Positions 1 through 38,779 of a stretch of 38,779 bases of DNA are shown here, piece by piece. This stretch comes from an uncultured Flavobacteriaceae bacterium (GTDB lineage Bacteria > Bacteroidota > Bacteroidia > Flavobacteriales > Flavobacteriaceae). Made by a program: the position numbers and the translations under genes. The first letter of the stretch is position 1. Every line of letters begins with the position of its first letter. The stretch is taken from contig CALKOU010000016.1 of assembly GCA_938092005.1 (NCBI GenBank), positions 1 through 38,779 of the forward strand, given 5' to 3'. Under the pieces are notes generated by a model. The model was not told where the DNA came from, did not search any database, and saw only the letters and a program-made list of their open reading frames with translations.

Positions 1-9
1 AAAAAGTAC

Positions 10-39
10 TTGACCGCTTCCACATTCCGTTTATATTTG
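10..39 (+). promoter_or_regulatory. thrS operon promoter (Bacteroidota type)
   Basis: A TTG at 10-12 is followed after 19 bases by TATATTTG at 32-39. This fits the known Bacteroidota sigma-factor consensus (TTG, 17-23 bases, TAnnTTTG). The -7 box ends 7 bases before the thrS ATG, so the predicted transcript has almost no leader and there is no room for a tRNA-sensing T-box. Confidence 0.75.
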
Positions 40-46
40 CAGGATT

Positions 47-2005
47 ATGAAAACTGCTATTGCAATACGTTTACCCGACGGCGCCATAAAGCAAATGCCT
101 GTTGGCAGCTCTCCATTTGATGTTGCTAAAGACATAAGTGAAGGGTTGGCGCGTGCCGTTATTTCTGCTGCTTTTAATGGAACTATCGTTGAAGCCACTA
201 CCCCACTTAGCGAAGATGGCGATTTAGTGTTGTATACATGGAATGACGATGCTGGTAAAAAAGCATTTTGGCACTCTAGTGCCCACGTATTGGCACAAGC
301 ACTAGAACAACTCTACCCAGGCATCAAACTAACCATAGGTCCAGCTATTGATAGTGGTTTTTATTATGACATTGATGCTGGCGAGCACAACATAACCGAA
401 AAAGACTTGGTGGCTATCGAAAAACGCATGATCGAACTTGCAAGAGGGAAACATCCTTTTTCGATACGATCTGTGTCAAAAACCGATGCGCTTGCATTCT
501 ATCAGTCGGCTGGAAACGAATACAAAACCGAGCTTATTGAAGCCTTAGACGACGGTACCATTACCTTTTGTGATCACGACGATTTTACAGATTTGTGTCG
601 TGGCGGGCATATACCCAACACAAGCATCATCAAAGCAGTGAAGTTGACCAACATTGCTGGTGCCTACTGGCGAGGTGATGAACAAAACAAACAGCTCACG
701 CGTATTTATGGGGTTTCCTTTCCTAAGCAAAAGCTGCTTACCGAGCATTTATCATTATTGGAAGAAGCCAAAAAACGCGATCACCGAAAATTAGGAGCCG
801 AATTGGGACTTTTTACCTTTTCGCAAAAAGTAGGTCAAGGCCTACCGCTTTGGCTGCCCAAAGGGGCAGCGCTGCGCGAGCGTCTCGAGCAGTTTTTGCG
901 CAAAGCGCAAACCAAAGCGGGGTATGAACAAGTGGTAACGCCGCATATTGGCCAAAAAGAATTGTATGTTACTTCAGGACATTACGAAAAGTACGGAGCC
1001 GATAGCTTTCAGCCCATAAACACCCCTGCCGAAGGAGAGGAATTTTTATTAAAACCCATGAACTGTCCGCATCACTGTGAGATTTACAATGCCTCGCCGT
1101 GGAGCTATCGTGACTTACCCAAACGATTGGCTGAGTTTGGTACGGTTTATCGCTATGAACAAAGTGGTGAATTACACGGATTAACACGTGTTCGTGGCTT
1201 TACGCAAGACGATGCGCATATTTTTTGTACCCCCGAACAACTCAACGATGAGTTTATGGGCGTTATAGACTTGGTTTTATATGTATTTAACGCCTTAGGT
1301 TTTAGTGATTTCAAAACACAGGTTTCCGTGCGAGACCCACAGAAACCAGAAAAATATATTGGTGACACTGCGCTATGGGAAAAAGCGGAGCAGGCCATTA
1401 TTGATGCTGCAGAGCAAAAAGGATTGGATTATGTAGTAGAAGAAGGTGAAGCCGCATTCTATGGTCCAAAACTAGATTTTATGGTTAAAGATGCCTTAGG
1501 CAGAAGTTGGCAATTGGGTACCATTCAAGTTGATTACAACCTACCAGAGCGTTTTGATTTAAGCTATAAAGGCAGCGATAACGAACTGCACAGACCGGTA
1601 ATGATTCACCGTGCACCCTTTGGTAGTATGGAGCGATTTGTAGCCATTTTGATCGAACATACAGGTGGAAATTTCCCATTATGGCTCACACCAACACAAG
1701 TACAATTGCTGTGTGTGAGTGAAAAGCATGAAAAATACGCTAAAAAAGTTTCAGATTTCTTAGAAAATGACGAAATTCGCGCCCTCGTGGATGATAGAAA
1801 TGAGACTATAGGAAAAAAAATCCGCGAAGCTGAAATGAGCAAGGTGCCCTTTATGGCCATCATAGGCGAACAAGAAGCTGCGCAAGAAACGGTCTCCATT
1901 CGACAACACGGAGGAAACGATCTAGGGACAATGTCCTTAGAATCATTTGCAAGTTTGATTAAGCGTCAAGCAGCTGATGAAGTACAGATATTTAGAACCA
2001 ATTAA
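47..2005 (+). CDS. thrS: Threonine--tRNA ligase
   Basis: Charges tRNA-Thr with threonine in the cytoplasm and edits mischarged Ser. The 652-residue product has the full family architecture: an N-terminal TGS domain (about 1-63), the editing domain with H76-x3-H80 and the CRGGH motif at 184-188, a class II catalytic core with the zinc-ligand Cys at 340 in the MNCPHHC motif, the motif 3 region MIHRAPFGS, and a C-terminal anticodon-binding domain. The length is normal. The ATG at 47 follows a good promoter and gives the standard N-terminus. It heads the classic thrS-infC-rpmI-rplT translation cluster, with infC beginning 11 bases after its stop. Confidence 0.97.
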
Positions 2006-2016
2006 ATTCGTTAATC

Positions 2017-2568
2017 ATAGCGATACGTAGAAGAAGAAGCAGAGGCCCTGCTCGAATTATAAAGGAAGACAAGCACCGAATCAACGAAAAGATACGGGCT
2101 GCCGAAGTACGTTTGGTTGGTGACAATGTTGAAATGGGTGTATACCCACTTGCAAAAGCCTTAAATAAGGCAAACGAATTGGAGTTAGATTTGGTTGAAA
2201 TTTCACCCAACGCTGCTCCTCCGGTGTGTAAAATCATCGATTATAAAAAATTCCTTTACGAGCAAAAGAAGCGCGAAAAGGCAATGAAGGCAAACGCCTC
2301 GAAAGTGGTGTTAAAAGAAATTCGGTTTGGGCCACAAACCGACGAGCACGATTACGAGTTTAAGAAAAAACACGCAATCAAGTTCCTAGAAGAAGGGTCA
2401 AAGCTAAAAGCTTTTGTTTTCTTTAAAGGACGCTCAATTGTTTTTAAAGAACAAGGTCAAATTTTGTTGCTACGTTTAGCACAAGACCTTGAAGAGTACG
2501 GCAAAGTCGAACAGTTGCCAAAATTAGAAGGAAAACGGATGATCATGTTGATGAATCCGAAAAAGTAA
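2017..2568 (+). CDS. infC: Translation initiation factor IF-3, non-AUG start
   Basis: IF-3 binds the 30S subunit, keeps the ribosome subunits apart and checks the start codon. The reading frame encodes the N-domain and linker ([31 protein letters not shown]) and the C-domain ([27 protein letters not shown]), giving about 183 residues, which is the usual family length. No ATG or GTG precedes the conserved N-terminus. The homologous protein starts with AIRRRR, placing the initiator at ATA 2017-2019, or possibly ATC 2014-2016. A TTG at 2113 would cut off about 30 conserved residues and is rejected. Rare initiators on infC are known in E. coli, where IF-3 discriminates against them and so limits its own synthesis; the same control is inferred here. 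Confidence 0.93.
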
Positions 2569-2580
2569 AAGGAAGTAGTT

Positions 2581-2778
2581 ATGCCTAAAATGAAAACAAA
2601 ATCGAGTGCCAAGAAACGCTTTAAGCTAACAGGTACAGGAAAACTTAAACGCAAACACGCGTTTAAAAGCCACATTTTGACAAAAAAATCAAAAAAGCGT
2701 AAGCTAAAACTTACCCACAGTGGGTTGGTGCATGAAAGCGACGCCGATAATATCAAAGAACAACTTCGTTTAAAATAA
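2581..2778 (+). CDS. rpmI: 50S ribosomal protein L35 (bL35)
   Basis: A 65-residue, very basic protein with the L35 signature: an [14 protein letters not shown] start, a [15 protein letters not shown] core and an [12 protein letters not shown] tail. It binds 23S rRNA in the large subunit. The ATG lies 12 bases after the infC stop, preceded by AAGGAAG, one of the few Shine-Dalgarno-like stretches in this window. It is cotranscribed with infC and rplT. Confidence 0.97.
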
Positions 2779-2837
2779 TATAAATTGAAGTCGGCTTTAA
2801 AAGTGAGAATCTCCGCCTGCTTCACAAATACTACATT

Positions 2838-3182
2838 ATGCCAAGATCAGTAAACGCTGTAGCGTCACGCGCAAGAAGAAAGAAAATATTAAAACAAGCT
2901 AAAGGATACTTTGGACGTAGAAAAAACGTTTGGACAGTAGCCAAAAATGCTGTTGACAAGGCGATGCTTTACGCCTACCGTGACCGCAGAAACAAAAAAC
3001 GTAGTTTCCGCGCATTGTGGATCACACGTATCAACGCTGGTGCGCGTATCCACGGGCTGTCTTACTCACAATTGATGGGAAAAGTAAATGCAAACAATAT
3101 TGCATTAAACCGTAAGGTTTTGGCTGATTTGGCCATGAACCACCCTGAAGCTTTTAAGGCAGTTGTCGATAAAGTAAAATAA
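2838..3182 (+). CDS. rplT: 50S ribosomal protein L20 (bL20)
   Basis: A 114-residue L20 protein, complete and of standard length ([50 protein letters not shown]). It is needed early in 50S assembly. In other bacteria L20 represses its own operon by binding the mRNA. The 59-base gap between rpmI and rplT is large for this compact operon and could hold such a control element, but I see no clear rRNA mimic there. Confidence 0.97.
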
Positions 3183-3188
3183 CGCAGC

Positions 3189-3222
3189 GTAAGCTCATGC
3201 AGTTAAAAAGAAATGAGCTTAC
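3189..3222. terminator. Inverted repeat between convergent rplT and dnaB
   Basis: GTAAGCTCAT at 3189-3198 pairs perfectly with ATGAGCTTAC at 3213-3222 (10-bp stem, 14-base loop). It lies between the stops of rplT (+) and dnaB (-), as expected of a bidirectional terminator. There is no clean T-tract on either side, so its efficiency as an intrinsic terminator is uncertain. This is the only convergent pair in the window with room for one. Confidence 0.55.
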
Positions 3223-3277
3223 CAATTTAAAGCGAACTTCGAGTATTTAATTCTATAATGTCTAGTAACATAATTTA

Positions 3278-4789
3278 CTAGAACGGCATATCGTCGTCTC
3301 CAGAACCAAATGCATCGTTTGGATCTATGCGTGGCGGCTCAAATGTATCTTCATTATTCATCTTAGATTGATATTCCACAGGAGCATCAAATTGTTCTAG
3401 ATTATCAAACTTACCTAAGTTTCCAATAAACTTTAGGCGAATACTATCTAGTCCACCATTACGGTGCTTGGCTACAATGAACTCGGCCTGTCCAGCTGCT
3501 GGAGAACGCTCTTCGTCATCCCATTCGTCAATTTTGTAATATTCAGGACGATAAATAAAGGTTACCAAATCGGCATCTTGCTCAATAGCACCCGACTCAC
3601 GTAAGTCAGATATTTGAGGACGCTTACTTCCACCGCGTGTCTCAACAGCACGAGAGAGCTGTGATAGCGCTATAACGGGAATATCAAGTTCCTTGGCAAG
3701 TGCTTTCAGGTTACGAGAAATGGTCGAAATTTCCTGTTCACGATTACCCGCTTTGTTACTACCACCAGCAGTCATCAGTTGCAAATAGTCAATCATGATA
3801 AGACGAATCCCATGCTGTGATGATAAGCGACGTGCTTTTGCACGTAAATCAAAAATTGAAAGTGACGGTGTGTCGTCAATAAACAAAGGTGCTTTTTCTA
3901 AATCTGAGACCTTAACATTAAGCTGTTTCCATTCGTGATCTTCAAGTTTTCCGGTACGTAACTTTTCGGAACTCAATCCCGTTTCGGAAGAAATGAGCCT
4001 GGTAATGAGCTGCACTGAGGACATTTCTAGAGAGAAAAATGCAACCGGAATATTTTGATCAACAGCTATGTTTCGTGCCATAGATAATGTAAAGGCTGTT
4101 TTACCCATACCTGGACGTGCTGCAACAATGATCAAGTCGCTATTTTGCCAGCCAGACGTGAGTTTGTCTACATTGAAAAAACCTGATGGCACACCACTCA
4201 TACCTTCTTGATTGGCAATTTCCTCAATTTTTTTCTTAGCTTGAATAACAAGACTCTGTGCGCTAACCGTCGAAGTTTTTAGGTTTCCTTGACTCACGTC
4301 ATAAAGCTTGGATTCAGCTTGATCCAGCATATCAAAAACATCTTTTGTTTCATCGTAAGCCTCTTCAATAATTTCACTTGAAATTTTAATTAAACTGCGC
4401 TGGATGAATTTTTGAAGGATAATGCGTGCATGATACTCAATGTGCGCTGAAGAAGATACTTTTTTGGTGAGTTGAATAAGATAAAAATCGCCTCCAACCT
4501 GGTTGAGTTTTGCATCTTTTTTTAGTTGAGCAGAAACGGTCAATAAATCAATAGGCTCTGAATTCTCAAAAAGCTTAACCATTGCGGAAAAAATATGCTG
4601 ATGCGCTTCGCGGTAAAACGCTTGGGGCTGTAAGATATCGATGACTTCGTCTACCCCTTTTTTATCAATCATCATGGCGCCCAACACCACTTCCTCAAAG
4701 TCAATAACCTGTGGAGGCAACTTGCCACGCTCCATAGGAACGACGGCAGTTGGTGCTACAATAGCTGGCATGGGGTTCTTTTTTTCCAT
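3278..4789 (-). CDS. dnaB: Replicative DNA helicase DnaB
   Basis: The hexameric 5'-3' helicase that unwinds DNA at the replication fork. The 503-residue protein has the DnaB N-terminal helical domain (about 28-130, including LGAMMIDKKGVDEVI), a linker, and a RecA-like C-terminal domain with Walker A ARPGMGKT at 224-231 and Walker B LIMIDYLQLM at about 330-339, followed by the LSRAVETRGGSKRPQISDLRE DNA-loop region. There is no intein in the Walker region. The acidic tail (GSGDDDMPF) resembles other Bacteroidota DnaB proteins. It is the last gene of a minus-strand run and is separated from accA by a probable terminator. Confidence 0.97.
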   Translation of the reverse strand: MEKKNPMPAIVAPTAVVPMERGKLPPQVIDFEEVVLGAMMIDKKGVDEVIDILQPQAFYREAHQHIFSAMVKLFENSEPIDLLTVSAQLKKDAKLNQVGGDFYLIQLTKKVSSSAHIEYHARIILQKFIQRSLIKISSEIIEEAYDETKDVFDMLDQAESKLYDVSQGNLKTSTVSAQSLVIQAKKKIEEIANQEGMSGVPSGFFNVDKLTSGWQNSDLIIVAARPGMGKTAFTLSMARNIAVDQNIPVAFFSLEMSSVQLITRLISSETGLSSEKLRTGKLEDHEWKQLNVKVSDLEKAPLFIDDTPSLSIFDLRAKARRLSSQHGIRLIMIDYLQLMTAGGSNKAGNREQEISTISRNLKALAKELDIPVIALSQLSRAVETRGGSKRPQISDLRESGAIEQDADLVTFIYRPEYYKIDEWDDEERSPAAGQAEFIVAKHRNGGLDSIRLKFIGNLGKFDNLEQFDAPVEYQSKMNNEDTFEPPRIDPNDAFGSGDDDMPF

Positions 4790-4825
4790 GACACTAAACT
4801 ACACAAATGCCGCTATATAAAATCA

Positions 4826-4861
4826 GAAAAAAAGAAAAACTAACCAACATTGGGGTGGTTA
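4826..4861 (-). terminator. Intrinsic terminator after accA
   Basis: On the minus strand, TAACCA (4861-4856) and TGGTTA (4846-4841) form a 6-bp stem around a 9-base loop. It is followed directly by a T-rich run (complement of the A-rich stretch at 4826-4839). The position, 34 bases past the accA stop and before dnaB, fits a factor-independent terminator. Confidence 0.6.
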
Positions 4862-4894
4862 ATAACCTTGGCAAAATTGTTTACAAGTGAAACA

Positions 4895-5848
4895 TTATTC
4901 TTCGTAGACTCCCATGGCAAAGAACTTTTCCATACGTTCTTGCACAAGTTCGTCGGCAGGTAGTTCTTGAAGTTCTTTATACGTCTTACAAATGGTTTTT
5001 CGGACTGTATCAAACATGGCTTCGCGATTAGCGTGTGCGCCACCAAGTGGTTCTTTGATTATGGTATCAATCAGCTTTTGACGCTTCATATCTTTAGCGG
5101 TAAGCTTTAGTGCTTCGGCTGCTTGCTCTTTATACTCCCAACTGCGCCACAAAATAGATGAGCAGGATTCTGGAGAAATAACCGAATACCATGTGTTTTC
5201 TAACATAAAAATTCGATCCCCTACGCCAATTCCCAATGCACCTCCCGATGCTCCCTCGCCAATAATGACAACAATAATGGGTACTTTCAAGCGTGACATC
5301 TCTAAAATATTACGAGCAATGGCTTCTCCTTGTCCACGTTCCTCTGCTTCCAAACCAGGGTATGCACCAGGCGTATCAACAAAACAAACAACGGGAATAT
5401 TAAACTTTTCAGCAGACTTCATAAGGCGAAGTGCTTTGCGATACCCTTCTGGATTTGCCATACCAAAATTACGGTACTGACGGGTTTTGGTATTGTATCC
5501 TTTTTGCTGACCAATAAACATAAAACTCTGATCGTCAATTTTACCCAAGCCGCCAATCATGGCTTTGTCGTCTTTGACCGTTCTGTCGCCGTGTAACTCT
5601 AAAAAACTACCTTTTGTAAGAGCGTTAATATAATCGAGGGTGTATGGTCGGGAGGGGTGTCTTGAAACCTGAACGCGTTGCCAAGGAGTGAGATTGGTAT
5701 AAATTTCTTTTTTTAGTTCTGTTAAGCGGTCTTCAATTTTACCACAAGCTTCCGTAACATCTACTTCACTTTCGGCTCCAATATCTTGACATTTTTGAAG
5801 TTGATCTTCTAACTCTTTGATTGGCTGTTCAAAGTCTAAATACTCCAT
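4895..5848 (-). CDS. accA: Acetyl-CoA carboxylase carboxyltransferase subunit alpha
   Basis: Transfers the carboxyl group from biotin to acetyl-CoA, the committed step of fatty-acid synthesis, as a complex with AccD. The ATG at 5848 gives a 317-residue protein beginning [17 protein letters not shown], matching the normal AccA N-terminus and length. The longer upstream reading frame lacks any family similarity and overlaps the EamA gene. Family motifs present: [46 protein letters not shown] and [17 protein letters not shown] (oxyanion-hole region). Both homologous active-site stretches are intact. It has its own promoter inside the end of the upstream gene. Confidence 0.96.
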
Positions 5849-5868
5849 ATGGTTATTGTTCTGCAAAA

Positions 5869-5897
5869 CAAATATACTTATTTTGTGTTCGGAGCAA
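5869..5897 (-). promoter_or_regulatory. accA promoter
   Basis: On the minus strand, TTG (5897-5895) and TATATTTG (5876-5869) are 18 bases apart, matching the Bacteroidota consensus. The -7 box ends 20 bases before the accA ATG and lies across the end of the EamA gene, which would allow accA to be expressed separately from the tgt-lptG-EamA run. Confidence 0.65.
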
Positions 5898-6789
5898 GGG
5901 GTTCGCGTTGATTTTTTGTGCTCTTTAATTTCACAACTCCATTGACCAAAACGGCTACAAGAATACACAGCAAACCAATATAAAACGACGTATGCATGGT
6001 TTCCTTTTCTCCAAAAATGACATACGCCAATGCAATACCATAAACGGGTTCCATATTGATTCCTAACATGATAGAATAAGGCGTCAAGTGGCGCATAACA
6101 ACAATAGAAACAACAAAGGCATAGGATGTACACACAAATGCCAAAACAGACAACCACAAAATATCTTGCCCCGAAATGGCGAAAAATGTAGTGGTAAACG
6201 CTCCTTGAAACGTCAGTAAAAGTGTTACCACCAAAGCACCAACCATCAACTCGTAAAAAGACAGTACATAGGGATCGGTTTTGGAAACATATTTGCCATT
6301 TAATAGCGTAAATAATACAGCTAAAACCGTTGAAATAGCTGCATACATAAATCCTTTAACATGAGTAGTTTCGGCTCCTAATACCAGTGTTAAACCAACA
6401 ATAACCAGCAAACCAAAAAAGACTTCATAGCCGATCACTTTTCGTTTGTAAAAAAGCGGTTCTAAAAGCGAAGTAAGAAACGCACCCGAAGAAAGGACAG
6501 ATAACGTTATGGAAACGTTTGAAACCTTGACTGCGGTAAAAAAGGTAATCCAATGAAATGCAATAAGTACACCACTTGCAATTGCAACCCACATAATGGT
6601 TTTTGATACCCGAAAAGAATGTTTTCGCAACCAAAGGAATACGCCTAAACCTACGGTTGCAAGCGTCATTCGGTACCAAACTAAAGGAATGGCGGTCACA
6701 CTAATCAAAGCGCCAAGTACAGCCGTGAAGCCAAAAATGACCACAATAAGATGAAAATGGAGCGTGCTGCGTAGTTTATCTTTTTGCAT
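5878..6789 (-). CDS. EamA/DMT-family transporter
   Basis: An integral membrane protein of about 303 residues with two EamA repeats and about ten hydrophobic segments, typical of drug/metabolite-type permeases. The first repeat starts near [19 protein letters not shown] and the second after the [19 protein letters not shown] loop. [24 protein letters not shown] is a characteristic EamA segment near the C-terminus. The substrate cannot be told from sequence. I place the start at ATG 6789 (MQKDKLR), which overlaps the lptG stop by 14 bases; the extra upstream residues lie inside lptG. Confidence 0.88.
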
Positions 6790-7852
6790 GGCGAAGCAAA
6801 TAGACCGAAAGGATGGCAAAAAGGACATTCGGAATCCATGCTGCCAACCATGGTGTGAAATTTGATTTTTCTACCATAACCTCGAATATTTTATCAAAGA
6901 AAATATAGAGAAACGCTAAAATTATTCCCATGGCGAGATTAATCCCCATACCACCACGCTTTTTAAACGAGGCAACAGCTACAGCAATCAAGGTTAAAAT
7001 AAAAGCAGAAACGGGAATGGACCAACGTTTGTGTCGCACCAATATGTGACTGTTAATTAACGGGCTGCCGTTTTTACGCTCTTGTTCGATATAGTCATTT
7101 AATTCAAATAAATTAAGGGTTTGCGCTTTGTATGTCACAGGAACCATAGCATTTAAATCTATGGGCAAAAGCGTGTCTAATCGTGCTTCTTTTCGTATTA
7201 CTTCAACGTCATCAATGATGGTACGCTGAAAAAATTGAGACAACCTATGGATACTGTCATTTTCAACCCAGCGAATGTTCTGTGCCTTGATTTTATACTT
7301 CAGTTTATTTTCTTCAAAATGTTCCCATGAGAAATTGTACCCTATTTGACGGTTAGCGTTGTAATTACTCATATATATAAAATCGTTGTCACCCAATTGC
7401 TTGTATATATTTTCAGTTAGCCTCACTTTCCTGCCTTTGTTTATATATGTATATTTAAATTCATTATACCTTTCACTCGCATTGGGAACCCAAAACATAC
7501 TAGACCCAAAAGCCAATATTGCAATGAGTAGGGCCGAAAAAAGAAACGGTCGCAAATAGCGGTAAAAAGATACACCCGAACTTAAAATTGCAATTACCTC
7601 AGTGTTGCTTGCCAATTTTGAAGTAAACCAAATAACCGATAAGAACAAAAAAATAGGAAATAACTGATATCCAAAAACCCAAACAAAATCGTAATAATGC
7701 GACAGAATTTCATTAACAGAAAGCTCGTGTTGCTTAAACTTATCTATACGTTGAGAGAGATCAACGAGTACGCTAATGGGTATAAACATCCCCAGCATCA
7801 CAACAAAGGTGCTGATGTATTTCCGAAAGATGTAAAAGTCCAACAACTTCAT
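6776..7852 (-). CDS. lptG: LptF/LptG-family LPS export permease
   Basis: A subunit of the ABC-type complex that lifts lipopolysaccharide from the inner membrane to the periplasmic bridge. The 358-residue protein has the YjgP/YjgQ layout: N-terminal membrane segments (MKLLDFYIFRKYISTF, then hydrophobic stretches to about 125), a large periplasmic beta-jellyroll section (about 130-265) and three C-terminal membrane helices. The ATG at 7852 gives the typical MKLLD start; a GTG two codons upstream overlaps the tgt stop and is possible. It could be LptF or LptG; I favour LptG because its partner is not adjacent. It is translationally coupled to tgt. Confidence 0.85.
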   Translation of the reverse strand: MKLLDFYIFRKYISTFVVMLGMFIPISVLVDLSQRIDKFKQHELSVNEILSHYYDFVWVFGYQLFPIFLFLSVIWFTSKLASNTEVIAILSSGVSFYRYLRPFLFSALLIAILAFGSSMFWVPNASERYNEFKYTYINKGRKVRLTENIYKQLGDNDFIYMSNYNANRQIGYNFSWEHFEENKLKYKIKAQNIRWVENDSIHRLSQFFQRTIIDDVEVIRKEARLDTLLPIDLNAMVPVTYKAQTLNLFELNDYIEQERKNGSPLINSHILVRHKRWSIPVSAFILTLIAVAVASFKKRGGMGINLAMGIILAFLYIFFDKIFEVMVEKSNFTPWLAAWIPNVLFAILSVYLLRHAKR

Positions 7853-7854
7853 AC

Positions 7855-8985
7855 TCACAAACGCTTATCCATTTGACGCACCATGATATTTTTCCAAGAT
7901 GCAAAATCGCCTGCTAAAATATGCTTTCTGGCTTCGCGTACCAACCACAAATAAAAAGATAAATTATGTAATGTAGCCAGTTGTTTCCCCAACAATTCGT
8001 TCGCTGCAAACAAGTGACGCAAATAGGCCTTTGAATAGGCCGTATCTACAAAACTTGCTCCGTTTGGATCAATAGGAGAAAAGTCGTTTTCCCATTTCTT
8101 GTTTTTAATATTGATGGTTCCTTCGGAAGTAAATAACATCCCATTTCGGGCGTTTCGAGAGGGCATCACACAATCAAACATATCAACACCCAGTGCAATG
8201 TTTTCTAAAATATTTATGGGTGTACCTACTCCCATCAAATAGCGAGGTTTATCTTCGGGTAAAACAGCGCAAACAGCATCGGCCATAGCATACATTTCTT
8301 CAGCTGGCTCACCAACAGAAAGGCCGCCAATAGCATTGCCAGGTGCATTGGTATTGGCAATAAATTCAGCAGACTGCACCCTTAAATCCGTGTATACGCT
8401 CCCTTGTACAATGGGAAAAAGGGTTTGATTGTAGTCGTATTTTGGCGTTGTTTTTGCAAAATGCTCTTGACAGCGAATGAGCCAACGATGCGTTAGGTGC
8501 ATGGAGTTTTTGGCATACTCGTATGGACAAGGGTAAGGGGTACATTCATCAAAGGCCATGATAATATCTGCACCAATGGTACGCTGAATATCCATAGCAC
8601 CTTCTGGAGAGAAAAAGTGCTTGGATCCATCAATATGTGATTTGAAGGTAACCCCTTCTTCTGTTATTTTTCGATTATCAGCTAACGAATACACTTGATA
8701 CCCTCCACTGTCGGTTAACAGCGGACGATCCCAGTTCATAAACTTGTGGATACCGCCTGCCTGTTCAAGAATGGGCATAGATGGTCGCAAATACAAGTGA
8801 TACGTATTTGCAAGAATAATATCAGGATTGATATCTTGAGCTAAGTCTTGCTGATGAATCCCTTTAACAGTGGCAGCAGTACCAACAGGCATGAAAATAG
8901 GTGTTTCTATGACACCATGGTCTGTTGTTAGTACACCTGCTCTGGCTTTGGAAGCCGCATCGGTATGTTTTAATGAAAATTTCAC
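7855..8985 (-). CDS. tgt: tRNA-guanine(34) transglycosylase
   Basis: Exchanges G34 for preQ1 in tRNAs with GUN anticodons, a step of queuosine synthesis. The 376-residue protein keeps the catalytic residues: D92 in LTDSGGYQ, substrate contacts in IVQGSVY and GGLSVGE, and the nucleophile D271 in MFDCVMPSRNARNG. The zinc site is unusual. Where canonical enzymes have C-x-C-x2-C, this one reads PNGASFVDT (308-315) with no Cys, although the partner His (H340 in TLHN) remains. I recall the same loss in other flavobacterial Tgt proteins, so it is probably lineage-wide and compatible with function. Confidence 0.95.
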   Translation of the reverse strand: MKFSLKHTDAASKARAGVLTTDHGVIETPIFMPVGTAATVKGIHQQDLAQDINPDIILANTYHLYLRPSMPILEQAGGIHKFMNWDRPLLTDSGGYQVYSLADNRKITEEGVTFKSHIDGSKHFFSPEGAMDIQRTIGADIIMAFDECTPYPCPYEYAKNSMHLTHRWLIRCQEHFAKTTPKYDYNQTLFPIVQGSVYTDLRVQSAEFIANTNAPGNAIGGLSVGEPAEEMYAMADAVCAVLPEDKPRYLMGVGTPINILENIALGVDMFDCVMPSRNARNGMLFTSEGTINIKNKKWENDFSPIDPNGASFVDTAYSKAYLRHLFAANELLGKQLATLHNLSFYLWLVREARKHILAGDFASWKNIMVRQMDKRL

Positions 8986-8989
8986 CTGT

Positions 8990-8997
8990 CAAATATA
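8990..8997 (-). promoter_or_regulatory. tgt -7 promoter box next to the start codon
   Basis: The minus strand reads TATATTTG (TAnnTTTG consensus), ending 4 bases before the tgt ATG. No TTG sits at the expected -33 distance. The spacing predicts a leaderless or nearly leaderless mRNA. Confidence 0.5.
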
Positions 8998-9089
8998 AGC
9001 AACCCAGGCCGGTAAGTGTACTAAAATTAGATGTTGATTATTTTCAATAAATAATCTAAAAATAGTAGGGTAAGCTGCACCCGAAGTTT

Positions 9090-9097
9090 TATTTTTG
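9090..9097 (+). promoter_or_regulatory. Transketolase operon -7 promoter box
   Basis: TATTTTTG matches TAnnTTTG and ends 16 bases before the transketolase start at 9114. There is no convincing -33 TTG. The 128-base region 8986-9113 separates divergent tgt and transketolase genes and holds both promoters; I see nothing else in it. Confidence 0.45.
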
Positions 9098-9113
9098 AAA
9101 AAATTTAATTTTG

Positions 9114-9959
9114 ATGGCATCACTTGACACGCTTCAACAACTAGTACCACAAGTGCGACGCGATATATTACGTATGGTTCACCAAGTAAATTCAGGACAC
9201 CCTGGAGGATCATTGGGCTGTGCTGAGTTTTTCGTTACACTATACCAGCACGTAATGGACTATTCCACAGACTTTGAGATGGACGGTAAAAACGAAGATT
9301 TATTCTTTTTATCAAACGGTCACATATCGCCTGTTTTTTATAGCGTGTTGGCCCGCAGTGGCTTCTTTCCTGTTGCTGAACTAGCAACGTTTAGGAAATT
9401 AAACTCACGCCTTCAAGGGCATCCAACAACACACGAGGGATTACCCGGTATTCGAATTGCCTCTGGTTCATTGGGACAAGGTATGTCAGTTGCCATTGGC
9501 GCTGCCGAAGCCAAGAAATTAAACAACGATACGCACACGGTTTACAGCCTTCATGGCGACGGCGAACTCCAAGAGGGTCAAAACTGGGAAGCGATCATGT
9601 ATGCTGGATCTAAAGGAATTGACAATCTTATTTCAACCATAGACTACAACAAACAGCAAATCGACGGAAGCACGGATGATGTTTTGGCTTTGGGTGATGT
9701 AGGTGTAAAATTGGAAGCTTTTGGGTGGACTGTTATAAACGTTGAAAATGGAAATGATATTCCATCTATCATCGCTGGGCTTGATGCTGCAAAAGCTGCA
9801 TCGGGCAAACAAAAACCCGTAGCCGTTTTATTACATACTGTTATGGGCAATGGCGTTGACTTTATGATGCATACGCACGCATGGCATGGCAAAGCACCAA
9901 ACGACGAACAACTGGCTACTGGATTAGCTCAAAACGAAGAAACTTTAGGAGATTATTAA
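9114..9959 (+). CDS. Transketolase, N-terminal (TPP-binding) subunit
   Basis: The first half of a two-subunit transketolase of the non-oxidative pentose phosphate pathway, moving two-carbon units between sugar phosphates. The 281-residue protein carries the thiamine-diphosphate domain: SGHPGG near 28-32, the phosphate-contact FLSNGH at 65-70, GSLGQGMSVAIGAA at 118-131 and the metal-binding GDG at 148-150 with the downstream DYNKQQIDG. The ATG at 9114 is preferred over the TTG one codon upstream. The C-terminal subunit starts one base after this stop, so the two are made together. Splitting into N and C subunits is common in Bacteroidota and archaea. Confidence 0.93.
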   Translation: MASLDTLQQLVPQVRRDILRMVHQVNSGHPGGSLGCAEFFVTLYQHVMDYSTDFEMDGKNEDLFFLSNGHISPVFYSVLARSGFFPVAELATFRKLNSRLQGHPTTHEGLPGIRIASGSLGQGMSVAIGAAEAKKLNNDTHTVYSLHGDGELQEGQNWEAIMYAGSKGIDNLISTIDYNKQQIDGSTDDVLALGDVGVKLEAFGWTVINVENGNDIPSIIAGLDAAKAASGKQKPVAVLLHTVMGNGVDFMMHTHAWHGKAPNDEQLATGLAQNEETLGDY

Positions 9960-9960
9960 G

Positions 9961-10920
9961 ATGGGATTAAAAGAATACACCTTTACAGAAAAAATTGACA
10001 CACGCTCTGGATTTGGCGTTGGTCTTGCAGAAATTGGAGCTAAAAACTCAAACGTTGTTGCGCTCTGTGCCGATCTTACTGGGTCGTTAAAGATGAACGC
10101 ATTTAAAGATGCCCACCCTGAACGCTTTTTCCAAATAGGCATAGCAGAAGCTAACATGATAGGAATTGCCGCTGGCATGACCATTGGAGGCAAAATTCCA
10201 TTTACAGGAACTTTTGCAAACTTCTCAACTGGACGTGTATATGATCAAATACGTCAATCCATTGCTTATTCACATAAAAATGTAAAAATATGTGCCTCAC
10301 ACGCTGGTATCACGTTAGGAGAAGACGGAGCTACACATCAAATTTTAGAAGATATTGGGTTGATGAAAATGCTTCCCGGGATGACCGTTATCAACACCTG
10401 TGACTATGAACAAACACGATTAGCCACCCATGCTGTTGCTGCACATAACGGCCCTGTTTACTTGCGCTTTGGGCGTCCAAAAGTACCAAACTTTACAACT
10501 GACCTTCCTTTTGAGATTGGTAAAGGAATTGTATTGCAAGAAGGTACAGATGTTACTCTCGTAGCTACAGGACACCTGGTTTGGGAAGCATTAGAAGCTG
10601 CAAAAATATTAGATGCGCAAGGTATCCGTGCTGAAGTCATTAACATACACACCATCAAACCTTTAGATGATGCGCTTATTTTAGCATCGGCTAGAAAAAC
10701 AGGTGCGGTTGTTAGCTGTGAAGAGCATAATTTTTTAGGAGGACTTGGCGAAAGTGTTGCGCGTGTTTTAGCAGAACATCACCCTACTCCTCAAGCATTT
10801 GTGGCTACACAAGATACGTTTGGTGAGTCAGGCACACCTGCTGAGTTAATGGATAAATACGGATTAAACGCAGCTTCAATTGTCGCTAAAACAAATGAAG
10901 TAATCGCAAGAAAGGCTTAG
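9961..10920 (+). CDS. Transketolase, C-terminal subunit
   Basis: The 319-residue partner of the preceding gene, holding the pyrimidine-binding domain and the C-terminal domain of transketolase. It begins with TRSGFGVGLAEIGAK and contains VALCADLTGSLK, FFQIGIAEANMIGIAAGM (the Glu that activates the thiamine ring), ASHAGITLGEDGATHQ and the C-terminal VSCEEHNFLGGLGESVA. Active-site halves from both subunits are needed. The last four bases overlap the stop of the convergent FKBP gene. Confidence 0.93.
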   Translation: MGLKEYTFTEKIDTRSGFGVGLAEIGAKNSNVVALCADLTGSLKMNAFKDAHPERFFQIGIAEANMIGIAAGMTIGGKIPFTGTFANFSTGRVYDQIRQSIAYSHKNVKICASHAGITLGEDGATHQILEDIGLMKMLPGMTVINTCDYEQTRLATHAVAAHNGPVYLRFGRPKVPNFTTDLPFEIGKGIVLQEGTDVTLVATGHLVWEALEAAKILDAQGIRAEVINIHTIKPLDDALILASARKTGAVVSCEEHNFLGGLGESVARVLAEHHPTPQAFVATQDTFGESGTPAELMDKYGLNAASIVAKTNEVIARKA

Positions 10921-11801
10921 TTATTATCTAAATAGTCTGGAGTACCATCACCGTCCGTGTCGTCTGGCGTGCCATCATTATTGACATCGTACTCTGTTTT
11001 GGTTAATATACCGTCATTGTCATCGTCATCGTCACGATAATTTACAAGACCATCACCGTCAGTATCTTCATCAAAATACCCGTCGCCATTTAAGTCTTCA
11101 AGATGTGTAGGAACGGTATCTCCATCGTGATCAGTAGTGTTATAGGTATACAAATCAACTGCAAATATCAAAGGAGAATATGCTGGAACGCTTCTACCAT
11201 CATTGTAATACCCTAAGGCAGAGGGCATAAATATGGCAGCAGAACCAAATCCATCAAAGGAATAAGTACCATCTGTGTTAACCATTGGTGGTGCCGCTTT
11301 TTTAATGTGTGGCAATAGGGCACTAAATCCTTTTACAACAGATAAGGACTCAAACCAAATAGGGCTTGTCCTTTCATCAAATTCAGTAAGATTAAGCAGT
11401 AATCCGCGGTAGGTAACAAAAACGCTGTCCGCAACCGTTGGCGAAGTACCTACACCCTCTCGCAAAGCAAGTATGTAAGCTTTGTGGTCGTGGTAAACAT
11501 CGTTGTTATCTTTAACCTTAAAATTGATTTCTTCCACCTGATCAATCAATGGGGTTTTAGTTGCATTATCCCCTTGAATGGTATCAATGGTAAACACAAC
11601 ATGTTCATTCGGTGCAGCCGTTTGATAATCCTCGTAATTGTAGAAGCGTGTTTGCAAAAAAGTGCGTAATGAGTCGTTATCAACTGCACGTTGGTCCGCA
11701 TAGTCTCGAGCAGGTTCTGAAAAGGCACGTTGTTGTTCTTCGCAAGAAGTAAGGGCAGCTAACAAGCCAATAATTCCAAAAAAAAGCGTTAGTTTGTTCA
11801 T
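10917..11801 (-). CDS. FKBP-type peptidyl-prolyl isomerase lipoprotein with Asp-rich repeats
   Basis: A predicted lipoprotein of 294 residues. A signal peptide ends in LTSC, giving lipidation at C20 and anchoring to the periplasmic or surface face. The middle part (about 115-225: ALREGVGTSPTVADSVFVTYRG, VVKGFSALLPHI, FMPSALGYYNDGRS-VPAYSPLIFAVDL) fits the FKBP fold that helps proteins fold around proline. The C-terminal 70 residues are Asp-rich DxDGDG repeats like thrombospondin type 3 calcium-binding repeats. This combination is typical of flavobacterial FKBP lipoproteins related to gliding accessory proteins. The start is ATG 11801; an upstream TTG adds one residue. The target proteins are unknown. 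Confidence 0.85.
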   Translation of the reverse strand: MNKLTLFFGIIGLLAALTSCEEQQRAFSEPARDYADQRAVDNDSLRTFLQTRFYNYEDYQTAAPNEHVVFTIDTIQGDNATKTPLIDQVEEINFKVKDNNDVYHDHKAYILALREGVGTSPTVADSVFVTYRGLLLNLTEFDERTSPIWFESLSVVKGFSALLPHIKKAAPPMVNTDGTYSFDGFGSAAIFMPSALGYYNDGRSVPAYSPLIFAVDLYTYNTTDHDGDTVPTHLEDLNGDGYFDEDTDGDGLVNYRDDDDDNDGILTKTEYDVNNDGTPDDTDGDGTPDYLDNN

Positions 11802-11880
11802 CAATAAGATTTAAAGTGCAAGATACAATTTTCGTATATTTATTTACGCTTCTTTAAAAAACCTAAAATACACTCCAAAC

Positions 11881-12926
11881 TTGAACAGAATAAACACAAA
11901 TAACTTTGATTTTTTAAGAATTGTCTTTGCGTCTACAGTTCTATTTGGACATTTGTTTGAATTGAGTCAGGTCAAGCAATTCCAGCCGTTTTTACCGTTT
12001 TTCAACACAAGATTAGCCATTAGTGGCTTTTTTGTAATAAGTGGATTTTTAATTGCAAAGAGTTATGAAAAAACCCCTTCATTAAAAAAATTTATTTTTT
12101 GAGAAGAATTAAGAGAATTGTTCCAGCCTATTTCACTGTTATATTGCTTTGCGCTGTTCTGCTTTGGCCATTGTCTAAATTAAGTTTCAGTGGTTATTTT
12201 TTAGATGCTCAATTTTGGAGGTATTTAGCTGCGAATCTATCTTTTCAAAATTATATCGAGCCTTGCCTCCCCAATGTTTTTGAAAACAACCTGATTTGTG
12301 CTGTGAACGGCTCTTTATGGACGATTAAAGTTGAAGAAGGTTTTTATCTATCTGTCCCCATTTTTTATTGGCTTATTAAAGCAAAAAAAATTAATTTTTG
12401 GATGTTGAGTATTGCAACATATGTTTTTGCAATCTCATATTATAATTATTTTAATTCTATTGATTTGTATGTCATTGCAAAACAATTACCTGGGGCTATG
12501 GCATTTTTTATTGCTGGTATTGTTTTATTTAAAAAATTTGAGTTTTTCTACAAACGAAAAGATGTCTTCATAATACCTTCATTAATTGCTTTTTTCTTAG
12601 AACAGTATGTATTAGAAACTCATCTTTTAAAGCCATTATCTTTTGCATTTATGATTTTTTATCTTGCCTATTCAATCAAGTATTTAAATCGATTTGGCAA
12701 ACATGGGGACTTTACTTACGGAATTTACATCTTGCATTTTCCACTAATTCAATTTTTTGTTGATTTAAATTTATTTAATTCATACAATTCTGTTATTGTA
12801 AGTATTGCAGTAGTTACCTTAACGTTATTCTTATCTGTCGTTTCATGGAACTACATTGAACTACCTTTCTTATCAAATGATAGAAAAGCTAGACATAAAA
12901 AATTGTTATCAATTAACAAAAAATAA
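11881..12926 (+). pseudogene. Acyltransferase 3 (OafA/YrhL-like), frameshifted
   Basis: Two adjacent frames together make one multi-membrane-span acyltransferase. The first part (11881-12102, TTG start) carries FDFLRIVFASTVLFGHLFE and the ISGFFVISGFLIAKS segment. It stops at TGA 12100-12102 after the T-run 12095-12100. The second part continues from about 12099 with RRIKRIVPAYF and ends in a normal C-terminal ring of helices. One extra T restores LKKFIFLRRIKRI and a 348-residue protein, normal for the family, which transfers acyl groups to cell-surface sugars. Either the gene is truly broken, or the run was miscounted in sequencing, or slippage bypasses it. It is visibly richer in A/T than its neighbours, suggesting a recent arrival. 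There is no sugar-polymer locus nearby to define a substrate. Confidence 0.85.
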
Positions 12927-12927
12927 G

Positions 12928-13299
12928 ATGCGAATAGACAAATATCTGTGGGCGGTTCGGTTTTTTAAGTCTCGGAATGCCGCTAGCATTGCCTGTAAAA
13001 AAGGTTACGTACAAGTTGACGGACAAAATGCAAAGCCCTCAAGAGAGATTTACAGTTCTGATAAAATTTCCATTCGCAGACAACAGCTTACTACTGAAAT
13101 CTTGGTTTTGGACATCCCTAAAAGCCGCGTAGGCGCCAAACTTGTACCCCAATATTGCAAAAACATTACACCAGAAGCGTCTCTTGAACAATTTGAAGCC
13201 GTCCGAGAAAATCAACGATTATCTAGAGTAAAAGGTGCCGGAAGACCTAGCAAAAAAGAACGGCGTGATTTGGATTCGTTTTTAGATGATGATGCCTAA
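12928..13299 (+). CDS. S4-domain RNA-binding protein (HslR-like)
   Basis: A 123-residue protein opening with a full S4 domain: MRIDKYLWAVRFFKSR, then ASIACKKGYVQVDGQ. It has a basic C-terminal tail (RVKGAGRPSKKERRDLDSF). Hsp15/HslR proteins bind 50S subunits carrying stalled nascent chains so they can be recycled; this is a family-based assignment. I chose ATG 12928 because it starts exactly at the S4 domain. The longer frame from 12856 only reads through the end of the acyltransferase gene, whose stop is one base upstream. Confidence 0.9.
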   Translation: MRIDKYLWAVRFFKSRNAASIACKKGYVQVDGQNAKPSREIYSSDKISIRRQQLTTEILVLDIPKSRVGAKLVPQYCKNITPEASLEQFEAVRENQRLSRVKGAGRPSKKERRDLDSFLDDDA

Positions 13300-13310
13300 A
13301 ACAGATTGTG

Positions 13311-13318
13311 TATTTTTG
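13311..13318 (+). promoter_or_regulatory. -7 promoter box before the phosphoribosyltransferase gene
   Basis: TATTTTTG fits TAnnTTTG and ends 4 bases before ATG 13323, again predicting a leaderless transcript. It also supports ATG 13323 over an in-frame start at 13308, which would lie upstream of the predicted transcription start. No -33 TTG is seen. Confidence 0.5.
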
Positions 13319-13322
13319 CCTT

Positions 13323-13817
13323 ATGAGTGAAGTGATCTTAACAGCAACGCAAGTCGAACAAAAACTAGAACGAATAGCTTATCAAATTCTGGAAGCGAAT
13401 AGCAAAAACGACACCATTATCATTGCAGGAATTGTTTCTAACGGCTTTGCAGTAGCCGAGCGAATAGCCTATCACCTATCGCAAATCTCGTCAAAAACGA
13501 TATTGAGCTGTGAGATTAAAATAGACAAGAAAAATCCGCTCAACCCCATTCAGACCACACTTGCGGCAAAAGACTATACAGACAAGTCGGTTGTTATTGT
13601 CGACGATGTCTTGCACACAGGCACTACCCTAATTTATGCGGTCAGGCATTTTTTAAATGTACCCTTAAAGCAATGCAAAACAGCCGTGTTACTAGACAGA
13701 AATCATAAAAAATTCCCTATTAAGGCAGATTTTAAAGGGGTTTCGCTATCAACATCAATTAACGAAAACGTAGCTGTTAAGGTAACTTCAAGTGGATTTA
13801 CGGCTGTATTAGAGTAG
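13323..13817 (+). CDS. Phosphoribosyltransferase-fold protein (PyrR/Hpt-like)
   Basis: A 164-residue type I phosphoribosyltransferase. The PRPP-binding motif VVIVDDVLHTGTTL occupies about 90-103, and the flexible loop and hood are of PyrR type (CEIKIDKKNPLNP; AVLLDRNHKKFPIKADFKG). PyrR proteins can be uracil phosphoribosyltransferases and, in Firmicutes, pyr-operon attenuators. No pyrimidine gene is nearby, so the base used (uracil, hypoxanthine or guanine) is not resolved. Its last 9 bases overlap aroK on the other strand. Confidence 0.85.
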   Translation: MSEVILTATQVEQKLERIAYQILEANSKNDTIIIAGIVSNGFAVAERIAYHLSQISSKTILSCEIKIDKKNPLNPIQTTLAAKDYTDKSVVIVDDVLHTGTTLIYAVRHFLNVPLKQCKTAVLLDRNHKKFPIKADFKGVSLSTSINENVAVKVTSSGFTAVLE

Positions 13818-14348
13818 GTTAACGATCTCTTCAACCACATCTTCTATACTTTTATGATCTACACTTATCGTGTGATGGGCATCCATATAAAAGTTTTGTC
13901 GTTCAAATAAATGCTTCGCAGCAAATTCTCGAAGTTCGGACTCACTTGAAGTATGGGCAATCAATGGACGGCCGTCTTTTTCTGGAAAAAGGCGTTGTGC
14001 AAGTATTTTGGGTGAGGCTTTCAAATAAAAAACATGAGAAGTAGTAGCATTGATTAGCTTCATATTATCAAAGTAGCACGGAGCACCACCACCAAGAGAA
14101 ATGACTTTTTTAGAAGTATCAGCAAGACAATTTTTTAGAGCATTGTGTTCTAATTCGCGGAAGGATTTTGCACCATGCGAAACAAATAAATCAGGGATAG
14201 ATGTGCCTTGTGCTTGTGCAATAACGTCGTCAAGGTCTTCGAAAACAACCCCTTTACGAAGCGCCAAAAGCTTGCCAACAGTAGATTTTCCACTACCCAT
14301 ATAACCTAATAAAATGATTGCGTTAGGGTTAGAAAAAGAAGTTGTCAT
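13809..14348 (-). CDS. aroK: Shikimate kinase
   Basis: Phosphorylates shikimate at the 3-hydroxyl using ATP, the fifth step towards chorismate and the aromatic amino acids. The 179-residue protein has Walker A GYMGSGKS at 15-22, the substrate-binding DLDD (Asp34 family motif, EDLDDVIA), FRELEHNAL, ISLGGGAPC (the GGG shikimate-contact motif) and the lid R-P-L region GRPLIAHT. All key residues are present. It is transcribed alone and convergent with the phosphoribosyltransferase gene. Confidence 0.94.
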   Translation of the reverse strand: MTTSFSNPNAIILLGYMGSGKSTVGKLLALRKGVVFEDLDDVIAQAQGTSIPDLFVSHGAKSFRELEHNALKNCLADTSKKVISLGGGAPCYFDNMKLINATTSHVFYLKASPKILAQRLFPEKDGRPLIAHTSSESELREFAAKHLFERQNFYMDAHHTISVDHKSIEDVVEEIVNLL

Positions 14349-14369
14349 ATTTTGAAGTAATTAAAGTTG

Positions 14370-14377
14370 CAAATTTA
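14370..14377 (-). promoter_or_regulatory. aroK -7 promoter box
   Basis: The minus strand reads TAAATTTG (TAnnTTTG), ending 21 bases before the aroK ATG. The nearest -33 TTG on that strand is 26 bases away, longer than consensus. It is back-to-back with the tRNA promoter at 14392-14422. Confidence 0.45.
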
Positions 14378-14391
14378 GGGGAATTTAATCT

Positions 14392-14422
14392 TTGATTAAT
14401 CGTCAAAATGAGCATATATTTG
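14392..14422 (+). promoter_or_regulatory. tRNA-Lys/Leu cluster promoter
   Basis: TTG at 14392-14394 and TATATTTG at 14415-14422 are separated by 20 bases, an exact match to the Bacteroidota promoter. The box ends 14 bases upstream of the first tRNA-Lys and would drive all three tRNAs. Confidence 0.75.
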
Positions 14423-14436
14423 CAGCTTCAAAAATT

Positions 14437-14509
14437 GACTTGGTAGCTCAGCTGGTAGAGCATCTCCCTTTTAAGGAGAGGGTCCTGGGTTCGAACCCCA
14501 GCCAAGTCA
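14437..14509 (+). tRNA. tRNA-Lys (anticodon TTT), copy 1
   Basis: A 73-base cloverleaf. GACTTGG pairs with CCAAGTC, the D-arm is GCTC...GAGC, the anticodon stem TCTCC/GGAGA surrounds loop CTTTTAA (anticodon TTT), and the T-arm is CTGGG-TTCGAAC-CCCAG. The discriminator is A. No CCA is encoded. Confidence 0.97.
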
Positions 14510-14514
14510 CACTA

Positions 14515-14587
14515 GACTTGGTAGCTCAGCTGGTAGAGCATCTCCCTTTTAAGGAGAGGGTCCTGGGTTCGAACCCCAGCCAAGTCA
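14515..14587 (+). tRNA. tRNA-Lys (anticodon TTT), copy 2
   Basis: Identical base for base to copy 1 and offset by 78 bases. Only a 5-base spacer separates the two genes, so the pair looks like a recent tandem duplication. Confidence 0.97.
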
Positions 14588-14600
14588 CTCACTACGATTC

Positions 14601-14686
14601 GCGCACGTGGCGGAACTGGTAGACGCGCTAGGTTGAGGGCCTAGTGGGAGTTATATCCCGTGGAGGTTCGATTCCTCTCGTGCGCA
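14601..14686 (+). tRNA. tRNA-Leu (anticodon GAG)
   Basis: An 86-base class II tRNA with a long variable arm (GGGAGTTATATCCC). The acceptor stem is GCGCACG/CGTGCGC, the anticodon stem CTAGG/CCTAG surrounds loop TTGAGGG (anticodon GAG), and the T-arm has GGTTCGATTCC. It reads CUY leucine codons. The 14687-14729 region downstream has a T-rich run but no clear hairpin. Confidence 0.95.
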
Positions 14687-14729
14687 CTTTATTTCTTTAA
14701 TAACCAGCCATTTATATTATATTTTTTTG

Positions 14730-14766
14730 TAATTTTGTTTATCATTGTTAATTAAACATTAAACAA
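14730..14766 (+). promoter_or_regulatory. Promoter and candidate operator of the MerR/B12 regulator gene
   Basis: The -7 box TAATTTTG (14730-14737) overlaps a TTGTTTA half-site (14735-14741). Downstream, 14752-14766 reads two tandem TTAAACA units and a final A, ending right at the start codon. Together they form inverted half-sites TTGTTTA / TAAACA spanning the promoter and start, as expected for autorepression. The same half-sites occur before crtB and before the photolyase operon. The binding protein is inferred, not shown. Confidence 0.45.
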
Positions 14767-15672
14767 ATGGATCGCGTTAAGAATAGTTTCAGCATAAAAA
14801 ACCTCGAACACCTTTCAGGAATAAAAGCACACACAATACGTATATGGGAAAAACGCTACAATTTGTTTGAGCCCAAACGAACAGACACAAACATTCGATT
14901 ATACGATCTTGAAAACCTGCAAAAACTACTAAACGTTACCTTACTCTACAATAATGGCTTCAAGATTTCTAAAATTGCAAAACTCACCCCGCAAGAAGTA
15001 ACGGAAAACATTCACAACCTAACCATAAACAAAAATGCCGACGATTGGTCTTTGGGACTTTTCAAGTTGGCCATGATCAATTTTGATCAACGTCTATTTA
15101 CAAAAACCTTTAACGACCTTCTTGAACAATTTACGTTTACAGAAATATTCAAAAACGTTTTTGTTCCGCTTATGAACGAATTGGGTGTGTTGTGGCAAAC
15201 AAACTCCATAAGTCCATCCCACGAACATTTTATCACAAGTTTAGTAAAGCAGAAAATCCATGCCATGTGCGAGGAACTGCAAACACAACCTACGCGAAGA
15301 ACCGATCGTAGATTTGTTTTATTCTTACCTGATAATGAAATTCACGAATTGGGGCTGCTCTATTTGCAATATGAAGTATTGAACAATGGTTTCCAGTGTG
15401 TGTTTTTAGGTCAATCTGTACCTATCGAGAGTTTAAACAACCTCGTGGACATAGGCGAACCCATTACATTTTTATCCTATTTTACAATTGAGCCAATTCA
15501 AGAAAAAGTAAATGAATATTTGAATACATTTAAACAAGAAATCATTAACAACATGGACAGTGACTTGTGGATATTAGGATATCAGATTCAGTTTATCAAA
15601 GAAGACATTCCTGAAAAAATACGCAAATTCCACTCCATTGACGAAGTAGTTGAAGCGTTGAGTGTTGTTTAG
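14767..15672 (+). CDS. MerR-family regulator with cobalamin-binding (CarH-like) domain
   Basis: A probable light- or B12-responsive transcription factor of 301 residues. An N-terminal MerR winged helix-turn-helix (about 8-75: FSIKNLEHLSGI, TIRIWEKRY, RLYDLENL) is followed by a four-helix cobalamin cap and a Rossmann-like B12-binding domain. The residues used by the photoreceptor CarH are kept with exact spacing: W143, E153 and H154 (W-x9-E-H) in the cap, and E191-x-H193-x-x-G196 supplying the lower axial His. The distal GG motif of the B12 fold is only partly kept (LGYQIQ near 270). CarH proteins with adenosylcobalamin repress carotenoid genes in the dark and release DNA in light. It lies directly upstream of crtB, which fits that role. 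Ligand and light response are inference. Confidence 0.9.
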   Translation: MDRVKNSFSIKNLEHLSGIKAHTIRIWEKRYNLFEPKRTDTNIRLYDLENLQKLLNVTLLYNNGFKISKIAKLTPQEVTENIHNLTINKNADDWSLGLFKLAMINFDQRLFTKTFNDLLEQFTFTEIFKNVFVPLMNELGVLWQTNSISPSHEHFITSLVKQKIHAMCEELQTQPTRRTDRRFVLFLPDNEIHELGLLYLQYEVLNNGFQCVFLGQSVPIESLNNLVDIGEPITFLSYFTIEPIQEKVNEYLNTFKQEIINNMDSDLWILGYQIQFIKEDIPEKIRKFHSIDEVVEALSVV

Positions 15673-15685
15673 TTAAAATTAAACA
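15665..15685 (+). promoter_or_regulatory. Candidate operator upstream of crtB
   Basis: TTGTTTA (15665-15671, overlapping the regulator stop codon) and TTAAACA (15679-15685) form an inverted repeat, TGTTTA-N8-TAAACA. Downstream lie a small hairpin (TGCTTT/AAAGCA, 15690-15703) and a weak -7-like TATATTTA at 15724-15731, 19 bases before the crtB ATG. The half-sites match those upstream of the regulator gene and of the photolyase operon. Confidence 0.45.
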
Positions 15686-15750
15686 TTTATGCTTTAAAAA
15701 GCAGTTTGACCCGATAATTATTTTATATTTACAAGCATCAAGGCAAAAAT

Positions 15751-16590
15751 ATGAAAGCGCTATTCGATCAAGTTTCTCACAACTGTAGTAAGCTCGTTAC
15801 CGAGTCCTACAGCACCTCTTTTTCTCTTGCTACACGAATACTTTCAAGTGAAATTCGTCAAGATATCTATAACATTTACGGTTTTGTACGCTTTGCCGAT
15901 GAAATCGTCGATACGTTTCACGAATACAACAAACCCGAGCTGTTCAATCGTTTTGAGCAGTCACTTGAAAATGCACTTACAGATAAGATTAGCCTTAATC
16001 CCATTTTAAACAGCTTTCAAGAAACAGTGCATCGTTATAGCATAGATCGTGAATACATAGATGCATTTATGCAAAGTATGCGATGGGATTTGTCTAAAAA
16101 AACCTATTTAACAGAAGAGGATTACAATGCTTACATCTTTGGTTCTGCTGATGTTGTTGGCTTAATGTGCCTAAAAGTGTTTGTTAAAGGAGATCATGTG
16201 ATGTTTGATTCATTAAAAGACGCTGCCATGCGATTGGGTTCTGCGTTTCAAAAAGTTAATTTTCTACGTGATTTAAAAGCGGACCACGATCAATTGGAAC
16301 GCTCCTATTTTCCAAATGTTGATATGAATGCATTTGACGAAACTGCTAAGCAACTTATCATTGAAGAAATTGAAGCTGATTTTAACGCAGGGCTTGCTGG
16401 AATTTTTCAGTTACCAGACGCAGCCAAGTTTGGTGTTTATACTGCATATAAATACTATTTGCGTTTACTCAAAAAACTCAAAAGAACACCATCTACACAA
16501 ATTAAATCAAAACGAATTCGCGTGCCTAATTATCAAAAAGTAGATGTGTTAGCGCGTTCTTTTATTCGTTATCAATTCAACTTGCTTTAA
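15751..16590 (+). CDS. crtB: Phytoene synthase
   Basis: Condenses two geranylgeranyl diphosphates into phytoene, the first committed carotenoid step. The 279-residue protein is a trans-isoprenyl diphosphate synthase of the squalene/phytoene family. Both Mg-binding motifs are present: D50EIVD54 (in FVRFADEIVD) and D174LKAD178 (in NFLRDLKAD), along with the STSFSLATR substrate-pocket start. The ERSYFP stretch replaces the more usual R-x-Y-L/F-P element and is normal in Bacteroidota. crtZ follows 13 bases later and the B12-type regulator precedes it. Phytoene desaturase (crtI), often found beside crtB in flavobacteria, is not present here. Confidence 0.93.
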   Translation: MKALFDQVSHNCSKLVTESYSTSFSLATRILSSEIRQDIYNIYGFVRFADEIVDTFHEYNKPELFNRFEQSLENALTDKISLNPILNSFQETVHRYSIDREYIDAFMQSMRWDLSKKTYLTEEDYNAYIFGSADVVGLMCLKVFVKGDHVMFDSLKDAAMRLGSAFQKVNFLRDLKADHDQLERSYFPNVDMNAFDETAKQLIIEEIEADFNAGLAGIFQLPDAAKFGVYTAYKYYLRLLKKLKRTPSTQIKSKRIRVPNYQKVDVLARSFIRYQFNLL

Positions 16591-16603
16591 CCCGTTATCG
16601 TTT

Positions 16604-17050
16604 ATGACCCTAATCGCCCATATTGGTGTTTTATTGTTGACCTTTGGAACAATGGAATTTATGGCATGGTTTACACATAAATATGTGATGCATGGATTTT
16701 TGTGGTCGTTACACAAAGATCACCATCACAAAGATCACGATTCATGGTTTGAACGCAATGATTTGTTTTTTATTTTTTACGCTATTGTAAGTGCTGGTTG
16801 TGTCATCCTTTGGGGAGAATATGGCTTCACACCTGGTTTGGCTATTGGGATAGGTATTTTTGCCTATGGATTAGCCTATTTTCTTGTTCATGATATTTTT
16901 ATACACCAACGCTTTAAAGTATGGCGTAATGCTAACAATCGTTATGCAAAAGGCGTAAGACGAGCACACAAAATACATCACAAACATCTAGGTAAAGGAG
17001 ATGGTGAATGTTTTGGAATGCTTTGGGTGCCGGTAAAATATTTTAAATAG
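16604..17050 (+). CDS. crtZ: Beta-carotene hydroxylase (CrtZ type)
   Basis: A membrane di-iron hydroxylase that adds 3-hydroxyl groups to beta-carotene, giving zeaxanthin, a common flavobacterial yellow pigment. The 148-residue protein has all four His clusters: H25-x4-H30, H37KDHH41, H96DIFIH101 and H122KIHH126, plus hydrophobic segments near 5-22, 53-70 and 75-95. It forms an operon with crtB. The last 8 bases overlap ribH on the opposite strand. The beta-carotene substrate requires crtI and crtY activity from elsewhere in the genome. Confidence 0.92.
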   Translation: MTLIAHIGVLLLTFGTMEFMAWFTHKYVMHGFLWSLHKDHHHKDHDSWFERNDLFFIFYAIVSAGCVILWGEYGFTPGLAIGIGIFAYGLAYFLVHDIFIHQRFKVWRNANNRYAKGVRRAHKIHHKHLGKGDGECFGMLWVPVKYFK

Positions 17051-17510
17051 AAAGTTTTGCCATACTAATGGCAGCAGCGGCAGCTTCAGCTCCTTTATTT
17101 CCTAACGCACCTCCACTTCTGGCTTTTGCTTGATCTATGGTATCATCGGTCAAAACACCAAAAATTACTGGAGCAATTCCTAAAGTATTTAGATCTTTAA
17201 TTCCGTTAGAAACGGCTTCACATACATAGTCAAAGTGAGCTGTTTCGCCTCGAATAACACTTCCAAGTGCAATAACAGCATCAAACCCTTTGTGAACAGC
17301 TTTTTTACACCCGTAAATTAATTCAAAACTTCCAGGAACGTCAATGCGTTTAACATTGCTGCATCCTTTTTGTTCGAGTACAGAAAGAGCACCTTGAAAA
17401 AGATTGTTGGTAATTTCAGCATTCCACTCAGAGACAACAACAGCTACTTTGAGTTTTGCTGCACTTGGAACAGCGTCTAAGTTTAACGCACCATGCTGAG
17501 CGGTAGCCAT
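17043..17510 (-). CDS. ribH: 6,7-dimethyl-8-ribityllumazine synthase
   Basis: The penultimate riboflavin enzyme, joining an aminouracil and a butanone phosphate to make lumazine; its product leads to the FAD used by the photolyases of this window. The 155-residue protein has the family motifs VVVSEWNAEIT, VPGSFELIYG, ALGSVIRGETAHFDYV (catalytic His) and FGVLTDDTIDQA. The length is normal for a capsid-forming lumazine synthase. It follows the TPR gene by 5 bases and is presumably cotranscribed with it. No FMN riboswitch is visible upstream of that gene. Confidence 0.95.
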   Translation of the reverse strand: MATAQHGALNLDAVPSAAKLKVAVVVSEWNAEITNNLFQGALSVLEQKGCSNVKRIDVPGSFELIYGCKKAVHKGFDAVIALGSVIRGETAHFDYVCEAVSNGIKDLNTLGIAPVIFGVLTDDTIDQAKARSGGALGNKGAEAAAAAISMAKLSI

Positions 17511-17515
17511 AGAAA

Positions 17516-18271
17516 TTAATTTTGTGCTTGCGCTAAAAGAACAGCTGCATTGACTGCCTGTGGCGCTGATGGATAATCGGCTTGGAGGGTTTTAAGCAAA
17601 TTCACAGCATCCGCAGAAGCATCAATACTTAACGCAACTTGCGCTCCTTTAAGTAAGAAACGTGGTGTTGTAAATTCATTAGCTGAAAAATAAGCCGCTT
17701 TCTTATAATATGTTAAGGCGTCATCTTGTTGATTTAGTTCTGTAAACGAATCTGCAATCCCACCAAGTGCAAGTGCTCCCAACACAGGGTCTGAGGTTGA
17801 AAAATCTTCTAAATATGCTATTGCTTTATCATATTCTCCTTGCTGAAAATAAATCATACCAGCATTGTACGTAGCCAACTGAGCAGCAGCTGCACTACCA
17901 TAGCTTTCAATAATTTCTAAAAAGCCAGGTTGAACACCGTCACCCTCAAGGGCAAGAGTAAATAATGAATCTTGAAGCGTAGGGTCTTCCAAGCCTTCTT
18001 TAAAGTGTGCTTGAGCTTGAGCAATCACGTTATTTGATTCCTCTTCCAAGGGCGCAACAACAAAGTTACTATAAGCTAAATACCCTAAAACGACAACAGC
18101 TACAGCACCAATAACAGAAAGGATATAGTTCTGATTTCGAGATACCCAAGCCTCTGCACGACCGGCAGATGTGTCAAGAGTTGTGAACACTTCAGCTGTT
18201 ACGCTGTCTTGTTCTGGCGCTTCTTGTTGAGACCTTTTTACTTTACTTCCGCGTTTTTTGTACGTAGCCAT
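17516..18271 (-). CDS. TPR-repeat inner-membrane protein (YfgM-like)
   Basis: A 251-residue protein with a short basic N-terminus, one membrane segment (about 49-68: YILSVIGAVAVVVLGYLAYS) and a periplasmic part of tetratricopeptide-like repeats (for example AATYNAGMIYFQQGEYDKAIAYLEDF and ALTYYKKAAYF). The arrangement resembles YfgM, a periplasmic chaperone partner of the SecYEG/PpiD complex; that is a family-level guess. A TATTTTTG box on the minus strand (18298-18291) ends 19 bases before the ATG and is its likely promoter. Confidence 0.82.
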   Translation of the reverse strand: MATYKKRGSKVKRSQQEAPEQDSVTAEVFTTLDTSAGRAEAWVSRNQNYILSVIGAVAVVVLGYLAYSNFVVAPLEEESNNVIAQAQAHFKEGLEDPTLQDSLFTLALEGDGVQPGFLEIIESYGSAAAAQLATYNAGMIYFQQGEYDKAIAYLEDFSTSDPVLGALALGGIADSFTELNQQDDALTYYKKAAYFSANEFTTPRFLLKGAQVALSIDASADAVNLLKTLQADYPSAPQAVNAAVLLAQAQN

Positions 18272-18368
18272 GTTAAAAATGTTATGACCGCAAAAATAAA
18301 ATTTTTATTCCAATACACCTTGCCGCCAAAATGTTTATTTTGGATGTCTATTAAATTTACATTAACAT

Positions 18369-19457
18369 ATGAGTAGTTTGCGCTTAAATGCCCTCCAAAT
18401 TACCAACTACAAGAATGTATTATCTGCATCTTACAGCTTTAAGGAGCCCATACACTGTTTTGTTGGAAATAACGGTAAAGGCAAAACCAACACCCTAGAT
18501 GCCATTTATCATCTAGCAATGGGGCGTAGCTATTTTTCTGCTATGAATGCACACACCATTAATCATCAAGCTGATTTTATGCGAATAGAAGGGCATTTTG
18601 AGCGAGACGCTAACATAGAACGCATAGAGTGTCAATTAAAACGTGAGGCAAGCAAAACGTTTATTCGGAATGGAAAAAAATACAGCAAACTATCCGAGCA
18701 CATTGGATTGTTGCCAACGGTCATGATTTCCCCTGCTGATGTGGACTTAATCAATGAAGGGAGCCAAACGAGAAGAAGTTTTATTGACCGACTCATTGGT
18801 CAAGCGGATAAAACGTACTTGCACAACCTAATCCAATACCAAAAAGTATTGCAGCAACGCAATGCCCTGCTTAAGCAAATGGGACGTTATGGGCAAGGTG
18901 CGCCAGAAACACTTGAAATTTACAACGAACAGTTGGTCATGCTCGGAACACCTATTCATCGAGCAAGAGTGGAACATCTATCTGTTTTTGAACCTTTGTT
19001 TAAAAACAGATACGCTGCCATTAGTGGATCTCAAGAAAACGTTAGTGTAACGTACGAAAGTCAACTACTAGAAGAAAACTTTACCGTGCTTTTGGAAAAA
19101 GCAACTACACAAGATCGAATGACGCAGTTTACTACGGTTGGCATTCACAAAGATGATTTAGTTTTTCAAATTGATGGGTATCCCATTAAAAAATTTGGAA
19201 GTCAAGGTCAACGGAAGTCACTTCTGATTGCGCTAAAACTAGCGCAGTTTGATATGTTAAAGCAATCTACAGCCGTAACACCGCTACTGCTTCTAGATGA
19301 TATTTTTGATAAATTGGACGAAGAACGCGTAGCAAAAATCGTAAGCCTGGTACATGAGGCTACATTTGGACAGCTGTTTATTACAGATACCCACCCCGAA
19401 CGCACTGCTGCAGTTATTAAAGAGACCAATCAACCATTTCAATTGCACCATTTATGA
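18369..19457 (+). CDS. recF: DNA replication and repair protein RecF
   Basis: An SMC-like ATPase that helps load RecA at single-strand gaps with RecO and RecR. The 362-residue protein has Walker A GNNGKGKT at 33-40, the signature motif FGSQGQRKSLLIALKLAQF (ABC-type SQGQ) and Walker B LLLDDIFDKLDEER, then the D-loop/His switch ITDTHPER. The length is standard. It is divergent from the TPR gene and overlaps the next gene by ATGA. It adds recombinational repair to a window rich in repair genes. Confidence 0.95.
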   Translation: MSSLRLNALQITNYKNVLSASYSFKEPIHCFVGNNGKGKTNTLDAIYHLAMGRSYFSAMNAHTINHQADFMRIEGHFERDANIERIECQLKREASKTFIRNGKKYSKLSEHIGLLPTVMISPADVDLINEGSQTRRSFIDRLIGQADKTYLHNLIQYQKVLQQRNALLKQMGRYGQGAPETLEIYNEQLVMLGTPIHRARVEHLSVFEPLFKNRYAAISGSQENVSVTYESQLLEENFTVLLEKATTQDRMTQFTTVGIHKDDLVFQIDGYPIKKFGSQGQRKSLLIALKLAQFDMLKQSTAVTPLLLLDDIFDKLDEERVAKIVSLVHEATFGQLFITDTHPERTAAVIKETNQPFQLHHL

Positions 19458-19849
19458 GAATCTTAACGTTATTTATAGGCATGTTATTAATGAGTTGCTC
19501 CAGTGGTGTAAAACAACAAGATTTACCAAATCTTGAAGGCTATTGGCGCATTAGCAAAGCCGTGTCGCCTAGTGGTGAGGTACGAACGTTTACCGCTACT
19601 GTGGACGTTGATTTTTTTCAATTAGATGAAAAAAAAGGGCTACGCAAAAAACTCAAACCGCTTTTGGGAAATCAATACAGCAGTTCCAATGATTATGTGC
19701 CCTTTACGATTAACTGCGCAAATAAAAACTGCATTATCAGCTATTCAAAAAAAGGGGTTCGCTGGGAAGAAGAAATAATGAGGCTAGATGCCGAGGAATT
19801 AAGACTGAAAGACGCACGGGGTGTTGTATTTCATTATATTAAGACATAG
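19454..19849 (+). CDS. Small predicted lipoprotein
   Basis: A 131-residue protein of unknown function. It begins with a lipoprotein signal peptide (MRILTLFIGMLLMSC; lipid-attached C15). The mature part reads as a small beta-rich domain (LEGYWRISKAVSPSGEVRTF, then DYVPFTINC and C-x4-C near 95-100), similar in style to lipocalin-like copper/zinc or peptidoglycan-associated lipoproteins, but I cannot name the family. It is coupled to recF through a 4-base overlap and followed 3 bases later by the DUF721 gene. Confidence 0.8.
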   Translation: MRILTLFIGMLLMSCSSGVKQQDLPNLEGYWRISKAVSPSGEVRTFTATVDVDFFQLDEKKGLRKKLKPLLGNQYSSSNDYVPFTINCANKNCIISYSKKGVRWEEEIMRLDAEELRLKDARGVVFHYIKT

Positions 19850-19852
19850 CTC

Positions 19853-20149
19853 ATGAGTTCACGAAAAGACGAACCGCAATCCATAGAAGAGGTACTACGT
19901 CAATTTACCAACACCAACAAGTTGGAAAAAGGTTTAGACAATGTTAAGTTAGAAACGTTGTGGAGCAACATCATGGGGGCAGGCGTTCAAGCATATACCG
20001 TTTCTATCCGTTTTGATGGAGAAACGCTATTTGTAAATCTTTCATCTTCTGTACTTAGAGAAGAACTCAATTATGGCAAAGACAATATCGTGGCCATGCT
20101 CAATGAAGGGCTACAAAAAGATGTAATAAAAAAACTGGTACTGCGTTAA
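19853..20149 (+). CDS. DUF721 / DciA-like protein
   Basis: A 98-residue DUF721 protein ([53 protein letters not shown]). DUF721 includes DciA, the helicase operator that loads DnaB in bacteria without DnaC; placement beside recF fits a replication or repair role. Full-length DciA has further parts that this short version lacks, so the loader role is a hypothesis. It ends overlapping ndk by 4 bases, tail to tail. Confidence 0.85.
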
Positions 20150-20565
20150 AACTGCTCTCTTGCTGAAAAGTGAAAAGCGATCTCGATAGCCGCATTTTCA
20201 TCACTATCAGATCCGTGGACTGCATTTTCACCAACAGATGTTGCATAGTGTTTACGAATGGTGCCTTCGGCAGCTTCTGCTGGGTTTGTAGAACCAATCA
20301 ACGTACGAAAATCGTGTACCGCGTTTTCTTTTTCCAACACAGCTGCCACAATGGGACCGCTTGTCATAAAAGAAACCAAATCATTGAAAAAAGGACGTTC
20401 GTTGTGTACGGCATAAAAAGCTTCTGCATCGGCTTTTGAAAGTCGGGTAAGTTTTAATGCTTTAATAGAAAAACCAGCTTCAGAAATTTTATTAAGAATT
20501 GCACCAATGTGACCGTTTGCAACTGCATCAGGCTTAATCATGGTAAACGTTTGATTTGTTTTCAT
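20146..20565 (-). CDS. ndk: Nucleoside diphosphate kinase
   Basis: Transfers the gamma-phosphate from ATP to other nucleoside diphosphates. The 139-residue protein has the standard length and motifs: [10 protein letters not shown] start, [48 protein letters not shown] and the active-site His in [13 protein letters not shown]. The start is ATG 20565; a TTG two codons upstream is not needed. Confidence 0.96.
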
Positions 20566-20578
20566 AAACAATTTTTTG

Positions 20579-20586
20579 CAAACCTA
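20579..20586 (-). promoter_or_regulatory. ndk -7 promoter box
   Basis: The minus strand reads TAGGTTTG (TAnnTTTG), ending 13 bases before the ndk ATG. The nearest TTG upstream is 24 bases away, slightly beyond consensus spacing. Confidence 0.45.
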
Positions 20587-20628
20587 ATGAAATTCGCATA
20601 AAGTCATTTACAAGTATCGAGTTATTTG

Positions 20629-20636
20629 TAATTTTG
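20629..20636 (+). promoter_or_regulatory. -7 promoter box before the DUF2520 operon
   Basis: TAATTTTG matches TAnnTTTG and ends exactly 4 bases before ATG 20641, another leaderless-type arrangement. No -33 TTG is seen at the right distance. Confidence 0.5.
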
Positions 20637-20640
20637 AGCA

Positions 20641-21390
20641 ATGATGCGAATTGCGCTTTTCGGCACAGGGAATCTTGCCAAACATTTAATCCGAGCTTTT
20701 GAAGGACTACACGACGTTTATTGCGTACAATGGATTGGTAGGAAAACAACAGCACCAAAAGTTTCACAAGCCCCACCTTACTTCACTTCATTTCAAAATG
20801 ATATTGCAGTTGACCTTTGCATCATTGCTGTTTCCGATGATCAAATTAGTGAAGTAGCACAAAAGTTTAGAACAGCTACCTTGGTTGTTCACACTGCTGG
20901 TGCAATTACCAAACAAGCATTATCTCCCCACAAACGAAAAGGTGTTTTTTACCCACTGCAAAGTTTTTTAGACGACAGGTCGGTGGACTGGTCTACCGTT
21001 CCCATTTGTGTTGAAGCAGCCAACAAAAAAGACACGGATATGCTTTTAACACTTGCACATAAAATAAGCACCGAAGCGCATCATATAAACGAAGAACAAC
21101 GTCTTTACCTTCATGCAGCTGCAGTTTTTGCCAATAATTTTTGTAATCATTTGTTGGGCATAAGTCAAGATATTACAGCTAAAAAAACACTACCCTTTTC
21201 TTTACTAAAGCCCATTATTAAAGAAACATTTGAACGTAGCTTTGCAACGTCTGCCACGGATGTACAAACAGGACCCGCAAAACGACATGATGTAACAACA
21301 CAAGCAAAACATCTTGACCTTTTGTCGCCAGAAGAAACAGCTTTATATAAAGCATTAAGCCAATCCATTTTTAAAAAACACAACACATGA
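20641..21390 (+). CDS. Rossmann-like and DUF2520 domain protein
   Basis: A 249-residue protein with an N-terminal NAD(P)-type Rossmann fold (MRIALFGTGNLAKHLIRAF; the GxGNxA motif at 8-13) and a C-terminal helical DUF2520 domain (LYLHAAAVFANNFCNHLLGI, TGPAKRHD), resembling pyrroline-5-carboxylate and 3-hydroxyisobutyrate reductases. The substrate is unknown. It is part of a conserved Bacteroidota cluster with a KdsC-like phosphatase and Maf, all joined by 4-base overlaps here. The second ATG (20644) is an equally possible start. Confidence 0.88.
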   Translation: MMRIALFGTGNLAKHLIRAFEGLHDVYCVQWIGRKTTAPKVSQAPPYFTSFQNDIAVDLCIIAVSDDQISEVAQKFRTATLVVHTAGAITKQALSPHKRKGVFYPLQSFLDDRSVDWSTVPICVEAANKKDTDMLLTLAHKISTEAHHINEEQRLYLHAAAVFANNFCNHLLGISQDITAKKTLPFSLLKPIIKETFERSFATSATDVQTGPAKRHDVTTQAKHLDLLSPEETALYKALSQSIFKKHNT

Positions 21391-21914
21391 GTTATAAAGA
21401 AACATTCCGACACATTACCACTTTTATTTTTGATGTCGACGGCGTATTTACAGATGGGAGCATTACCATTTTACCAGATGGTGAAATGATACGCACCATG
21501 AATACAAAAGATGGTTATGCCATTAAAGCAGCACTTCATACTGGGTATAAAGTAGTTATTATTTCTGGAGGAACTAACGAAGCGGTTAGGCTTCGCTTGA
21601 ATCAACTTGGTGTTGAAGACGTTTATTTAGGTGCGCATCAAAAAGGAAAAATCCTTAAAGAATATGCCACAAAAAGCAATACCGCATATGACGAAATACT
21701 GTATATGGGGGATGACATTCCAGATATTGAAGCTATGGAAATGGCTCGTTTAGGGTGCTGTCCTAACGACGCTGTGCCCGAAGTACTAGACGCAGCGGAT
21801 TATGTGTCACACAAAGACGGTGGAAAAGGTTGTGTTCGTGATGTTATTGAACAAGTTTTAAAAGTACAAGGGAAGTGGGGAACGCTTACCAATGCGCGCA
21901 ACGATAGCAAATGA
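21387..21914 (+). CDS. KdsC-like HAD phosphatase
   Basis: A 175-residue HAD-superfamily phosphatase of the KdsC/YrbI type. The catalytic motif is FDVDGVFTDG (D16 nucleophile, D18), followed by MNTKDGYAIK, the motif II region VIISGG and motif IV GDDIPDIEAM. KdsC removes phosphate from KDO-8-phosphate in LPS synthesis. Bacteroidota paralogues may act on related sugar acids, so the exact substrate is left open. It overlaps its neighbours by ATGA on both sides. Confidence 0.88.
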   Translation: MSYKETFRHITTFIFDVDGVFTDGSITILPDGEMIRTMNTKDGYAIKAALHTGYKVVIISGGTNEAVRLRLNQLGVEDVYLGAHQKGKILKEYATKSNTAYDEILYMGDDIPDIEAMEMARLGCCPNDAVPEVLDAADYVSHKDGGKGCVRDVIEQVLKVQGKWGTLTNARNDSK

Positions 21915-22477
21915 AGTACAAACTCTTTCTTGGATCTGGTTCACCTCGACGTGTAGCATTCTTGCAACAGTTGGGCATTCCTTTTGAACAACGCATCATT
22001 GCTGTTGAGGAAGTGTATCCCGAAGCACTAAAAGGAGCAGCAATAACAGATTATCTAGCGCAATTAAAAGGGAAAGCGCATCAAGAACAATTGCAAAAAA
22101 ACGAGCTTGTCCTTACGGCCGACACCATAGTGTGGTTTAACGAATCGGCACTTGGCAAACCCAAAAACAAAGGGCATGCTGTTGAGATGCTAACTGCCTT
22201 ATCGGGCAACACCCATGATGTTATCACTTCGGTATGTTTGAGCTCTAAGGAGAACCAAACATGCATCCAAGAAACTACTCAAGTGACCATGGCACCTTTG
22301 TCCAAAGATGACATTACGCACTACGTCAAAACCCATAAACCGTTTGACAAAGCGGGAGGATATGGTATCCAAGAATGGATTGGATTGGTTGGTGTTTCAA
22401 AAATTAAAGGCTCCTATACCAACGTTGTTGGACTGCCAACCGAAAAAACATATCAATTGCTGCGCCCTTATCTTTAA
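21911..22477 (+). CDS. maf: Maf/Ham1-like nucleotide pyrophosphatase
   Basis: A 188-residue Maf protein, a house-cleaning pyrophosphatase that hydrolyses dTTP/UTP or modified pyrimidine nucleotides. It has GSGSPRRVAFLQQLG at the N-terminus, LTADTIVW (metal and substrate Asp), KPKNKGHAVEML, HDVITSV and the late AGGYGIQE motif. Substrate subclass (dTTP/UTP type versus m7GTP type) cannot be fixed by eye. It is the last of three overlapping genes; a 66-base gap follows. Confidence 0.92.
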   Translation: MKYKLFLGSGSPRRVAFLQQLGIPFEQRIIAVEEVYPEALKGAAITDYLAQLKGKAHQEQLQKNELVLTADTIVWFNESALGKPKNKGHAVEMLTALSGNTHDVITSVCLSSKENQTCIQETTQVTMAPLSKDDITHYVKTHKPFDKAGGYGIQEWIGLVGVSKIKGSYTNVVGLPTEKTYQLLRPYL

Positions 22478-22531
22478 ATCTTGAATCCGGTAAAAAAAGA
22501 CCGTCATAACATTTAGCTAACCTATGTTGTA

Positions 22532-22539
22532 TACTTTTG
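22532..22539 (+). promoter_or_regulatory. -7 promoter box before the aquaporin-like gene
   Basis: TACTTTTG matches TAnnTTTG and ends 4 bases before ATG 22544, so the mRNA is predicted to be leaderless. No -33 TTG is evident. Confidence 0.45.
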
Positions 22540-22543
22540 TACC

Positions 22544-23194
22544 ATGCAAAAACATGTACCTCTTTATGCTGAGTTTATAGGAACTTTTGCAATGGTGTTT
22601 TGTGGCACAGCTGCCATGGCCGTAAACGAAACAACGGGTGGCGTTGCACATGAGGGAATAGCGATTACCTGGGGTCTGATTGTAATGGTCATGATATATG
22701 CTTTTGGCGAGCACTCGGGTGCTCATTTCAATCCGGCGGTGACGGTTTCTTTTGCACTTGCAAAACGCTTTCCATGGAAAAAAGTCCCACAATACATCAC
22801 GACACAATCCATTGCTGCTATTGCAGCTAGCCTTGCTGTTAAAGGCATCATTCCTACTAGTGACATAATTGGAGCTACCATCCCCACTATTCCACACCTT
22901 AGTGCCTTTTGGCTAGAGGGATTACTTGCCTTCTTTTTGATGCTTGTTATTTTACATATTAGTACGGGAAGTAAAGAAACAGGACCAGTGGCAGGGCTGA
23001 CCGTTGGTAGTGTTATCCTGTTAGAAGCCATGTTTGCCGGTCCATTAACGAATGCATCCATGAACCCCGTCCGATCACTTGGACCTGCATTGGTTGGAAA
23101 TCATTGGGAACCCATGTGGATCTACCTAACTGCACCATTTGCCGGTATGGCCTTAGCTGTGGTAATCTTTTCCATTTTCAATCCAAAAACATGA
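22544..23194 (+). CDS. MIP/aquaporin-family channel
   Basis: A 216-residue six-helix channel for water or small neutral solutes. The first pore loop has the classic GAHFNPAVT (N63-P-A65). The second reads NASMNPVRSLGPAL with NPV (174-176) instead of NPA. NPV is known from plant NIP channels for metalloids and from some bacterial members, so solutes other than water are possible. The Arg of the selectivity filter (R177) is present. The stop overlaps the next gene start (ATGA). Confidence 0.92.
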   Translation: MQKHVPLYAEFIGTFAMVFCGTAAMAVNETTGGVAHEGIAITWGLIVMVMIYAFGEHSGAHFNPAVTVSFALAKRFPWKKVPQYITTQSIAAIAASLAVKGIIPTSDIIGATIPTIPHLSAFWLEGLLAFFLMLVILHISTGSKETGPVAGLTVGSVILLEAMFAGPLTNASMNPVRSLGPALVGNHWEPMWIYLTAPFAGMALAVVIFSIFNPKT

Positions 23195-23532
23195 TGCACA
23201 ACCCCGCTATTTTAGTATGTGTCCTATGTGGTGTTATTTACCTAATTACAGGAATGCTTATGAAGCGCTTCCCACCCAAAAAAATCAATGATTTTTACGG
23301 TTATAGAACTACTCGGTCAAAAAAGAGTCAAGCCCATTGGGATTTTGCACAACTAGAATCATCAAAATACATTATACAAACAGCATATTACTGTTTGTTG
23401 ATTAGCATTCCCTTTTTTTTCCTTGAACACAAAGCGTCACACATTTGGATCGCTATCATAGTCGTTACAACCCTACCTTTCATTTCCATAATTCAAACAG
23501 AGAAAGCATTAAAGAAAACGTTTGATTCATAA
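23191..23532 (+). CDS. SdpI-family membrane protein
   Basis: A 113-residue protein with three hydrophobic segments (about 6-23, 66-84 and 88-105) and the SdpI core motif INDFYGYRTTRSKKS followed by W-x-FAQ. In Bacillus, SdpI gives immunity to the toxin SDP, but most family members are not linked to a toxin and act in unknown ways. No toxin gene is near. ATG 23191 is chosen because it abuts the aquaporin stop and starts the hydrophobic domain; the upstream frame lies inside that gene. Confidence 0.85.
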   Translation: MMHNPAILVCVLCGVIYLITGMLMKRFPPKKINDFYGYRTTRSKKSQAHWDFAQLESSKYIIQTAYYCLLISIPFFFLEHKASHIWIAIIVVTTLPFISIIQTEKALKKTFDS

Positions 23533-23580
23533 GTTTGTTTAGTTTTTTTAAACAAACGTTAAACAAAATGGGTATATTTG
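23533..23580 (+). promoter_or_regulatory. Promoter and candidate operator of the photolyase operon
   Basis: A perfect 9-bp inverted repeat, GTTTGTTTA (23533-23541) and TAAACAAAC (23549-23557), with a 7-base spacer, is followed by another TTAAACAAA (23559-23567). The two TAAACAAA copies start 11 bases apart, one helical turn. The -7 box TATATTTG lies at 23573-23580, 16 bases before the first ATG. The operator therefore covers the -33 region, where no TTG is seen. Direct 11-bp repeats are the known operator form of Thermus CarH. A weak AT-rich terminator for the preceding gene is the alternative reading. Confidence 0.55.
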
Positions 23581-23596
23581 CGTAAACAATTGCAAC

Positions 23597-24055
23597 ATGT
23601 ACCAATACACCTCAAAACAAGAGCTTTCCACCACCATGGAAAAAGCATGGGAATTTTTAAGTGACCCAAAAAACCTAAAACGCATTACGCCAAGCTACAT
23701 GGGCTTTGACATCCTCTCTGGGGCAGATCGAAACATGTTTCCTGGGCAAATTATCCAATACCGATTAACGCCCATCTTAGGCATTCCTTTTCGCTGGGTT
23801 ACTGAAATAACGCATGTACAAGAAGGGCATTACTTTGTTGATGAACAGCGCTTTGGCCCATACACTTTTTGGCACCACAAACATTTCATTCACCAAACAG
23901 AACAAGGAGTTATCATGGAAGACATCGTGGATTATAAACTCCCATTGGGTCCATTGGGATGGCTTGCCCATGCCTTATTTGTTCGCTCAAAAGTGAAGCA
24001 AATATTTGATTTCAGAGAAAAAGCATTAAACGAAATTTTTAATACAACAACATGA
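23597..24055 (+). CDS. SRPBCC-family ligand-binding protein
   Basis: A 152-residue START/Bet v1-fold protein (COG4276 type): YTSKQELSTTMEKAWEFLSDPKNLKRITP, GQIIQYRLTPILGIPFRWVTEI, FGPYTFWHHKHFIHQ. The fold encloses a hydrophobic cavity for lipids or other apolar ligands; the true ligand is unknown. Such genes are repeatedly found next to photolyase/cryptochrome genes in bacteria. It is the first gene of the operon, next to the candidate operator, and overlaps the SDR gene by ATGA. Confidence 0.88.
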   Translation: MYQYTSKQELSTTMEKAWEFLSDPKNLKRITPSYMGFDILSGADRNMFPGQIIQYRLTPILGIPFRWVTEITHVQEGHYFVDEQRFGPYTFWHHKHFIHQTEQGVIMEDIVDYKLPLGPLGWLAHALFVRSKVKQIFDFREKALNEIFNTTT

Positions 24056-24753
24056 GTAAAACATATTTATTAATTGGCGGAAGCTACGGCATCGGCAATG
24101 ATATCATTGATCAACTACCAGCAGATGCTGATATCATTATTGCATCTAGAACAAACGATGGATTAGTTGGCAAACAAGTCAAGCACATTCATTTTAATGT
24201 TCTTGAAGACACCCTTCCTTTAGATCAATTGCCATCAAAAATTGATGGGTTTGTGTACTGCCCTGGCAGCATCAATCTAAGACCCTTTAAGGGATTAAAA
24301 CCCGAAGCCTTTACGAATGATTTTGAGATTAATGTAATGGGAGCTGTTCGCACCCTACAACAAATTCAACCCTTGTTGGTCGCTAGTGGCCAAGCTAGCG
24401 TCGTACTGTTTAGCACGGTAGCCGTCCAAACGGGCATGCCTTTTCACGCAAGTGTTGCAGCATCAAAAGGAGCCATTGAAGGATTGGGGCGTTCGTTAGC
24501 TGCGGAATGGGCACCCAAAGTACGTGTAAACGTCATTGCACCGTCCATAACAGATACTCCACTGGCAAATAGGTTTCTTAACAATGATATCAAAAAAGAA
24601 AAGGCCGCACAAAGACACCCACTTAAGCGCATTGGCACCACAACCGATGTAGCGCAATTGGCTGCTTTCTTACTTTCAGAAAAAAGCAGTTGGATGACAG
24701 GTCAAGTATTGGGTCTGGATGGGGGAATGTCATCATTAAATGTTAGCGGATGA
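24052..24753 (+). CDS. SDR-family protein lacking the catalytic Tyr
   Basis: A 233-residue Rossmann protein of the short-chain dehydrogenase family. The cofactor motif GGSYGIG (9-15), the N94 region (FEINVMGA), S121 and K139 are present. The YxxxK active site reads V135-A-A-S-K139, with Val where the proton-donating Tyr should be. The C-terminal GQVLGLDGGMS is typical. It may therefore bind NAD(P) without classical SDR chemistry, or use another residue. It is coupled by 4-base overlaps to the SRPBCC gene before it and the photolyase gene after it. Confidence 0.88.
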   Translation: MSKTYLLIGGSYGIGNDIIDQLPADADIIIASRTNDGLVGKQVKHIHFNVLEDTLPLDQLPSKIDGFVYCPGSINLRPFKGLKPEAFTNDFEINVMGAVRTLQQIQPLLVASGQASVVLFSTVAVQTGMPFHASVAASKGAIEGLGRSLAAEWAPKVRVNVIAPSITDTPLANRFLNNDIKKEKAAQRHPLKRIGTTTDVAQLAAFLLSEKSSWMTGQVLGLDGGMSSLNVSG

Positions 24754-26042
24754 TATTATTTTGGTTTCGTCGCGATTTACGATTTCATGACAATGCAGGC
24801 TTTTTTCATGCCCTACAAGGGGACGAACAAGTGCTTCCTGCATTCGTGTTCGACAAAACCATTCTAGACAAACTGCCAAAAAATGATGCTCGTGTTGATT
24901 TTATTCACCAGCATTTACAAAAAATGCAACAAAGTTGTGAGGCTCAAAACAGCTCTATGCTTGTTGCCAAAGGGAATCCGCTCAGCTTAATCACAGCGTG
25001 GTGTAAGCAATACAAGGTCACCGCGGTATACACCAACGAAGATTATGAGCCTTACGCACGTGAGCGTGATGCAGAAATGCAAAAATTATTAGAAAACAAA
25101 GGCATTACTTTCAAAAAATTCAAGGACCAAGTGATCTATGCACCTCATGAGGTGCTCAAAAAAGACGGTACACCTTACAGGGTTTACACACCCTTTTCTA
25201 AAGTATGGTTAGCTAAATTAGCAGAAGAAGGGATTCCATCATTCGCGACTGAAGCCTCTATTAGCAAATTGCATCAACAAGACCTACCTACAATCCCAAC
25301 ACTAAGCGAAATAGGTTTTGAAAAACCACTACATGAAGTGCCAAAACCCAACAGCAGCACTTCGCTAATGGATGAATACGAGGCAGTTCGGAATTTTCCA
25401 GCTGTAGACGGAACAAGCCGTTTGGGAATTCATCTTCGATTTGGGACAGTGTCTATCAGAGAATTGGTCAAGAAAGCACAAAAAAGAGACAACAATACAT
25501 TTTTAAAAGAACTTGTTTGGCGGGAATTTTTTATGCAAATTCTATGGCATTACCCACACACCACAGCAGCGAGTTTTAAGCCACAATACGAACGTATTGC
25601 ATGGCGGAACAATGAAGCTGAGTTTAAAAAATGGTGTACAGGAAACACGGGCTATCCCTTAGTAGACGCAGGCATGCGCGAACTCAACCAAACAGGTTTT
25701 ATGCACAATCGGGTACGAATGTTAGTAGGTAGTTTTTTGTGCAAGCACTTACTCATAGATTGGCGCTGGGGCGAAGCCTATTTTGCGGAAAAACTATTGG
25801 ATTATGAGCAATCCAGCAATGTTGGAAACTGGCAGTGGGTAGCCGGCTGCGGTGTAGATGCGGCTCCCTATTTCCGTGTGTTTAATCCAACAGAGCAGGT
25901 CAAAAAATTTGATAAGGAGCATGCTTATATCAAGAAGTGGGTGCCAGAATATCAATCCATGAATTACCCCACACCAATGGTTGATCATAAAATGGCACGT
26001 GCTAGATGCTTGGAAACCTATAAAGCAGGGTTGGCATCGTGA
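24750..26042 (+). CDS. Class I CPD deoxyribodipyrimidine photolyase
   Basis: Uses blue/UV-A light and reduced FAD to split cyclobutane pyrimidine dimers. The 430-residue protein has the N-terminal antenna (photolyase) domain starting [11 protein letters not shown] and the helical FAD domain with [19 protein letters not shown] and [13 protein letters not shown]. The residues equivalent to the E. coli enzyme are intact: N357 facing flavin N5 and the Trp electron chain W361, W338, W295. [11 protein letters not shown] is the typical class I C-terminal motif. The antenna pigment cannot be read from sequence. It is the canonical repair enzyme of the four paralogues in this operon. Confidence 0.94.
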
Positions 26043-26185
26043 GAGGGGTGAAAAAAGAAAATTTACCTCAAAAGACATGTATGGTATGCAACAGGCCTTT
26101 TACCTGGCGAAAGAAATGGAGCAAAGACTGGGAAAACGTTAAATATTGTAGTAAAAAATGCAGCGGGCAAAAACAACAGGTTTAG
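26039..26185 (+). CDS. DUF2256 mini-protein (zinc-finger-like)
   Basis: A 48-residue protein nested between the CPD photolyase and DASH genes. Starting at GTG 26039 (GTGA overlap with the photolyase stop; GTG 26048 is an alternative), it contains C-M-V-C (14-17) and C-S-K-K-C (37-41) around [16 protein letters not shown]. This pattern matches DUF2256, a tiny family often encoded beside photolyases and cryptochromes. The four Cys probably bind zinc. It overlaps the next gene by 28 bases in another frame, so automatic annotation easily misses it. The function is unknown; binding of DNA or of a neighbouring photolyase is a reasonable guess. Confidence 0.88.
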
Positions 26186-27456
26186 TATGGTTTCGGAACG
26201 ATTTACGCGTTCAGGATCAACACAGCTTATCTCAAGCAATTGCAGCTCATGAGCGGGTTATTGCTATTTATCACTTACCCAATCAATGGCTACAAAAAAC
26301 GCCTTGGGGATTTAGAAAAATGGAAGGTTTTCGTGCCGCTTTCCTTCTACAAACATTAACAGCACTACAAAAGGAGTTAGCAGCACTTAATATTTCGCTT
26401 TGGGTAACCGTTGGGAATTGGAGACAGACTTTACAGCGACTTCAAACGGATTATAACATCTCTGATATATACGGCCAACACGAATGGACACAAGAAGAAG
26501 AGGATGATGCGGCAAGTATCCCAAGTAATATTAAACCCCACTGGCAATACGATCAGTTTCTTTTTCACTCAGATGACATTCCGATGGCGGTAGCTGACAT
26601 CCCCGAAGTGTTTACCGTTTTTAGAAAAAAATGTGAAAAACATGCAAGGGTACGAACTCCACTTCCAATCCCTTCTGCCATGCCAAAAGAAAATATATTG
26701 CACACTGTTCCTGAAATCCCAACTTTAGAAAAATTAGGGTATACCGCTAGTAAACAGGATACAAGAACAGCCATTCCATTTGAGGGTGGTGAAAACGCAG
26801 CATGGAAACGAGTAGCAGAATATTTTTGGGAAACAAAACAACTTTCTTACTACAAAAAAACACGTAACGGATTACTGGGAAAAAAGTACAGTTCAAAGCT
26901 ATCGCTATGGTTAGCATTTGGATCAATCTCCCCTATTTCTCTATATCACGAAGTTAAAAGATACGAACGTGATATTGCTAAAAACGACTCAACATATTGG
27001 CTGATTTTTGAACTTATTTGGAGAGATTATTTCAAATACATTTCCATGAAGCACGGAAACAAGATATTTAGAATAGGTGGGGTTTTGCAAAAGGACTACA
27101 CGTGGAAAACAAACGAACGGCTCGTTCACAAATGGGTTACAGGAGAAACGCCAGAACCCTTTGTCAACGCCAATATGCGAGAGCTTGCTAACACTGGCTT
27201 TATGAGCAATAGAGGACGTCAAAATGTGGCGAGCTTTTTTGCAAAAGAATGGCATTTGGATTGGCGTATTGGTGCTGCTTATTTTGAGGCCATGCTGATT
27301 GATTACGACGTGCATAGCAACTATGGCAATTGGATGTACAATGCAGGAGTGGGGAATGATCCTCGAGATCGAAAGTTTAATATTACCTGGCAGGCAGAGC
27401 GCTATGACCCAAACAACAAGTACCAGAACACCTGGCTACAAACAACCCTTTTTTAA
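26158..27456 (+). CDS. DASH-type cryptochrome
   Basis: A 432-residue DASH-family protein: [49 protein letters not shown]-like motif ([12 protein letters not shown]) and the diagnostic [23 protein letters not shown] and [33 protein letters not shown] proteins repair dimers in single-stranded DNA or loop regions and may act in signalling. N388 opposite flavin N5 and W392 are kept. The usual PFVDANMREL reads [10 protein letters not shown]. The C-terminus is short, without the tail of signalling cryptochromes. Its stop shares a base with the next start (TAATG). Confidence 0.93.
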
Positions 27457-28985
27457 TGGAAATACGACTTATACTTGGCGACCAGCTTAACAAAAACCAC
27501 ACTTGGTTCACAGAGCTCAACAATGAAGTGTGCTATGTGATGTTTGAAATGCGTCAAGAAACTGACTATGTCAAGCATCACATTCAAAAAGTAGTTGCTT
27601 TTTTTGCAGCAATGCGAAATTTTGCAAGACAGTTAGAGGAAGACGCTCACAACGTATTGTATTACACCATTGACGATCCAAACAACACACACGATCTACA
27701 AAAGAATATCGAGAAAGTAATCAAGTTATTTGGTGCTAAAAGCTTTGCCTATCAACTTCCTGATGAATATCGTTTAGACGAGCAGCTAAAAAAAATTACA
27801 GCTAATCTTAAGATTCCAACCAAAGCCGTTGATACCGATCATTTTCTTACAACACGAAAAGAATTAGCAGAATTCTACAACGGGAAGAAGTCATTAGTGA
27901 TGGAGTTTTTTTACCGTTATATGCGAAAAAAACACCAATACCTAATGGTGGATAATCAACCTGAAGGTGGCAGCTGGAATTACGACAAGTTCAACCGAAA
28001 CACCTGGAAAGGTGGCACTATACCTCCACCCTATCAACCCGACGCAACACTTGCCAAAGAAATTTATCCACAAGTAATAGCGGCAGGTATAACTACTATA
28101 GGAACGTTTAATGAAAATGAATTTCTGTTTGCAACAACAAGAAACGAATCGCTTAAACAGTTGGATTACTTCTGTGATCATTTATTGCAGGATTTTGGCA
28201 CCTATCAAGATGCCATGCACCAAGACGAAACCAATTTATTTCACGCACGCATATCCTTTAGTTTAAATGTAAAACTCATTGACCCTACTGAAGTCATTGA
28301 GCGGGCTATTGCAGCTTATCGAAAAAGCGAAGCGCACATAAACTTGTCACAAATCGAGGGCTTTGTGCGTCAGATACTAGGTTGGCGAGAATACATCAGA
28401 GGATTGTATTGGAAAGAAATGCCACAATACAAACAAAAAAATGAGCTCAACAACTTTGGAAAACTGCCTGCTTTTTACTGGACTGGGAATACCAAAATGA
28501 ACTGCCTTAAAACAAGCATCAAAAACAGCTTAGATCACGCATATGCGCACCACATTCAACGGCTCATGATAACAGGAAATTTTGCGTTGCTATTGCAAAC
28601 ACACCCTGATGAAGTAGACGATTGGTACTTGGGTATTTACGCAGATGCGGTGGAATGGGTACAACTTCCAAACACGCGTGGCATGAGCCAGTATGCAGAC
28701 GGAGGTATTTTAGCCACAAAGCCCTATGTTTCATCGGGGTCGTATGTGAATAAAATGAGTAATTACTGCAAGGACTGTGTTTATGACAAAAAACAACGTG
28801 TAGGCGAAAATGCTTGTCCGTTCAACAGTTTGTATTGGAATTTTTTAGACGACAAAAGAGCTGAGCTTAAAGGGAATAATCGTATGGGTATGATGTACAA
28901 CTTACTTGGTAAAATCAACCCTGAGGATCTAGCTCAAATAAAGGAAAGAGCATATCAAATCATGGAAAATCCCGATGCCTTCTAA
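27456..28985 (+). CDS. Fe-S photolyase/cryptochrome (FeS-BCP, prokaryotic (6-4) type)
   Basis: A 509-residue member of the iron-sulfur bacterial cryptochrome/photolyase clade, which repairs (6-4) photoproducts in Agrobacterium (PhrB) and acts as CryB in Rhodobacter. The N-terminus [11 protein letters not shown] is diagnostic. The four [4Fe-4S] ligands fall at C350, C438, C441 and C454, the same numbering as in Agrobacterium PhrB. The His pair H365-H366 (AHHIQRLM) near the flavin is also kept, as is W390-Y391 and the ANTRGMSQ-like stretch [14 protein letters not shown]. Repair function is likely by homology. It overlaps the following gene by 11 bases. Confidence 0.94.
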
Positions 28986-30441
28986 ACCTTCCATACATGT
29001 TTTTTGGTTTAAACGAGACCTACGTCTTTTAGATAACGAAGGGCTGCAGGATGCTATCAACAGCGGCAAACCCGTGCTACTACTCTATGTTTTTGAACCC
29101 ATTGTAACGGAAGACCCTCACTATCATCCGCGTCATCACAACTTTATAACACAATCTTTGCTGGCATTACATGATGAATTAAAACCATATAAGACCAAAG
29201 TACATGTGTACAAAAGCGATGTAGAAACAGTTCTGAACAGCATACAAAAGATCGCTAAAATTGAAAGGCTATACTCCATGCAAGAAACGGGTTTAACAAA
29301 CACCTATAACCGTGATAAAAGCATAAAGAAGTGGTGTCGTGCACATAATGTTTCGTGGAAAGAACATATCAATAATGGGGTATCTAGGGGTTTACAAAAC
29401 AGAAGCAGGTGGCGCCAAACATGGACAGATTACATGCTAAAACCCATCAAACCCTTTCGTGCAGAAGCCACAAACTTTGTTACTATTGACATTTTAGAAG
29501 AGGTACAGTTGGAACCAAAAAAACAAGCGGGCATCCAAGTTGGCGGAACTAAAACAGGATTAGCCTATCTAGATAGCTTCTTGAACAAACGACATAAAAA
29601 ATACCAACAATCCATTTCAAAGCCTGAGACTTCAAGAATACATTGCGGCCGTGTTTCCCCTTACATAGCCTGGGGAAACCTTTCTGTGCGCTATGTATGG
29701 CAACGAGCCAAGCAAGCAAAGGCAGCTGGGGCAAACGGTTTTCAGCTAAATGCCTTTACCTCAAGACTGCGTTGGCAAGCACATTTTATTCAAAAGTTTG
29801 AAATGGAAACCATCATGGAATTTAAAAGTGTGAATGCCGGGTTTCGAACGTTAAAAAAACCTGTTCATGATGCTTTCATTAACGCTTGGAAGACAGGCGC
29901 AACAGGGTATCCACTTGTTGATGCTAGTATGCGTTGTGTTGTTCAAACGGGGTATTTAAATTTCCGCATGCGTGCAATGGTTGTCTCCTTTTTTACGCAT
30001 CATCTTTGGCAGCCGTGGCAAGCAGGGGCCGTATTTTTGGGGAAGCAATTTTTAGATTTTGAACCTGGCATACATTATCCGCAATTTCAAATGCAAGCAG
30101 GTGAAACAGGAATTAACATGTTGCGGATTTACAATCCTACAAAAAATGCACAAGAACACGATTCCAATGGCGATTTTATTCGTAAGTGGGTGCCTGAGCT
30201 TGCGCAATTACCAACTGCATTTGTACTAGAACCTTGGTCCATGACTGAATTGGAACAACAAGCGTATGGTTGTGTGCTGGGCAACGATTATCCAAAACCC
30301 ATTGTGGACATTAAAAAAACCTACAAATACGCGTCAGAAATATTATGGGGCATGAAGCGCAACAGTTTAGTAAGAAAAGAAAGCAAACGTATTTTAGCAA
30401 AACACACCCTTCCCGACAGGGCAAACATTATGGACAGATGA
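28975..30441 (+). CDS. Photolyase-fold flavoprotein with altered FAD pocket
   Basis: A 488-residue cryptochrome/photolyase-family protein of unassigned activity. The N-terminal domain ([15 protein letters not shown]) and the FAD domain ([12 protein letters not shown]) are clear. Compared with class I enzymes, the segment equivalent to SSNVGNWQW reads GIHYPQFQM (365-373): the Asn that controls flavin N5 is H367 and the flavin-proximal Trp is F371, while W348 and W305 of the electron chain remain. The motif [13 protein letters not shown] (134-146) is a family-specific linker. Similar [10 protein letters not shown] proteins are widespread but, to my knowledge, not biochemically assigned. It could be a photosensor or a repair enzyme with other photochemistry. 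Confidence 0.88.
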
Positions 30442-30716
30442 AAAAAGAACTAACCGCACAAGATATCGATCGTATTATAGAAATGGGTTGGGAAGATCGT
30501 ACCCCTTTTGATGCTATTCAGTTACAATTTGGATTAAAAGAACAAGACGTTATTACCATCATGCGTAGGAACATGAAGCCAAGTAGTTTTAAACTTTGGC
30601 GAAAGCGTGTGCAAGGAAGGAAAACAAAACACGTAAAAAAACGATCGGATGAAGTGGGTCGTTTTAAGTGTTCACGACAGCGGGGAATCAGCAACAACAA
30701 AGTTTCGAAACGTTAA
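30438..30716 (+). CDS. TIGR03643-family protein
   Basis: A 92-residue basic protein ([20 protein letters not shown], then [33 protein letters not shown]). This matches TIGR03643, a small family of unknown function typically encoded beside photolyase genes. The first two-thirds look like a helix-turn-helix-like fold ([21 protein letters not shown]). The tail is Lys/Arg-rich, consistent with nucleic-acid binding. ATG 30438 overlaps the previous stop by ATGA; the frame extending upstream is inside the photolyase gene. Confidence 0.87.
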
Positions 30717-30747
30717 AAATATGTATCTTGGGGTAAATCTTAATGTA

Positions 30748-31158
30748 ATGCCCCAAAACAAAACACAGCCTACCCGTACCGACGTAAATACATTTTTAAA
30801 ACAGGTTGCGCCGCAAGAAAAACAGCAAGACTGCTTTACACTGCTAAACCTGATGGAGAAAATTACAAGAGCAAAACCTGTACTTTGGGGAACTGCAATT
30901 GTAGGGTTTGGAAGCTATCCATATCAATATGCAAGTAGGCGAGCTGGTGAATGGTTTTTAACGGGCTTTTCTCCACGTAAGCATGCCATTAGTCTTTACT
31001 TATTTTGTGATTTGCAGCACCCTCAATTATCGTTTGACAATCTTGGTAAACACAAACGAGGAAAGGGATGTTTGTACATTAAAAAATGTGCAGATATTAA
31101 TCTTGATGTATTGGAAGTAATTATTCGAAAGGCAATAGCGCTTACAAAGCAAGTTTAA
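30748..31158 (+). CDS. DUF1801 (YdhG-like) protein
   Basis: A 136-residue DUF1801 protein: NKTQPTRTDVNTFLKQVAP, LWGTAIVGFGSYPYQYASRRAG, FLTGFSPRKHAISLYL, LGKHKRGKGCLYIKKCADINLDVL. The family fold is known but its job is not. I chose ATG 30748 because it begins just before the domain; ATG 30721, five bases after the previous stop, is also possible. It is the last gene of the photolyase operon and overlaps the murA stop by 4 bases, tail to tail. Confidence 0.83.
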   Translation: MPQNKTQPTRTDVNTFLKQVAPQEKQQDCFTLLNLMEKITRAKPVLWGTAIVGFGSYPYQYASRRAGEWFLTGFSPRKHAISLYLFCDLQHPQLSFDNLGKHKRGKGCLYIKKCADINLDVLEVIIRKAIALTKQV

Positions 31159-32465
31159 TCAATCCGCTCTATTTGTGCGCCTATAGCACGCAAACGGGTA
31201 TCGATATCTTGATAACCACGATCGATTTGTTCGATATTGTAAATGGTACTGATTCCTTTGGCAGAGAGAGCGGCAATAAGCAACGAAATCCCAGCGCGAA
31301 TATCAGGTGAGGTCATGGTTGTTGCTTTTAGAGAAGATTTAAAATCATGCCCAATCACATTTGCGCGATGTGGATCGCATAAAATAATTTTTGCACCCAT
31401 ATCAATGAGTTTATCCACAAAAAACAAGCGACTCTCAAACATCTTCTGATGAATCAAAACACTTCCTCTTGCTTGGGTGGCGACTACTAATATAATACTC
31501 AACAAATCAGGTGTGAATCCTGGCCAAGGAGCATCGGCTACTGTCATGACCGACCCATCAATATAGCTTTGAATTTCATATCCGTCAGGGTGTTCTGGAA
31601 TAAACATATCATCCCCTTGTTTTTCTATTGTGATGCCCAGTTTACGAAACACATCGGGAATTTGACCTAAATACTCCCACTGCACATTTTTGATGGTAAG
31701 AGCACTTTTTGTAAGTGCTGCTAATCCAATCCAACTCCCAATTTCAATCATATCAGGAAGAATGCGGTGGTTCGTGCCTCCAAGAGAACGAACGCCTTCA
31801 ATAACCAATAAGTTTGAGCCAATTCCTGAAATCTTAGCACCCATGCGAACAAGCATGTTACATAGCTGTTGCAAATAAGGCTCGCAAGCAGCGTTGTAAA
31901 TAGTAGTGGTGCCTTTCGCTAAAACGGCAGCCATGACGATGTTGGCGGTTCCTGTAACAGAAGCCTCATCAAGCAGCATATAGGTACCCTTAAGCTCATC
32001 TGCTTCCACTCCATAGAAATAATCTTCTTTGTTGTAACGGAACTTTGCACCTAAATTAATAAAACCTTGAAAGTGTGTATCTAACCGACGACGGCCTATT
32101 TTATCTCCACCAGGTTTGGGAATATATCCTTTACCAAAACGAGCTAATAGCGGCCCTACAATCATAATGGAGCCGCGCAATCCACGACCCGCCACTTTAA
32201 AATCAGCCGATTGAAGGTAATCTATATCAACAGCATCGGCTTGAAACGTATAGCTATCAGCACTGTGCTTCTCTACTTTCACACCAAGCTTAACAAGGAT
32301 TTGTATAAGCTTATTGACATCAATAATATTCGGAATATTGTGAATGGTAACGGGCTCGGAAGTAAGTAAGACGGCACACAAAATTTGGAGTGCTTCGTTT
32401 TTGGCTCCCTGTGGTTGTATGGAACCTGACAATGGTATACCTCCCGTTACTTTAAACGCTCCCAT
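31155..32465 (-). CDS. murA: UDP-N-acetylglucosamine 1-carboxyvinyltransferase, Asp variant
   Basis: Adds enolpyruvate to UDP-GlcNAc, the first committed step of peptidoglycan synthesis. The 436-residue protein has K22 (QGAKNEAL), SVTGTANIVMAA, RGGSVLIHQKMFESRLFF-like substrate loops and the R-A-G-I-S C-terminal motif. The active-site Cys attacked by fosfomycin is replaced by Asp: the loop reads KPGGD121KIGRRR. Enzymes with Asp here (as in Mycobacterium and Chlamydia) remain active and resist fosfomycin. It starts next to the DUF4290 stop and forms a minus-strand operon with it. Confidence 0.95.
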   Translation of the reverse strand: MGAFKVTGGIPLSGSIQPQGAKNEALQILCAVLLTSEPVTIHNIPNIIDVNKLIQILVKLGVKVEKHSADSYTFQADAVDIDYLQSADFKVAGRGLRGSIMIVGPLLARFGKGYIPKPGGDKIGRRRLDTHFQGFINLGAKFRYNKEDYFYGVEADELKGTYMLLDEASVTGTANIVMAAVLAKGTTTIYNAACEPYLQQLCNMLVRMGAKISGIGSNLLVIEGVRSLGGTNHRILPDMIEIGSWIGLAALTKSALTIKNVQWEYLGQIPDVFRKLGITIEKQGDDMFIPEHPDGYEIQSYIDGSVMTVADAPWPGFTPDLLSIILVVATQARGSVLIHQKMFESRLFFVDKLIDMGAKIILCDPHRANVIGHDFKSSLKATTMTSPDIRAGISLLIAALSAKGISTIYNIEQIDRGYQDIDTRLRAIGAQIERID

Positions 32466-33110
32466 TTATTTGCGCCGCTGCTTTTGGTTTCGATATTTTT
32501 TATTCTTGTTGTTCCTTGGCCCTTTGGCAAATCGTTTGTTTGTCAAGCGAATAAGGTCTTCGGATGGTGAAAGCTCTTCGTTTTCTGAAACCTTAAGTTT
32601 TCCATCAGAAAGTTCAGCAAGATGCTTGAAAATAACATGATCTTCAACCGTGTCTTTGTTCCAATTCAGAAAACACTTTTTCATATGATTGGCAATCACA
32701 TAGACCAGTGCTTGTTTTAAATCGCCCTCTTCCCATTTCATTACAACATCTATCATACCCTTAATATTGTTCCCGTAAAAACGATATTTTGGAAAGGATT
32801 GAGGGTAGTCTAAAGGAGTTGGTGGAGCTGCCAATACTTCGGCATCAGGCTTTGGAAAAGGTGCATCTACATCCAACTCAAAATTGGACATAATAAAAAG
32901 TTGATCCCAAAGTTTGTGCTGAAAATCAGCAACATCACGTAAGTGTGGGTTCAAATTACCCATAATACCAATAATGGCTTGGGCTTGTTTGTTGCGCTCT
33001 TCTCTATCTTCTTCAGCTAAAACTTGCTGAATCATCTTATGAATGTGGCGTCCATACTCAGGAATGGCCAACATGGTACGCTCGGTATTGTATTGTAGAT
33101 TGTCTATCAA
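32466..33110 (-). CDS. DUF4290 protein
   Basis: A 214-residue protein of a Bacteroidota-specific family of unknown function: IDNLQYNTERTMLAIPEYGRH, NLNPHLRDVADFQHKLWDQLF, FPKYRFYGNNIKGMIDV, IANHMKKCFLNWNKDTVED. Highly charged basic C-terminus (NNKNKKYRNQKQRRK). The start is TTG 33110: an in-frame stop lies at 33120-33122, no ATG lies between, and family members begin exactly at this residue. It sits between DUF493 and murA, an arrangement I recall from other flavobacteria. Confidence 0.9.
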   Translation of the reverse strand: MIDNLQYNTERTMLAIPEYGRHIHKMIQQVLAEEDREERNKQAQAIIGIMGNLNPHLRDVADFQHKLWDQLFIMSNFELDVDAPFPKPDAEVLAAPPTPLDYPQSFPKYRFYGNNIKGMIDVVMKWEEGDLKQALVYVIANHMKKCFLNWNKDTVEDHVIFKHLAELSDGKLKVSENEELSPSEDLIRLTNKRFAKGPRNNKNKKYRNQKQRRK

Positions 33111-33147
33111 GGAGGAAATTTATGAGGTAAAACTACTAAAAAATCAA

Positions 33148-33438
33148 TTAAAGTTGGATGATGTTTGGAATTTTAGCAGCCTGTTTGTGTTTTTGGATAA
33201 TAACATCTGGGCTTTCAAAGGTTCCTGTTATGGAAATACTAGTGTATTTTCCTTTACTAGAAGCGCGTACATTGACCCGAACATCATCGTTTTGAAAAAG
33301 TGCTAAAAGTATTTCTTCATCAGAAGCTGAGGAGGTAATTATAAATTTAAATATATAAGTACCCGGCCACGTATTGCTATCCAATAATTGTTGGTGAAAG
33401 CGTTCGTAAAAAGACGCGTCTTTAGGCTTTTGTTGCAT
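33148..33438 (-). CDS. DUF493 (YbeD-like) protein
   Basis: A 96-residue ferredoxin-like-fold protein of DUF493: FYERFHQQLLDSNTWPGTYIFKFI, then VNVRASSKGKYTSISITGTFESPDVII. In E. coli, YbeD sits near lipoate genes and its role is unclear; the fold resembles small regulatory ACT-type domains. It is the first gene of the DUF493-DUF4290-murA run, with a consensus promoter directly upstream. Confidence 0.88.
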   Translation of the reverse strand: MQQKPKDASFYERFHQQLLDSNTWPGTYIFKFIITSSASDEEILLALFQNDDVRVNVRASSKGKYTSISITGTFESPDVIIQKHKQAAKIPNIIQL

Positions 33439-33442
33439 TCAG

Positions 33443-33471
33443 CAAATATACAGTTTTAGATAAGGCAACAA
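33443..33471 (-). promoter_or_regulatory. DUF493-DUF4290-murA promoter
   Basis: On the minus strand TTG (33471-33469) and TATATTTG (33450-33443) are 18 bases apart, matching the Bacteroidota consensus. The box ends 4 bases before the ATG at 33438, predicting a leaderless mRNA. Confidence 0.65.
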
Positions 33472-33487
33472 ATTCCGACATTTGTAT

Positions 33488-34018
33488 ATGCTCGAACGCA
33501 AAAGAATCGTATTGACTGGGGGGCCCGCTAGTGGTAAAACAACGTTGCTTAATTGTATTGACCTCCATAACACATGCTGTTTTGAGGAAGTATCAAGAGA
33601 GGTGATTATTGCAACTCAAGCAAAAGGAGTCAAGCTTCCGTTCTTGGACAATCCCCTACGTTTTAGTGAAGCACTTTTTGAACATCGTCTACATGATTTT
33701 TTCATCGATAGTCCAATGCCAACTCAAATTTACGACCGTGGCATACATGATGTCGTAGCTTATTTAAATGCCATTGGCCATGAAATTCCTTGTGGCATGC
33801 TAGAGGATTGCAAAACCAATAGCTATGATACGGTGTTTATATTTCCTCCGTGGAAGGAAATTTATACGCAAGATGCAGAGCGTGTAGAATCTTTTGAAGA
33901 AGCTCAAAGACTTCATCAAGCACTTCTTGAAACTTATGTGTATTTTGGGATGCAATGCATTGAAGTCCCTAAAGACAGCATCAAAAATCGGCTCACGTTT
34001 ATTACCAATCACCTATGA
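33488..34018 (+). CDS. AAA-type ATPase/kinase-like protein (AAA_28)
   Basis: A 176-residue P-loop protein. Walker A GGPASGKTT lies at 11-19, followed by CFEEVSREVI, a kinase-like DRGIHDVVAYL motif (YDRGI) and a C-terminal FIFPPWKEIYTQDAERVESFEEA lid. This pattern fits the AAA_28 family, predicted small-molecule or nucleotide kinases of unknown substrate. The ATG at 33488 is preferred over a TTG two codons earlier. It overlaps recQ by ATGA. Confidence 0.85.
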   Translation: MLERKRIVLTGGPASGKTTLLNCIDLHNTCCFEEVSREVIIATQAKGVKLPFLDNPLRFSEALFEHRLHDFFIDSPMPTQIYDRGIHDVVAYLNAIGHEIPCGMLEDCKTNSYDTVFIFPPWKEIYTQDAERVESFEEAQRLHQALLETYVYFGMQCIEVPKDSIKNRLTFITNHL

Positions 34019-35868
34019 ATGAGCGTATTTACGATATCCTTAAAACCCATTGGAACGCAACGGATTTTCGACCTGGTCAAAAAGAAGCCGTTACCGCTGT
34101 TTTGGAGCAAAAAGATTGCCTCGTAGTATTGCCTACTGGTGGTGGAAAAAGCTTGTGTTATCAACTTCCTGCATTAGCCAAGCCCGGATTGTGTGTGGTC
34201 GTTAGCCCATTGATAGCATTAATGAGCGATCAAGTAAACAGTCTTAAAGGAAAGGGAATACGCGCCATGGATTTGTCGGGACCTATGCGAGAAGATGATC
34301 TTATATCAGCATTGGACAACTGTAAATTTGGCAACTTCAAATTTTTATATCTCTCTCCAGAACGGGCGCAACACCCGCTGGTACAAGACCGCTTGTCCGA
34401 AATGCAACTTTCGCTGTTAGCGATTGATGAGGCGCATTGCATTTCAGAATGGGGACATGATTTTAGGCCTGCATACCGTGATATTTTATCGCTAAAACAA
34501 CGATTGCAACACACACCAACCATTGCGTTAACAGCGACAGCAACAGAAAGGGTTAAGGAAGATATTTGTAACGCTTTAGCCTTGCAACAACCCGTGCAAG
34601 TAACGGACTCATTTGACAGACCCAATATCTTTATTGAAGTAACTGAAACAACGCATAAATTAGAATCCATTTCGGAAGCTCTTGAACCAAAAGGCACACC
34701 TGGAATCGTATATGTAGGCACTCGAAAAAGTGCTGAACTTTTAAGCAACCACCTTAATTCCATGGGGCACAAAACTGCTTATTTTCACGGAGGTGCTCAA
34801 GACAAAGAGCAGCGTATTTTAAACTGGATGCAAGAAAAAGCACCCGTTATGGTAGCCACCTCAGCATTTGGAATGGGTATTGATAAAAGCAACGTACAAC
34901 GTGTGGTGCATGGCATGCTTCCCTTTAGCATGGAACAGTATTATCAGGAAATTGGACGCTGCGGCAGAGATGGCAGTGCTGCTAAAGCTACGCTACTCAT
35001 CGAAAATGGTGATGATAAAAAGCTATGGAATAGCATTACAGCAGGTGTTCCTACTATTGAGGCAATAAAAAAAACATACAAACATTTATGCCACTACTTT
35101 GATATTGCATACGGCGAAAAGCCTCAAGAAATTTTAGAATTTAATCTAAATCTCTTTTGTGAGCGCTATTCGCTTAAACTGAGAACAACTTATCATGTTC
35201 TTAAGTTACTAGAGCGTGGTCAAATCCTCACATTTACGCAATACAACATACCAAAAACAGTTTTAAAACTTCTGCATAAGAATATTAAAACCGATACACC
35301 AATAGTAACTTTTCTGCTGCGTAATGTTGGAGGTATTACGGCTCGCTTTCAAGAAATCAACCTAGAAAAAATCATTAAAAAAACAGGGATTAGTTTAGCG
35401 CATGCTATTGATCATTTAAAACAACTTCACGCGCAGGGCGATGCTGACATTCAACAATTACACGTGGACAGTGGCATTAGTTTTCATGTGCCTAGAGAAG
35501 ATAAGCGAAGCTTATTGCCCATACTACAACAATTGGACGTTTTGACGAACGAAAAAAAGCGTTTGGCTGATACGGTTTGGAACTACGCCACTAAGAGTGG
35601 ATGTTATCGCAAACGCTTGTTGCATTACTTTGGAGAATCACGAAAGAACAGCTGTGATCATTGCTCTAATTGCAACTCCAATATCACGGCTATCAATACG
35701 ATAATCAACAATCTAAAAGAAGTTCTTTCGCGAGAAGAACCCTTATCTTTGGAGCAACTAAGCCAACATACATCTTACAAAAGAGAGGAGTTGGTTTTAG
35801 CATTAAATGAAATGTGTAATGAAGAAATGGTGATCCAATTCACACCAAATCAATTTAAACTATTATGA
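34015..35868 (+). CDS. recQ: RecQ-family ATP-dependent DNA helicase
   Basis: A 3'-5' helicase in recombination and fork repair. The 617-residue protein has motif I PTGGGKSLCYQLPA, motif II IDEAHCISEWGHDFRPAY, motif III TATATERVKEDI, motif V TSAFGMGIDKSNV and motif VI QEIGRCGRDG. The RQC zinc ligands are visible late (C-Y-R-K...SCDHCSNC). I see no separate HRDC domain after it, which is usual for Bacteroidota RecQ. It overlaps fmt by 4 bases. Confidence 0.94.
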   Translation: MNERIYDILKTHWNATDFRPGQKEAVTAVLEQKDCLVVLPTGGGKSLCYQLPALAKPGLCVVVSPLIALMSDQVNSLKGKGIRAMDLSGPMREDDLISALDNCKFGNFKFLYLSPERAQHPLVQDRLSEMQLSLLAIDEAHCISEWGHDFRPAYRDILSLKQRLQHTPTIALTATATERVKEDICNALALQQPVQVTDSFDRPNIFIEVTETTHKLESISEALEPKGTPGIVYVGTRKSAELLSNHLNSMGHKTAYFHGGAQDKEQRILNWMQEKAPVMVATSAFGMGIDKSNVQRVVHGMLPFSMEQYYQEIGRCGRDGSAAKATLLIENGDDKKLWNSITAGVPTIEAIKKTYKHLCHYFDIAYGEKPQEILEFNLNLFCERYSLKLRTTYHVLKLLERGQILTFTQYNIPKTVLKLLHKNIKTDTPIVTFLLRNVGGITARFQEINLEKIIKKTGISLAHAIDHLKQLHAQGDADIQQLHVDSGISFHVPREDKRSLLPILQQLDVLTNEKKRLADTVWNYATKSGCYRKRLLHYFGESRKNSCDHCSNCNSNITAINTIINNLKEVLSREEPLSLEQLSQHTSYKREELVLALNEMCNEEMVIQFTPNQFKLL

Positions 35869-36815
35869 ACAAATCCCTTCGAGTTGTATTTATGGGCACC
35901 CCTGCTTTTGCCGTTCCTGGTCTTCGCAGCATAGTAGAAAGCCACCACAAAGTAGTTAGTGTTGTAACGGCTCCGGATCGTCCTGCAGGGCGAGGTAAAA
36001 AACTGCGTTTTTCAGCTGTTAAGGACGAAGCTTTAGCTCAAAACATACCGCTATTACAACCTGAAAAGCTTTCAACAGAAGAAACAGTAGCGCAGCTGAA
36101 AGCACTCAAGGCAGATGTTTTTGTTGTTGTAGCATTTCGGATGTTACCAAAAGTAATTTGGTCCATTCCTCCATTGGGAACCTTTAACTTGCACGCTTCG
36201 CTTCTACCACAATACAGAGGAGCTGCGCCTATACATTGGGCCGTAATTCATGGAGAAAAAGAGACGGGACTTACCACCTTTTTAATTGACGAAAAAATAG
36301 ACACCGGTGCTATTTTACTGCAGAAAAAATTACGCATTCAACACCTAGAAACCATGGGAGAACTAAGTTTACGAATGCAAGCACTTTCAGGTAACCTCAT
36401 CATTGAAACCCTTGATGGTTTGGCAACAAACCGTTTTCATCCAACTCCACAAATACACGATAAAAAATGTATGCCTGCCCCAAAGCTAACTCGTGAAAAC
36501 ACAAAGATTGATTGGCATCAATCGGGGGTTGTCATTGTGCATTTTATTCTCGGGCTAAATCCATTTCCTACAGCATGGACTACAATGGAAACGGATCAAG
36601 AGGTGGTAAGCGTTAAAATACAACGTGCACATTTTGTTGCAGGCACACCAACAAATGCTCCAGGACACATCACTATTGAAGAAAAGCAGTTGCGTGTCTG
36701 CGTTATGGATGGATATGTAGCTGTAGACATGCTTCAACTTCCCAACAAAAAGAGTATGGAAACTGCCTCCCTTTTAAATGGCTATCAATTTCCAAAAAAA
36801 TGTCGTTTTATATAA
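35865..36815 (+). CDS. fmt: Methionyl-tRNA formyltransferase
   Basis: Formylates the initiator Met-tRNA. The 316-residue protein has the N-terminal formyltransferase fold (RVVFMGTPAFAVPGL, APDRPAGRGKKL, then the catalytic FNLHASLLPQYRGAAPIHWA with Asn and His, and the catalytic Asp in IDEKIDTGAIL) and the C-terminal OB-like domain. All three catalytic residues are present. It is coupled to recQ by ATGA and to yqgE by TAATG. Confidence 0.95.
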   Translation: MNKSLRVVFMGTPAFAVPGLRSIVESHHKVVSVVTAPDRPAGRGKKLRFSAVKDEALAQNIPLLQPEKLSTEETVAQLKALKADVFVVVAFRMLPKVIWSIPPLGTFNLHASLLPQYRGAAPIHWAVIHGEKETGLTTFLIDEKIDTGAILLQKKLRIQHLETMGELSLRMQALSGNLIIETLDGLATNRFHPTPQIHDKKCMPAPKLTRENTKIDWHQSGVVIVHFILGLNPFPTAWTTMETDQEVVSVKIQRAHFVAGTPTNAPGHITIEEKQLRVCVMDGYVAVDMLQLPNKKSMETASLLNGYQFPKKCRFI

Positions 36816-37345
36816 TGATTGGGAAACTACTTGTTGCACACCCATCGCTTTTAGGTGATCCGTCTTTTGGGCGCGGAGTGGTTCTTATGACCTCGCATAA
36901 CAACGAAGGTTCTATGGGTTTTATAGTAAACCAACCCACACACTATACCTTAAACGATTTATTACCAGAATTTGGTTTTGAAGCACCTGTATACCAAGGA
37001 GGACCGGTTGAGACCGATCGCTTATTTTACCTACACAGTTGCGAAAATTTAAGCGGTGCGCAAGCACTAGGAAACAACCTGTATTGGGGTGGTGATTTAG
37101 ACGAACTAAAAAAAGCACTAGACAAAGCGCAATTAGCACCTAATGAGGTTCGATTTTTTTTAGGATATAGTGGATGGGGAAAAGGTCAGTTAAAAGCTGA
37201 GTACCATGAGAAAAGTTGGCTGCTACTCAAAAACAGCTACAACATCTTTAGTAATGTACACGAACTTTGGGGAACCATCATGCGTGACGTTGGGGGCGAA
37301 ATAGCACTATATGCAACAGCTCCTAAGCATCCGGGGCTGAACTAA
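36815..37345 (+). CDS. yqgE: YqgE/AlgH-family protein (DUF179)
   Basis: A 176-residue DUF179 protein: GKLLVAHPSLLGDPSFGRGVVLM, GSMGFIVNQPT, YQGGPVETDRLFYLH, LFFLGYSGWGKGQLKAE (FFLGYSGWGKGQL). The role is unresolved; the fold is known, and in Pseudomonas AlgH affects alginate and virulence regulation. ATG 36815 shares a base with the fmt stop and starts the conserved domain; the extra upstream residues lie in fmt. Its 3' end overlaps the convergent aminotransferase by 23 bases. Confidence 0.92.
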   Translation: MIGKLLVAHPSLLGDPSFGRGVVLMTSHNNEGSMGFIVNQPTHYTLNDLLPEFGFEAPVYQGGPVETDRLFYLHSCENLSGAQALGNNLYWGGDLDELKKALDKAQLAPNEVRFFLGYSGWGKGQLKAEYHEKSWLLLKNSYNIFSNVHELWGTIMRDVGGEIALYATAPKHPGLN

Positions 37346-38171
37346 CGAGTTTTATTAACTGTTGTTGTAATGAGGCGGCTACGCTATTTTCATAAGTAGT
37401 CCTACGATAAGATGCAACCGGCTGAATCCCTACCACCGCATTGGTCATAAATACTTCTTGGACGCGTTGTAAGTCAAAAGGTGAGATGGTTTCTTCTGTA
37501 CATGTAATACCAGCCTTTTTAGCTATTCGAATAACTTGCTTGCGCATAATACCATCTAAGCAGCCAGAACTAATGGGTGGTGTACGCAACTTGCCATCGT
37601 CAACAACAAATAAGTTTCCGTTGAGGAACTCAACGACTTCTTTTTCATCATTTACTAGAATACCATTGTCAAATCCCTGTTCCTCCATAAAGATGCTTCC
37701 GATAACCTGCAATGCTTTATTGTTGGATTTTAGGTTTGATAACATACTCTTTTGAAGGTAATAGTCATTAAACAGTTCTACTTTATAATCTGCAGCAGCT
37801 TGATACTGATCGTGCTGAAGTGGTTTTGCTTCAACGAGATATTGGACATCTCTTGTCTTGGGCAAATAAGCACCGCCATCGTTGCGGTAAACGGTAAGAC
37901 GAATACGCCAAGCAGGTGCCATTTCACTTTGTGCTTCAATGACGCGCAAACACTCTTGTTCTAAGAATTCTGGAGTAAACGTCATGGGGATGTTCATTCG
38001 GAACACACGCATAGAAGCCATGAGCCTAAAATAATGGTCTTCAAAAAAGTGAAGATGCTTTTGACTGTAACGAATGGTTTCGAAGACGGCATCGCCATAA
38101 AGTAAACCCCGATTTTGTGCTGTGAAAATAGGTGCATGAGCACCCGTAAGCGCTCCATTATGATTAATCAT
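37323..38171 (-). CDS. Class IV aminotransferase-fold PLP enzyme
   Basis: A 282-residue fold-type IV PLP enzyme related to branched-chain aminotransferases, D-amino-acid aminotransferase and aminodeoxychorismate lyase (PabC). It has the N-terminal NRGLLYGDAVFETIR motif, the PLP Lys at about K148 (SNLKSNNKAL), the cofactor Glu region EVVEFLNGNLF and the late substrate motif FMTNAVVGIQPV. The FLNGN and SNLKSNN versions resemble PabC-like bacterial members, so folate synthesis (p-aminobenzoate) is possible, but the exact reaction is not fixed by sequence. Confidence 0.88.
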   Translation of the reverse strand: MINHNGALTGAHAPIFTAQNRGLLYGDAVFETIRYSQKHLHFFEDHYFRLMASMRVFRMNIPMTFTPEFLEQECLRVIEAQSEMAPAWRIRLTVYRNDGGAYLPKTRDVQYLVEAKPLQHDQYQAAADYKVELFNDYYLQKSMLSNLKSNNKALQVIGSIFMEEQGFDNGILVNDEKEVVEFLNGNLFVVDDGKLRTPPISSGCLDGIMRKQVIRIAKKAGITCTEETISPFDLQRVQEVFMTNAVVGIQPVASYRRTTYENSVAASLQQQLIKLVSSAPDA

Positions 38172-38173
38172 AA

Positions 38174-38563
38174 CTATGCAGAACCTAAAACTTGCTTTAA
38201 ATCACCTATCTGGCTTTCCCAAAGCATTTTCGTTTCATCTACTTCGTCATCATCAGCAAAATCGGTGACGACAATAGATACGTCTTTTGTGATTTCATCA
38301 ACGACTATACGCATTTCAAAGTAGCAATCATCTTGGTCATCGTCGCCGTTAATCCAACGAAAACGCACAAATTCATTTGGCTTTTTTTTGAGAAGCAATG
38401 CTTCTTCTTCCGAATCGTCCCAGAAGAACGTGTATTTCTCGGAACGGGAATTAACGTTGTCAGCAAACCATTCTGAAAGTCCAGAAGGAGTGAACATGTA
38501 CTGATAAAGGAGTTGAGGCGAGGCCTGTATCACAAACTCGGCTTCAAATTTTGATTTTGACAT
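38174..38563 (-). CDS. START-like domain protein (AHSA1/SRPBCC superfamily)
   Basis: A 129-residue START-like protein common in Bacteroidota: KFEAEFVIQASPQLLYQYMFTPSGLSEWFADNVN, KYTFFWDDSEEEALLL, EFVRFRWIN. It ends in an acidic Asp-rich segment. It may bind a hydrophobic ligand; no function is established that I know of. It precedes the aminotransferase by 2 bases and is probably in one transcript with it. Confidence 0.87.
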   Translation of the reverse strand: MSKSKFEAEFVIQASPQLLYQYMFTPSGLSEWFADNVNSRSEKYTFFWDDSEEEALLLKKKPNEFVRFRWINGDDDQDDCYFEMRIVVDEITKDVSIVVTDFADDDEVDETKMLWESQIGDLKQVLGSA

Positions 38564-38650
38564 AGGTAATAAAACGTCGAATATATTGATTTATGATGAC
38601 CTTTAAAAGAAAAGGATTAAAAAGCCAGATAAAATGGTAAAACAAATTGT

Positions 38651-38658
38651 TATATTTG
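38651..38658 (+). promoter_or_regulatory. tRNA-Met -7 promoter box
   Basis: TATATTTG matches TAnnTTTG and ends 9 bases before the tRNA-Met. No -33 TTG is at the right distance. The region 38564-38650 otherwise shows nothing notable. Confidence 0.5.
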
Positions 38659-38667
38659 CGCCGCTTT

Positions 38668-38741
38668 GGCGAGGTAGCTCAGCCGGTTAGAGCGTCGGAT
38701 TCATAACCCGGAGGTCGGGAGTTCAAGTCTCCCTCTCGCTA
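38668..38741 (+). tRNA. tRNA-Met (anticodon CAT)
   Basis: A 74-base cloverleaf: acceptor GGCGAGG/TCTCGCT (with G-U pairs at both ends), D-arm GCTC...GAGC, anticodon loop TTCATAA, T-arm GGGAG-TTCAAGT-CTCCC and discriminator A. The acceptor starts with a paired base and the anticodon stem lacks the three G-C pairs of initiators, so it is an elongator-type Met. A tRNA-Ile with a modified CAT anticodon is a less likely alternative. Confidence 0.93.
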
Positions 38742-38745
38742 CAAC

Positions 38746-38771
38746 AACCCTCTTTTTAAGAGGGTTTTTTT
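38746..38771 (+). terminator. Intrinsic terminator after tRNA-Met
   Basis: AACCCTCTT (38746-38754), loop TTT, AAGAGGGTT (38758-38766) and a continuing T-run (38765-38771). It is a textbook factor-independent terminator, the strongest in the window. Confidence 0.9.
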
Positions 38772-38779
38772 GTGGGTTT

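Follow-up and report, generated by a model that had tools for sequence, protein, structure and literature searches.

Why should four different members of the photolyase/cryptochrome superfamily stand among nine consecutive genes of one marine flavobacterial genome, and what could switch such a set on? The genes lie at positions 23533-31158 of the window, by which the whole analysed stretch of 38,779 nt is meant (contig CALKOU010000016.1 of assembly GCA_938092005.1, from an uncultured Flavobacteriaceae bacterium).

Nine genes and four photolyase-like proteins

According to the ORF list and the reading of the sequence, all nine open reading frames are encoded on the plus strand:

23597-24055, +: SRPBCC-like protein, weak family match (ORF list, Pfam)
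24052-24753, +: short-chain dehydrogenase, SDR (adh_short_C2; domain match)
24750-26042, +: class I-type CPD photolyase with every tested lesion and triad residue present
26039-26185, +: DUF2256, 48 aa, GTG start at 26039
26158-27456, +: CRY-DASH (TIGR02765, 501 bits, above the curated cut-off of 317)
27456-28985, +: FeS-BCP, prokaryotic (6-4) photolyase type (PF04244, 242 bits)
28975-30441, +: fourth protein (PHR4), altered photolyase/cryptochrome fold (PF00875 and PF03441)
30438-30716, +: TIGR03643/DUF2805, 92 aa, basic and helical, ATG at 30438
30748-31158, +: DUF1801, the last and a less conserved gene, start codon uncertain

Neighboring genes overlap by 4 nt at four junctions (SRPBCC/SDR, SDR/CPD photolyase, CPD photolyase/DUF2256 and fourth protein/TIGR03643), by 28 nt between DUF2256 and DASH, by 1 nt between DASH and FeS-BCP and by 11 nt between FeS-BCP and the fourth protein, as read from the sequence. 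For DUF1801 the start at 30748, leaving a gap of 31 nt, is more likely than the alternative ORF start at 30649, which would create an overlap. Reading frames, common strand and junctions thus bear out the original prediction of nine co-directional genes at this place. The prediction of one promoter region for all of them is supported as well, and 'four paralogues in tandem' needs one small correction, as DUF2256 sits between the CPD photolyase and DASH. Scans of the operon with E. coli models gave 18 sigma-70 promoter-like sites (18.5 expected) and 11 terminator-like structures (7.8 expected, sd 2.9), counts so near to expectation that nothing usable came from them.

The SRPBCC label is weak, since the Pfam match to Polyketide_cyc2 reaches 17.1 bits with a cut-off of 27.4. 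By its cysteine pattern, judged by eye, DUF2256 resembles a four-Cys zinc finger. The CPD photolyase (24750-26042) is identical to the E. coli enzyme, whose numbering is used here, at E274, N341, M345, W277, W384 and N378, which we take to be the lesion residues, and has W382, W359 and W306, presumably the full triad. In FeS-BCP four cysteines, which we assume to be the cluster ligands, and the HHxxR motif are in register with 7ykn (alignment by eye). By these signatures, three of the members would be directed at CPDs, at single-stranded DNA (DASH) and at (6-4) products (FeS-BCP), in agreement with the predicted division of labour. Across the assembly (19 contigs, 83.6% complete) three PF03441 matches and one PF04244 match were obtained, all in the operon; superfamily members outside it were not found in this assembly.

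The fourth protein had been described beforehand as an altered photolyase-fold protein, which the residue states computed for 35 sequences confirm. At the CPD-pocket positions E274, N341, M345, W384 and N378 it carries R, F, A (32 sequences) or S (3 sequences), M and H, and of the triad W359 alone is kept (33/35), W382 and W306 being lost. Animal-type (6-4) photolyases have two active-site histidines at the N341 and M345 positions, where the fourth protein has Phe and Ala/Ser. These residues place it outside both the CPD and the animal-type (6-4) photolyases: an unrecognised CPD photolyase was rejected because the pocket residues are lost, and an animal-type (6-4) photolyase because both His positions are replaced. 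Its fold is that of class III photolyase (4u63), CRY-DASH (1np7) and plant CRY1 (1u3c), with TM scores of 0.81-0.86 at an identity of at most 25%, whereas compared with E. coli photolyase its pocket and triad residues are replaced.

Since the CPD pocket has lost its residues and the triad two of its three tryptophans, the fourth protein could conceivably, though we rather doubt it, be a cryptochrome of the ordinary, degenerate or dark kind that lacks catalysis and serves in a structural or DNA-binding role. Such a role sits poorly with the conservation of the FAD side (equivalents of R344, D372, D/E374 and W277) and of R264, F330, H367 and M373, new residues that are invariant in 35/35 sequences; this conservation suggests a working site. 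An invariant His occupies the flavin-N5 position. The fourth protein is conserved, lies outside the classes compared here and is a flavoprotein candidate within reach of experiments.

TIGR03643/DUF2805 was present in 56/56 family genomes with FeS-BCP, with the two genes at most 20 kb apart in 39 of the 56. It may thus be a partner of FeS-BCP, and this family of unknown function gains a candidate role as accessory or partner of flavobacterial (6-4) photolyases. The original prediction was that the small proteins may be shared cofactors or assembly partners; TIGR03643 does track FeS-BCP, but not visibly all four members. In a fold search no PDB entry matched at E <= 0.001 (the best reached E 1.7), and the fold can at most be called helix-turn-helix-like.

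A predicted operator and a CarH-like regulator

At the promoter of the photolyase operon an inverted repeat of 32 bp was detected, TTGTTTAA-N16-TTAAACA(A/T), which is the predicted operator. A second copy lies 8.8 kb upstream of the operon in the same window, at a CarH-like regulator gene that is followed by crtB and crtZ:

23535-23566, +: predicted operator of the photolyase operon, TTGTTTAG-N16-TTAAACAA (sequence scan and relatives)
23573-23580, +: candidate -7 element TATATTTG (read from sequence)
14735-14766, +: predicted operator at the CarH-like gene, 1 mismatch (sequence scan)
14767-15672, +: MerR and B12-binding_2 CarH/LitR-like regulator, proposed light sensor
15751-16590, +: crtB-like phytoene synthase (SQS_PSY)
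16604-17050, +: crtZ-like carotene hydroxylase (FA_hydroxylase domain; crtZ by resemblance)

The photolyase-operon site has 1 mismatch to TTGTTTAA-N16-TTAAACAA and is followed by TATATTTG, which fits TAnnTTTG, presumably the -7 consensus. The site of the CarH-like gene abuts its start codon and overlaps TAATTTTG (14730-14737). In this genome four sites with at most 1 mismatch were found, at the photolyase operon, the CarH-like gene, upstream of msrA-folE and at htpG, while the expected number, by a model built on 59 kb of the same genome, is 0.2-0.5. At 2 mismatches the total of 10 sites is near chance (6.5-8.5) and 4/10 lie inside genes; a 2-mismatch site is located between the proteorhodopsin gene and blh. 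Since the operator is common to the CarH-like gene, proteorhodopsin and folE, the photolyase operon seems to belong to a wider regulon. Of the SRPBCC-led operons whose upstream DNA was long enough, 18/18 had a site within 2 mismatches and 17 a site within 1, a descriptive count, as the motif was derived from the same regions; a nineteenth locus (L038) was too short and excluded, and L096, which has no SDR gene, was added by hand.

The best PDB matches of the regulator are CarH, and the alignment covers residues 8-245 of 301. An adenosyltransferase gene is present in the genome. Of the 30 regulator loci with the highest similarity, 12 have a site within 1 mismatch beside the gene and 18 have none. 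It is unlikely, but deserves to be weighed, that the regulator is a LitR/CarH relative responding to another signal, such as singlet oxygen, iron or a partner photoreceptor as in Pseudomonas class II LitR with LOV, and does not sense light through B12. It scores 66 bits against the NCBIfam CarH equivalog model (cut-off 400), a second B12 domain is not recognised by Pfam even with the threshold at E 10, 28/30 regulators have Gln in place of H132 and 28/30 have Asn in place of the Gly of the GxxH signature, and in Pseudomonas mendocina a LOV protein works with class II LitR, according to the accessible text of PMC9758184. Class II LitRs likewise have no second B12 domain, as described in the same text. 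However, the equivalents of W131, E141, H142 and H177, key AdoCbl residues according to the available part of PMC11796333, are kept in 30/30 regulators; the CarH alignment includes the His loop, the helical B12-binding_2 domain is above the Pfam cut-off, and the same source reports Gln at the H132 position also for SasPcob.

Distribution of operator, regulator and gene order

The co-occurrence of operator and regulator was computed across 120 family genomes, with the backward pattern as control. The 87 genomes with a regulator orthologue had on average 5.99 sites (control 1.46), whereas the 33 genomes without one were at background with 1.5 (control 1.4); the difference gave a Mann-Whitney p of 1e-13 (control p 0.58), values that overstate independence because the genomes are related. 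The orthologue cut was placed at the E-value gap after both searches; with all 96 regulator matches counted as positive, the means were 5.6 and 1.4 sites. Two genomes are exceptions: in G370 (81% complete) no regulator was detected despite 10 sites, and G382 lacks a site in spite of its regulator. In regulator-positive genomes 13/19 rhodopsin genes had an upstream site with at most 2 mismatches, compared with 0.2/19 expected from resampled upstream regions and 0/72 gene-body windows (both strands). The other 6/19 carried none, one of them (G358) standing at a contig end; in regulator-negative genomes a site was found at 2/5 rhodopsin genes.

Many photolyase clusters are headed by a TetR-family regulator (TetR_C_23), and the operator might belong to this protein, with the CarH-like gene merely a target. 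A site does lie upstream of 24/28 TetR genes, and site numbers are higher in genomes with TetR, to which the sites within the TetR cluster contribute a part. This ownership is nevertheless quite improbable, and TetR as main owner of the operator was rejected on the TetR-less genomes: in the genome studied here (83.6% complete) sites are present with no TetR match at E 1e-25, and among 45 TetR-less genomes the 20 with a CarH-like gene average 3.9 sites, compared with 1.0 in the 25 without (p 2e-6). Eight genomes with TetR but without the regulator orthologue have a median of 2 sites, one of them, G370, reaching 10.

A conserved neighborhood, as predicted for relatives, was looked for and a recurrent order found. 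Among the best 80 loci of at least 577 relatives, which for this reason lean to close kin and some of which end at contig ends, the exact eight-gene order from SRPBCC to TIGR03643 occurs in 6/80, and the order DUF2256, DASH, FeS-BCP, fourth protein in 35/80. The operon order is thus not an accident of one genome. That the grouping is historical and the functions unrelated is very improbable: cluster composition does differ between relatives, with at most four of the remaining seven genes nearby in 29/54 long-flank loci and DUF1801 rare in the cluster (5 loci), but the order recurs, the operator is common to two different arrangements, and FeS-BCP and DUF2805 also co-occur where they do not lie within 20 kb of each other (17/56 genomes).

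Proposed light regulation and known systems

The nine genes probably constitute one operon of a CarH/LitR-type light regulon. We infer co-transcription, repression and its direction, dependence on light and B12, and the enzyme activities as follows. In the dark the CarH/LitR-like MerR protein, most likely loaded with AdoCbl, would bind TTGTTTAA-N16-TTAAACAW and block the promoter; in the light the Co-C bond would break and the repressor release the DNA, so that carotenoids, retinal and proteorhodopsin, GTP cyclohydrolase and the photolyase set would be made together. The CPD photolyase would then repair CPDs, DASH those in single-stranded DNA or loops, and FeS-BCP, for which TIGR03643 is the candidate DNA-binding partner, (6-4) products, while the fourth protein may carry out a flavin reaction other than CPD repair. 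An operator common to regulator, carotenoid and photolyase genes, the mark of a LitR/CarH regulon, is present here in the form of predicted sites. Its place at photolyase, carotenoid-regulator and proteorhodopsin genes suggests one B12-type light sensor for a sunlight programme. The light connection of the original prediction is thereby supported; the promoter operator common to a wider regulon had been missed. Operator and tight association with the CarH-like regulator form a concrete candidate switch which, if real, would couple energy gain and UV repair in a single programme. According to the accessible text of PMC9040609, the light-responsive genes of Dokdonia MED134 include those for proteorhodopsin, cryptochrome, photolyase and retinal. 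In the open-access literature searched, by titles, abstract openings and passages, neither this operator nor a B12 regulator of proteorhodopsin was found; reports outside it are possible.

Only tentatively do we suggest the joint reading that in Flavobacteriaceae one B12 photoreceptor-repressor with one 32-bp operator governs light capture by proteorhodopsin and retinal, light screening by carotenoids and light-powered repair together, and that the fourth protein founds a new photolyase/cryptochrome class with a light-driven flavin reaction other than CPD or (6-4) repair. The marks of this class would be Arg at the E274 position, His at flavin-N5 and no full tryptophan chain.

LitR/CarH regulons are known from Thermus, Myxococcus and, with class II LitR, Pseudomonas (phrB, cryB, SDR, folE, ufaM); in Pseudomonas putida the induction of phrB, cryB and folE by light involves class II LitRs (PMC9758184, accessible text). 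The system proposed here resembles them in its MerR-type regulator and in its photolyase, cryptochrome, SDR, folE and carotenoid targets. Unlike them, it has a Bacteroidota host, the operator TTGTTTAA-N16-TTAAACAW, proteorhodopsin/blh and four superfamily members, and the flavobacterial regulator keeps the AdoCbl residues that class II LitR is said not to use in the same text. For MliR of Bizionia no link to the regulator was found; the available part of its text names no photolyase, and LitR only in the references.

Clustering of photolyases in proteorhodopsin-bearing Flavobacteriia has been known since 2018 (PMC5932025, as far as accessible), where photolyase and related genes likewise stand together in the same bacterial group; gene-by-gene roles, operator and regulator were not found in the accessible text, and what is new here is the operator at the photolyase-operon promoter. 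In the Vibrio cholerae blue-light response, as given in the available part of PMC5241685, blue-light genes are under the control of a MerR-type gene that is predicted to share an operon with phr, but it acts beside a sigma-E/ChrR pathway and with other gene content. The UV-B operon of Synechococcus PCC 7335 also combines more than one superfamily member with overlapping genes, but comprises two photolyase genes, the second enzyme being class II-related and putatively bifunctional, with CRP and IHF sites proposed (PMC9649867, accessible part).

The putative photolyase operon and its layouts in relatives

As the original prediction had stated, nine genes with four members of the photolyase/cryptochrome superfamily form one cluster: they run on the plus strand from 23597 to 31158, and the assembly (1.62 Mb, 19 contigs including the window as C16, 83.6% complete) yielded three genes with PF03441 and one with PF04244, all of them inside this cluster. 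Neighbouring genes overlap by 1-28 nt at seven of the eight junctions; DUF1801 is most likely preceded by a 31-nt gap. The 3' end meets a convergent, murA-like gene of the EPSP-synthase family ending at 31155. The proposed joint role in light repair was supported in part, by the CPD, DASH and FeS-BCP signatures; the larger result is the proposed regulon. The CPD photolyase is of class I type with every residue checked present, and the DASH protein exceeds its NCBIfam cut-off. FeS-BCP matched PF04244, with 7ykn ('6-4 photolyase (FeS-BCP, CryPro)') as top PDB match (E 2.5e-157); the cluster-ligand cysteines and HHxxR were in register in an alignment judged by eye. The family match of SRPBCC was weak, those of DUF2256 and DUF1801 were clear. 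The window also holds ribH (lumazine synthase, 17043-17510), convergent to crtZ. Its product DMRL is, according to an excerpt of PMC9178010, the antenna of FeS-BCPs reported before SePhrB.

Conservation of the gene order, also predicted, held in part. In the best 80 of at least 577 related stretches, the eight-gene order from SRPBCC to TIGR03643 was found again in 6 and the DUF2256-DASH-FeS-BCP-fourth gene order in 35; FeS-BCP was the tracked gene next before the fourth gene in 41, and folE lay close to the photolyase cluster in 23. Among the 54 of these 80 loci whose flanks reach 7.5 kb or more on both sides, all seven other genes were present in 18 and at least five in 25, but fewer than five in 29, so that the complete operon represents one of several layouts. 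A second layout contains additional genes for TetR, UbiB, a flavin reductase, a DUF2867 SDR, folE, GPx and TspO. In 24 loci a 142-aa family without Pfam match (L061 11576-12001 and homologues) lies between the fourth photolyase and TIGR03643.

TIGR03643 (DUF2805) was detected in all 56 family genomes with PF04244 versus 12 of the 64 that lack it (Fisher p 1e-22). The two genes lie within 20 kb of each other in 39 pairs but not in the other 17 (9 of these on separate contigs). Genomes with the fourth protein (n = 27) carried DUF2805 in 27 and PF04244 in 25 cases. A general rule is made less likely by 14 control genomes, in which PF04244 matched in three and DUF2805 in none, so that DUF2805 is not required outside this group. 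Its predicted model is helical, and no match to it was found in the PDB.

The fourth photolyase-fold protein

Among the matches listed, the closest named one to the fourth gene is from a Flavobacteriaceae MAG (76% identity); the nearest PDB sequence is Arabidopsis CRY1 (E 2.4e-38). The AlphaFold2 model predicts a complete photolyase fold with confidence (pLDDT 93.8). Its 50 listed structural matches, all with at most 25% identity, include class III photolyase, DASH, Drosophila (6-4) photolyase and CRY1 at TM of at least 0.8.

Residues of the fourth protein at E. coli photolyase positions (35 family members picked from the 80 loci and the window)
E274: Arg, 35/35
N341: Phe, 35/35
M345: Ala 32, Ser 3
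N378: His, 35/35
W384: Met, 35/35
R226: Ser, 35/35
W382 and W306: Trp lost
W359: Trp kept, 33/35
D372, R344 and W277 (FAD side): kept, 35/35

Since the FAD-side residues are kept and those of the CPD pocket replaced, the protein seems, judged from its residues, to have retained the cofactor and lost the CPD pocket. We regard it as a flavin-binding protein with a light or redox reaction other than on CPD; it may repair some unusual lesion or act as a sensor.

The proposed operator and the CarH-like regulator

Regions upstream of SRPBCC-led operons share the motif TTGTTTAA-N16-TTAAACA(A/T), immediately 5' of a box resembling the promoter consensus TAnnTTTG. The own genome holds four sites with at most one mismatch, versus 0.2-0.5 under random models.

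Operator sites in the own genome
(a) window 23535-23566: photolyase operon
(b) window 14735-14766: abuts the start of the MerR gene with B12-binding_2 domain, behind which lie crtB and crtZ; overlaps TAATTTTG
(c) contig C1, 67095: perfect site, 2 nt upstream of the msrA-folE gene pair (locus L124, 3968-5094)
(d) contig C3, 125311 (locus L125, 4812-4843): one mismatch, 5' of htpG and opposite fabH (gene names by eye)

Site (d) may be a chance occurrence. Of six further sites with two mismatches, one lies between proteorhodopsin and blh, one 15 bp 5' of a sugar-kinase-like gene, and four within genes, as expected by chance. Two tRNA-like sequences, recognized by eye, lie directly 5' of the regulator gene (14515-14690).

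With at most two mismatches, the operator was found in 18 of 18 testable SRPBCC-led operons, the regions from which the motif was derived. Among 25 SRPBCC genes of other layouts, none reached three mismatches within the 150 bp tested, except that in L102 a site overlaps the gene start. In the second layout the operator precedes TetR in 24 of 28 loci and, with at most two mismatches, the 142-aa gene before TIGR03643-folE in 18 of 24. Other genes in the same loci (n = 694) had it in 26 cases at two mismatches or fewer. Of the 21 at one or fewer, nine are members of one family (cluster 9) lying divergent to the SRPBCC gene, and two are crtI. Across the 80 loci, no site at one mismatch or fewer (69 in all) reached deeper than 60 bp into a predicted ORF.

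Among 120 family genomes, the 87 with a regulator orthologue (best E 1e-61 or better) contained 521 sites versus 127 of the backward control pattern, the nine with distant matches only (E 3e-44 to 3e-51) 17 versus 13, and the 24 without a match (four taken as negative because unlisted) 34 versus 32. Operator counts differed with regulator status (Mann-Whitney p 1.3e-13; control p 0.58), also within the strata of genomes without TetR (p 2e-6) and with it (7e-4), p-values that are optimistic because the genomes share ancestry. Exceptions were G382, with regulator and no site, and G370, which has ten sites and also carries TetR, a rhodopsin and the fourth protein, but in whose 610 contigs (81% complete) no CarH-like gene was found. 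A further exception is that 18 of the 30 regulator loci with the highest similarity had no adjoining site at one mismatch or fewer.

The best solved-structure matches of the regulator are CarH of T. thermophilus (E 8e-14 to 1e-13). All 30 sequences compared retain the four AdoCbl residues, and a Cob_adeno_trans gene is present in the own genome. At the H132 position 28 of the 30 have Gln, as does SasPcob (PMC11796333, in excerpt). As the regulator falls below the CarH equivalog cut-off and the Pfam search detected the helical B12 domain as its only B12 domain, we call it CarH-like. CarH is described, in part of PMC4557120, as a dark repressor tetramer that disassembles in light. The operator overlaps or adjoins promoter elements, and its offset from them varies; this would suit a repressor more than an activator that needs a fixed geometry.

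Operator sites in relatives and rhodopsin genes

A rhodopsin-family match was present in 26 of 120 family genomes. For 24 rhodopsin genes (excluding partial or weak matches in G394 and G337, both regulator-positive), a site with at most two mismatches was found in 13 of 19 from regulator-positive genomes and 2 of 5 from others; resampled upstream regions gave 0.2 of 19 and gene bodies 0 of 72.

Excerpts of earlier papers describe photolyase clustering enriched in marine Flavobacteriia bearing proteorhodopsin (PMC5932025), light induction of phrB, cryB and folE with class II LitR (PMC9758184), a light response of cryptochrome, photolyase and retinal genes of Dokdonia (PMC9040609), and carotenoids induced by light in Chryseobacterium, where a LitR-like gene is suspected (PMC7064467). 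Photolyase clustering is already known; the operator and its link to regulator and rhodopsin, of which the accessible portions of the open-access literature searched gave no prior report, appear new as far as that literature shows.

In two relatives, G327 and G336, sites precede crtI adjoining the regulator, the photolyase-cluster TetR and the gene before TIGR03643 (TetR and 142-aa genes named by resemblance), as well as genes for a GHMP kinase (mevalonate-kinase-like), a Porph_ging protein and a fasciclin lipoprotein. G327 has additional sites at rhodopsin/blh, a fatty acid desaturase and two more fasciclin proteins; G336 has one without a nearby gene and one at a 67-aa ORF. At four loci from two relatives (L186, L190, L193, L196), operators lie 5' of fasciclin-domain (lipo)proteins, three of the four as double sites 40-43 bp apart.
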